Shown here: piece by piece, positions 1-43,528 of the stretch | How the letters are laid out: the number at the start of each line of letters is the position of its first letter | Numbering within the stretch: position 1 is the first letter of the stretch | Assembly: GCF_012927165.1 (NCBI RefSeq) | Contig: NZ_JABBGA010000032.1 | Coordinates: 1 to 43,528, forward strand | Direction: 5' to 3' | DNA from: Zoogloea dura | GTDB lineage: Bacteria > Pseudomonadota > Gammaproteobacteria > Burkholderiales > Rhodocyclaceae | DNA: 43,528 bases | Program-made: the position numbers and the translations under genes | The notes under the pieces: model-generated | What the model saw: the letters and a program-made list of their open reading frames with translations, nothing else | The model's database searches: none | Told to the model about the DNA's origin: nothing

Positions 1-327
1 CGGCCGTGGGGCTGGTACGACTCCATCGACAACGGCGAGCGTTTCCAGGTGAAGCGCATCGTGGTCAACCCGGGCGCGCGGCTGAGCCTGCAGATGCACC
101 ACCACCGGGCCGAGCACTGGATCGTGGTGAAGGGCACCGCCGAGGTGACCAACGGGGAGAAGACCTTCCTGCTGGGCGAGAACGAATCCACCTACATCCC
201 GCTGGGCCATGTGCATCGCCTGGCCAACCCGGGCAAGGTGCCGCTGGAGATCATCGAGGTGCAGTCGGGCAGCTACCTCGGTGAGGATGACATCGTGCGG
301 TTTGAGGACAAGTACGGGCGGGGGTGA
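1..327 (+). CDS. manC: C-terminal part of mannose-1-phosphate guanylyltransferase / mannose-6-phosphate isomerase (type II PMI cupin)
   Basis: The reading frame is open from base 1 and stops at 325-327, so only the last 108 residues are present; the start lies outside the window. The piece is the type II phosphomannose isomerase cupin found at the C-terminus of ManC/CpsB/AlgA enzymes: it opens with [10 protein letters not shown], followed by [23 protein letters not shown] (split here as [13 protein letters not shown]), the metal-binding His cluster, then the VVKGTAEVT strand and the [13 protein letters not shown] motif near the end. Known role of the family: interconversion of fructose-6-P and mannose-6-P and formation of GDP-mannose for exopolysaccharide. 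A GDP-mannose hydrolase is encoded at 35209-35673, which fits an organism using mannose nucleotides. Fold assignment is secure; whether the missing N-terminal nucleotidyltransferase domain is present cannot be seen. Confidence 0.9.
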
Positions 328-353
328 GGCCAGGGGGGCTTCACCGAATGGCG

Positions 354-875
354 TCAGCCGCCAGGCTTGGATGTAAATCCGAACCGGGTGGCGACTTCTT
401 CCTGCCGGATTGAGCCCACCTCCAGCCGAAGCCCTGCCCAGCTGAGGGTGAGGGTGGCTCCAGGGGTTTCCAGGTCGCCTTCGAGGTGGGCGCAGAATGC
501 GGCGAGATCCCTGTCGTCCAGGAGGGCAATGCCGTGCTCGCACTCGAGCAGCAGGCAGCCTTCTTCATCGAACCAGGCGCCGCTGACCGACTGGACCTGT
601 GTCCCCGTGTGGGTGCGCAGTGTTCCGGCGTTCTCGAGGTGCAGTACGCTGGGCGTGTAGTCCAGATCGACGAAGACCTGCTGCGGGCCGTTCTGGAAAA
701 ACCAGCGTCCGTCAGTTGTGGCCTGGTAGTTGCGCCCGATGAAGGCTCTAAGGCCCGCGTGACGAACCGGCCCTTCGGGAACCCGCCATTCGCCTCGTCG
801 GCTCAGGCGCAGCCAGCCCGTGCAGGAGGGGACGTCCGGCCACTTGGCGAGGGCCAGGCGAACCGCGTCATCCAT
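354..875 (-). CDS. Conserved hypothetical protein (about 173 residues)
   Basis: A 173-residue acidic soluble protein beginning MDDAVRLALAKWPDVP. It lies 9 bases downstream of bamD on the same strand, so it is probably cotranscribed with it. I see no signal peptide, membrane segment or enzyme motif. Features that can be seen are a W-rich N-terminal half (GRWFFQNGPQQVFVDLDYTP) and a central DEEGCLLLECEHG stretch that looks like consecutive beta strands. From memory it resembles a beta-proteobacterial family of unknown function (DUF2946 type), but I could not verify this and assign no function. The gene is convergent to the manC fragment, with 26 bases between stop codons. Codon use and coding-strand GC match the neighbours, which supports it being real rather than a shadow of the overlapping plus-strand frames. 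Confidence 0.75.
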   Translation of the reverse strand: MDDAVRLALAKWPDVPSCTGWLRLSRRGEWRVPEGPVRHAGLRAFIGRNYQATTDGRWFFQNGPQQVFVDLDYTPSVLHLENAGTLRTHTGTQVQSVSGAWFDEEGCLLLECEHGIALLDDRDLAAFCAHLEGDLETPGATLTLSWAGLRLEVGSIRQEEVATRFGFTSKPGG

Positions 876-884
876 TGCAGCGGA

Positions 885-1688
885 CTACCAGAGTTTCCAC
901 CACGGCGTGGTGGTGTTGAGCGTGGTCTCGCCGGCAAGGAAGCGGCTCTTCGGGTAGTTCTGGCGCAGCACGCGCTCCGCATCGTCACGCAGCTCCTTGA
1001 GCTTGAGCTCGTCGTAGCTCTTGACCATCAGGAACAGGGCTTCTTCGGTCGCTGGGGACTGGGGGAAGTCCTTGACGGTGGCCTGGGCCCGGTTGGCTGC
1101 GGCCACATAGGCGCCCCGGCGGACATAGTAGCGGGCCACGTGGACCTCGTAGGACGCCAGGGCATTCACCAAGTAGCGCATGCGCAGGGTGGCGTCCGGT
1201 GCGTACTTGCTCTCGGGGAAGCGCTGAACCAGTTCCTTGAACGTCTGGAAGGAGGCGCGGGTGGCCTTGGGGTCGCGCTCCGACAGGTCCTGGTTGGCCA
1301 GGGAGCCGAGCAGGCCAAGATCCTCGTTGAAGTTGGCGAGGCCCTTCAGGTAGTAGGCGTAATCGACGTTCGGGTGGTTCGGGTGGAGCTTGATGAAGCG
1401 CTCGCAGGCGGCGATGGCTGAGGCCGGCTCGTTGGACTTGTAGTAGGCGTAAGCCACTTCAAGCTGGGCCTGCTGGGCGTAGCGACCATACGGGTAGCGG
1501 GCCTCAAGTTTTTCGAACATCTTGATGGCCCGGTCCCAGGCGCCGTCGGACATGGATTCCTTGGCCTCCGAATAGAGCTTCTGGGCGCTCCAGCCGGTGG
1601 TTTCGTCAGCCTGATCGGGCAGGCCGCTGCAACCGGCAAGCAGAAGAAAGCCGGCAAGCGTTAAACTACGCAGGGTGAAATGCGCCAT
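885..1688 (-). CDS. bamD: Outer membrane protein assembly factor BamD (lipoprotein)
   Basis: 267 residues. An N-terminal lipoprotein signal ends in the lipobox LLLAGC with the lipidated Cys at residue 20. The rest is a run of TPR-like helical repeats (residues ~35-245) with typical BamD phrases such as LYSEAKESMSDGAWDRAIK, LEARYPYGRYAQQAQLE, FIKLHPNHPNVDYAYYLKG and LVQRFPESKYAPDA. BamD is the essential peripheral lipoprotein of the BAM complex that folds beta-barrel proteins into the outer membrane; it sits on the periplasmic face. Length matches the family. It is divergent from rluD, an arrangement common in betaproteobacteria, and the two 5' ends are extremely close. A TATAAT box on the minus strand at 1718-1723 lies 30 bases ahead of the ATG. 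Confidence 0.97.
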   Translation of the reverse strand: MAHFTLRSLTLAGFLLLAGCSGLPDQADETTGWSAQKLYSEAKESMSDGAWDRAIKMFEKLEARYPYGRYAQQAQLEVAYAYYKSNEPASAIAACERFIKLHPNHPNVDYAYYLKGLANFNEDLGLLGSLANQDLSERDPKATRASFQTFKELVQRFPESKYAPDATLRMRYLVNALASYEVHVARYYVRRGAYVAAANRAQATVKDFPQSPATEEALFLMVKSYDELKLKELRDDAERVLRQNYPKSRFLAGETTLNTTTPWWKLW

Positions 1689-2664
1689 TGAAAACTCTTT
1701 GGAAGATGAGTGGGCCGATTATAGCCCAGCCATTCCTTCCCTTAGCCCGCAGCGAGAATCCATTCCTGTCGACCTGGCCGGCCTCCGCGCCGATCAGGCC
1801 CTCGCGCGCCTGTTCCCCGAACATTCCCGAAGTCGCCTGCAGTCCTGGTTGAAGTCCGGCCGGATCCTGATCGACGGCAAGTCGCCGGACTCCAAGAGCA
1901 AGGTCTGGGGGGGGGAGACGGTCCAACTGAGTCCCGAGCCCGCCGACGACGTGCTGGCGGAGCAGGCCGAGGACATCCCCCTCAACGTGGTTTTCGAGGA
2001 CGAGACCCTGGTGGTCATCGACAAACCGGTGGGGTTGGTGGTCCATCCGGGCAGCGGCAACTGGTCCGGGACGCTCCTGAATGCGCTGCTGCATCATGAT
2101 GCGGGCTGCCGGGCCTTGCCCCGGGCCGGTATCGTGCATCGACTTGACAAGGACACCAGTGGCCTGCTGGTGGTGGCGCGCACCCTCGAGGCTCAGACCG
2201 ACCTCGTCCGTCAGTTGCAGGCGCGCAGTGTCAAGCGGCATTACTACGCCCTGGTGCATGGCCATCCCCTGGAATCGGGGCGAGTGGAGGCGCCCATCGG
2301 CCGCCATCCGGTGCAGCGGACAAAGATGGCCGTGGTGCCTGGCGGGCGAGAGGCCCTGACCCACTACCGGGTGGTCGAGCGCTTCGAGCGGGCGACCCTG
2401 GTCGAATGCAGCCTGGCAACCGGGCGAACCCATCAGATCCGGGTGCACATGGCTCATATCGGTTACCCGCTGGTCGGCGATGCGACCTATGGCAAGACCC
2501 GCAGCGCCGATCCGCGTCTTGATGCATTCTCCCGCCAGGCCCTGCATGCCTGGCAACTGGGCCTGATCCATCCGCGCACCGGGCAGCCGTGCCGCTGGGA
2601 GGCTGCCTTGCCGGGCGACTTTCAGCAGCTTCTCGACGAGCTCGGCGGAGGACGGAGAGGGTGA
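1675..2664 (+). CDS. rluD: Ribosomal large subunit pseudouridine synthase D (RluD)
   Basis: About 329 residues from GTG 1675. An S4 RNA-binding domain (roughly residues 25-85: LRADQALARLFPEHSRSRLQ, then GRILIDGK) is followed by the RsuA/RluD catalytic domain with the signature GIVHRLDKDTSGLLVVART; the catalytic Asp is residue 158 counted from 1675. Further family motifs are RTHQIRVHMAHIGYPLVGD and the C-terminal LHAWQLGLIHP. RluD converts three uridines of helix 69 in 23S rRNA to pseudouridine and supports ribosome assembly. The start is uncertain: GTG 1675 overlaps the divergent bamD start by 14 bases, the only other usual start is TTG 1699, and neither has a clear Shine-Dalgarno. The stop TGA overlaps the ATG of pgeF by one base (TGATG), implying translational coupling. 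Confidence 0.96.
   Translation: MKCAIENSLEDEWADYSPAIPSLSPQRESIPVDLAGLRADQALARLFPEHSRSRLQSWLKSGRILIDGKSPDSKSKVWGGETVQLSPEPADDVLAEQAEDIPLNVVFEDETLVVIDKPVGLVVHPGSGNWSGTLLNALLHHDAGCRALPRAGIVHRLDKDTSGLLVVARTLEAQTDLVRQLQARSVKRHYYALVHGHPLESGRVEAPIGRHPVQRTKMAVVPGGREALTHYRVVERFERATLVECSLATGRTHQIRVHMAHIGYPLVGDATYGKTRSADPRLDAFSRQALHAWQLGLIHPRTGQPCRWEAALPGDFQQLLDELGGGRRG
1718..1723 (-). promoter_or_regulatory. Candidate -10 box of the bamD promoter
   Basis: Reading the minus strand, a perfect TATAAT lies 30 bases upstream of the bamD ATG. No good -35 hexamer is seen at 16-18 bases (GCTAAG or CTAAGG), so this is supported by the -10 only. It falls inside the 5' part of the rluD frame, which argues that either the two promoters overlap or rluD starts close by. 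Confidence 0.4.
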
Positions 2665-3398
2665 TGGGAATCAACGGAATCCGGCCGGGCTGGCCTGCAC
2701 CGGATCGTGTTCACGCCTTGGTCACGACCCGTGCAGGCGGAGTCAGCGAAGCGCCCTACGACAGCCTCAATCTCGGTGAGCACGTCGGGGACGATCCTGC
2801 CCGGGTGGCTGAGAACAGGCGCCGGCTGCAGGCCTTGGTGCCGGTTGAGCCTTGCTGGCTGAACCAGGTCCACGGCACGACGGTCCTCGATGCCGACACC
2901 TGGTCCGGCGGCCTGATGGATGCCGATGCCGTGGTGAGTCGTCGTGCCGGACGCGTGTGTGCCGTGATGACTGCGGACTGCCTCCCTGTCCTGTTGTGCG
3001 ATGTGGCCGGGAGCGTCGTGGCTGCGGCCCACGCCGGCTGGCGGGGGCTGCATGGCGGAATCGTCGAGGCCACCGTGGCGGCGATGGACGTGCCTCCCTC
3101 GAGCCTGGTCGCCTGGCTCGGGCCGGCCATCGGGCCGGACGCCTTCGAGGTCGGCGAGGAGGTCCGACAGGCGTTCATGAGCCACACGCCCCAGGCTGCC
3201 CGCGCCTTTCGGGCCACCGCCACGCCTGGCAAGTGGATGGCCGATCTGTATGCGCTGGCCCGTCTGAGGCTTGCTGCACTGGGTGTGGCGCGAGTGCATG
3301 GAGGTGAGTTCTGTACCCATGCCGATGCCACCCGTTTTTTTTCCTATCGCCGTGACGGGGTGACCGGCCGCATGGCCTCCCTGATCTGGCTGGACTGA
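2664..3398 (+). CDS. pgeF: Peptidoglycan editing factor PgeF / multicopper polyphenol oxidase-type (YfiH, DUF152) protein
   Basis: 244 residues from ATG 2664, chosen because it overlaps the rluD stop by one base and is preceded by a purine-rich GGAGGACGGAGAGGG. An in-frame start further upstream (2589) would run inside rluD. The YfiH/LACC1 family zinc/nucleoside site is visible: NQVHG (His), TADCLPVLLCD (Cys), AAHAGWRG (His) and the C-terminal FCTHADATRFFSYRRDG. Members have been described as polyphenol oxidases, as purine nucleoside phosphorylase/adenosine deaminase enzymes, and as a factor that removes mis-incorporated amino acids from peptidoglycan precursors. The rluD-pgeF pairing is conserved in many proteobacteria and supports the call. 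All key residues are present. Confidence 0.94.
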   Translation: MGINGIRPGWPAPDRVHALVTTRAGGVSEAPYDSLNLGEHVGDDPARVAENRRRLQALVPVEPCWLNQVHGTTVLDADTWSGGLMDADAVVSRRAGRVCAVMTADCLPVLLCDVAGSVVAAAHAGWRGLHGGIVEATVAAMDVPPSSLVAWLGPAIGPDAFEVGEEVRQAFMSHTPQAARAFRATATPGKWMADLYALARLRLAALGVARVHGGEFCTHADATRFFSYRRDGVTGRMASLIWLD

Positions 3399-3451
3399 GG
3401 CTTTGCCTCCGGTCTCTGACGTTATACTGCGCCCCCGTGTCTTTCCTGCCC

Positions 3452-4261
3452 ATGACCATGACCCCCCTTGCCTGGATTATTGCAATGAGTTTTGCAGGGG
3501 GGCTGCTGAGTGTGGTGGTGGCCGCCGGCTTCGCCTGGGCGGCTCGTCCCCACTGGGTTCCCACCCTCATCAGCTATGCCATCGGAGCCTTGCTCGGGGC
3601 GGCTTTCCTTGAGGTCCTGCCGCATGCCATCGAGGCGGCGGAGAGCCCCGAGCGTGCGGCCATGAACATCCTGGCCGGCATCCTGCTTTTCTTCGTGCTG
3701 GAGAAGCTGGTGCTGTGGCGTCATTGCCATGACGAGGGCTGCCACGGCCACGGGCATGCCGCCGGCGAGGACCATCGTGACCACGGGCATGGTCACGATC
3801 ACGGGCGCAGTGGCCTGCTGATCCTGGTGGGTGACACATTTCACAATTTCGTGGACGGCGTCCTGATTGCGGCGGCCTTCGTGGAAAGCACGCCCCTCGG
3901 CATTGTCACCGCACTGGCTATCATCGCCCACGAAATCCCCCAGGAGGTGGGGGATTTCCTGATCCTGCTGCACTCCGGCTATAGCCGCACCAAGGCACTT
4001 GTGTTCAACCTCTTGTCGAGTCTCGCGACCCTGGTTGGCGGCATGCTGGCGTATTTCGCACTTTCTCACATGGAGTCGCTGGTGCCGGTGTTTCTTGCGC
4101 TTGCGGCCGCGAGTATGATCTACGTGGCAGTGGCCGACCTCATTCCGGGTTTGCATAAACGGACCGAATTGCGGGCTACTGCGCAGCAGGTATTATTGAT
4201 CGCCGCCGGCATTGCCTCCATCGTCCTCGCCCATCCGCTCGCGGAGCGCGCGTTGGGCTGA
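3452..4261 (+). CDS. ZIP family divalent metal transporter
   Basis: About 269 residues from ATG 3452 (GTG 3437 and ATG 3458 are alternatives). Eight hydrophobic segments can be counted. Between TM3 and TM4 there is a histidine-rich cytoplasmic loop (residues ~90-125: RHCHDEGCHGHGHAAG, then DHGHGHDHG), a hallmark of ZIP proteins. TM4 carries HNFVDG and TM5 carries HEIPQEVGDF, the metal-binding motifs of the bacterial ZIP/ZupT group. The protein should import Zn2+ or related divalent ions across the inner membrane; the exact metal cannot be read from sequence. It follows pgeF by about 50 bases on the same strand but its own promoter is possible because a TATACT sequence lies just ahead at 3423-3428. 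Its 3' end overlaps the convergent small membrane gene. Confidence 0.93.
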   Translation: MTMTPLAWIIAMSFAGGLLSVVVAAGFAWAARPHWVPTLISYAIGALLGAAFLEVLPHAIEAAESPERAAMNILAGILLFFVLEKLVLWRHCHDEGCHGHGHAAGEDHRDHGHGHDHGRSGLLILVGDTFHNFVDGVLIAAAFVESTPLGIVTALAIIAHEIPQEVGDFLILLHSGYSRTKALVFNLLSSLATLVGGMLAYFALSHMESLVPVFLALAAASMIYVAVADLIPGLHKRTELRATAQQVLLIAAGIASIVLAHPLAERALG

Positions 4262-4417
4262 TCGGCGGCGTCGCGCCGGTGTGCCGAAGAGCCACAGGAA
4301 CAGGGAGAGCGGCGCAACGCCATAGAAGAAGAAAGTCAGAACCCCGCCGACAACGCTGGTCTCGGCCAGCGTCGCGAGCAGGGCGACATAAATCCAAGCA
4401 ATCGCAACGATATACAT
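4193..4417 (-). CDS. Small membrane protein of unknown function
   Basis: 74 residues, MYIVAIAWIYVALLATLAET at the start, with two predicted transmembrane helices (residues ~2-19 and ~24-44) and an Arg-rich, positively charged tail (ARRRRSAQRALRERMGED). By the positive-inside rule the tail should be cytoplasmic. It is convergent with the ZIP gene and overlaps its last 69 bases. No motif suggests a function. Small two-helix proteins of this type are frequent in Rhodocyclales between housekeeping genes, and the hydrophobic pattern plus basic tail makes it more convincing than the competing frames, but the overlap with the ZIP gene keeps confidence moderate. Confidence 0.6.
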   Translation of the reverse strand: MYIVAIAWIYVALLATLAETSVVGGVLTFFFYGVAPLSLFLWLFGTPARRRRSAQRALRERMGEDDGGNAGGDQ

Positions 4418-4529
4418 ACCCGGATTCTACAAGCCGAAGCGGAAGGGCGGTATCGGCCCCGCGTGCCTCGGTTGTCATTGCGCTTGCTTTCCGGGCGTTG
4501 CTTTTGAAGCACACAACAAGGAGAGGTAG

Positions 4530-6269
4530 ATGTCGGTAACACCGGAGCAGTCCGCAGAGGCACTACAGAGCATGTTCAAGTTCGGCCAGTCCCTGGCCGA
4601 GGGGTTCTTCGATTTCCTTGGCAAGCAGAATGCAGCGATGCAGCAGGTGGCGCCGGCATCGGCACCGCAGATCCCCCTGCCGGAGACCGAGGAGCTGACC
4701 CGTCTTCAGAAGGATCTGGCCGAAGCCCATGCCCGCCTCTGGGCGGCGATGTCCCAGGCCCGTCCCGGCGAGCCGGTCGAGCCGGTCGTCAAGCCCCAGC
4801 CTGGCGATCGCCGTTTCAATGCGCCCGACTGGAGTTCCAGTCCAGTGTACGACTACATCCGCCAGGCCTACCTGCTGAACGCCGATTACTTGACCAAGGT
4901 GGCCGATGCGCTGCCGGTGGCTGACGGACGCAGCAAGACGAGGATGCAGTTCCTCACCCGCCAGTACATCGATGCCCTGGCGCCCTCCAATTTTGCTGCC
5001 ACCAACCCGGAATTCATCCGCACGGCGCTGGACAGCAAGGGCGAGAGCATCACCCAGGGCATCAAGAACCTCATCTCCGACATGGAGAAGGGGCGCATTT
5101 CGATGACTGACGATTCGGCCTTCGAGATCGGTCGCAACCTGGCCACCTCGCCCGGTTCCGTGATCTACGAGAACGAGCTGATCCAGTTGATCCAGTACGC
5201 GCCGCTGACCGAGAAGGTGCACAAGACCCCGCTGCTGATCGTCCCGCCCTGCATCAACAAGTTCTACATCATGGATCTGCAGCCGGCGAACTCGCTGGTG
5301 CGCTTCGTAGTGGAACAAGGCTTCACGGTCTTCCTGGTGTCCTGGAAGAACGCCAAGGCCGAGCAGGCGCATTTTGGCTGGGACGACTACCTGGAAAAGG
5401 GGCCGATCACCGCCCTGCAGGTGGTCCGCGACATCACCAAGGTCGACAAGCCCAACGTGCTGGGTTTCTGTGTGGGCGGCACCATCCTGTCGTCGGCGCT
5501 GGCCGTGCTGCGTGCCAAGGGCGAGGATCCGGCCGAAAGCCTGACCCTGATGACGACCCTGCTCGATTTCAGCGATGCCGGCGAGATCGGCTGTCTGGTG
5601 GACGAGGCCTCCGTGGCCGCCCGTGAAGCCACCATCGGCAAGAGCGGGATATTCAAGGGGCGCGAACTGGCCCAGGTCTTCTCGAGCCTGCGCGCCAACG
5701 ACCTGATCTGGCAGTACGTGGTCGGCAATTACCTCAAGGGCAAGCAGCCGGAGGCTTTCGACCTGCTCTACTGGAACTCGGACAGTACCAACCTGGCCGG
5801 CCCCTTCCTGGCCTGGTATCTGCGCAACATGTACCTGGAGAACAACCTCCGGGTGCCCGGCAAGCTCGAAATGCTCGGCGTCAAGGTGGATATGGGCAAG
5901 GTCGACCTCCCCGCCTACCTGCTGGCGGCCCGTGAGGACCACATCGTGCCCTGGACCAGCGCCTACCTGGTGCGCCAGATCCTCGGCGGTGAGACCACCT
6001 TCGTGCTGGGCGCGAGCGGGCACATCGCAGGCGCGATCAACCCGGCTTCGAAGAATCGGCGCAGTTACTGGGTCGGTGACTCCGCCGCCTCCGTGCCGGA
6101 GGAGTGGCTGGAGAGCGCCACCGAGAAGCCCGGCAGCTGGTGGCTGCACTGGGTTGAATGGCTGAAGACCCGTGGTGGTCCGATGGTGGCTGCGCGGACC
6201 AAGCCGGGCAATGCCAAATACAAGGTCATCGAGCCGGCTCCCGGACGTTACGTCAAGGAAACGGCCTGA
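4530..6269 (+). CDS. phaC: Class I poly(3-hydroxyalkanoate) synthase
   Basis: 579 residues, typical class I length. The N-terminal PhaC_N region (residues ~85-260) is followed by an alpha/beta hydrolase core. The lipase-like box reads GFCVGGT, with nucleophile Cys314; Asp470 (AREDHIVPW) and His498 (ASGHIAG) complete the catalytic triad. The enzyme polymerises 3-hydroxyacyl-CoA, normally 3-hydroxybutyryl-CoA, on the surface of growing PHA granules. A strong Shine-Dalgarno AGGAGAGG precedes the ATG. It is followed after 125 bases by two acetoacetyl-CoA reductase genes and then by phaR, so substrate supply, polymerisation and regulation are grouped; the thiolase phaA is absent from this window. 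Confidence 0.98.
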   Translation: MSVTPEQSAEALQSMFKFGQSLAEGFFDFLGKQNAAMQQVAPASAPQIPLPETEELTRLQKDLAEAHARLWAAMSQARPGEPVEPVVKPQPGDRRFNAPDWSSSPVYDYIRQAYLLNADYLTKVADALPVADGRSKTRMQFLTRQYIDALAPSNFAATNPEFIRTALDSKGESITQGIKNLISDMEKGRISMTDDSAFEIGRNLATSPGSVIYENELIQLIQYAPLTEKVHKTPLLIVPPCINKFYIMDLQPANSLVRFVVEQGFTVFLVSWKNAKAEQAHFGWDDYLEKGPITALQVVRDITKVDKPNVLGFCVGGTILSSALAVLRAKGEDPAESLTLMTTLLDFSDAGEIGCLVDEASVAAREATIGKSGIFKGRELAQVFSSLRANDLIWQYVVGNYLKGKQPEAFDLLYWNSDSTNLAGPFLAWYLRNMYLENNLRVPGKLEMLGVKVDMGKVDLPAYLLAAREDHIVPWTSAYLVRQILGGETTFVLGASGHIAGAINPASKNRRSYWVGDSAASVPEEWLESATEKPGSWWLHWVEWLKTRGGPMVAARTKPGNAKYKVIEPAPGRYVKETA

Positions 6270-6276
6270 TAGAGGC

Positions 6277-6306
6277 AGCCGCCGCCCGCTCAGGGCTAGC
6301 GGCTGT
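6277..6306 (+). other. Inverted repeat between phaC and phaB1
   Basis: CAGCCGC and GCGGCTG face each other across about 16 bases just after the phaC stop. There is no U-tract, so this is more likely an mRNA processing or stability hairpin than a terminator. It could lower or separate expression of phaB1 from phaC. Confidence 0.35.
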
Positions 6307-6394
6307 CGTCACGCGTCGGCAGCGAAGAATCAGAATGGGGGCGTTGCCGGCATGCATTTGACCCCCGCAAAAATCACGACAAGGAGGGAGAATC

Positions 6395-7135
6395 ATGGCA
6401 CGTGTAGCGCTCGTAACCGGTGGTATGGGTGGTCTCGGAGAGTCCATTTGCATCAAGTTGGCGGCCCTGGGGTACAAGGTCATCACCACGCATTCGCCGG
6501 GTAACGAAAAGGCGGCCGAATGGCTGCAGTCGATGAACAACATGGGTTATGGCTTCAAGGCCTACCCCTGTGATGTCTCCGACTTCGATTCCTGCAAGGT
6601 CTGCATCGAAACCATCGTCCGTGACATCGGGCCGGTGGATGTGCTGGTGAACAACGCCGGCATCACCCGGGACATGACCTTCAAGCGCATGTCCAAGGCT
6701 GACTGGGATGCGGTGACCCACACCAACCTCGACAGCGTCTTCAACATGACCAAGCAGGTCATGGACGGCATGGTCGAGCGCAAGTGGGGGCGCGTCATCA
6801 ACGTGTCCTCGGTCAACGGCATCAAGGGTGCATTCGGTCAGACCAACTATGCGGCAGCCAAGGCCGGCATGCACGGCTTCACCAAGGCGCTGGCGCTGGA
6901 AGTGGCGAGGGCCGGGGTCACCGTCAATACCATCTCCCCGGGTTACATCGGCACCAAGATGGTCATGGCGATTCCCCAGGAAGTGCTTGAGACCAAGATC
7001 CTGCCGCATATCCCGGTCAGCCGCCTCGGCAAACCCGAGGAGATTGCAGGGCTGGTGGCCTACCTCGCGTCCGACGAGGCGGCCTTTGTGACAGGCGCCA
7101 ACATCTCTATCAACGGCGGTCAGCATATGTTCTAA
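6395..7135 (+). CDS. phaB: Acetoacetyl-CoA reductase (NADPH), first copy
   Basis: 246 residues, a short-chain dehydrogenase/reductase. The cofactor loop is TGGMGGLGES near the N-terminus, NNAG sits at ~residues 86-89, and the catalytic residues are Ser139, Tyr152 and Lys156 (NVSSVNG and NYAAAKAG). The C-terminal segment SRLGKPEEIAGLVAYLASDEA and the ING-type ending match PhaB/FabG. It reduces acetoacetyl-CoA to (R)-3-hydroxybutyryl-CoA for PhaC. Ribosome binding site AAGGAGGGAG lies just before the ATG. The next gene encodes a protein of identical length and strongly similar sequence, so this looks like a tandem duplication. SDR members are hard to separate by sequence alone, but the phaC neighbour makes PhaB much more likely than FabG. 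Confidence 0.95.
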   Translation: MARVALVTGGMGGLGESICIKLAALGYKVITTHSPGNEKAAEWLQSMNNMGYGFKAYPCDVSDFDSCKVCIETIVRDIGPVDVLVNNAGITRDMTFKRMSKADWDAVTHTNLDSVFNMTKQVMDGMVERKWGRVINVSSVNGIKGAFGQTNYAAAKAGMHGFTKALALEVARAGVTVNTISPGYIGTKMVMAIPQEVLETKILPHIPVSRLGKPEEIAGLVAYLASDEAAFVTGANISINGGQHMF

Positions 7136-7173
7136 TCACGGCTCCATTTGGCACCGCAACAAAGGAAAGTGAA

Positions 7174-7914
7174 ATGACTCAGCGTATCGCTCTTGTTACT
7201 GGCGCAGTTGGTGGCCTCGGCACTGCAATCTGTAAATCCCTCGCTGCTGCCGGCGTCCGCGTGGTGGGTAACTTCTTCCCCGGCGACCCCGCCAAGGATG
7301 CCTGGGTTGAAGCCCGCAAGGCCGAAGGCCTGGATATCCCGGTGTACGGTTTCGACGTGTCCGACTACGAGCAGTGCAAGGCGGCCGTTGAGCAGATCGC
7401 TGCTGAAGTGGGCCCGATCGACATCCTGGTGAACAACGCCGGTATCACCCGTGACAAGTTCTTCCCGAAGATGGAAAAGGGTCAGTGGGATGCGGTCATC
7501 GCGACCAACCTCACCAGCCTTTTCAATGTGACTCACTCCATTTCCCCCAAGATGGCGGAACGTGGCTGGGGCCGCATCATCAACATCTCCTCGGTGAATG
7601 GCGTCAAGGGCCAGGCTGGTCAGACCAACTACTCCGCGGCCAAGGCTGGTGTGATCGGTTTCACCAAGGCGCTGGCTGCCGAGCTGGCCACCAAGGGCGT
7701 GACCGTCAATGCCATCGCTCCGGGCTACATCGGCACCGACATGGTCATGGCGATCAAGGAAGAAGTACGTAACGCGATCATCGACACCGTGCCGGCCAAG
7801 CGCTTGGGCAAGCCCGAAGAAATCGGTGCCGCGGTGACCTATCTGGCTTCCGAGCTGGCGGGTTACGTAACCGGTGCCACCCTGAACGTGAATGGCGGTC
7901 TCTACTATCAGTAA
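7174..7914 (+). CDS. phaB: Acetoacetyl-CoA reductase, second tandem copy
   Basis: 246 residues, SDR family, same architecture as the preceding gene: TGAVGGLGTA cofactor loop, NNAG, catalytic Ser140, Tyr153 and Lys157 (NISSVNG, NYSAAKAG), and C-terminal KRLGKPEEIGAAVTYLASELA. By eye it differs from copy 1 mostly in residues ~30-80 and in the substrate lobe, while the catalytic core is well kept, so both copies should be active. It starts 38 bases after copy 1 with its own AAGGAAAGTG ribosome site and is followed by an intrinsic terminator. Role as for copy 1; whether they differ in cofactor or chain-length preference cannot be seen. Confidence 0.95.
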   Translation: MTQRIALVTGAVGGLGTAICKSLAAAGVRVVGNFFPGDPAKDAWVEARKAEGLDIPVYGFDVSDYEQCKAAVEQIAAEVGPIDILVNNAGITRDKFFPKMEKGQWDAVIATNLTSLFNVTHSISPKMAERGWGRIINISSVNGVKGQAGQTNYSAAKAGVIGFTKALAAELATKGVTVNAIAPGYIGTDMVMAIKEEVRNAIIDTVPAKRLGKPEEIGAAVTYLASELAGYVTGATLNVNGGLYYQ

Positions 7915-7934
7915 GACATTGTCAAGTGCGTCAC

Positions 7935-7968
7935 AAAAGCCCCGCCCCAAGGCGGGGCTTTTTTTTGC
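7935..7968 (+). terminator. Intrinsic terminator after phaB2
   Basis: AAAAGCCCCGCC, loop CCAA, GGCGGGGCTTTT, followed by further Ts. A 12-base-pair GC-rich stem with a U-tract, 21 bases after the phaB2 stop; it separates the phaC-phaB-phaB unit from phaR. The A-run on the 5' side makes it partly symmetric, but no minus-strand gene ends here. Confidence 0.93.
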
Positions 7969-7977
7969 GCAGCGCAG

Positions 7978-7983
7978 TATAAT
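7978..7983 (+). promoter_or_regulatory. Candidate -10 box of phaR
   Basis: TATAAT 39 bases ahead of the phaR ATG, immediately downstream of the terminator. No convincing -35 element is seen because the upstream sequence is the terminator U-tract. The adjacent GCGCAGCGCAG is repetitive and might be an operator, since PhaR proteins commonly repress their own gene, but this is inference. Confidence 0.4.
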
Positions 7984-8021
7984 CTCCGGAGGCGAACTCA
8001 ATCGCCGAGGAGAAGACACGA

Positions 8022-8633
8022 ATGGCCGACCAGATTCGCCTGATAAAAAAGTACCCGAACCGCCGCCTGTACGACACCCAGACCAGTTCTTACATCACGC
8101 TCGCCGACGTCAAGGAGCTTGTGCTCGAGAGTGGCACCTTCCAGGTCGTTGACGCCAAAAGCGGAGAAGACCTCACGCGCAACATCCTGCTGCAGATCAT
8201 CCTCGAAGAAGAGGCCGGTGGTGCGCCGATGTTCACCAGTGACCTGCTGTCCCAGATGATCCGCTTCTATGGCAATGCCATGCAGGGGATGATGGGCAAG
8301 TACTTGGAGAACAACATCAAGGCCTTCACTGACATGCAGGCCAAGCTGCAGGACCAGGTCCGTTCCGTCTATGGTGAGAACGCCACGGTCAGCCAGGACC
8401 TGTGGGCTCAGTTCCTGAATTTTCAGGGGCCCGCCATGCAGAGCATGATGGGCGCCTACATGGAGCAGAGCAAGAAGATGTATGCGCAGATGCAGGAGCA
8501 GCTGGACAGCCAGACGCGCAACCTGTTCTCTGGTTTTCAGTTCCCCGGTTTCCCGCCCCCGCCTGGTTTCCCCGGCGAAAAGAATGACGGGCCTGTGGCG
8601 GAGACAACGCCACCTCCCACTCCCAAGAAATAA
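8022..8633 (+). CDS. phaR: Polyhydroxyalkanoate synthesis repressor PhaR
   Basis: 203 residues. The N-terminal PHB/PHA accumulation regulator DNA-binding domain is plain (residues ~4-65: [38 protein letters not shown]), followed by PHB_acc repeats rich in Met and Gln (residues ~75-165) and a Pro/Phe-rich tail that may contact granules. Known role: PhaR binds DNA upstream of phasin and its own gene and is released by binding to nascent PHA granules. Gene order after phaC and phaB fits. It is separated from phaB2 by a terminator so it is probably transcribed alone from the TATAAT at 7978. Confidence 0.96.
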
Positions 8634-8697
8634 TAGAATCCCTGGGCCGCGCAGTTGTCGCGGCCCTTGCACTTTTACCCATCAGGTTTTTCAAAGC

Positions 8698-10026
8698 ATG
8701 ACCCAAGCCAAACCCGCGGCCGCCCCCAAGGTGGGCTTTGTATCGCTAGGTTGCCCCAAGGCCCTGGTTGATTCCGAACACATCCTCACGCGCCTGCGCG
8801 CGGAGGGCTATGAGATCTCCCCTTCCTATGAAGGGTCGGATCTCGTGGTCATCAACACCTGTGGCTTCATCGATGCCGCAGTGGAAGAGTCTCTCGATGC
8901 CATCGGCGAAGCTCTCAATGAAAACGGCAAGGTAATCGTCACCGGCTGCCTGGGCGCCAAGGAAGATGTGGTGATGGCTGCGCATCCGCAGGTGCTGGCG
9001 GTGACGGGGCCTCATGCCACCGAGCAGGTCATGCACGAGGTGCACAAGCATCTGCCCAAGCCCCATGATCCCTTCATTGACCTGCTGCCGCCCCAGGGTG
9101 TCAAGCTGACGCCCGACCACTACGCCTACCTGAAGATCTCCGAAGGCTGCAACCACCGCTGTACCTTCTGCATCATCCCGTCCATGCGTGGCGATCTGGT
9201 GAGCCGGCCCATCGGCGAGGTCATGCGCGAGGCGGAAAACCTGGTGAATGCCGGGGTCAAGGAGCTTCTCGTCGTGTCCCAGGACACCAGCGCCTACGGG
9301 GTCGATACCAAGTACCGTACCGGCTTCTGGGGCGGCCGGCCGATGCGCACTAAACTCTATGACCTGTGCAATGCGCTGGGTGACCTGGGGGTCTGGGTCC
9401 GCCTGCATTACGTCTATCCCTATCCGAGCGTGGATGAGTTGATCCCGCTGATGGCGGAGGGCAAGATCCTGCCTTACTTGGATGTCCCCTTCCAGCATGC
9501 GAGCCCGCGCATCCTGAAGGCCATGAAGCGGCCGGCCAGTACCGAGAACAATCTGGAGCGGATCCGCCGCTGGCGCGAGATCTGTCCGGACCTGACTATC
9601 CGATCGACCTTCATCACCGGCTTCCCTGGCGAGACCGACGCAGACTTCGAGGAGCTCCTGCAGTTCCTCGAAGAGGCCCGCCTCGATCGCGTCGGCGCAT
9701 TTGCCTACTCCCCGGTGGAGGGGGCTGCCGCCAACGAACTGGCTGATCCGGTGCCCGACGAGGTCCGCGAGGAGCGCCGCATTCAGTTGATGGAGTTCCA
9801 GGAAGATATCTCCACCGAGCGCCTCGAACGCTTCATCGGTCGGGAGATGACCGTGCTGGTGGATGAGATCGACGAGGAGGGGGCGCTGGCACGTTCGCCT
9901 GGGGATGCGCCGGATATCGATGGCCTGGTGATCATTCCGGCCGGGGAGAACCTGCAGCCCGGAGAGTTTGCCCGCGTCCGCATCACTGATTGCGACGTGC
10001 ACGATCTCTACGCCGAGCCTCTCTGA
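8698..10026 (+). CDS. rimO: Ribosomal protein S12 methylthiotransferase RimO
   Basis: 442 residues from ATG 8698; the frame is open further upstream but that part overlaps phaR. Three domains are visible: UPF0004 N-terminal domain with cluster Cys residues ([29 protein letters not shown]), the radical SAM domain with CxxxCxxC at Cys151, Cys155 and Cys158 (GCNHRCTFC), and a C-terminal TRAM domain (residues ~375-440). RimO methylthiolates Asp88/89 of ribosomal protein S12; the phrase [10 protein letters not shown] is characteristic of RimO rather than MiaB. No strong ribosome site is seen. It lies 64 bases after phaR. Confidence 0.97.
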
Positions 10027-10052
10027 GCGCCACCTTAGCCTGGCACCCGGCC

Positions 10053-10949
10053 ATGAAGCGCAAGCCTGTCATCGGCATCGCCCTCGGCAGTGGCTCGGCG
10101 CGAGGCTGGGCACATATCGGCGTGCTGCGGGCGCTGGCCCGGGAGGGCATCGAGCCCGCCATCATCAGTGGCTGCTCGATCGGCGCCTTTGTTGGCGCCA
10201 TTGCCGCAACCGGTGACCTGGACAAGCTCGGTGCCTGGGTCGAGGCGCTAGGCTGGCAGGATGTGGTCGGGCTGATGGACATGGGCCTCCGCGGCGGCCT
10301 GCTCAAAGGCGACAAGCTGATGGCCTTTTTCGAAAGGGAGTTTGTCGATCGGGACTTCACGGCCTTGCTTCACGTCTTTGGATGCGTTGCCACCGACCTG
10401 CACAGCGGACATGAGGTGTGGTTGAGGGAGGGCAGCGTTTCCGAAGCTGTCCGTGCCTCCATCGCCTTGCCTGGATTGATGGCACCGGTCTGGCAGGATG
10501 GGCGTCTGCTGGTGGATGGAGGGCTGGTCAATCCGGTGCCGGTGTCTCTCGCCCGTGCCATGGGGGCGGACGTAGTCATCGCCGTCGAGCTCAATTCCGA
10601 TGTGGTGGGCTGGGCCTGGCGGAACAGGGCGCCGCCGCCCGAACCGGTGGAGGCGGCCAGCGGCTGGCACCGCAGGTTGCTCTCCCGCCTGGGCCGCAAT
10701 GGTCACAATGGCGACTCGGACGATGAGGCCCTGCCGTCCCTGTTGAGCGTCATGCAGAGCAGCATCTCCATCATGTCGGTCCGGATCGCCCGCAGTCGTC
10801 TGGCCGGGGAGCCCGCCGACGTGGTCGTCTCGCCTCGTCTCGCCCAATTGGGCTTGATGGATTTTCACCGGGGTGCGGAGGCCATCGCAGAAGGCGAGGC
10901 CGCCGTGGCCGCCGTTCTTCCCGCCATTCATCGCGCCCTGGGGCGTTGA
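10053..10949 (+). CDS. Patatin-like phospholipase family protein (RssA type)
   Basis: 298 residues from ATG 10053, 26 bases after rimO. The patatin fold is clear: oxyanion loop GSGSARGWAHIGVLRAL near the N-terminus, nucleophile elbow GCSIG with Ser42, and the catalytic Asp155 in DGGLVNPVPVSLARAMGADVV. This Ser-Asp dyad hydrolyses acyl esters of lipids in characterised relatives. No signal peptide is present, so it is probably cytoplasmic. A variable linker around residues 190-235 (WAWRNRAPPPEPVE) is Pro/Gly rich. The physiological substrate cannot be deduced; RssA-like proteins are mostly uncharacterised. The FAD dehydrogenase follows closely on the same strand. Confidence 0.9.
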   Translation: MKRKPVIGIALGSGSARGWAHIGVLRALAREGIEPAIISGCSIGAFVGAIAATGDLDKLGAWVEALGWQDVVGLMDMGLRGGLLKGDKLMAFFEREFVDRDFTALLHVFGCVATDLHSGHEVWLREGSVSEAVRASIALPGLMAPVWQDGRLLVDGGLVNPVPVSLARAMGADVVIAVELNSDVVGWAWRNRAPPPEPVEAASGWHRRLLSRLGRNGHNGDSDDEALPSLLSVMQSSISIMSVRIARSRLAGEPADVVVSPRLAQLGLMDFHRGAEAIAEGEAAVAAVLPAIHRALGR

Positions 10950-10982
10950 GTCGCTGTCTTGGCGAAAGCCGGGGAGCTTGTC

Positions 10983-12389
10983 ATGACTGACTTCATTGCT
11001 TCACTTCAGGCCCTGCTCGGGGCGCCTCATTGTCTTGTCGATGCGGCCGGAATGGCGCCTTGGCTGAGCGACTGGCGGGGGCGGTACACGGGCAATGCGC
11101 TTGCCGTCGTGCGTCCGCAGGATACCGCTCAGGTTGCGGAGGTAGTCCGGTTGTGTGGGGCCGCGGGCGTGGCGATCGTCCCGCAGGGCGGGAATACCGG
11201 TCTGTGTGGTGGCGCGACGCCCTTGATGGAGGGGCGTTGCATTGTCCTCAATGTGTCGCGTCTGCGGAGGTTGCGGGATGTGGATCAGGCCAACAACACC
11301 CTGACCATCGAGGCTGGGGCGACTCTTGCGGAAGCCCAGGCCGCCGCCGCCGCCGTGGATCGCCTGTTTCCGCTGTCGCTGGCCTCGGAGGGGAGTTGCG
11401 AGGTAGGCGGGGTGATTTCCACCAATGCTGGCGGCGTGCAGGTGCTGCGCTATGGCAATACCCGGGATCTGGTGCTCGGGCTGGAGGTTGTCCTGCCCAG
11501 CGGCGAGGTCTGGAATGGCTTGCGTGGGTTGCGCAAGGACAACACGGGTTACGACCTTAAGCAGCTGTTCATCGGTGCCGAAGGCACGCTAGGCATCGTC
11601 ACTGCAGCGACGCTCAAGCTCTTTCCGCGTCCGCGCGCCACCGCCACTGCATGGCTGGCCGTGCCGACTCCGGCCAAGGCCGTCGAGTTGCTGGGGCGGC
11701 TGCGCGAGGCTGCCGGTGAGCGTGTGAGTGCGTTCGAGCTGGTCGGGCGGCAGGCACTGGAGTTGGTGTTCCAGCATATCGAAGCTGCGGGGGATCCCCT
11801 GTCGGGCGTGCACCCCTGGTATGTGCTGGCTGAGCTGACCGATTTTGGCGAGCAGGCGGCTCTGGCTGCGCTCCTTGAGGAGGTGCTCGCCGATGCAGGG
11901 GACGATGGTTGTCTGCTCGATGGGGTCGTCGCGACCAGCGAACGGCAGGCTGCCGAGCTGTGGCGGCTGAGGGAGAACATTTCCGAAGCCCAGAAGCGCG
12001 AGGGTTTCAGCATCAAGCACGATATTTCCGTGCCGCTCAGCGCGATTCCCGAGTTCCTGGAGCGGGCGGGGCAGGCCTTGGAGGCGAGCTATCCGGGTAT
12101 CCGCATCGTCGCCTTTGGTCATGTTGGTGATGGCAACCTGCACTACAACCAGTCGCAGCCGGCTAGGGGTGCGAACGCAGCATTCCTTGCGCGCACCGAA
12201 GAGGTGGGGCGGGTGGTGCACGATGTCGTGCACTCTCTGCATGGCTCCATTTCAGCAGAGCATGGCATCGGCCAGCTCAAGCGGGAGCTCCTGACCCGTT
12301 ACAAGTCGCCTGTCGAGATGGCGATGATGCGAGGCATCAAGGGTTTGTTCGATCCCGCGGGAATCATGAATCCGGGGAAGGTCCTTTAA
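10983..12389 (+). CDS. FAD-binding oxidase, D-2-hydroxyacid dehydrogenase (GlcD/Dld-type)
   Basis: 468 residues from ATG 10983, 33 bases after the patatin gene; an earlier in-frame GTG-type start at 10959 is less likely. The N-terminal half is a PCMH-type FAD domain (residues ~35-215) with VVPQGGNTGLCGGATP and GSCEVGGVISTNAGGVQVLRYG. The C-terminal half is the FAD-oxidase_C cap with FGHVGDGNLHYN (metal-binding His) and SAEHGIGQLKRELL at the end. Enzymes with this layout oxidise D-lactate, D-2-hydroxyglutarate, glycolate or related acids and pass electrons to ETF or quinone. The specific substrate cannot be assigned from sequence. No glcE/glcF partners follow, which favours a single-subunit D-2-hydroxyglutarate/D-lactate dehydrogenase. 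Confidence 0.92.
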   Translation: MTDFIASLQALLGAPHCLVDAAGMAPWLSDWRGRYTGNALAVVRPQDTAQVAEVVRLCGAAGVAIVPQGGNTGLCGGATPLMEGRCIVLNVSRLRRLRDVDQANNTLTIEAGATLAEAQAAAAAVDRLFPLSLASEGSCEVGGVISTNAGGVQVLRYGNTRDLVLGLEVVLPSGEVWNGLRGLRKDNTGYDLKQLFIGAEGTLGIVTAATLKLFPRPRATATAWLAVPTPAKAVELLGRLREAAGERVSAFELVGRQALELVFQHIEAAGDPLSGVHPWYVLAELTDFGEQAALAALLEEVLADAGDDGCLLDGVVATSERQAAELWRLRENISEAQKREGFSIKHDISVPLSAIPEFLERAGQALEASYPGIRIVAFGHVGDGNLHYNQSQPARGANAAFLARTEEVGRVVHDVVHSLHGSISAEHGIGQLKRELLTRYKSPVEMAMMRGIKGLFDPAGIMNPGKVL

Positions 12390-12490
12390 GTGCTCCCGAT
12401 CAGGCGATATGCCGCCGCCCTTCCTGAAGGCGGGGCAGGAGTGCTCTGGGCGGCCTGGTGGTTTCGCAGTATGCAGGGTGTCGATCAATT

Positions 12491-12505
12491 TACCCATGGT
12501 GGGTA
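12491..12505. promoter_or_regulatory. Palindromic operator candidate upstream of the PEP-CTERM gene
   Basis: TACCCA, spacer TGG, TGGGTA: a perfect 6+6 inverted repeat about 150 bases upstream of the predicted sigma-54 start point. That distance is typical for the binding site of a sigma-54 enhancer-binding protein such as PrsR, which is known to control PEP-CTERM genes in floc-forming relatives. Assignment to PrsR is inference. Confidence 0.45.
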
Positions 12506-12631
12506 GGTGGTGGCGCGGTAGGCGTTCGGCATCCCGATGAGATGGCGGAAATGTCAGGATTTTTTACATTGCTCGTTCGCGTCGTTTGCCCATTATAGTA
12601 ATTTGGTTAAATAACAGTGGTTTGTATAATC

Positions 12632-12647
12632 GGGCTTGAAATTTGCT
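12632..12647 (+). promoter_or_regulatory. Candidate sigma-54 promoter of the PEP-CTERM gene
   Basis: GGGCTTGAAATTTGCT fits the -24/-12 consensus TGGCACGN4TTGCW at 9 of 12 defined bases, including the near-invariant GG (12633-12634) and GC (12645-12646) exactly 10 bases apart. Start of transcription would be near 12658, leaving a 5' leader of about 90 bases. A sigma-70-like alternative overlaps: TTGGTT at 12603-12608 and TATAAT at 12625-12630 with a 16-base spacer. Confidence 0.5.
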
Positions 12648-12747
12648 GTTGTGTCCAGGTGTCTGCTTGCCTGTCGAGTGCACCGACGTGTCTTCGTAGG
12701 GTAAACAATAAGAATATCGATCCCGATCAACTTTTGAGGAATTTCGA

Positions 12748-13491
12748 ATGAAAGCCAATCGTTTCTCTCTCGTGCTCGGCGCTGCCGTTGCTCTGTCCGG
12801 CGCTTCCGTGGCCAACGCTGCTGCCTACCTGACCACTGCCACCGGGCTGGGCGGTAGTTTCGAGATCACCGGCTTTGCCGATGCCACTCCCAACTCCTAC
12901 CGGATCAGCCTGTCCAACCTGGACGGCGTCCTGAACGTCAATGTGCCGCCCACCGGTCAGTATAAGGTGGAGCGTATTGGCGGCTTCATGATTGACTACG
13001 GTGGCCCGACCCCGGTTGGTGCTCCCAACACCGCTGTCTGGGTGCCGCTGGGTACTGTGGATGCTTCCACCTCCGGTATCACCGGTTCCAGCTTTGTCTA
13101 TAACTTCACCACCAACACCTTCACTTCCGATGGCGTTGATGTGAAGGGTCTGACCAACACCTTCTCCGGTTCCGTTAATACCGTCAATATGCTGCTGGGT
13201 GCCGTGTTTGGTCCTCTGGCCAACAGCTTGATTGGTTCCGGCACCCTGAGCGTCTCCCATGTGCTGACCAACGACACCTGGGTGATCGACATCACCGAGA
13301 ACGATTCTCCCCTGACCGGTTTCAATGCCGTGCTGGCTGCGCTGGATGCTGCCAGTCTGCAGGATGGTCGTATCGATGGCCGCTTCCTCGCCAATGGTGC
13401 CCTGCGCTTTGTGCCTGAGCCTGGTTCGATGGCGCTGGTTGGCCTTGGCCTGGCTGGTCTGGCTGCTCTGCGTCGTCGCAAGGCTGCCTGA
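12748..13491 (+). CDS. PEP-CTERM domain surface/secreted protein
   Basis: 247 residues. An N-terminal signal peptide (KANRFSLVLGAAVALSGASVANA, cleavage near residue 24) is followed by a Gly/Ser/Thr/Asn-rich beta-type body without Cys, and a C-terminal sorting signal: VPEP at residues 222-225, a short hydrophobic helix and the basic RRRKAA end. This tripartite tail is recognised and cleaved by an exosortase at the inner membrane; PEP-CTERM proteins accompany exopolysaccharide and floc formation. No exosortase is in this window. GAGGA at 12736-12740 is the ribosome site. The gene is monocistronic: a terminator follows 22 bases after the stop and an unusually long regulatory region precedes it. 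The body shows no known domain, so its own role is unknown. Confidence 0.95.
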   Translation: MKANRFSLVLGAAVALSGASVANAAAYLTTATGLGGSFEITGFADATPNSYRISLSNLDGVLNVNVPPTGQYKVERIGGFMIDYGGPTPVGAPNTAVWVPLGTVDASTSGITGSSFVYNFTTNTFTSDGVDVKGLTNTFSGSVNTVNMLLGAVFGPLANSLIGSGTLSVSHVLTNDTWVIDITENDSPLTGFNAVLAALDAASLQDGRIDGRFLANGALRFVPEPGSMALVGLGLAGLAALRRRKAA

Positions 13492-13513
13492 TAGTATTAC
13501 CAGATGGTTCTGT

Positions 13514-13541
13514 AAAAACGGCGGCGCAAGCCGCCGTTTTT
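13514..13541 (+). terminator. Intrinsic terminator after the PEP-CTERM gene
   Basis: AAAAACGGCGGC, loop GCAA, GCCGCCGTTTTT: perfect 12-base-pair stem with tetraloop and flanking A- and T-runs, hence potentially bidirectional. Confidence 0.93.
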
Positions 13542-14000
13542 CATGCGCGCTCAGTATTGGTGCGCTCCTGCGGGTGATGGCCCCGCCGCAGGTTGATTGC
13601 TGCGACGTGGCGTAGATCCCGGTTGTGTGGCGAAGAGGGGGTTCTGGCCCTGGAAGATATCGCCGCCTCGCGCCTGAAAAAGCCGCTGTGATGAGTCGGT
13701 TCGCCGCATCCAGATCCCGCCCTATTGAGGTGATGATGGCGGATTGGTTGCCCCTGCAGGTTTGGCTGCGGATTGGCCGGGCCTTCTTGGGGTGCCGCTG
13801 AGGCTTTCGGCCGGCCCGCAGTGCGCGCGATGTGGTGCGCGAAGCGCCGCGTGCTTTTGGTTGTCTGGCGGTGGGTATGAAACGGTATGAGGTGTGCCGC
13901 AAGGCGGCCTGTTGTCGTAGTCGAGGGTCAAGAGCTTGCTCTGCGAGGTGGAGGCTGGGGTGCCTGTTTGGCAGGAGATGCAGAAAATCGTCAAAAGAGG
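13542..14000. other. Intergenic stretch without recognisable genes
   Basis: About 460 bases between the PEP-CTERM terminator and the tRNA promoter. Frames crossing it on both strands lack ribosome sites, conserved motifs or plausible protein composition. I see no tRNA, repeat or clear hairpin here; it may hold tRNA-promoter upstream sequences or decayed coding DNA. Confidence 0.5.
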
Positions 14001-14029
14001 TTTACATCCGCGATTGGCTTCTCTATAAT
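14001..14029 (+). promoter_or_regulatory. Strong sigma-70 promoter of the tRNA cluster
   Basis: TTTACA at 14001-14006, exactly 17 bases of spacer, TATAAT at 14024-14029. Transcription would start about 10 bases before the first tRNA. One of the best sigma-70 matches in the window, as expected for a stable RNA operon. Confidence 0.88.
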
Positions 14030-14046
14030 GCGTTTCTCGTTGCACG

Positions 14047-14122
<76 letters not shown>

Positions 14123-14139
14123 ACAACTTGTAGTGCCGG

Positions 14140-14215
14140 GTCCCCATCGTCTAGAGGCCTAGGACACCGCCCTTTCACGGCGATAACCGGGGTTCGAATC
14201 CCCGTGGGGACGCCA
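14140..14215 (+). tRNA. tRNA-Glu (anticodon TTC), copy 1
   Basis: 76 bases with CCA end. Anticodon stem CCGCC/GGCGA-type with loop CTTTCAC, anticodon TTC. T-arm CCGGG-GTTCGAAT-CCCG. Starts 17 bases after tRNA-Ala copy 1. Three Glu copies in this cluster appear identical. Confidence 0.97.
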
Positions 14216-14286
14216 GGATAAAAAGTCCTGCAGCTGTAAAGCAGGTAGCTTTAGCCGAAGTTCGGCTGAGGTGGATGTTTGAAGTT

Positions 14287-14363
14287 GGAGTGGTAGTTCA
14301 GTTGGTTAGAATACCGGCCTGTCACGCCGGGGGTCGCGGGTTCGAGTCCCGTCCACTCCGCCA
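14287..14363 (+). tRNA. tRNA-Asp (anticodon GTC), copy 1
   Basis: 77 bases with CCA end; loop CTGTCAC gives anticodon GTC. Acceptor GGAGTGG pairs with CCACTCC. The 71-base spacer before it resembles the spacer before Asp copy 2, a trace of segmental duplication. Confidence 0.97.
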
Positions 14364-14412
14364 GCATTAAGGAACGAGGAAGCCAGCTTTCCTCCGTTCT
14401 CAGGGAAAGTAG

Positions 14413-14488
14413 GTCCCCATCGTCTAGAGGCCTAGGACACCGCCCTTTCACGGCGATAACCGGGGTTCGAATCCCCGTGGGGACGCCA
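14413..14488 (+). tRNA. tRNA-Glu (anticodon TTC), copy 2
   Basis: 76 bases, same sequence as Glu copy 1, including CCA. It sits between the two Ala-Glu-Asp blocks. Confidence 0.97.
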
Positions 14489-14525
14489 GTTTCAGCAGGT
14501 TGTTGGTTGCCTGTAGCAGTTACGT

Positions 14526-14601
<76 letters not shown>

Positions 14602-14617
14602 CTTTTAGCAGTACCGG

Positions 14618-14693
14618 GTCCCCATCGTCTAGAGGCCTAGGACACCGCCCTTTCACGGCGATAACCGGGGTTCGAATCCCCGTGGGGACGCCA
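14618..14693 (+). tRNA. tRNA-Glu (anticodon TTC), copy 3
   Basis: 76 bases, same sequence as copies 1 and 2, including CCA. Its 3' spacer (GGATCAAGAATCCTGCGGCA) parallels that after copy 1. Confidence 0.97.
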
Positions 14694-14756
14694 GGATCAA
14701 GAATCCTGCGGCAGCAACGCAGGTGGCTTCGGTCAGTGAGGCTGAAGTAGCAGTTT

Positions 14757-14833
14757 GGAGTGGTAGTTCAGTTGGTTAGAATACCGGCCTGTCACGCCGG
14801 GGGTCGCGGGTTCGAGTCCCGTCCACTCCGCCA
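14757..14833 (+). tRNA. tRNA-Asp (anticodon GTC), copy 2
   Basis: 77 bases, same sequence as Asp copy 1, including CCA. Last gene of the cluster; a terminator starts 8 bases later. Confidence 0.97.
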
Positions 14834-14840
14834 ACATCTA

Positions 14841-14871
14841 AAAGAGGGAGCCTTTGGCTCCCTCTTTTTTT
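14841..14871 (+). terminator. Intrinsic terminator of the tRNA cluster
   Basis: GAGGGAGCC, loop TTT, GGCTCCCTC, then a run of seven Ts. Nine-base-pair stem preceded by As. Ends the tRNA transcript about 90 bases before the phosphatase gene. Confidence 0.94.
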
Positions 14872-14959
14872 GCCTGTTTTTCGCCTCATGTGATGTCTTT
14901 CAACGACCTTGCGCTCAGCTGGCGTTAAAATCCGCTCGCCCCTACATCGATTGCCTGCC

Positions 14960-15400
14960 GTGTTCAATACCATCCTCACTGTTTGTACTGGAAACATCTG
15001 CCGCAGCCCCGTCGCCGAGTTCCTGATCCGCCATGGCCTGAGCAGCAAGGGCCGCACCGGGGTCAAGGTGGCATCGGCCGGGATTGGTGCTCTCGTCAAT
15101 CATCCTGCCGATGATGCGGCGCTAGATTTCATGACGGGCCTCGAAATCCCCATGGAGGCCCACCGGGCCAGGCAGATCGATTCATCGCATACCCGGCAAT
15201 CTGATCTCATCCTGGTGATGCAGAAGCATCACCTTGATTACATCCTTGCGATGGATCCGACTGCCCGCGGCAAGGTCTTCCTGCTTGGTCACTGGAGCAG
15301 CCGGGAGGTCCCGGATCCTTATCAGCGCGGGAGTGCCTCTCATCGTGCGGCTTATGAACTTGTGCAGGAAGAAGTGGCGGCCTGGCTGAAGCGTGTCTGA
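14960..15400 (+). CDS. Low-molecular-weight protein-tyrosine-phosphatase (Wzb/EpsP type)
   Basis: 146 residues from GTG 14960. The P-loop lies at the extreme N-terminus, VCTGNICRSP, with nucleophile Cys9 and Arg15 (CX5R); earlier in-frame codons would add a non-homologous Arg-rich leader, so GTG 14960 is preferred although TTG 14951 is possible. The general-acid loop is VPDPYQRG near residue 114. Such enzymes dephosphorylate tyrosine kinases that control exopolysaccharide export (Wzb-Wzc pairs). No tyrosine kinase is adjacent; instead a sugar-nucleotidyltransferase gene follows after about 180 bases, in keeping with surface-polysaccharide context. A TAAAAT at 14926-14931 could be part of its promoter. 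Confidence 0.92.
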   Translation: MFNTILTVCTGNICRSPVAEFLIRHGLSSKGRTGVKVASAGIGALVNHPADDAALDFMTGLEIPMEAHRARQIDSSHTRQSDLILVMQKHHLDYILAMDPTARGKVFLLGHWSSREVPDPYQRGSASHRAAYELVQEEVAAWLKRV

Positions 15401-15578
15401 TTTCACGCTTTTTCGGACGTCTTAACGCGTTTAGCATGAAATTCACGGTCTAGCTGATAGAATGCTTGGTAAATAACTGTGACGTAAGCTATGCACAGTT
15501 CCGGGGCGGCAGATCCCATTCTTGGTGCCTTCAGCCGCCCACTTTGATGGATGGCATTTATTTTCAGGGAGTGACAGT

Positions 15579-16685
15579 TTGGCCAAGGGAATGATTCTGG
15601 CTGCCGGCCAGGGAACGCGGGTAAGGCCTCTCACCAAAAATGTTCCCAAACCGATGGTGCCCATTCTGGGTAAGCCGGTGATGGAATATCTGATCGAGCA
15701 CCTGGCCCGTTTCGGCATCCGCGAGATCATGATCAATGTGGCCTACAACCATTACAAGATCGAAAACTACTTTGGCGACGGCCATCGCTGGGGCGTTTCC
15801 ATCGGTTATTCCTACGAAGGCGTAAGGGATCACGGCGAGGTTGTGCCCAAGCCTCTCGGCTCCGCCGGTGGCATGCGCAAGATCCAGGACTTCTCCGGTT
15901 TCTTCGACGAGACCACGCTGGTCATCTGCGGTGATGCAATCATCGACCTGGATATCGGTGCCGCGCTGCACGAGCACAAGTCCAAGGAGGCCGTGGCCAG
16001 CGTCGTGACGCTCGAGGTGCCGCAGGACCAGGTCAAGAACTACGGCGTTGTGGTGGCTGACAAATCCGGGCGTATCCAGTCCTTCCAGGAGAAGCCGAAG
16101 CCCGAAGAGGCCAAGTCAAATCTGGCCAGCACCGGCATTTATATTTTCGAGCCCGAAGTCCTGGATCTGGTGCCGCCGGGCCAGACCTTCGACATCGGCA
16201 GCGAGCTGTTCCCGATGCTGGTGGAGCGAGAGCTGCCTTTCTTTGCCCAGAAGCGCTTCTTCAACTGGATCGACATCGGCCGTCTCAGTGACTACTGGAC
16301 GGTGTTGATGCGCGTGTTGAGTGGCGAGGTGGCCCAGATGGACATGCCGGGCAAGGAGATCCGTCCTGGCGTCTGGGTCGGCCCGAACACCTCGATTGCC
16401 TGGGACAGCGTGCAGATCGTCGGCCCGGTTTACATCGGCTCCAGCGTTCGTATCGAACCGGGCGCATCAATCATCGGACCGACCTGGATCGGCCATGGCA
16501 GCCACGTCAAGTCGGGAGCCAAGGTCGAGCGCAGCATCCTGTTCGAATACACCCGGATTGCCGACGGTCAGCGCTTCTCCGAGATGATCGTCTCCCCGCA
16601 GTATTGCGTGACCCGCAACGGGGATGCGCACTACGTGGGGGACGACGAGTGTCTCCTGCGCTGGGGGGATGCGCGCGGACGCTGA
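15579..16685 (+). CDS. Sugar-phosphate nucleotidyltransferase (mannose-1-P guanylyltransferase-like, GMPP/GlmU-like layout)
   Basis: 368 residues from TTG 15579, chosen because AGGGAG (15566-15571) sits 7 bases ahead and the next codons begin AKGMILAAGQGTRVRPLT, the nucleotidyltransferase signature; ATG 15591 would cut into the motif. Residues ~1-235 form the NTP_transferase domain (NVPKPMVPILGKP, GDAIIDLD); residues ~260-365 show left-handed beta-helix hexapeptide repeats (IVGPVYIGSSVRIEPGAS). This layout is seen in eukaryotic-like GDP-mannose pyrophosphorylases and in bacterial NDP-sugar pyrophosphorylases, so the sugar is probably mannose or glucose; sequence alone does not settle it. A hairpin terminator follows after 29 bases. 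Confidence 0.88.
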   Translation: MAKGMILAAGQGTRVRPLTKNVPKPMVPILGKPVMEYLIEHLARFGIREIMINVAYNHYKIENYFGDGHRWGVSIGYSYEGVRDHGEVVPKPLGSAGGMRKIQDFSGFFDETTLVICGDAIIDLDIGAALHEHKSKEAVASVVTLEVPQDQVKNYGVVVADKSGRIQSFQEKPKPEEAKSNLASTGIYIFEPEVLDLVPPGQTFDIGSELFPMLVERELPFFAQKRFFNWIDIGRLSDYWTVLMRVLSGEVAQMDMPGKEIRPGVWVGPNTSIAWDSVQIVGPVYIGSSVRIEPGASIIGPTWIGHGSHVKSGAKVERSILFEYTRIADGQRFSEMIVSPQYCVTRNGDAHYVGDDECLLRWGDARGR

Positions 16686-16714
16686 TCCACCACCCTGCGG
16701 CGCACGATCCTGCA

Positions 16715-16757
16715 GATGGCCCGTCCGCACTCGGTGTGCGGACGGGCCATCGACTTT
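16715..16757 (+). terminator. Hairpin terminator between convergent genes
   Basis: GATGGCCCGTCCGCAC (16715-16730), loop TCGGT, GTGCGGACGGGCCATC (16736-16751), then GACTTTTAG. A perfect 16-base-pair stem with a short T-run; it serves the plus-strand nucleotidyltransferase and could also stop the minus-strand transcript arriving from 16763. Confidence 0.75.
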
Positions 16758-16762
16758 TAGGG

Positions 16763-17653
16763 CTAGTGCAGGACTTCGGGCTTGCCGGGGGGCTGCACGT
16801 CCACCCAGACATCGCCTTCTTCCTCCCGCAACTGCAGGCCGAAGCTGGCAAACGCGGCCTGGATGTCGCGAAGCAGGGGGGCGTCAGCGAGTTCCCCGGG
16901 CTCGATGCTGTGGCCTGCCGCCAGGTGTTGTGCCGTGGTGAGCCACAGGGGGGCGATGTAGGAGCTCGTAACGAACTCGTCCATCTCGGCGCTGATCGCC
17001 TTCAGTGGCTGCTCAAGGCCGTCGAGATAGCCCTGCACATGGGCCAGCGCCTGCATCAGGTGGGCGATGCGGCCGATGCTCTTGGCGAACAGGCTGTCCA
17101 GGTCCTGGTCGGCGTAGTAGAGGGTGATCTCCTCCTGCATGCCTTCCGGCAAGGCCCGGACCAGGCCGGCAAGATGGTTGAGGAGCAGGTCGGAGTCGGC
17201 CGGCACCGACCATGCGGCCCGACGGTTGACCCGGTATTCCTGCCACATGGCGGCCACGATGGGGGACAGCGCGCGGCCCAGTGGCGTGGCTGCCTCGGTG
17301 GGCGAGGGCGCCTGGGATTCGTGGAGGCGCCAGCACTCCTTGTGCAGGTGGTGGATCAATCGTGCGATCTCGCCGCCATCTCCGGACAGGGTCTCCCACA
17401 GCTTGCTGCCGTCGAGGAGAAGGGCCAGGCCGCCCTCGTCAGGCACCAGGCGTGACAGGTGTGCGCTGCCCGCCGGAGTGACGCCGAAGCGTCGCTCGGT
17501 GGCGGCAAAGTCATCGCTGACCAGGATGCGCGACAGGGCAGTCAGGTCGAGGTCATCGTCCCGCGCCTGGATGCGCGTCAGCAAGGCTTCGATGACCTGG
17601 CGGAGGGTGGGCGAGTTGGCGGTGGATACCGGGCCGTCGAATTCGATGTGCAT
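16763..17653 (-). CDS. Conserved hypothetical protein, helical (296 residues)
   Basis: 296 residues, MHIEFDGPVSTANSPTLRQV at the start, soluble, no signal peptide, dominated by amphipathic helices rich in Leu, Ala, Glu and Asp; few Gly/Pro. No motif that I recognise. The last part (SFGLQLREEEGDVWVDVQPP) may be a small beta hairpin. It sits 12 bases downstream of nadC on the same strand, so the two are likely cotranscribed, but nothing in the sequence ties it to NAD synthesis. Composition and codon use match neighbours and the frame is uninterrupted, supporting a true gene. It could be a regulatory or scaffold protein; function is unknown. Confidence 0.75.
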   Translation of the reverse strand: MHIEFDGPVSTANSPTLRQVIEALLTRIQARDDDLDLTALSRILVSDDFAATERRFGVTPAGSAHLSRLVPDEGGLALLLDGSKLWETLSGDGGEIARLIHHLHKECWRLHESQAPSPTEAATPLGRALSPIVAAMWQEYRVNRRAAWSVPADSDLLLNHLAGLVRALPEGMQEEITLYYADQDLDSLFAKSIGRIAHLMQALAHVQGYLDGLEQPLKAISAEMDEFVTSSYIAPLWLTTAQHLAAGHSIEPGELADAPLLRDIQAAFASFGLQLREEEGDVWVDVQPPGKPEVLH

Positions 17654-17665
17654 GGCGTAGCAGCT

Positions 17666-18514
17666 TTACTCTTCCACGTGACGCAGGGAGAGGTCGATGG
17701 CGCGCACATCCTTGGTCAGGCTGCCGATGGAGATGCGGTCCACCCCCGTTTCGGCAATCGCGCGCACCTTTTCCAGATTCACGCCGCCGGAGGCTTCCAA
17801 CTCGGCGCGGCCCTGGTTGATGGCAACCGCCTCGCGCATCTGGTTCAGATCCATGTTGTCCAGCAGGATCATCCTGGCACCGGCCTCGAGGGCCTCCTCG
17901 AGCTGTGCCAGATCTTCCACCTCGACCTCGATGAACACATTGGAGGGCGCGAAGGACTTGGCCTGCTCGATAACCGCTTTGATGCTGCCGGCGGCGATGA
18001 TGTGGTTTTCCTTGATCAGGATGCCGTCGTAGAGGCCGATGCGGTGATTCGTTCCGCCGCCGACCTTCACCGCGTATTTCTGGGCCAGGCGCAAGCCCGG
18101 CAGGGTCTTGCGGGTGTCGACGATTCTGGCCTGGGTGCCTGCCACAGCCTGCACGAAAGTGGAGGTCAGGGTGGCGGTGCCCGACAGCAGCTGCACGAAA
18201 TTCAGAGCGGTGCGCTCGGCGGTGAGCAGCGAGCGGGCTGAGGCGTCCACCTCGCACAGCAACTGGCCGGGCTTGATGCGTTCGCCGTCGCGCACGTGCC
18301 AGATCACCGAAGCATCGGGCTCGAGCGCGGCAAAGGTGGCGTTGAACCAGGCCGTGCCGCACAGCACGGCGTCCTCGCGGGTGATCACGCGGCCACGGGC
18401 GCCACGGCTGGCGGGGACCAGGCGGGCGGTGAGATCGCCGGTTCCGATGTCTTCGGCCAGGGAGGCGGCCACGGAGCGCTGGACTTCAACGCGAAGCTGT
18501 TCTGCAAATTCCAT
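17666..18514 (-). CDS. nadC: Nicotinate-nucleotide pyrophosphorylase (carboxylating), quinolinate phosphoribosyltransferase
   Basis: 282 residues, normal NadC length. N-terminal sandwich domain (residues ~1-110) with EDIGTGDLTARLVP and the substrate-binding ERTALNFVQLLSGTAT; C-terminal alpha/beta barrel with DTRKTLPGLR, KVGGGTNHRIGLYDGILIKENH split as GGGTNHRIGLYDG and LIKENHI, and EVEVEDLAQLEEAL, plus the phosphate-binding SIGSLTK near the end. It converts quinolinate and PRPP to nicotinate mononucleotide, CO2 and pyrophosphate in de novo NAD synthesis. Divergent from the FMN protein gene with a 55-base intergenic space that must hold both promoters. Confidence 0.97.
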   Translation of the reverse strand: MEFAEQLRVEVQRSVAASLAEDIGTGDLTARLVPASRGARGRVITREDAVLCGTAWFNATFAALEPDASVIWHVRDGERIKPGQLLCEVDASARSLLTAERTALNFVQLLSGTATLTSTFVQAVAGTQARIVDTRKTLPGLRLAQKYAVKVGGGTNHRIGLYDGILIKENHIIAAGSIKAVIEQAKSFAPSNVFIEVEVEDLAQLEEALEAGARMILLDNMDLNQMREAVAINQGRAELEASGGVNLEKVRAIAETGVDRISIGSLTKDVRAIDLSLRHVEE

Positions 18515-18569
18515 CGAGAGTCACCTAAGATGTTCCGGCGCGAAATTCTAACACCGGGGGGGAGAGGCC

Positions 18570-20072
18570 ATGAGCACCATGATGGGCGTGCTGCAGGTAA
18601 GTCTGGGCGTATTGATCGTGATGCTGGTCGGTGGAGGCCTGACCTACTGGTATGTTCAGGACATCACCCAGAAGAAGCATGCAATCCTGCGCAATTACCC
18701 GGTGATCGGTCACCTGCGCTACTTCTTCGAGCAGCTTGGCGAATATTTCCGCCAGTACTTCTTTCTCGGCGACCGGGAAGAGATGCCCTTCAACCGGGCT
18801 ACCCGGGGCTGGGTGTACCGGCTGGCCAAGAACGAAGGTGGCGTCATCGGCTTCGGCTCCACCTATGACCTTCACCAGCCCGGCGCGCTGCTCTTCGTGA
18901 ATGCCGGCTTCCCGGTGCTGGAAGAAGACCAGGCGCCCACGCCGCCCCTGGCCATCGGCGAGGGCTATGCGGCCAAGCCCTTCGTGGCCCGCTCCATCGT
19001 CAATATCAGTGGCATGAGCTACGGCGCCTTGTCGAGGCCGGCGGTGCTGGCCCTGTCGAAGGGCGCCGCGGAGGCAGGCTGCTGGATGGATACCGGTGAA
19101 GGCGGCCTGGCGCCGGCGCATATCGAAGGCGGTGCCGACATCATCATGCAGATCGGCACGGCCAAATACGGAGTGCGGGACGCCGACGGGCAGCTGTCCG
19201 ACGAGCGGCTGCGTGAATTGGCCGCCATCGATGCCGTGAAGGCCTTCGAGATCAAGCTGTCCCAGGGTGCCAAGCCGGGCAAGGGCGGCGTGCTGCCGGC
19301 GGCCAAGGTCACGCCCGAGATTGCGGCGATCCGGGGCATCCCGGTCGGCGTGGATTCCATCAGCCCCAACCGCCATCGGGACGTGGGCAACGTCAATGAG
19401 CTGCTCGACATGATCGTGCGGGTGCGCACCTTGACCGGCAAGCCGGTGGGCATCAAGACCGCCATCGGTGGGCGACGCTTCCTGCACGAACTGTGTGAAG
19501 CCATTCTGCGGCGTGGGCTCGACACCGCGCCGGACTTCATCGCCGTGGACGGTGGCGAAGGCGGCTCCGGTGCTGCGCCACAAGCGCTCGCCGATCACAT
19601 GGCCCTGTCCATCGACGAGGCCCTGCCGCGGGTCGTGGACACCCTCATCGAGTTCGGCCTGCGCGAGAGGGTGCGGGTGATCGCCGCCGGCAAGCTGGTC
19701 ACCTCGGCGCGGGCCGCCTGGGCCCTGGCCTGTGGTGCCGACTTCGTCAACACTGCGCGGGGCTTCATGTTCTCGCTGGGCTGCGTGCAGGCCATGCGCT
19801 GTCACCAGAACACCTGCCCGACCGGCATTACCACCCACAACCCCAAGCTGCAGCGCGGGTTGGTGGTGGAGGAGAAATACCTGCGGGTGGCCCAATACGC
19901 CCGCAACATGAACCGGGAGATCGACATGATTGCCCACGCCTGCGGCCTGCGTCATGCCCGCGAGTTCCGGCGCGAGCACGTACGGCGGGTCCAGGCTGAC
20001 GGTACGAGCGAAGCCTTCAACATGCTCTACCCCTATCCCGAGCCCTTCGACGGCAAGGCCGGCCTGTTCTAG
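18570..20072 (+). CDS. FMN-binding glutamate synthase-domain protein (membrane-anchored, GltB-like)
   Basis: 500 residues. An N-terminal transmembrane helix (residues ~7-28) precedes a glutamate-synthase FMN domain (residues ~95-460). Recognisable pieces are ISGMSYGALSRPAVLALSKGA, TGEGGLAPAH, IKLSQGAKPGKGG, HRDVGNVNELLD and DGGEGGSGAAPQALAD. Three Cys at 405, 411 and 416 (GCVQAMRCHQNTCPTG) have the C-X5-C-X4-C spacing of the 3Fe-4S cluster in GltB. The amidotransferase and C-terminal GXGXG domains of full GltB are missing, so this is the short archaeal-type or stand-alone class whose true reaction is uncertain; it is not a complete glutamate synthase. No gltD partner nearby. Confidence 0.9.
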   Translation: MSTMMGVLQVSLGVLIVMLVGGGLTYWYVQDITQKKHAILRNYPVIGHLRYFFEQLGEYFRQYFFLGDREEMPFNRATRGWVYRLAKNEGGVIGFGSTYDLHQPGALLFVNAGFPVLEEDQAPTPPLAIGEGYAAKPFVARSIVNISGMSYGALSRPAVLALSKGAAEAGCWMDTGEGGLAPAHIEGGADIIMQIGTAKYGVRDADGQLSDERLRELAAIDAVKAFEIKLSQGAKPGKGGVLPAAKVTPEIAAIRGIPVGVDSISPNRHRDVGNVNELLDMIVRVRTLTGKPVGIKTAIGGRRFLHELCEAILRRGLDTAPDFIAVDGGEGGSGAAPQALADHMALSIDEALPRVVDTLIEFGLRERVRVIAAGKLVTSARAAWALACGADFVNTARGFMFSLGCVQAMRCHQNTCPTGITTHNPKLQRGLVVEEKYLRVAQYARNMNREIDMIAHACGLRHAREFRREHVRRVQADGTSEAFNMLYPYPEPFDGKAGLF

Positions 20073-20407
20073 ACGGCACTTCCTGCCGCCGCGCCGCGGG
20101 CCATGCTGCCTGCGGCCAGCTTCCATACGGTGAGGCGGGAAGGGCCTGGCGCAGGGTGGGGCGGCAATATTTACCGCGGCACGGCCACCTTACCCGCAGC
20201 GCCTCACGATCCGGCCCTATCGAAGGGCTGCGGGGCCGACCATAGCCGGTTTGCTTAACCCAACTTTACTTCCCTTTACGGCCCTTGGCGGGCAGGTCGC
20301 CGCCTTTCGGCCGTTAAATTGCTATCTGAACAGGGCTGGCAAGGCGAACGCAGCCAGCCCGCGACGACCGGCGGCTTACCGGGTCAAGGCAAGCAAAGGA
20401 AGGCATC
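20073..20407. other. Intergenic region ahead of the EF-hand gene
   Basis: 335 bases, no gene seen. The stretch 20265-20335 is more AT-rich and may hold the promoter of the EF-hand gene. A weak sigma-54-like string, TGGCGGGCAGGTCGCC at 20286-20301, keeps GG and GC 10 bases apart, but in GC-rich DNA this has low weight. Confidence 0.3.
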
Positions 20408-21184
20408 ATGGTCAGCAACATCGGCAGTTACAGCAGCGCATCGGCGGCATTCACCCGCCCAGATCCCAGCCAGATGGCAAGCAAGCTCTTCTCCAAGCTC
20501 GACACCAAGGGGCAGGGCTACATCGAGGAGAGCGATCTTCAATCGGCCTTCAGTCAGGTCTTCTCGTCCACTGACAGCAGCTCCTCATCGTCGGATGCCT
20601 CCTCGCTGTTCAGCGCTCTGGACAGTGACAGCAATGGCCAGGTCACCGAGAGCGAGTTCTCCAGCAGCATCCAGAAGCTGGCCGATGCGCTGGACAGCCA
20701 GGCTTTTGGCAGCCGCATGGCCGGTGGCATGGGTGGCATGGGGGGAGCGGGCGGTGCCGGGGCCATGGGCGGCATGCCGCCGCCTCCGCCGCGGGATGAG
20801 GACGACGCCGGCTTCACCAAGGACCAGCTCAGCAGCCAGCTGGAGGAGATCGGCTCCACCGACAGCGAGCGCTCCTCCTTGATCTCCGACGTGGTGGCCA
20901 ACTTCGAGGCCGCCGACGCCAATGGCGACGGCAAGGTCAGCCGGGCCGAGGCCATGGCCTACCAGCAGTCGAGCAGTTCCTCCACGTCGAGCAGCACTTC
21001 CGGCACCAGCACCAGCGCCAGCTCGACAAGCGACACCAGCAGCAGCGCCAGCACCAGCAGCTCCGCCTCCACCGCCCATGCCGAGGCCCGCATGATGCAT
21101 CGGCTCATGGAGTTGATGCGGGCCTATGGCAGCGACGCCGACAGCAGCGCCAGCACGGGCAGCAGTGTTGCCATCTCGGCCTGA
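20408..21184 (+). CDS. EF-hand calcium-binding protein with Ser-rich low-complexity regions
   Basis: 258 residues with ribosome site AAAGGAAGG before the ATG. Three canonical EF-hand loops are visible: DTKGQGYIEESD (32-43), DSDSNGQVTESE (72-83) and DANGDGKVSRAE (170-181). A Gly/Met/Pro linker (GGMGGMGGAGG, then PPPPPRDEDD, ~105-133) separates the second and third. Residues ~188-225 are almost pure Ser/Thr/Ala. There is no signal peptide; the N-terminus MVSNIGSYSSASAAF resembles type I- or flagellar-export-type unstructured leaders, but secretion is speculation. It likely binds Ca2+ as a sensor or surface protein. The gene is convergent with miaA, 29 bases apart. Confidence 0.85.
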   Translation: MVSNIGSYSSASAAFTRPDPSQMASKLFSKLDTKGQGYIEESDLQSAFSQVFSSTDSSSSSSDASSLFSALDSDSNGQVTESEFSSSIQKLADALDSQAFGSRMAGGMGGMGGAGGAGAMGGMPPPPPRDEDDAGFTKDQLSSQLEEIGSTDSERSSLISDVVANFEAADANGDGKVSRAEAMAYQQSSSSSTSSSTSGTSTSASSTSDTSSSASTSSSASTAHAEARMMHRLMELMRAYGSDADSSASTGSSVAISA

Positions 21185-21213
21185 AGCCGAGCCACCAGCA
21201 CGCCGGGTCTGTG

Positions 21214-22176
21214 TCAGCTGCCGATGCGTGACTCGACCAGCTCGAGGACACGGCTCTCCAGCCGGTCCTCGAGGCACTCCACCTCCACCAGATCGCCCCA
21301 GTTCTCCCGGAAATTGCGCTGCCAGGTGATCTGGCGCTTGGCCAGCTGGCGGGTGGCGAAGATGCCCTTGCTGCGGAAGGTCTGCAAGTCGCAGTCGCCC
21401 TCGAGGTACTCCAGCGCCTGGCGATAGCCCACGCAGCGCATCGACGGCAGGCCCGGGTCCAGGGTGTAGCGGCGGCGCAGCGCCACCACCTCGTCCACGA
21501 AGCCGGCCAGCAGCATCGCGTCGAAGCGTTTCTCGATGCGCGCATGGAGCACCGCCCGGTCGCCGGGGCTCAGCGCGATCGGAATATAGCGATGGCTGTC
21601 CGGCGTGGCTTCACGGCGGGCATAGCTGGCGGCCAGCGGCTCGCCGGTGAGGCGCACGATCTCCAGGGCACGCTGGATGCGCTGGGCGTCGTTCGGCTCC
21701 AGGCGGGCGGCGGCGGCGGCATCCAGGCGCGCCAGCTCGGCATGCAGGGCCGGCCAGCCATCCCGGGCGGCTGCCTCCTCGATCTCGCGGCGCAGCGCCG
21801 GGTCGGCCTCGGGCAGGTCGGACAAGCCCTCGCGAAGCGCCTTGTAATACAGCATGGTGCCGCCCACCAGCAGCGGAATGCGGCCGCGCGCGGTGATCTC
21901 GCCCATCAGCCGGCGCGCGTCCTCGCAGAAGCGCGCGGCCGAATACGCCTCCTCCGGGCTCAGGATGTCGATCAAGTGATGCGGGCAGGCAGCCTGCTCC
22001 GCCGCGCTGGGCTTGGCCGTGCCGATATCCATGTCGCGGAACACCAGGGCCGAATCAACGCTGATGATCTCCACGGGCAGGCTGCGCGCGAGGGCCAGCG
22101 CGCAGGCCGTCTTGCCACTGGCGGTCGGGCCCATCAGCAGGATGGCGGGGGGAAGCAGGGGCGTTTGAGGCATCAT
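21214..22176 (-). CDS. miaA: tRNA dimethylallyltransferase MiaA
   Basis: 320 residues. P-loop GPTASGKT near residue 16, [18 protein letters not shown] (substrate-interacting Asp and the STOP loop), [34 protein letters not shown] and the C-terminal [23 protein letters not shown] followed by [15 protein letters not shown]. MiaA transfers an isoprenoid from DMAPP to N6 of A37 in tRNAs reading UNN codons. Length and all hallmarks are standard. Start at 22176 or the next Met at 22173. The ATG is 47 bases from the divergent TraB/GumN start, so promoters share this gap. Confidence 0.97.
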
Positions 22177-22223
22177 GCGGCTTTCGAGTGGACGCGCATT
22201 GTAGCGGTTGGGATAGGGGGAGG

Positions 22224-23135
22224 ATGAAGCGGGTGATGATGAAGCGCATGGGGCGCATCGGCCTGCTGGCCGTCATGCTGATGGTGTCGGCGCAGGCGTT
22301 CGCCGCCGGGCCGACGTTTCTGTGGGAGTTGCGGGATGCCCGCGGTGCCGTGCGGGCCTGGCTGTTCGGCACCATCCACGTCTGTGACGAGGCCTGCTTC
22401 CCGCTGCCCGGGGTGGTGCGCGAAGCCTTTGCCAAGGCCGATGTGCTGGCCCTGGAGCTCGATCCGGACGATCCGCAGCTGGTCGTCCAGCTGCGTAAGG
22501 CCGGCATGCTGCCGTCGGGCCAGCGCCTCGGGCAGCGCCTGCCGCCTGAACTGAATACCCGGCTGGAGCGCGTGGCGGCGGGCTTCGGGCTGCCTGCCGA
22601 GGCCATCCAGCGCCTGCAGCCGTGGATGGTGGCGACCCTGCTCAGCCTGCAGGCGGCCGACAAGGCCGGTTATGGCGCGTCGCAGGGCGTGGATCTGTGG
22701 CTGGCCCGCCAGGCACGTGCGCGGGGCCTGCCCCTGCTGGCGCTGGAGACGGCCAGGCGCCAAGTGGCCGCCCTTGGCGCAGGGGGCGAGAAGGCCCAGC
22801 TGGCCTACCTCGCCGAGGTCGTCGATCTGATCGACAGCGGCGAAGCCAGCGCCTATTTCGGTGCCATGCTGCAGGCTTGGCGCGACGGCGACGCCGCCGA
22901 GCTGGACCGCCTGATGCGCGAAGAGATGGCGGGCGAGGCCATGCAGCCGCTGCTCGACGCCCTGCTGGGCCAGCGCAACCGCGAGATGGCGCTGCGCATC
23001 GACAAGCAGCTCAAGACCGGCCGCCGTCCCTTCGTGGCGGTGGGGGCAGCCCACCTGGGCGGTCCGTCAGGGCTGGTCGTGCAGTTGGCAGCCAAGGGCT
23101 ACAAGCTGCGCCAGCTCGATGCCACGCCCGACTAG
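22224..23135 (+). CDS. TraB/GumN family protein with signal peptide
   Basis: About 303 residues from ATG 22224 (alternatives GTG 22233, ATG 22236 or 22239; the strong AGGGGGAGG ends right at 22223, so a slightly later start may be used). A signal peptide ends near FAAGP. The TraB/GumN domain follows: WLFGTIHV with conserved His, a second block [13 protein letters not shown] with acidic residues, and the C-terminal [19 protein letters not shown] with the second conserved His. The family is thought to be a metal-dependent protease-like fold; bacterial members are mostly uncharacterised periplasmic or lipoprotein-like proteins. The next gene, a cell-wall amidase, follows after 6 bases, so the two are probably one operon. 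Confidence 0.88.
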
Positions 23136-23141
23136 CCTGCA

Positions 23142-23936
23142 GTGGGCCGTGACGTGAGCCGCAACGTGAAGTTTCCTGCACCCGCCTGCACCCTGTTCGC
23201 CTGCCTGCTGGCCGCACCCGCCCAGGCCGGGCCGATAGCTGTGGATGTCGGGCATTATCTCGCCCGGCCCGGCGCCACCAGCGCCCGCGGCATCACCGAG
23301 TTCGACTACAACCACAGCCTTGCCGCCGTGGTCGCCGCGCGCCTGCAAGCCGAGGGTGGAACCGTGAGTCTCATCGGCCAGCGGGGCGAGATGGCCGAGC
23401 TGCGCGAGCGTACCCGCGAGGCCGAGGCCGGCGGTGCCCGCTTCTTCCTGTCCATCCACCACGACTCGGTCAAGGAAGAGGCCCTGCGCCCCTGGGTCTG
23501 GCAGGGCCAGGCCCGGCATTACGCCGAAGGCTTCACCGGCTTCTCGCTGTTCGTGTCACGCCTCAACCCGTATCCGGTCGAGAGCATCGCCTGCGCCAGT
23601 GCCATCGGCGCGCACCTGCGCCAGGCTGGCCTGGCGGTCGCCACACACCATGGTGTGTCGTCCTCCGGCGTGCTGCGGCCCTGGGCCGACGCGGACAATG
23701 GCGTGTATTTCTACGACAATCTGGTGGTGCTGAAGACGGCCAGCATGCCCGCCGTGCTGCTGGAGGCCGGCGTCATTGTGGATCGGGACGAAGAGCTGGC
23801 GCTGGCCACTCCCGCCCGGCGCGCCCTCACCGCCGAGGCCGTGGCGCAGGGCCTGCGCGCCTGCGGCATGTTCGACACTGCCGCGAACCCGCCGGCTGCC
23901 GGAGGTTCCAAGCCTCCGGGCACGGGGAATCCGTGA
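23142..23936 (+). CDS. N-acetylmuramoyl-L-alanine amidase (Amidase_3)
   Basis: About 264 residues from GTG 23142 (GTG 23154 also possible). Signal peptide VKFPAPACTLFACLLAAPAQA, then a zinc amidase domain: VDVGHY (zinc His), GITEFDYN (zinc Glu), SIHHDSV (zinc His) and the catalytic Glu in VLLEAGVIVDRDEE. This is the Amidase_3 order seen in AmiA/B/C. The domain is compact and has no AMIN or LysM targeting domain, and the usual H-G-G-x-D start is replaced by D-V-G-H-Y, so it is a divergent branch. It should cleave the amide between MurNAc and L-Ala of peptidoglycan in the periplasm. The C-terminus ends in a Pro/Gly tail. Confidence 0.88.
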   Translation: MGRDVSRNVKFPAPACTLFACLLAAPAQAGPIAVDVGHYLARPGATSARGITEFDYNHSLAAVVAARLQAEGGTVSLIGQRGEMAELRERTREAEAGGARFFLSIHHDSVKEEALRPWVWQGQARHYAEGFTGFSLFVSRLNPYPVESIACASAIGAHLRQAGLAVATHHGVSSSGVLRPWADADNGVYFYDNLVVLKTASMPAVLLEAGVIVDRDEELALATPARRALTAEAVAQGLRACGMFDTAANPPAAGGSKPPGTGNP

Positions 23937-23996
23937 CCGGGCGCCGCCGATCGGCGAAAATCCAGGCCCTGGAAGCCAAGGAGACCTTCCCGCAAC

Positions 23997-24752
23997 ATGA
24001 AGAACGTTCTGCTGTCCTATTTTTCCGCCGCCCGCAGCCTCACCCGGCGCGGCATCCTGTGGCATCTCATGTGGCCGACCCTGCTCGCCGCCATCATCTG
24101 GTCCGGCCTGCTGGTGGCCAGCTGGGGCGCCCTGATCGAGCTCGGTACGCATTTCGTCACCGGCCTGCCGCTGGTTGGCGACTGGCTGGCGGGCTCCGAA
24201 TCGGCCCTGATGGTCGCCCTGGTGATGTTCAAGCTCAGCCTGGTGGTGCTGGCGCTGCCCATCATCTACGTTACGGCGGCCTTCCTGGTCGCCGCGGTGG
24301 CGCTGCCCTTGATGGCCGAGAAGGTGGCGGCGCAGGATTACGCCGATATCGCCCGGCGCGCCGGCGGCAGCCAGGTGGGCAGCGTGTGGAACGCCCTCAC
24401 CTCGGTGCTGCAGTTCCTCGTGCTGCTGATCCTCACCCTTCCGCTGTGGCTGATCCCCGGCGTGGGCCTGGTGATCTCCCTGATCCTCACTGCCTGGCTC
24501 AACCAGCGCGCCTTCCGCTACGACGCCCTGATGGCACATGCCGACCGGGCCGAGATGAAGGAACTGCCGGCGGTGCACGCCAGCGGTTTGTTCGGCGTGG
24601 GCCTGCTGGGCGCCGTGATGGCCCACATACCGGTGCTCAACCTGTTCGCCCCGGCCATGTCCGGGCTGGCTTTCGTGCACTACCTGCTGTCTGCTCTGCG
24701 GGTCAGTCGCCTGACCGACGACAACCGGGAAAACATCATCGAGGTGAAATGA
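23997..24752 (+). CDS. EI24 domain (CysZ-like) integral membrane protein
   Basis: 251 residues with about five to six hydrophobic segments: ~22-44, ~70-105, ~138-165 and ~195-225. Pattern and length fit the EI24/CysZ family (for example HLMWPTLLAAIIWSGLL at the start and LILTAWLNQRAFRYDALMAHA in the loop that is conserved in EI24 proteins). CysZ imports sulfate, but most EI24 members lack assigned substrates and there is no cysteine-synthesis gene here, so transport of sulfate is not claimed. Its stop codon directly abuts the ATG of the CinA-like gene, indicating cotranscription and coupled translation. Confidence 0.85.
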   Translation: MKNVLLSYFSAARSLTRRGILWHLMWPTLLAAIIWSGLLVASWGALIELGTHFVTGLPLVGDWLAGSESALMVALVMFKLSLVVLALPIIYVTAAFLVAAVALPLMAEKVAAQDYADIARRAGGSQVGSVWNALTSVLQFLVLLILTLPLWLIPGVGLVISLILTAWLNQRAFRYDALMAHADRAEMKELPAVHASGLFGVGLLGAVMAHIPVLNLFAPAMSGLAFVHYLLSALRVSRLTDDNRENIIEVK

Positions 24753-25535
24753 ATGGCTGACAACGCAATCCCCGCCTTTGGCGCAATCATCATCGGCGAC
24801 GAACTGCTCTCCGGCCGGCGCGAGGACAAACACCTGGGCAAGGTGCTGGAGCTGCTCAAGGCCCGCGGCCTGCGCCTGGCATCGGTGCGCTACGTGGGCG
24901 ACGAACGGCCGCGGCTGGTGCAAACCCTGCGCGAGAGCTTCGCCACCGGCGACATCGTGTTCAGTTTCGGCGGCATCGGTGCCACCCCGGACGACCACAC
25001 CCGCCAGGCCGCCGCCGAGGCACTCGGCCTGCCCCTGGCCCTGCACCCCGAAGCCGAGGCCGAGATCCGTGCCCGCTTCGGCGACGAGACCACTCCGCAG
25101 CGCCTGCAGATGGGCGTGTATCCGGAAGGCAGCGAGATCATCCCCAATCCCTACAACCGCATCCCCGGCTTCTCCATCCGCAACCACTTCTTCGTGCCCG
25201 GCTTCCCGGTAATGGCCTGGCCGATGGTGGAGTGGGTGCTCGATACCCGCTTTGCCCATCTGCATCACCAGCAAGACTACGTCGAGCAGTCGGTGATCGT
25301 CTGGGACGCCATGGAAGGCAAGCTCATCGACCTGATGGAGCGCATTACCGCCGACTTTCCCGATGCCACCCTGTTCAGCCTGCCGAGCGTGGGCGGGGAG
25401 GGCGGGCGCCGCCATATCGAACTGGGCATGAAGGGCCCGGCGCAGCGTGTCGCGGCGGCCATGGCCCTGATCACCGCCGAAGTCAGCCAGCGCGGCTACA
25501 CCTGGGAGGCCCCGCCCGCCGGAGATGCTGCGTGA
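24753..25535 (+). CDS. Competence/damage-inducible protein A-like, molybdopterin-binding domain protein
   Basis: 260 residues. MoCF/MoaB-like fold of the CinA N-terminal domain: FGAIIIGDELLSGRREDKH near the start, VFSFGGIGATPDDHTRQA in the middle (equivalent of GGLGPTxDD), and GFPVMAWPMVEWVL. The CinA C-terminal nicotinamide-nucleotide amidase domain is absent, as in the short COG1058 proteins of many proteobacteria. Members bind molybdopterin-like or nucleotide ligands; one related branch is an ADP-ribose pyrophosphatase, so exact function is open. It starts immediately after the EI24 stop and overlaps the next gene by 4 bases (GTGA), giving a three-gene unit. Confidence 0.9.
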   Translation: MADNAIPAFGAIIIGDELLSGRREDKHLGKVLELLKARGLRLASVRYVGDERPRLVQTLRESFATGDIVFSFGGIGATPDDHTRQAAAEALGLPLALHPEAEAEIRARFGDETTPQRLQMGVYPEGSEIIPNPYNRIPGFSIRNHFFVPGFPVMAWPMVEWVLDTRFAHLHHQQDYVEQSVIVWDAMEGKLIDLMERITADFPDATLFSLPSVGGEGGRRHIELGMKGPAQRVAAAMALITAEVSQRGYTWEAPPAGDAA

Positions 25536-25888
25536 CCTGCGGCTACCGGGACTTCCCCGGCCGGCGCTGGCTGGTGGTGTTCCTGCGGGCCGCCCACCTG
25601 GCTGGCGTGGTTGGCGTGGGGGCCGGCCTGCTCGCGGGCGCGGCCGCGGCGGCAGGGCCCTTCGCCGAGCTGCTGGTGATCTCCGGCGTGCTCATGGCAG
25701 CGCTGGACGCCTGGTCCAACCCGGTCTGGCTGCGGGAGTTTGCCGGCCTGTCGCTGCTCCTCAAGCTGGCCCTGCTGCTGTGGTTTGCGGCGGACGAAGC
25801 CGCCCGGCCAGCCCTGTTCTGGTCCATCCTGGTCTTCTCGGCCATCTTTTCCCACGCCCCTGCCAGTTTCCGCCACCGCCAACTGTAG
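25532..25888 (+). CDS. Small integral membrane protein of unknown function
   Basis: 118 residues from GTG 25532, which overlaps the previous stop in a GTGA arrangement, hence translational coupling. Four hydrophobic segments: around residues 12-36, 42-60, 70-88 and 93-108. N-terminus VTCGYRDFPGRRWLVVFLRAAHL and C-terminus SHAPASFRHRQL carry the charges. The pattern is reminiscent of small CopD-like or DUF-type four-helix membrane proteins with a His near each end, but I could not confirm a family. Third gene of the EI24-CinA unit. Confidence 0.7.
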   Translation: MTCGYRDFPGRRWLVVFLRAAHLAGVVGVGAGLLAGAAAAAGPFAELLVISGVLMAALDAWSNPVWLREFAGLSLLLKLALLLWFAADEAARPALFWSILVFSAIFSHAPASFRHRQL

Positions 25889-25964
25889 GCCGTGACTGCT
25901 GCTGTCACGGGCGTGCAGCCTTGCCCCGCTATGCTCCCGCTGCGTTGTGGCAGGGAGAGGGAAG

Positions 25965-26507
25965 ATGGATGCGGACTGCGTATGGATCAAGACAGCGGCC
26001 GGGGTGGAAGAAATCACGGAGCGCCGGCGGACCATTCCGCCCCGCCTGAGAACCGTGCTGATCCTCGTGGACGGACGGCGCAGCGTGCGTCATCTGCGCG
26101 AGACGGCCGGCACACTGGCCGACATGGGCGCCTCGCTCAGCGAGTTGCGCGGCCTCGGCCTGATCGCCCCGGTTGAAGCGCCTGCCCACCCGGTGGCCCG
26201 GGTGGAGCCCGCCAGCAGGGCCTCCCAGCCCCAGTTGCCGGGGGCTCCCGCGGCGGCACCGCAACGTGCGGCCGGCCGGCGGCGCTCCCTGGCGCTGGCC
26301 CGCTTCTACCTGCTCAACGCCATGGAGAAAAGCCTGCGCCATGCCGATGGCGACATCCGCGAACAGCTGCGCCAGGCCACCACCCGTCCGGCCCTGCTCG
26401 AGGCCTTCGAGATCTGCCGCGGCGTGGCGGCGGAAGTCGGAGTGGCTCACGTGGAGTCGATCGAGCGGGAGTTCTTCCAGCTCCTCCCCGCCGAGGACGA
26501 GTCCTAG
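25965..26507 (+). CDS. Hypothetical protein with winged-helix-like N-terminus
   Basis: 180 residues, ribosome site GGGAGAGGGA before ATG 25965. The segment RLRTVLILVDGRRSVRHLRETAGTLA followed by LSELRGLGLIAPVE (written here in two pieces; residues ~24-70) has the helix-helix-strand rhythm of a winged-helix fold common in regulators that read a modified state. A Pro/Ala/Arg linker (~72-107) follows, then a helical C-terminal part (LALARFYLLNAMEKSLRHAD). No known catalytic motif. Its stop codon overlaps the stop of the convergent GGDEF-EAL gene in CTAG. Possible role in c-di-GMP or surface sensing is only a guess from the neighbour. Confidence 0.7.
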   Translation: MDADCVWIKTAAGVEEITERRRTIPPRLRTVLILVDGRRSVRHLRETAGTLADMGASLSELRGLGLIAPVEAPAHPVARVEPASRASQPQLPGAPAAAPQRAAGRRRSLALARFYLLNAMEKSLRHADGDIREQLRQATTRPALLEAFEICRGVAAEVGVAHVESIEREFFQLLPAEDES

Positions 26508-29095
26508 GCGCCGGCCTGCATCCCGGCCGTGGCGGCCTGACAGTCGGCGCAATCGTCCGGTGGGCTCTCCAGCACATGGGCCTCGAAGAGCGGAATCGGC
26601 ATCGGGCGGCCAAACAGGAAGCCCTGGTAGGCATGGCAGCCCATCCCGGCCAGGGCGATCTGCTGCTCCGGGCTCTCCACGCCCTCGGCGATCGACTCGA
26701 TGCCCAGGCTGCTGGCCAGCGCCGACACCATGCGGGCAATGGCTGCGTCATTCGGGTCCACCAGCATGTCCTTCACAAAGTCGCGGTCGATCTTGAGCTC
26801 GTCCAGGGGCATCCGCTTGAGATAGGACAGCGACGAATAGCCCGTACCGAAGTCATCCAGCGAAAAACGCAGCCCATGCATCTTGAGCCGGTTCATCTTG
26901 TCGATGATCGACTCCACGTGGGTCGCCATGGTGCTCTCGGTCAGCTCCAGGATCAGCCGGCGCGGGTCGGCACCCGTCTCGTCCAGGGTCTCCAGCACCA
27001 TGTCGACGAATTCGGGCTCGCGCAGCTGCTTGGCGCTCACATTCACCGCCAGCGACACCTCGCGCAGGCGCGGGTGGGCCTGCCACGCGGCCAGTTGTTC
27101 GCAGGCGCGGGTCAGCACCCAGCGGCCGATCGACACGATCAGGCCACTCTCCTCGGCGTGGGGGATGAAATCCGCCGGCTGGACCAGCACGCCGCCCGGC
27201 TTGCGCCAGCGCAGCAGCACTTCACCGCCACGCACCCGGCCCAGGGCGTCCACCTGGGGCTGCACATGCACTTCGAACTGATGTTCGGTCAGTGCCACGC
27301 GCAGCTCACGGTCCACCGAGGCGCTCTGGTCCACCACCAACTGCATCCGCGGGTCAAAAAAGCGGATGGTGTTGCGTCCCGACGCCTTGGCCTGGTACAT
27401 GGCCAGGTCGGCCTGCTTCAACAACTCGTCCGAAGTCGAATCCGCGGCGGTGGGGATCGATACGCCGATGCTGGGTGTGCAAAAATGCGCGCCGCCATTC
27501 AGTTCATAAGGCTGCGCCAGCGCCGCCAGGATCTTGGCACCCACAATCTCGGCGTGCGATGCCGTCTCCACGCCCGACGCACTCGAATCCAGCAGCAGCA
27601 CCACGAATTCGTCGCCGCCGAAGCGGGCCACCGTGTCCTCGCCACGCACACACTTGCGCAGCCGGCGTGCCACCTCCTGCAGCAACAGGTCGCCCACGTC
27701 GTGGCCACGCGTGTCGTTGAGGGATTTGAAGTTGTCCAGGTCGATGAACAGCACCGCGCAAGTCTCCCCGCGGCGGCGCATCGACTGCAGGGCGTGGCCC
27801 AGCCGCTCCTGCAGCAGGCGCCGGTTGGGCAGCTCGGTCAGCGGGTCGTAGAAGGCCAGGCGCTGGATCTGCGCCTCGGCCTCCTTGGTGCGGGTGATGT
27901 CCCGCGCGATGGTCGAGGCGCCGATCACCCGGCCACTGTCGTCACAGATCGGCGAGATGGTCACCGATACGTCGATCAACAGCCCATCCTTGCGCCGCCT
28001 CACGGTTTCGTAGTGCTCGACGCGCTCGCCGGCGGTGATCCGGGCCAGGTTGCGCGGCTCTTCCTCAACCCGGTCGGCGGGGATGATCAGCTTGGTCATC
28101 GACTGCCCCAGCGCTTCGGCCTCGCTGAAGCCAAACAGGCGCTCGGCACCCGAATTCCAGCTGGTGATGATGCCCGCGGTGGTCTTGCTGATGATCGCGT
28201 CGTCCGACGAGGTGACGATCGCCCGGAACTGCAGCAACTCCATGCGCGCCAGGCGCACCTGGGTGTCGCGCAGCCAGGCCAGCACGCTGTTGCTATGCTT
28301 CACCGGCACCTCGATGCGGCTGACAAAGTCGCCGCTGCCGAGCTGTGAGATGGTGCGTTGCAGCTCGCTCACCGTACAGCCCAGGATCACGTGCAGCTCC
28401 CGGTGCACCCGCCACAGCAGGTAGAGCGACAGTAGGCCCAGCCCGATCTGGATGATGCGCATGCGCAGCGTAAGCTGGCGGGCCGACTCCACCGCCGCCC
28501 GGGTGCGCTCATTGACCATCCGGTCGAACTCCACGATGGGCCGCATGATGCGCACCTTGGCCAGGTGGAAGGCCTCGTCGTGGAGCATCGAGATGGCCCG
28601 CTCGCGCAGCTCGGGCGTCGGCGGCGACTGCTGCTCGATCAGGGCCATGGCCTCGTACTCCAGCTTGGTGAGGGCGTCGGAGTTGTCCTTGGCCTCGGCC
28701 AGCTTACCCAGCTCCGCTTCGGTGAAGCCGGCCCGGCGCATCACCTCGAGCAGGGGGATGGCCGGGCCCCTGCGGTTCGATTCACCGCTCACCACATAGA
28801 AATCCCAGAACGACGGGCCGTAATCGGCCGGCCGCGGACGCAGGCCGTCGCGGATCTCGCGCACCGCGTTGAACTGGGCCTTGAAGGTCTGGTCGCCGGT
28901 GACCACATAGGTGCGCACCAGCCGGGTCAGGTCGTTCGATGACTGCCGCAACTCATCGGCCAGCAGCACCGATTTGAGGCGCATCTCGTTCATCTGCTGG
29001 AGCTGCGACTCTGCGTTCACGTGGAAGGCAAAGCTCACCACGAAGGCCACGATGGTGGCGAGCATGGACAGCAGCAGCGCGGCGAACTTGGTCAT
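26504..29095 (-). CDS. Membrane PAS-GGDEF-EAL protein (cyclic-di-GMP turnover)
   Basis: About 863 residues from ATG 29095 (ATG 29140 adds 15 residues and has no ribosome site). TM1 at ~3-25, a periplasmic sensor of ~170 residues, TM2 at ~200-220 (IIQIGLGLLSLYLLWRVH), then a PAS domain (~285-400, AIVTSSDDAIISKTTAGIIT), a GGDEF domain with intact RFGGDEF active site and an RGED inhibitory RxxD site five residues upstream, and an EAL domain. EAL motifs: GGEVLLRW in place of EALLRW (metal Glu kept), NVSAKQL, LELTES, DDFGTGYSSLSYL and KIDRDFV. All catalytic residues for both making and breaking c-di-GMP are present, so the net activity cannot be predicted. C-di-GMP fits the EPS and PEP-CTERM context. 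Confidence 0.95.
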   Translation of the reverse strand: MTKFAALLLSMLATIVAFVVSFAFHVNAESQLQQMNEMRLKSVLLADELRQSSNDLTRLVRTYVVTGDQTFKAQFNAVREIRDGLRPRPADYGPSFWDFYVVSGESNRRGPAIPLLEVMRRAGFTEAELGKLAEAKDNSDALTKLEYEAMALIEQQSPPTPELRERAISMLHDEAFHLAKVRIMRPIVEFDRMVNERTRAAVESARQLTLRMRIIQIGLGLLSLYLLWRVHRELHVILGCTVSELQRTISQLGSGDFVSRIEVPVKHSNSVLAWLRDTQVRLARMELLQFRAIVTSSDDAIISKTTAGIITSWNSGAERLFGFSEAEALGQSMTKLIIPADRVEEEPRNLARITAGERVEHYETVRRRKDGLLIDVSVTISPICDDSGRVIGASTIARDITRTKEAEAQIQRLAFYDPLTELPNRRLLQERLGHALQSMRRRGETCAVLFIDLDNFKSLNDTRGHDVGDLLLQEVARRLRKCVRGEDTVARFGGDEFVVLLLDSSASGVETASHAEIVGAKILAALAQPYELNGGAHFCTPSIGVSIPTAADSTSDELLKQADLAMYQAKASGRNTIRFFDPRMQLVVDQSASVDRELRVALTEHQFEVHVQPQVDALGRVRGGEVLLRWRKPGGVLVQPADFIPHAEESGLIVSIGRWVLTRACEQLAAWQAHPRLREVSLAVNVSAKQLREPEFVDMVLETLDETGADPRRLILELTESTMATHVESIIDKMNRLKMHGLRFSLDDFGTGYSSLSYLKRMPLDELKIDRDFVKDMLVDPNDAAIARMVSALASSLGIESIAEGVESPEQQIALAGMGCHAYQGFLFGRPMPIPLFEAHVLESPPDDCADCQAATAGMQAGA

Positions 29096-29267
29096 GGCGG
29101 GGTCCCGATATGCATTGACTCGAATGCCCCGCAAATCCATCCGGCGCAGCAGCCTGCGCGTCCGGGGTTATTCAATATAGTGCCCGGAACGGGGCGCCGC
29201 GATGATGCACTTCACGGCCTCCGCGCGATGCGGAGGCCGCCCGCGGGCGGAATTTTCGGGCTTGTCC

Positions 29268-29296
29268 TTGCATCCGGCGCAGGCGTCTTCTATATT
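29268..29296 (+). promoter_or_regulatory. Promoter of the riboswitch-TerC transcript
   Basis: TTGCAT at 29268-29273, 17-base spacer, TATATT at 29291-29296. Start of transcription would fall around 29303, right at the 5' edge of the riboswitch. Confidence 0.75.
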
Positions 29297-29302
29297 CCGG
29301 TT

Positions 29303-29446
29303 GTCCCAAGGGGGAGTAGCTCCACGCCGGCAGGCCGTCAATACGAAGAAAAGCGCGCGAAGTCAGCGGCGTTTCTTCCGGTCTCCGGGCAGTGGCCGGG
29401 TTGATTCCGGTCGATGTGAGCAAGACCTTTGCCGTGATGGCAAAGT
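29303..29446 (+). ncRNA. yybP-ykoY-type manganese riboswitch
   Basis: The two conserved parts of the family are present in order and before a TerC/Alx-type gene: CAAGGGGGAGTAGC at 29308-29320 and TGAGCAAGACCTTTGCC at 29417-29433; the 5' CAAGG can pair with CCTTTG to close P1. Known ligand of the class is Mn2+. The 3' strand of P1 also belongs to an alternative hairpin, CTTTGCC-GTGAT-GGCAAAG (29427-29445), which gives a switching partner. Downstream lies an intrinsic terminator (29484-29520). Boundaries are approximate. Confidence 0.88.
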
Positions 29447-29483
29447 GTCAATGAACAATCCGGGCTCCCCTGCCGGACCACTC

Positions 29484-29523
29484 AAAGGCCTTTCGCCATC
29501 ACCGGACGAAAGGCCTTTTTGTT
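29484..29523 (+). terminator. Intrinsic terminator acting as riboswitch expression platform
   Basis: AAAGGCCTTTCG (29484-29495), 11-base loop, CGAAAGGCCTTT (29507-29518), then TTGTTT. It lies between the riboswitch and the TerC start codon, so transcription must pass it to express the gene. Confidence 0.85.
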
Positions 29524-29547
29524 TGGTTCCGTTTTGGGAGATTCATC

Positions 29548-30522
29548 GTGGAAAGTATTGGTACGGTGTGGATGTGGGCGGGTTTTACCGCCGTCGTCCT
29601 GGTGATGCTGGCAATAGATCTGTTCCTGGTGGGCGGTGGTAAGTCGCACAAGGTGTCCGTAAAGGAAGCGGGCATCTGGACGGTGGTGTGGGTCAGCGTG
29701 GCGATGCTGTTTGCCGCGGTGCTGTGGTGGTATCTGGATGGCACCCTGGGGCGCGAGGCAGCCAATGCCCGCACGCTCGAGTTCGTCACCGGCTACCTGA
29801 TCGAAAAGGCCCTGGCCATCGACAACGTGTTCGTGTGGCTGATGCTGTTTTCCTTCTTCGCAGTACCCCCCGAGCTGCAGAAGCGTGTGCTGCTCTACGG
29901 CGTGCTCGGCGCCATCGTGCTGCGCACCGGCATGATCTTCGCCGGTGCCTGGCTGATCAGCCAGTTTCACTGGGTGCTCTACCTGTTTGGCGCCTTCCTG
30001 CTGATCACCGGCGTCAAGATGATGTGGTTTGCCGAGCATGAGCAGAACCTGGGCAATAACCCCCTGCTGAAGTGGCTGCGCAGCCATATGAACATCGCCA
30101 CCGAGTTCCATGGCGAGCGATTCTTCATCCATCGCCAGCTCAACGGCCGGCTGGTGCGCTTTGCCACGCCGCTGTTCCTGGCCCTGGTGCTGGTCGAGGT
30201 GTCGGATGTGATCTTCGCGGTGGACTCCATTCCTGCCATCTTCGCCATCACCACCGACCCCTTCATCGTGCTCACCTCCAACATCTTCGCCATCCTCGGC
30301 CTGCGCGCCATGTACTTCCTGCTGGCCGACTTCGCGGGGCGCTTCTCCCTGCTCAAGTACGGCCTGGCCGCGGTGCTGATGTTCATCGGCGGCAAGATGC
30401 TGCTGCTTGATCTGGTCAAGATCCCGGTGGGCCTGTCGCTGGGCGTGGTGGCCCTGCTCATCGGCAGCTCGGTGCTGTTGTCCCTGCGCAAGGACAGGTT
30501 GGCTGCCGCCGACGAGCGCTGA
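29548..30522 (+). CDS. TerC family integral membrane protein (Alx-like, Mn exporter type)
   Basis: 324 residues from GTG 29548 with GGGAG 8 bases ahead. Nine or so hydrophobic segments and the two TerC signatures: [14 protein letters not shown] (first half) and [21 protein letters not shown] (second half), both carrying intramembrane Asp/Glu likely to bind metal. Length agrees with E. coli Alx rather than short TerC. Alx and related proteins export Mn2+; the Mn riboswitch in front supports the same job here. The protein is in the inner membrane. Expression should rise with cytoplasmic Mn2+ through the riboswitch. Confidence 0.94.
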
Positions 30523-30590
30523 AGTGTGGACGGGGCCCGGCCGCGTGGGGCATGCTGCCGGGCCGTCCTGCTGTGTGGAGAGTCTGCCCC

Positions 30591-31094
30591 GTGCGGATCC
30601 GCAATGAAGTTCCGGCCGATGAGGCCGCCGTCCGCCAACTCAACCTCGCCGCCTTCGAAGGCCCGGGCGAGGCCGACCTGGTCGATGCCCTGCGCGGCAA
30701 GACCTTTCCCTACGTGTCTTTGGTGGCCGACGACAAGGGTTTGATCGTCGGCCACATCCTGTTCACCCCGGTGCATCTGCCCGAACATCCCCGCGCGCGG
30801 CTGATGGCCCTGGCCCCCATGGCCGTATTGCCGGGCTACCAGCGCAGCGGGGTGGGCAGCGCCCTGGTGGAAGAGGGCCTGCGCCAGGCCCACGAGGCCG
30901 GTGCCGGCGCGGTGGTGGTACTGGGCCACCCGGGCTACTACCCGCGCTTCGGCTTCGTGCCCGCCTCGCGCCACGGTCTCCGCTGCGAATACGAAGTGCC
31001 CGACGAGGCCTACATGGTGCTCGAACTGCAGCCCGGACATCTGGACGGGCTGGGCGGCACGGTGCACTACCACGCCGCTTTCGCTGCCTTGTAG
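30591..31094 (+). CDS. GNAT family N-acetyltransferase (YhbS-like)
   Basis: 167 residues from GTG 30591; the open frame begins earlier (30552) but the first segment MLPGRPAVWRVC does not look like GNAT sequence. Motifs A and B of the fold are visible: LAPMAVLPGYQRSGVGSALVEEGL binds acetyl-CoA (Q/RxxGxG/A as QRSGVG), and VVVLGHPGYYPRFGFVPA is the characteristic YhbS block. Substrate unknown; relatives are thought to acetylate small molecules or N-termini. Follows terC by 68 bases and may be read through from it. Convergent to the EamA gene with a long palindromic repeat in between. Confidence 0.9.
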   Translation: MRIRNEVPADEAAVRQLNLAAFEGPGEADLVDALRGKTFPYVSLVADDKGLIVGHILFTPVHLPEHPRARLMALAPMAVLPGYQRSGVGSALVEEGLRQAHEAGAGAVVVLGHPGYYPRFGFVPASRHGLRCEYEVPDEAYMVLELQPGHLDGLGGTVHYHAAFAAL

Positions 31095-31184
31095 GGGCCG
31101 CTTCAGTGGCTGTCGCGGCATCCATGGGGTCACGCTTGTGGGGGAGGATGTTGCCGGCACTTTGTAGTTTGCCGCTGGTAGGCT

Positions 31185-31805
31185 TTACTGGTCGGCTTTC
31201 CATTGTTCCGCGTTGGATTGGCCGGGAGTTCGCCCCGGCGGGCGACCTCCTTTCTTGCTTCGCCAAGAAAGGAGGCAAAGAAGGCGACCCGCCTCCCCGG
31301 TCATTCGCTGCGCGAATGACTGCCCTGCGCTGCTCACGGCAGGCGGCCGGCGCGGAACTCGCCCTTCGGGCTCAAACAGCCGCGCCGGACTACCCCGCCT
31401 GCCGCTCCGCGGATCAAAGGGTCGGAACGGGCTTTTCGCAAACACCGCGCGTTTACTGAAGCAGGGCGTGATGATCAACGCACAAGCAAAACCCAAGCGC
31501 CTCGCACCCACCGGTCTTTCCGCAGAGGCTCGGTGTTTGCTGAAAGCCCGTTCTGACCCTTTGATCCGCGCAGCAGCGGGCGGGGCTTTCCGGCGCGGCT
31601 GTTTGAGGAGGCGTAGCCGACGAGTTCCGTGCCGGCCGCCTGATGCGAGCAGCGCAGGGGAGTCGTCCGCAACGCGGACGACCGGGGAAGCCGGGTCGCC
31701 TTTCTTTCCCCCTTTCTTTGGCGACGCAAAGAAAGGGGTCGCCCGCCGGGGCGAAATCCCGGCCAATTCAACTCAAAATAAAGGAAAGCCGCCCAGCAAA
31801 GGCAC
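31185..31805. repeat. Long palindromic intergenic repeat, copy 1
   Basis: About 620 bases made of two inverted arms of roughly 265 bases (31185-31450 and 31532-31805) around an ~80-base centre. Outer arms read GGCCGGGAGTTCGCCCCGGC on the left and the complement on the right. Each arm itself carries a hairpin with a GCTTCGCC-type loop (CCTTTCTT...AAGAAAGG). Arms differ at many positions, so it is not a recent duplication. It lies between the 3' ends of convergent genes. Frames through it give only repeat-like, Arg/Pro/Gly-rich translations and are not counted as genes. Confidence 0.9.
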
Positions 31806-31876
31806 AGACGCAGAATAACCTATACGCCCCGGACAACATCAGCCTCGGCGGGGCCGCAGCGCTTTACACCCCCCTC

Positions 31877-31921
31877 TTCATCCGCCCGCAGACTTCGATC
31901 AAGCCCCTGCGGGCGGATGAA
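31877..31921. repeat. Perfect 15-base-pair hairpin in intergenic DNA
   Basis: TTCATCCGCCCGCAG (31877-31891), 15-base loop, CTGCGGGCGGATGAA (31907-31921). No T-run follows on either strand within a few bases, so simple intrinsic termination is not evident; it may protect mRNA 3' ends of the flanking convergent genes. Confidence 0.75.
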
Positions 31922-31980
31922 GCCGCCCCTGCACAAGGGAGCTGATGCTGGAGCGGGGCGTGTGTTCCGCCCCTCCCGCC

Positions 31981-32871
31981 TCAACCCCGCAGGCGCGCCA
32001 GCAGGGGCCGCCAGCTCTCACCCTCGTGAATGGCCAGCCCCAGCAGGATCAGCGCGGTGCCGGCCATCAGCCGGCCGCCGATCTCCTCGCCATTGAGCAG
32101 GTGGCCGAGCAGCAAGGCCATCACCGGCGTGATCAGGGTGATCAGCGCCACCTTCGACGCCTCCAGATGCTTGATCACGTAGTAATAAAGCGCAAACCCG
32201 ATCACCGAACCAAAGACCCCGAGGTACACGATGGCCGCCCCCGAGCGCGGCGGGATCACCGCCGGCAGCGTACCGTCGTTGGCCAGCCACACCAGTGCGA
32301 AAAACGGCAGCGACACGGTGAGCGAGCCCACCGTGGTGGCCAGCGGCGGGCTGTCATCACCGATGCGCTTGAGGTAAACAAGGCTCGCCGAGTACACGAA
32401 CACCGCCGCCAGCAGCGCCACCAGCCCTGCCAGCACGTGATCCCCGGCGGCGCTGCCGCCATGCAGGAAGATCACCGCCAGCCCGGCTGCGCCCAGCAGG
32501 GTGCCCGACACCTTGGCGCGGGTCAGCGATGCCTCGCCCAGCCACAGGGCCGCCATGATGCCGGCCATCAGCGGCGACAGGCCGAACAGCACCGACACCA
32601 GCCCCGAATTGACATAACGGGCGCCCCAATAGGTCAAGGCCATGGCCCCGAAGACCCCCAGGCCACCCACCAGGTAGGCCCGTCGCGCGCGGGCGTGCAG
32701 GGGTAGCCCGATTCGCCATACCGCCACCACCAGGCCCGCCACCACCGCGCCGATCAGCATGCGCGCCAGCACCGCAAAGGCAAAACCGGTGCCTTCGGTG
32801 CTCCACTGGATGGCCAGCGGCGTGGTGGACCAGATCAGGATGATGGTGAAGTAGGCAAGGGGCACGGACAT
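31981..32871 (-). CDS. EamA/DMT family transporter
   Basis: 296 residues with ten hydrophobic helices forming two EamA repeats (residues ~3-140 and ~150-285). Typical phrases are LIWSTTPLAIQWSTEGTGFAF at the first helix, GLGVFGAMALTYWGARYVNSGLVSVLFGLSPLMAG (split pattern: YVNSGLVSVLFGLSPLMAG) and AIVYLGVFGSVIGFALYYYVIKHLEASKVALI. EamA proteins export amino acids, nucleosides or other small metabolites across the inner membrane; the substrate is not predictable. The gene lies 411 bases downstream of the chemoreceptor, and this gap contains a terminator-like hairpin and short reading frames that may form an attenuator. Confidence 0.92.
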   Translation of the reverse strand: MSVPLAYFTIILIWSTTPLAIQWSTEGTGFAFAVLARMLIGAVVAGLVVAVWRIGLPLHARARRAYLVGGLGVFGAMALTYWGARYVNSGLVSVLFGLSPLMAGIMAALWLGEASLTRAKVSGTLLGAAGLAVIFLHGGSAAGDHVLAGLVALLAAVFVYSASLVYLKRIGDDSPPLATTVGSLTVSLPFFALVWLANDGTLPAVIPPRSGAAIVYLGVFGSVIGFALYYYVIKHLEASKVALITLITPVMALLLGHLLNGEEIGGRLMAGTALILLGLAIHEGESWRPLLARLRG

Positions 32872-32886
32872 GGAAAACCTCGTCGA

Positions 32887-32976
32887 TCAATCAGAGTGGG
32901 AGAAAAGGGGTATCGGCTGGGATGAGTGCTGCGTGCGCACTTCATTGAGCACAGGGCAAGCGGGGGCGAAAGTCAT
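32887..32976 (-). CDS. Possible short leader peptide (29 residues) upstream of the EamA gene
   Basis: MTFAPACPVLNEVRTQHSSQ plus nine residues, starting 105 bases before the EamA ATG (ATG 32974-32976) with GGAG 7 bases ahead of it and ending 15 bases before the EamA start. It lies just downstream of the hairpin with T-run at 33001-33034. Could be a translated leader or chance. Confidence 0.3.
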   Translation of the reverse strand: MTFAPACPVLNEVRTQHSSQPIPLFSHSD

Positions 32977-33000
32977 GCTGGGGCTCCGGGTAAAGGGCAA

Positions 33001-33034
33001 ACAAAAAGGCCGCGGTCTGATGAACCGCGGCCTT
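33001..33034 (-). terminator. Terminator-like hairpin between the chemoreceptor and the EamA gene
   Basis: On the minus strand: AAGGCCGCGGT, loop TCATCAG, ACCGCGGCCTT, then TTTGTTT. Eleven-base-pair stem with U-tract about 250 bases after the chemoreceptor stop and 130 bases before the EamA start. It either ends the chemoreceptor transcript or works as an attenuator of the EamA gene. Confidence 0.85.
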
Positions 33035-33281
33035 GGGGAAAACTGATGCAGGGGCTGTGTCAGCCCGACCCTGGCCACGGACGCGCGCGATCGCGCCATG
33101 CGCGCGGCAGGCGGCATACAAGGGCGGTGAAGGTGGCGTGGCAGGTGTGCATGCCCCAATCATGGGGGCGGGGCCGGCCATCCGTCAAGCCGGCCATGTC
33201 ACAGCCGGCCCGGGATGTAGCCGCAGACCCCGCTCCGGAGTGTTGCGGGCACACCTATCCCGGTACGCCGGCCTGGCAGGC

Positions 33282-34931
33282 CTAAGCCACCCGGAATCCG
33301 GCGACTGTCGTGGCCAGGCTTTGCGACAGGGCGCGCAGATCGGTGGTGGAAGCGCTGATGTTACGGGCTGCGGCGCTGTTCTCCTCCACCATGTTGGCGA
33401 TGCGCTCCATGCTCTGCGCAATGGCGGTGGAGGCCGCCTGCTGTTCAGACACTGATTCGGTGATTTCAGTGACTCCGTGGGTGGATTGAAGCACTGCATC
33501 GCGGGAGTGGGCGAGTACGTCCTCCACTTCCCCAGCCAGCTGGGTGCTGGTGCCGATGGACTGCTCGCCCGCGCTGATGGCAGCCTGAACCGCCTCGGAC
33601 TGGGACATGATCGAACGCGTCACGGCGTCGATCTCGCTGGCTGAGCGGGCCGATTTTTCGGCCAGTTTGCGCACCTCATCGGCCACCACGGCAAAGCCAC
33701 GGCCTGCCTCACCGGCGCGGGCGGCTTCGATGGCCGCATTGAGGGCCAGCAGGTTGGTCTGGTCGGCAATGTCGCGCACTTCTCGGGTCATATGGGTGAT
33801 GGCCTGGGTGCTCCGCACGAATTCCTCCACGGTGCGGGCAATCTCACCCATGTTGCGCTGGATGTGGCCGACCTCACCCACCAGCAGCGACACCTTGCGC
33901 GAGCCTTCGGTGGTCTTGTCGACACTGTCAGTGGCCTGGCGCTGCACATCCCGCGCCGTGTCGGAGACGGAGGCGATGGCCACGGTCAACTCCTCGATGG
34001 CGGCGGCGCTGCTCGCCACTGCGCCGGACTGCTGCTCCGACACCTCGGCCAGGGCATGGGACGAACCGTCCAGTTGTTCCGATGCGCGGGAGACGTGCCG
34101 GCTGGCGCCATGCACTTCACCGATGATCTTCTGCAATTGCTCCATCATCGCGTTGAAGGCCCCCGCCATGCGGCCGATCTCGTCCTGTTTGTGGATCGCC
34201 GCACGCTTCGTCAGGTCACCATGCCGGGCAATCTCACTCATGGTGGACTCCAGGTCGGCCAGCGGGCCGGTGATGGACTTGATGAAGACCACCGACAGGC
34301 CCGCCAGCACGATCACCGCACCCAGCAGGAAGGCCGCCAGCCCGGTCTTGACGCTGCCAAAGGTCTCTGCAGCCCTGGCGGCCTCTTCGGCGTTGAAGTC
34401 GGCGGAGACTTTCTGGATACGGGTGACCAGCTCATCGATGGCGGTGCTGGGAGCACGGTCCAGGCCGTGGACCCGCTTGTCCACCGCGCCGGCAGGGTCG
34501 GCCGTGCTGCGGTCGTAGTGCTGCAGGGCATCGCGGTAGGCCGGGCCCAGCGTGCCGAAGGTGACCAGCACCGCGTCGATCTTCAATTGCTCGGCAATCC
34601 CCAGCTGGCTGGCGGTGGCTTTCACCTCCTCCAGGCGCTGGCGGACGACACGCTCCTCGTTGTCGAAGCCCTTGAGGTGCTTGGCATAGGCCTCAGGGTC
34701 CTTGCCGCGCAGCAGGATGTTCTTCCACTCCTGCACCTGCGTCTTGAAGCGGACCTGCGCGCCCCGGGCCTTGTCCACGGTATCCACGATCAGAGCATGG
34801 CGGGTAATGGCTTCGTCCAGCGCGTCATTGAGTGTGTGCGCCTGCATGAAGGAGAAAGCGCCGACGCTGATCAAGGCCAGCATGGCCACCGCAACGAGGA
34901 CAAGCAGCTTCTGTTTGAGCTGTAGATGCAT
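33282..34931 (-). CDS. Methyl-accepting chemotaxis protein
   Basis: About 549 residues from ATG 34931 (34958 or 35009 would add 9-26 non-hydrophobic residues). TM1 at ~8-28 ([19 protein letters not shown]), a periplasmic four-helix-bundle domain (~35-190), TM2 (~200-225), HAMP (~225-280), and a long methyl-accepting coiled coil. The highly conserved hairpin tip reads [20 protein letters not shown] followed by [19 protein letters not shown]. It should relay ligand binding to CheA/CheW and flagella or another Che-type system; none of these genes are in the window. No CheR-binding pentapeptide is seen at the C-terminus, which ends in VAGFRVA. Confidence 0.95.
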
Positions 34932-35208
34932 GGCAGATCCGACCCCCCCAAGTGTCATCTGGCCTTTCGATCCCGGGCAGCGGCGCGGGTCGGAAGCGTC
35001 GTGATCCACGCTCCGGAATCAAGCAGGGGCGGGCTGGTCACGATTATTGCCGATAATAGGCAGTGTAGTTGGCGCAAGCCCGATTGCCATCGCGGCATCC
35101 CGTCATGCGCGCATGGCAGGCTGTTGGCATACCGGCCGGCGCGGTATGCTGCGCATCGTTTGCTGCGCTGCGTCAGCGCAGCTCTTGTCATGACTGGAAG
35201 GAAGCCGA

Positions 35209-35673
35209 ATGGAATCCCGCGAACGTTTTGTCGAACTTGTCCGGGCCTTGCCCCTGGTCTCGGTGGACCTGGTGCTGGTACGCGACCGGCGCGAAGTGCT
35301 GCTCGGCCTGCGCACCAACCGGCCGGCCCAGGGCAGCTGGTTCGTCCCCGGTGGCCGCATCCTCAAGGACGAAAAACGTACCGACGCGCTCGCCCGCGTC
35401 GCCGCACGGGAGCTGGGTATCACCGATGTGCACGCGCTCGAGCCCGGCTTCCTCGGCCCCTTTGAACACTTCTACCCGGATTGCTTTGCCGGCGACAACG
35501 GTGTCTCCACCCACTACGTGGTGCTCGCCCACCGCATCGACGTGCCGGCCGGCTTCGAGATTCCCGGCTGCGACGACCAGCACGAAGTCCTGCGCTGGTG
35601 GCCGATTGCCGAAGCGCAGGCCAGCAGCGAGGTTCACCGCTTCACGCGGGACTACCTGCCGTTGTTGGGCTGA
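35209..35673 (+). CDS. gmm: GDP-mannose mannosyl hydrolase (Nudix)
   Basis: 154 residues. The Nudix-like box has the shortened form typical of GDP-mannose hydrolases: FVPGGRILKDEKRTDALARV followed by AARELGI, lacking the full GX5EX7REUXEEXGU pattern. FEHFYPDCFAGDNGVSTHYVVLA is the family block that replaces part of the usual Nudix box context. The enzyme hydrolyses GDP-mannose to GDP and mannose and so tunes mannose supply to exopolysaccharide. GAAGG lies ahead of the ATG. The manC fragment at the left end of the window belongs to the same metabolism. A palindromic repeat begins 70 bases downstream. Confidence 0.92.
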   Translation: MESRERFVELVRALPLVSVDLVLVRDRREVLLGLRTNRPAQGSWFVPGGRILKDEKRTDALARVAARELGITDVHALEPGFLGPFEHFYPDCFAGDNGVSTHYVVLAHRIDVPAGFEIPGCDDQHEVLRWWPIAEAQASSEVHRFTRDYLPLLG

Positions 35674-35743
35674 GTCAGGGGGCGGGATGGCCGGTGTGGG
35701 GCCCGGGATGGCCCCTTGCGGGGGCGGCTTCAGCTGCCTGCTC

Positions 35744-36371
35744 GTGCCTTTGCTGGGCGGCTTTCCGTTGTTTGGCGTTGGATTGGCCGGGAATTCGCCC
35801 CGGCGGGCGACTCACTTCTTTGCTTCGCCAAAGAAGTAAGCAAGAAAGGCGACCCGCCTCCCCGGTCATTCGCTTGCGCGAATGACTCCCCTGCGCTGCT
35901 CACGCCAGGCGGCCGGCGCGGAACTCGCCCTGCGGGCTCAAACAGCCGCGCCGGACTTCCCCGCCTGCCGTTCCGCTGCTCGGCGGGTCGGGACGGGCTT
36001 TTCGCAAGCACCGCGCGTTTGCTGAAGCAGGGCGTGATGATCAATGCACAAGCAAAACCCCAAGGTCTCGCATCCACCGCCTTTTCCGTAGAGGCTCGGT
36101 GTTTGCTGAAAGCCCGTTCTGACCCTTTGATCCGCGCAGCAGCGGGCGGGGCTTTCCGGCGCGGCTGTCTGAGGAGGCGTAGCCGACGAGTTCCGCGCCG
36201 GCCGCCCGATGCGAGCAGCGCAGGGGAGTCGTTCGCGCAGCGAACGACCGGGGAAGCCGGGTCGCCTTTCTTTCCCCCTTTCTTTGGCGACGCAAAGAAA
36301 GGGGTCGCCCGCCGGGGCGAACTCCCGGCCAATCCAACGCCAAACAACGGAAAACCGCTCAGCAAAGGCAC
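35744..36371. repeat. Long palindromic intergenic repeat, copy 2
   Basis: Same element as at 31185-31805 in the same left-to-right orientation, estimated by eye at 85-90% identity. Inverted arms 35744-36015 and 36096-36371 with an ~80-base centre that is the best conserved part (contains GGCGTGATGATCAA). Outer ends read GTGCCTTTGCTGGGCGGC and its complement. Located between gmm and the 21-base array upstream of the sensor kinase. Confidence 0.9.
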
Positions 36372-36480
36372 TCCAGCGCGAACCCAAAGTGCTTACAGCA
36401 TCACTCCGCAGGCTTGGCACCGTGGGTTCTGCGACACCCTCTGAAGCCCTGGCAGAGGAATTCCAGTCGTCACCCACCGG

Positions 36481-36734
36481 ATTCACATCCGCCACCGCGT
36501 AACTCAATTCCGCCACCGCATAACTCAATAAATCCATCGCGGATGTCAGTTAACGAACTTGTTAACTGACATCCGCCGCCCGTTAACTGAGATACGCGAC
36601 CCGTTAACTGACATCCTGGACTCGTTAACTGACATCCGGGGCGCGTTAACTGACATCCGCGACTCGTTAACTGAGATACGCGACTCGTTAACTGACATCC
36701 GCAGCCGCGTGATTGAGATACGCGGCTGCGGATG
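36481..36734. repeat. 21-base tandem repeat array capped by hairpins
   Basis: Units begin at 36561, 36582, 36603, 36624, 36645, 36666 and 36687 with consensus GTTAACTGACATCCGCGAC plus two bases; an eighth, diverged unit starts at 36709. Two alternating unit types differ at linked positions (GACATCC or GAGATAC). Degenerate, in-phase units extend upstream to about 36481. Left cap: 16-base perfect inverted repeat 36539-36554 / 36561-36576 with 6-base loop. Right cap: 14-base perfect inverted repeat 36696-36709 / 36721-36734 with 11-base loop. Nothing of this kind is annotated elsewhere in the window. Confidence 0.92.
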
Positions 36735-36910
36735 CCGGATAAGGAGTGGCCATGCTGCGGAGCAGCGAGGGGGAGGAAAGTCCAGTGATGTAGTGCACCG
36801 CAGGCGAGCGTCTTATGTTGTTTTACATTCTCCAATGTCATCCGATGATGTCTCCGGAAGGATGTAATCCACATACAGGTGCGAATCCCGCAGAGCCAGG
36901 TACAGCGTAA
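36735..36910 (+). other. Leader region of the hybrid sensor kinase gene
   Basis: 176 bases between the 21-base array and the kinase ATG. It contains GTCCAGTGATGTAGTGCAC (36779-36797), closely matched at 41406-41424, and AT-rich TTATGTTGTTTTACATT (36813-36829), which may include the promoter. No typical -35/-10 pair is convincing. Possible structured 5' leader. Confidence 0.4.
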
Positions 36911-39900
36911 ATGGAGAGTGGCAAGGACAGCCCCCCCGCCCACTCGTGGATTGGCTTGGACTCCTTGCGTCTCCAGCTGGCGGTGGCGCTTGTGGCGCTG
37001 TTTGGGGCCTTGATCTTCGGCGTCACCGCGCTGACGCTGTATTACTTCGAGAGCCGCTTCATCGAGCAGATCCGTCATGAACAGGAGAGCAATGTTCATG
37101 GGGTGGCCACCTGGATCCGGCAGGAGGTTGCCGAAAGAACCCGCGTTCTGGAAGACCTGGCAAAAGGTCTGCCCATCGGCTCGTGGAGCGATGAGGCGCG
37201 GGTGCAGGCCTATCTGGACGACAAGTTCGTGGCCTCGTCACTGTTCTCCCGCGACATCTACGTCATCTCGCCGGCAGGCCGGCGCATTGCCGAGCTGCCA
37301 CGGCGCAAGGGCGTCGGCACCGACTACCGGGATTCCCGATATGTAAAGCAGGTGCTGGAGACGCGGCGCCTGGCCATCATGCCCCTGCTCGGGCGCTTCT
37401 CCGGCCAGCCGAACCTCATTTTTGCGATACCCGTGCTCGATGATGCGGGCACCGTGCGCGCCATTCTGTGTGGTTCGGAGAGCCTCAGCCCCGGCAGCCA
37501 CTTCTACATCTCCGACATCCTCAAAAATGGCCGGGCGGGGGGCTACCACGTCTATTCGCTGAAGCACGATGTCTATGTGGCCAGCACGGATCCCACCCGT
37601 GTGCTCCAGCCCCTGCCCAAGCCGGGGGTCAATCCGCTGCTCGATCGGCGCAGGAGCGAGAACTACACCGCCTTTGACCTGACCACCGACTCAAAAGGCC
37701 TGGAGATCTACTCGGTGGCGGAGAACCTGCCCGAGCTGGGCTGGAATATTGCCGCCTACATGCCGGCCGACGAGGTGCGTGCGCCCTTTGTGAGCCTGTC
37801 ACGCACTCTCTGGCTGACGGCGGTGTCTGGAATGCTGCTCGTCGGCGGGCTGGTGTGGTGGTTGATGAAGCACAAGCTCAAACCGCTCGAGGATGCGGCA
37901 AGACAGATCGCCCGACATCGGACCGGTGACCCCATCCCGACGCTGCCGGAGCGGGGAGGCCGCGAGGTGCGCGAGCTGTTGGCTGTCTTCAACCGGCTCC
38001 ACCAGCAGGTACAGTCGCAATACGCAACCCTCAAGTCCGAACGCGACGAGCTGGACCGCAAGGTGGCCGAGCGCACCCGTGAGCTGGTCCAGCGCGAGCA
38101 GTTCATCCGCACCATTACCGACGCCCTGCCCGGGATGGTGGCCTACTGGGATGCCGACCTTCGGAACCGCTTTGCCAACGCCGCCTATCTCAAGTGGTTT
38201 GGCCGGAGGCCGGAGCAGGTCCTTGGCATGCACATGCGAGAGTTGCTCGGCTACAGGCTCTTTGCGCTTAACGAACCTTTCATCACAGCGGCCATTGGTG
38301 GGGAGTACCAGCAGTTTGAACGCGAGCTGATCACCCTCGATGGTCAGCCTACGATGACCTGGGCCCAGTACATCCCCCACAAGGTCGACGGGCATGTACT
38401 GGGCTTCTTTGTGCTGGTGACCGACATCTCAGCCCTCAAGCAGGCCCAGTCGCAGCTCCGCCAGCAGGCCAGGGAGCTTGAAGATCTCTACCAGCAGGCT
38501 CCCTGCGGTTACCACTCGCTGGACAAGCATGGCATTGTCCGGCGCATCAATGAATCCGAACTGCGCTGGCTCGGCTATGAGCGTGACGAGGTGCTCGGCA
38601 GGCCCATCACCGACTTCATGACGCCGGAGTCGGCCATATTGTTCAAGGCCCGTTACCCGACTTTCCTTGCCGCAGGCCACATCGGCGACCTCGAGATCGA
38701 ATTCATCCGCAAGGACGGTGCCCAGCTGCCCGGCCTGGTGGCGGCAACCGCGGAATACGACGAGCGGGGCGACTTCCTCATGACACGCTCGGTCGTCCAG
38801 GACTACTCGGGCCTGCGCAGCCAGCAGCAGAACCTGCGCAACATCCTGGCCTGGGCCCCCATCGGGGCACGCATCGTGTCCCTCAAGAGCAATGTCGTGC
38901 TCTTCATGAACCAGCGCTTCCGCGACATGCTGGGCGGCAAGGACGACCTGGCGGAAGAGGGGCTCGACGCCGGCGAGTTCTATGTGGATCCGGCGGCCTT
39001 CGAGAGCATCAACCGGGCGGTGCGGGCCGGCGAGCTGGTGAGCAACCAACTGCTCGAGATGAAGACCCCCCGCCAGCCCGGATCACCCCACCGCTGGGTG
39101 CTGGGCACCTTCATGCGCATCAGCTACGAAGGCCAGGACGCCAAGCTGGCCTGGTACTACGACATCACCGACCTGCGGGCGACCCAGAACAACCTGGCCG
39201 AGGCCCAGCGCATCGCCCGCATGGGCAGCTGGCGGCTCGACCTGGCGAGCAACGCAGTGGTGTGGTCGGAGGCGCTGTACCGCATGTTCGGTGCCGATCC
39301 GGCCAAGCCGCCACCCGCCTACAGCGAGCAGGAGGGCTGGTTCGAGCCGGACAGCTGGAAGCTGCTCACCCGGGTCCTCGCCCACACGGTGGACACCGGC
39401 GAAGCCTACGAAGTCGAGCTGCAGACCCGCCGCACCGATGGCACAAAGGGCTGGATCATGGCCCGTGGCGAGCGCATCTGCGACGCCGCCGGCCATCCGG
39501 TGGCCCTGCAGGGCGTCTCGGTGGATATCTCCCTGCGCAAGCACAACGATCTGCTGCTGGCGCGGGCCAAGGAGGCGGCCGAAACCGCCACGCTGGCCAA
39601 GAGTGCCTTCCTGGCCAACATGAGCCACGAGATCCGCACACCGATGAATGCCATTGTCGGCCTCACCCACCTGCTGCGCACCGGCGAGACCACCCCGCTG
39701 CAGGCCGAGCGCCTCACCAAGATCGAGGCGGCCAGCCTGCACCTGCTGTCGATCATCAACGACATCCTCGATCTGTCGAAGATCGAAGCGGGCAAGATGA
39801 CCCTGGAGGCCCATGACTTCGCCCTGGACCAGGTCCTCGACCATGTCTGCTCCCTGCTCGCCGAGCCGGCCAGGGCCAAGGGCCTGACGCTCGAAGTCGA

Positions 39901-40750
39901 CGGCGATGGCGTGCCCCTGTGGCTGCGTGGAGACCGCACCAGGGTGCGCCAGAGCCTGCTCAACTTTGCCGGCAACGCTGTAAAGTTTACCGACAAGGGC
40001 AAGGTCATATTGCGCGCAAAATTGCTGGACGAATCCGACGCCGGCCTGCTTGTGCGCTTCGAGGTGGAAGACACCGGCATCGGGCTCGCCGCAAGCGAGC
40101 TGGCCAGGCTCTTCCAGGAGTTTGAACAGGCCGACAGCAGCACCACGCGTCAATACGGCGGCACCGGCCTGGGCCTGGCCATCACCAAGCGGCTGGCCAG
40201 CCTGATGGGGGGCGAGGTGGGCGCCGACAGCACACTTGGCCAGGGCAGCCGCTTCTGGTTCACCTGCAGGCTGCAGCGTGGCCACGGCGCCATGCCGACA
40301 GAACCGCGCCTGCCCGCCGACTCCGGGATCAAGTGCTTGCGCAAACACGGCGGCGCAAGGCTGCTTCTCGTTGAAGACAACCCGGTCAACATCGAAGTAG
40401 CCCTCGAACTGCTGCACGGCGCCGCAATGAGCGTGGACGTAGCCGAAAACGGCCAGATCGCAATCGACAAAGTGCAGGCCGGAGATTACGACCTGATCCT
40501 GATGGACATGCAAATGCCGGTGATGGACGGCCTGCAGGCCACCCGCAGCATCCGCGCCCTGCCGGGCTGGCAGACCAAGCCCATCCTGGCCATGACCGCC
40601 AACGCCTTCGGCGAAGACCGCGACGCCTGCAAGGCCGCCGGCATGGACGACTTCCTGGTCAAGCCGGTGGACCCCCATGAACTCTACGCCAAACTGCAGC
40701 ACTGGCTGCCAGCCCCGCCTCAAGAGGAGGAGGAAGTCAGCCGGGACTGA
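36911..40750 (+). CDS. Hybrid sensor histidine kinase with dCache, HAMP, four PAS domains and receiver
   Basis: 1279 residues. TM1 ~21-45; a long periplasmic dCache-like sensor (~46-295, with [13 protein letters not shown] and [15 protein letters not shown]); TM2 ~297-322; HAMP ~323-380; coiled coil; PAS domains at ~400-515, ~525-640, ~645-755 and ~765-880; HisKA with phosphorylated His906 ([15 protein letters not shown]); HATPase_c with the N, G1 and G2 boxes ([24 protein letters not shown]); and a C-terminal receiver with Asp1199 ([13 protein letters not shown]) and Lys in FLVKPVD. No HPt domain, so a separate phosphotransfer protein is expected. Periplasmic small-molecule sensing is usual for dCache, ligand unknown. 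No response regulator adjoins it. The ribosome site is weak, with CCAGG about 11 bases before the ATG. Confidence 0.95.
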
Positions 40751-40853
40751 TAAATGATGTGTCCTGTATGCAAATGGCTTTATGGATATCCCGATGGGAT
40801 TCTAGTATTGACCTGTGCCCAAAGTGCATATCCAGACCATAACAGGAGACATC

Positions 40854-41231
40854 ATGACCAACGTCAGCGAAAACACCCAGGTATCCGTCAAGCAGACCCA
40901 GAAAGACGTCGAGTCCTACCTCGCCTTCAGCGCACTGCTCGACTACCGCTCCCACAACCCCGACCACAGCCGCGAAGCCGCCGACCTGGCCTACAAGACC
41001 CTCCGCGACGCCGAACTCCTCGCCATCACCTCCCAAGCCGCCGCCAGCGCCGCCGCCGACGCCCTCATCAAAGCCCGCCGCGACCTCCACAACGTGATCC
41101 TCGGCATCAAGAACGAAGCCCGCGCGCTGTATGGGCCGAGTTCGGACCAGGTGGCAGCTTTGGGGTTGAAGAAGAAGAGTGAACAGGTGAAGAGGACGCG
41201 GGCGAGGAAGGGGGAGGGGAGCGGGGTGTGA
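40854..41231 (+). CDS. Hypothetical helical protein downstream of the sensor kinase
   Basis: 125 residues from ATG 40854 with a good AGGAGA site (40843-40848). All-helical, Ala-rich, charged, no membrane segment: central QAAASAAADALIKARRDLHN and a Lys/Arg-rich tail (LGLKKKSEQVKRTRARKGEG) that could bind nucleic acid. I recognise no family. It is 103 bases after the kinase, so it may share its transcript or have its own promoter (TTGACC at 40808-40813 is a -35 candidate but lacks a good -10). The clean ribosome site and codon bias support a real gene. Confidence 0.7.
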   Translation: MTNVSENTQVSVKQTQKDVESYLAFSALLDYRSHNPDHSREAADLAYKTLRDAELLAITSQAAASAAADALIKARRDLHNVILGIKNEARALYGPSSDQVAALGLKKKSEQVKRTRARKGEGSGV

Positions 41232-41403
41232 GGGGCAGGTAAGTCATGGTACGGCGTCGCCCCTTCTGTGGCGCGCCGTGCTGCTGGTGACTTCGTTGGA
41301 GCTTGCTCCGGGGGCATTGGCCTGCCTGATCTGCCATCGATGAACTGTTTTGCCCAGCGCGATTGCGCATAGATGCTGCGGGGTTGGAGTTCTGGATGGT
41401 GAG

Positions 41404-41562
41404 ATGTCCAGTGATGTAATTCACAAAAGGCGGACGGCTTATTTGGCTTCAGGTTTTCTCCCGGAGGTCGAAGATGCTTATCGAATGAAGGAAGTCAATC
41501 AGCCCGGACCGACCTTGACGGGTGCTCACAAAGACATATCACGATTGTTGCAAGGTAAATGA
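41404..41562 (+). CDS. Possible small protein (52 residues) with a repeated N-terminal segment
   Basis: From ATG 41404: MSSDVIHKRRTAYLASGFLP, then a charged segment ending DISRLLQGK. Its first 14 codons match, at DNA and protein level, a segment at 36777-36818 (KSSDVVHRRRASYVV in the same relative frame), where the first codon is AAG instead of ATG. Differences between the two copies are often conservative (K/R, I/V, S/A/T), which hints at past coding selection. A GGATGGTGAG purine stretch precedes it. Weak evidence as a gene; the shared segment could instead be a regulatory element. Confidence 0.3.
   Translation: MSSDVIHKRRTAYLASGFLPEVEDAYRMKEVNQPGPTLTGAHKDISRLLQGK
41409..41424. promoter_or_regulatory. 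CRP/Vfr-like palindrome
   Basis: AGTGATGTAATTCACA fits the CRP-type TGTGA-N6-TCACA pattern with one mismatch; the partner copy at 36782-36797 reads AGTGATGTAGTGCACC with weaker right half. Functional assignment is inference. Confidence 0.3.
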
Positions 41563-41689
41563 CAAACCAGTTCCTGGCCGGGCAATACCGGGGGGCATTC
41601 GGCGGCAGCCGGATTCATGCAGACAAGCCTGCTGCTCAGGTAGATGATTTTTCGTCACTATCTTGGCCGTCATTGCCGTGGAGATTTGA

Positions 41690-42145
41690 ATGAAGATTGC
41701 AGAAGCGCTTGCACTGCGCGCAGACCATCAAAAGCGGATCGAGCAACTGAAGGCCCGTCTCCTCCGAAACGCAAAGGTTCAGGAGGGCGAGCAACCGGCT
41801 GAAGATCCAGAGGCCCTCATCCTCGAGTACGAGGCACTGGCATCCGAGTTGGTCCACCTGATCAAACGGATCAACGTAACAAACTCGTCTGCATCCGTGG
41901 CTGGCCGCTCGATGACCCAAGCCCTTGCCGAACGCGACATCCTGAAGCTCCGGCACACGATGTACCGAGACCTCGCCCAGGCCGCAACCATCACCCAAGC
42001 AGTCGCCACGCGCTCCGAAGTCCGATTCAAAGGCACCGTGACCGTTTCGGTAGTGCAAAAGAAGGCAGACGTAATCGCAAAGGACTTGCGGGAACTTGAT
42101 GCGCGGATTCAAGAAGCGAATTGGTTGATCGACCTGGCTGAATAA
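41690..42145 (+). CDS. DIP1984 family protein
   Basis: 151 residues, ribosome site GTGGAGA before ATG 41690. Highly helical, starting MKIAEALALRADHQKRIEQL with the family's usual RLLRNAKVQEGEQPAEDP and an N-x-T/S-N middle block (LIKRINVTNSSASVAGRSMT), ending EANWLIDLAE. This pattern is that of the DIP1984 (septicolysin-annotated) family, small soluble proteins of unknown function that are often found in mobile or variable regions. Annotations as a haemolysin are historical and not supported by sequence. Its position next to the island-like DNA fits a mobile context. Confidence 0.82.
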   Translation: MKIAEALALRADHQKRIEQLKARLLRNAKVQEGEQPAEDPEALILEYEALASELVHLIKRINVTNSSASVAGRSMTQALAERDILKLRHTMYRDLAQAATITQAVATRSEVRFKGTVTVSVVQKKADVIAKDLRELDARIQEANWLIDLAE

Positions 42146-42837
42146 CAGGATGCCGGTAGCCAAGTCAAAGCGGCGAACACAACCCCGCCGGCGGGGCAAT
42201 GCCGAGCAAGGAAAGTGCTTGGGGCGGCGCTACGCGGGTTCGAATCCCGCACCGCAAACCGCATGCCCAGAACGCTTACACGAGTACAGGGCACCGTTAA
42301 TGTGTACTACCGTGTGTTGGGCTTATGACTTGGCGAGGGTGGGTAAGGGGCAATGGTGCTGGTTTCGAGCACCAGGCGTTCTGTTTGGTTGGTGTGGAGG
42401 GATTGGCCTTGAACCCTCTTGAGGAACCAGGGAGCTTGGAAGCTGTGCTTCCAGCTTTTGTCAGTCGTGGCAGGGGTTGATAGTGGGGGTGGTGAATCTG
42501 GATGGCTGGTATTTGGTCGTTGTGGTTGTTGGGAGTTTGAATAGTCTCGGGCAGCAAACGGCCAGAAGCCGTCACTGGCCACCCAATCCGGATAGCAGTC
42601 ATCCGGGCGAGTCGGTATGCTACCAGTCTGTATGGCAGATCTGTCGCATCGATCCGCAAACCGTCAGCCGCTACTTTTCCTGCCTTGTGATTCTGTGTTT
42701 CGCGTAGTTTCTGCTCCTAAACAGTAAAGTTATCAGGCATTCCGATCTTACGCGGCGAACCTGTCTCCCTAAAACAAAGTTAGCTTTCATTCTTGCACCC
42801 TGAGGCGAAAACTTCCAACTAGCTCACCCAATAAGAT
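42146..42837. other. Gene-poor accessory DNA with T-arm-like remnant and hairpin
   Basis: 692 bases without a convincing gene. GCGGGTTCGAATCCCGC (42234-42250) has the sequence of a tRNA T-arm, followed by ACCGCAAACCG where an acceptor 3' strand and CCA would sit; no matching 5' half is found. GGAAGC-TGT-GCTTCC (42438-42452) followed by AGCTTTTG is a weak terminator candidate. From about 42650 the base composition becomes AT-richer. Long minus-strand frames here (for example around 42300-42660) look like chance. Confidence 0.5.
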
Positions 42838-43248
42838 ATGTTGAAACTACAAGACGTTTTTAAGCTCTCTGGTGTTCCGACGCATACATTTGTGAAGCCA
42901 CAGGAATACTTGAGATTGTCCGTCGCCTTAGATACACCTGGACGGGGAATAATTATCGAAGGACCATCTGGAATAGGAAAGACCACCAGCGTGGTTAAGT
43001 CATTATCTGAGTTAGGCATTAAAGATCAGGCAAAAATTCTTTCGGCTCGAAAACCATCTGATCTTGCTCAGATTAAGTCAATACCCAAATCCACGGAAGT
43101 TGGTCTTGTTATTATCGACGACTTTCACTGGCTTGATCAACCGACCAAGGCCGCATTCGCAAGCCTAATGAAAATTCTTGCGGACGAGGAAGCCGAACAT
43201 TCAAAAATCGTACTAATCGGAATTAACAAGCCCCCCGCGTCAGAATAG
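42838..43248 (+). pseudogene. 5' part of a P-loop NTPase gene, truncated by an insertion sequence
   Basis: 136 codons from ATG 42838, AT-richer than all neighbours, so horizontally acquired by appearance. Walker A GPSGIGKTT at residues 42-50 and Walker B LVIIDDFHW at ~90-98 with Asp94/Asp95; then KIVLIGINK, the usual sensor-1 strand. Order and spacing fit an AAA/STAND-like ATPase of roughly 300-450 residues, yet the frame ends shortly after GINK with nine non-homologous codons at the edge of an IS, so most of the ATPase and any C-terminal effector are missing from this side. Related ATPases sit in anti-phage loci next to TIR or nuclease effectors; a defence role here is inference. The rest of the gene may lie beyond the insertion, outside the window. 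Confidence 0.75.
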
Positions 43249-43528
43249 TTGTCGCCTCTCTATGATGTTGAACCTGGGGGCGACAAGGATGAGAGATGGC
43301 TCGGTACGGAGAAGCATTCAGGAACAGAGCGGTGGCGCGGTTGTTGCCGCCGGAGAGCGCCCAAGTGGGCGTGGTATCACAAGAGATTGGGGTTTCGGTG
43401 CAGACATTGGAACGATGGCGTGAGGATGCGCAGTCCAGGCCCGCCCGAGGGCGGGCCTGGACTGCGCGCGCTCGACTCGAAGCGGTGATCACTACGGCGG
43501 CGATGGACGAGGCCGGCAAGAGCGCCTG
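43249..43528 (+). mobile_element. Left end of an IS3-type insertion sequence (continues past the window)
   Basis: Starts near 43225-43270, where the NTPase homology stops, and runs to the window edge. TTGTCGCC (43249-43256) and GGCGACAA (43279-43286) form an 8-base inverted pair close to the presumed end. The outer boundary and target duplication cannot be fixed because the right end is not in view. Confidence 0.7.
43296..43528 (+). CDS. IS3-family transposase OrfA, 5' part (partial)
   Basis: Open from ATG 43296 to the last base with no stop (77 codons). Translation begins MARYGEAFRNRAVARLLPPE and contains a helix-turn-helix of the transposase_8 type: VGVVSQEIGVSVQTLERWRE, followed by RPARGRAWTARARLEAVITT. 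This is the N-terminal DNA-binding subunit that, with OrfB produced by frameshifting, forms the IS3 transposase. GC is clearly higher than in the NTPase gene just before it, marking a junction between DNA of different origin. Confidence 0.85.
   Translation, partial: MARYGEAFRNRAVARLLPPESAQVGVVSQEIGVSVQTLERWREDAQSRPARGRAWTARARLEAVITTAAMDEAGKSA

Follow-up and report, generated by a model that had tools for sequence, protein, structure and literature searches.

A family of degenerate, dyad-symmetric 21-bp repeat arrays in Zoogloea chromosomes: possible docking sites for a dimeric protein

Upstream of a gene for a sensor kinase with several PAS domains, the stretch of Zoogloea dura DNA analysed here (the window; 43,528 nucleotides) carries a tandem array of 21-base units, and the question is what kind of element this is. 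The preliminary description had offered a decayed coiled-coil gene, a structured RNA or a multi-site operator. With a symmetric weight matrix the array was delimited as 13 units of 21 bp in a single unbroken register at positions 36476-36744 (all 12 intervals are 21 bp; no strand is assigned), which is longer than first noted; its end units are degenerate and score low (5.4 and 7.3 bits). Tandem Repeats Finder reported period 21 at 36561-36702 (score 186) and at 36488-36529 (score 77). The repeat was found where it had been placed: seven near-identical units of the GTTAACTGACATCCG and GTTAACTGAGATACG types (36560-36702 by Tandem Repeats Finder and weight matrix, no strand assigned; unit starts 36560, 36581, 36602, 36623, 36644, 36665 and 36686) are followed by a diverged eighth starting at 36707, and four further in-register units lie on the left, the one at 36539 being inverted. 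Both unit types are present as described; they are interspersed, not strictly alternating, with GAGATAC-type units at 36581, 36665 and 36707.

The two inverted repeats that had been taken as caps at both ends of the array also exist. The inverted unit 36539 and the adjoining direct unit form a perfect 16-bp inverted repeat with a 6-nt loop (36539-36576), and the last units make up a palindrome at the right end with a stem of 14-15 bp (36696-36734), neither feature having a strand. The left hairpin starts 63 bp inside the delimited array and is therefore no cap, so that the picture of a capped array is only half correct; it exists because unit 36539 is inverted relative to its neighbour, and we read it as a by-product of unit inversion, interior to the array. 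Outside the array, the left neighbour is a NUDIX hydrolase gene (35209-35673, plus strand; Pfam PF00293), whose orthologous DNA adjoins an array, L089, in the sister species G010. Between this gene and the array lies a copy of the dispersed inverted-repeat element E549 (35783-36332, no strand; about 38 genomic copies), which was not found at L089. The right neighbour, identified by Pfam, is the gene of the hybrid sensor histidine kinase with its PAS domains (36911-40750, plus strand), which begins 167 bp beyond the end of the array.

The window element belongs to a family of chromosomal arrays that so far has been found in few Zoogloea genomes only. In the Z. dura genome (G000; 5.83 Mb, 83 contigs) the exact pattern GTTAACTGANATNC occurs 29 times in 8 contigs and the same pattern read in reverse not once, so the pattern is not due to chance. 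A three-unit sequence profile gave 170 matches in this genome at E ≤ 0.01 (both strands counted, 150 of 897 candidates scored), and at least 16 arrays between genes, each inspected in its locus, are present. About 14 of the 16 are independent, since L079 and L081 share a flank, as do L012 and L013: the array on contig C29 (L081) is a shortened copy of that on C17 (L079) including the upstream flank, and L012 and L013 have a common right flank with a protein that is 98.9% identical. At L079 (start of C17) and L081 the end of thiC is duplicated together with the array, and the C29 copy has lost most of its units, an instance of loss by deletion. L012 and L013 lie near the ends of contigs C24 and C56, with different genes on the left and the DUF6537 protein in the common right flank, which could reflect either a segmental duplication or an assembly effect.

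When the 21-base consensus was searched in related genomes, arrays were found in G010, taken as Zoogloea sp. UWPOB_ZOOG1 (6 arrays), and in Zoogloea sp. SB3 (3 arrays, by a four-unit motif pattern in a collection of genome contigs). With similar arrays in the same genome and in relatives, the earlier view of an organised element, as opposed to a random private minisatellite, held up. At an E value of 0.001, 3 of 23 Zoogloea genomes gave matches, namely G000, G010 and, weakly, G017 (two weak matches, the best with E 8.2e-4); among the candidates scored, no match was seen in 20 of the 21 genomes other than G000 and G010. A scan of the family with stricter filters gave matches in 2 of 395 genomes. 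The number of candidates scored per genome was 150 in the scans of the own genome and of the genus and 13 in that of the family; as only part of the first-look candidates were scored, the counts are lower bounds, and the family scan could miss weak arrays. Among 60 relatives, an exact 14-mer occurred in the own genome and in G010, plus a single match in G055 that is read as chance, and a 30-base pattern had no match in the collection of genome contigs. No description of these repeats was found in the open-access literature searched.

What the arrays have in common is geometry. In 22 arrays of two species, the interval between units is a multiple of 21 bp in 282 of 284 cases; the two exceptions measure 22 (L013) and 39 (L081). 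Of the 22 arrays read, 21 have 11-17 units; the mean pairwise identity of units within an array is only 0.52-0.74. The composition of the unit is dyad-symmetric about one central base (consensus KAWBTSAVWTM, the central S being C or G). In 14 own arrays, taken without L081 and L013 and comprising 211 in-register units, compositional asymmetry about the unit centre was 0.056 and about the spacer centre, where a low value follows from the period, 0.075; all other centres gave 0.39-0.74. The count took in all in-register units from the first hit of an array to the last; because the weight matrix had been made symmetric during its construction, the symmetry may be slightly inflated. Each site consists of two half-sites (e.g. 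GTTAACT, GGATNT, GGAANT) that form a degenerate inverted repeat round a central C or G, and in 127 units from seven own and three G010 loci the half-sites came from a small alphabet (TTAACT, GGATGT, GGATTT, GGATCT, GGAATT and others). Units stand in both orientations with the register kept: of 91 scorable neighbours, 62 share an orientation and 29 are opposed.

For seven own arrays the orthologous site in G010 or SB3 also carries an array (the window array and L089; L008 and L146; L077 with L086 and L159; L078 with L145 and L087; L012 and L090; L080 and L085; L083 and L088), with long flank matches that are 82-98% identical. Between such arrays units have been gained, lost and rewritten. In the three best-aligned pairs (39 units), by hand tally 18 of the 429 cells of the 11-bp core and 33 of the 390 other cells had changed; one of the three, L012/L090, opposes a constraint on the core (6 of 143 in the core, 4 of 130 outside). 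All 78 aligned units gave 65 of 858 in the core and 165 of 780 outside, many of these alignments being uncertain and sharing the motif; the alignment of L012 with L013 was not counted owing to its 1-bp phase shift. Whole arrays can also be missing. G010 has both flanks of the C4 array but no array between them (L224), and in G012 and G003 the two genes that enclose the C56 array (L082) have none between them (L228, L230), so that the arrays are dispensable. These cases come from a search for array-free sites with six flanks in five genomes; three of the six were matched strongly. The junctions of the array-free sites in G010, G012 and G003, which bear on target site duplication, align too loosely to be defined. 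At the C67 and C7 loci the stretches read in nine and three relatives, respectively, hold no array, and the neighbouring genes differ there.

The preliminary description had made hairpins a defining feature, and the suggestion that a structured RNA or a cruciform is the functional part draws on two observations: the strand of the window array folds far better than its shuffles (z -10.2, with two local inverted-repeat stems dominating the fold), and perfect stems of at least 10 bp are present in 9 of 22 arrays. They are absent from the other 13. Moreover, if the symmetry served pairing, the halves of the unit should covary. After repeated units and units lacking the strict core had been dropped, the mean number of complementary pairs was 3.16 against 3.34 expected in 154 distinct strict-core own units (z -1.5), and 3.21 against 3.42 in 58 units of G010 (z -1.3). 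Positions 9/13 pair below chance in both species (z -2.7 in own units, -3.1 in G010), and an excess of pairing at positions 6/16 is confined to own units (z 2.5, against 0.1 in G010). With no covariation of the halves the unit is not a hairpin, and Rfam returned three matches only, all far below the gathering score. Both the hairpin caps and the structured RNA were given up, and we regard an RNA or cruciform function as very unlikely.

A coding function fares still worse. Read as protein, the window units give LTDIRDS heptads, and one 102-aa ORF spans the seven good units, so a live or decayed coiled-coil gene had been considered. In 21 arrays (L081 left out; the 22-bp interval of L013 shifts its frame), the LTDIRDS-type frame is stopped in 16 on one strand and in 15 on the other; it is without stops on either strand in two arrays (L084 and L009), and the orthologous array L089 has 3 and 2 stops by strand. 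The other four frames contain 123-145 stops each, against 35 and 25 in the LTDIRDS-type frames, because the motif holds TAA and TGA there; the openness of the LTDIRDS frame arises because the DNA motif itself excludes most stops in it. The exchange of Asp for Glu and the synonymous Ile codons, which had looked like protein-level constraint, are what a degenerate symmetric DNA motif gives. The LTDIRDS repeat had no Pfam hit, and as the open frame is not kept among orthologous arrays, a coding repeat is hardly credible.

The position of the arrays speaks to the operator reading. Eight of the 16 own arrays lie between convergent and eight between codirectional genes, and none between divergent genes (raw counts from ORF composition and Pfam, with no genome baseline); without L081 and L013 the figures are 6, 8 and 0 of 14. 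Flank orientation was taken from ORF composition only for the left side of L077 and the right sides of L078, L079 and L081. One array (L008) touches the end of a LysR gene, and the extragenic placement at gene ends is like that of REP and BIME elements. Outside the arrays, one site above 15 bits was found in 158 kb of own-genome loci, as compared with 0-3 in five first-order surrogates, so that single sites in this DNA are no commoner than expected by chance; within arrays 174 of 230 units exceed this score. An ordinary operator was rejected on these grounds. A multi-site operator of the kinase gene at 36911 would fit the short distance between array and gene, but the genes flanking the family are mostly unrelated, half of the arrays lie between convergent genes, and single sites stay at chance level; we consider it highly improbable. 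Round the array loci, the recurrent frames belong to E549, to the arrays, to common paralogues (sensor kinases, chemotaxis receptors and an elongation-factor-like pair) and to the duplicated flank of L012/L013. Among the ORFs of 15 own array loci (L081 left out) and 29 others, no candidate for a binding protein was found beside the arrays.

Several other repeats are found in the neighbourhood. E549 is bounded by 29-bp terminal inverted repeats that lie some 520 bp from each other (76 matches to its ends in the genome) and occurs in the window a second time at 31218-31766. Nine of the 16 arrays lie within 150 bp of an E549 copy, L012 and L013 not being independent and L080 sharing sequence with both. 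In three orthologous comparisons (window/L089, L080/L085 and L083/L088) the relative has the array without E549, so E549 probably arrived after the arrays, and it seems to insert near them. A 25-bp sequence resembling the end of an IS (GTGTCNGNAWTTTTGTGTTYGAGGC) has 7 genomic copies, and 5 of these lie no more than 70 bp from an array, always in the same orientation; it is found in G000 on C1, C17, C22, C56, C67, C36 and C78 and in G010 on C95 and C184. It stands on one side of 5 of the 16 own arrays and on both sides of none, and no IS was seen attached to it; in G010 C184 it runs on into what reads like the start of a gene. The REP-like sequence GGCGGCTTCAGCCGCC (at most 2 mismatches) is present within 65 bp of three arrays (L082, L085 and L087) and also at position 35723 of the window, and in G010 the array-free C4 site is taken up by a palindrome pair of similar kind.

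Outside the genus, the strict four-unit motif pattern found 55 stretches in the collection of genome contigs, of which 10 are of the Zoogloea type and 45 are not. The ten are the 6 of UWPOB_ZOOG1, the 3 of SB3 and L113, from a Proteobacteria bin (ALPHA1). The printed units of L113 are identical to those of the UWPOB_ZOOG1 array L152; to judge from its sequence, L113 is probably a mis-binned Zoogloea contig. The 45 other stretches are homogeneous (unit identity 0.79-1.00) and at least 11 are 7-base repeats; they were therefore treated as ordinary minisatellites matching by accident and not counted as members, and the idea of a wide family across phyla was dropped. L107, L122, L136, L109, L124, L141 and L157 are homogeneous 21-bp arrays, mostly in Bacteroidales bins, that are palindromic well beyond the searched core, and several of them have TAATTSAATTA; the period and central base that they have in common with the Zoogloea arrays are possibly a coincidence. 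Directly beside two of these arrays, in one Prevotellaceae and one Planctomycetaceae bin, there are homologous proteins with 49% identity (L109, 6409-7143, and L157, 546-1274). In viral contigs GTTAACTGACATCCG was matched once in each of 6 stretches, the 150 bases read on either side holding no array, and a viral origin was discarded; the four-unit pattern was seen in two stretches of one viral contig, a homogeneous array with identity 0.97. Plasmids and phages gave no match at E 0.01 with the low-complexity filter on.

Register and symmetry have thus persisted where the sequence has not, neither pairing of the halves nor an excess of single sites is seen, and these features together point to a dimeric protein that reads geometry at a spacing of two turns. 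Dyad symmetry without pairing of the arms, combined with a fixed helical phase, is what a protein-bound phased array should show, and the arrays have both. We tentatively favour the reading that the arrays are phased docking arrays for a putative homodimeric protein, BIME-like in their placement, although our confidence in it stays somewhat below even; of the three options in the preliminary description, the multi-site protein-binding array is the one that comes closest. The protein would bind each unit, its two halves being read separately, and because the sites recur every two helical turns (21 bp), the dimers would align on one face of the DNA and could bind cooperatively. Coated in this manner, an array might serve as a structural or insulating node where genes end, as proposed for BIMEs, and not as an operator. 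A bolder version, which we hold to be rather doubtful, is a dedicated chromosome-organising system of the Zoogloea clade, in which a putative homodimer would occupy 11-17 dyad sites with interchangeable half-sites at gene ends; the small alphabet of half-sites would then let arrays rewrite units quickly with the spacing kept.

The main rival is a neutral or selfish minisatellite without host function, perhaps borne by a non-autonomous mobile element of the BrickBuilt kind, which spread earlier and is now turned over by recombination. We take it to be a serious possibility: copies are dispersed between genes with variable unit number, arrays are present or absent at C4 between sister species and at C56 with respect to G012 and G003, strong matches are confined to 2 of 23 Zoogloea genomes, the flanks of L079/L081 and L012/L013 are duplicated with the array, and 5 of the 7 copies of the 25-bp IS-like end are close to an array in one orientation. 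That arrays sit among other repeats such as E549 and this end also fits parasitic DNA. A satellite of this sort is harder to reconcile with the strict register and dyad symmetry, which are unexpected at such divergence (a judgement guided by rough simulation only), with unit inversion in register, which does not follow from slippage, and with flanks in which no leader, tail or paired terminal repeats are common to the arrays. Multiple phased binding sites are typical of the ends of Tn7-like and IS21-like transposons, and the arrays could be remnants of such ends, where a transposase bound many subterminal repeats; the IS-like 25-mer beside 5 of the 16 arrays would agree with this. Transposon ends are, however, directional, whereas the sites here are dyad-symmetric and of mixed orientation, and none of the loci of the 11 IstB matches in the own genome has tandem units, so that IS21 was rejected as a source and remnant transposon ends in general appear unlikely.

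Bacterial minisatellites usually consist of near-identical copies, but in these arrays (22, in two species) the unit sequence is fluid while symmetry and 21-bp phase are kept, and this separates selection on the geometry of a site from selection on its sequence. The natural set of arrays offers a means to seek a new DNA-binding or chromosome-structure protein.

Among known systems, the arrays can be compared with BrickBuilt of Porphyromonas gingivalis, a minisatellite-MITE with 19 dispersed intergenic copies and a 23-nt tandem unit (PMC4596501). The likeness extends to a short tandem unit, many intergenic copies, variable unit number, places conserved from strain to strain and a narrow host range (PMC4596501). 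BrickBuilt is there given a leader and a tail, terminal inverted repeats and imperfect direct repeats, in contrast to the Zoogloea arrays, which have 21-bp, dyad-symmetric, degenerate units in both orientations and, in the own array flanks read by eye, no common leader or tail with terminal inverted repeats (PMC4596501). With REPs and BIMEs they have in common that they are palindromic, clustered and extragenic, and PMC3733652 describes GTAG REPs as stem-loops with a GTAG end and pairing arms, in which the spacing within dimers and groups varies. Unlike REPs as portrayed there, the Zoogloea units have no GTAG tag in their consensus and no stem-loop with complementary arms, their halves pairing no more than chance overall (PMC3733652). 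CRISPR arrays likewise have repeated units at regular spacing; the Zoogloea arrays differ from them in being without unique spacers of the usual length and in that the unit itself varies. Plasmid iterons and ParR-type centromere arrays are phased tandem sites about two turns apart that are bound cooperatively, and it is this phasing that the Zoogloea arrays resemble; iterons, however, are direct, near-identical repeats, and in contrast to both of these systems the Zoogloea arrays are many and chromosomal.
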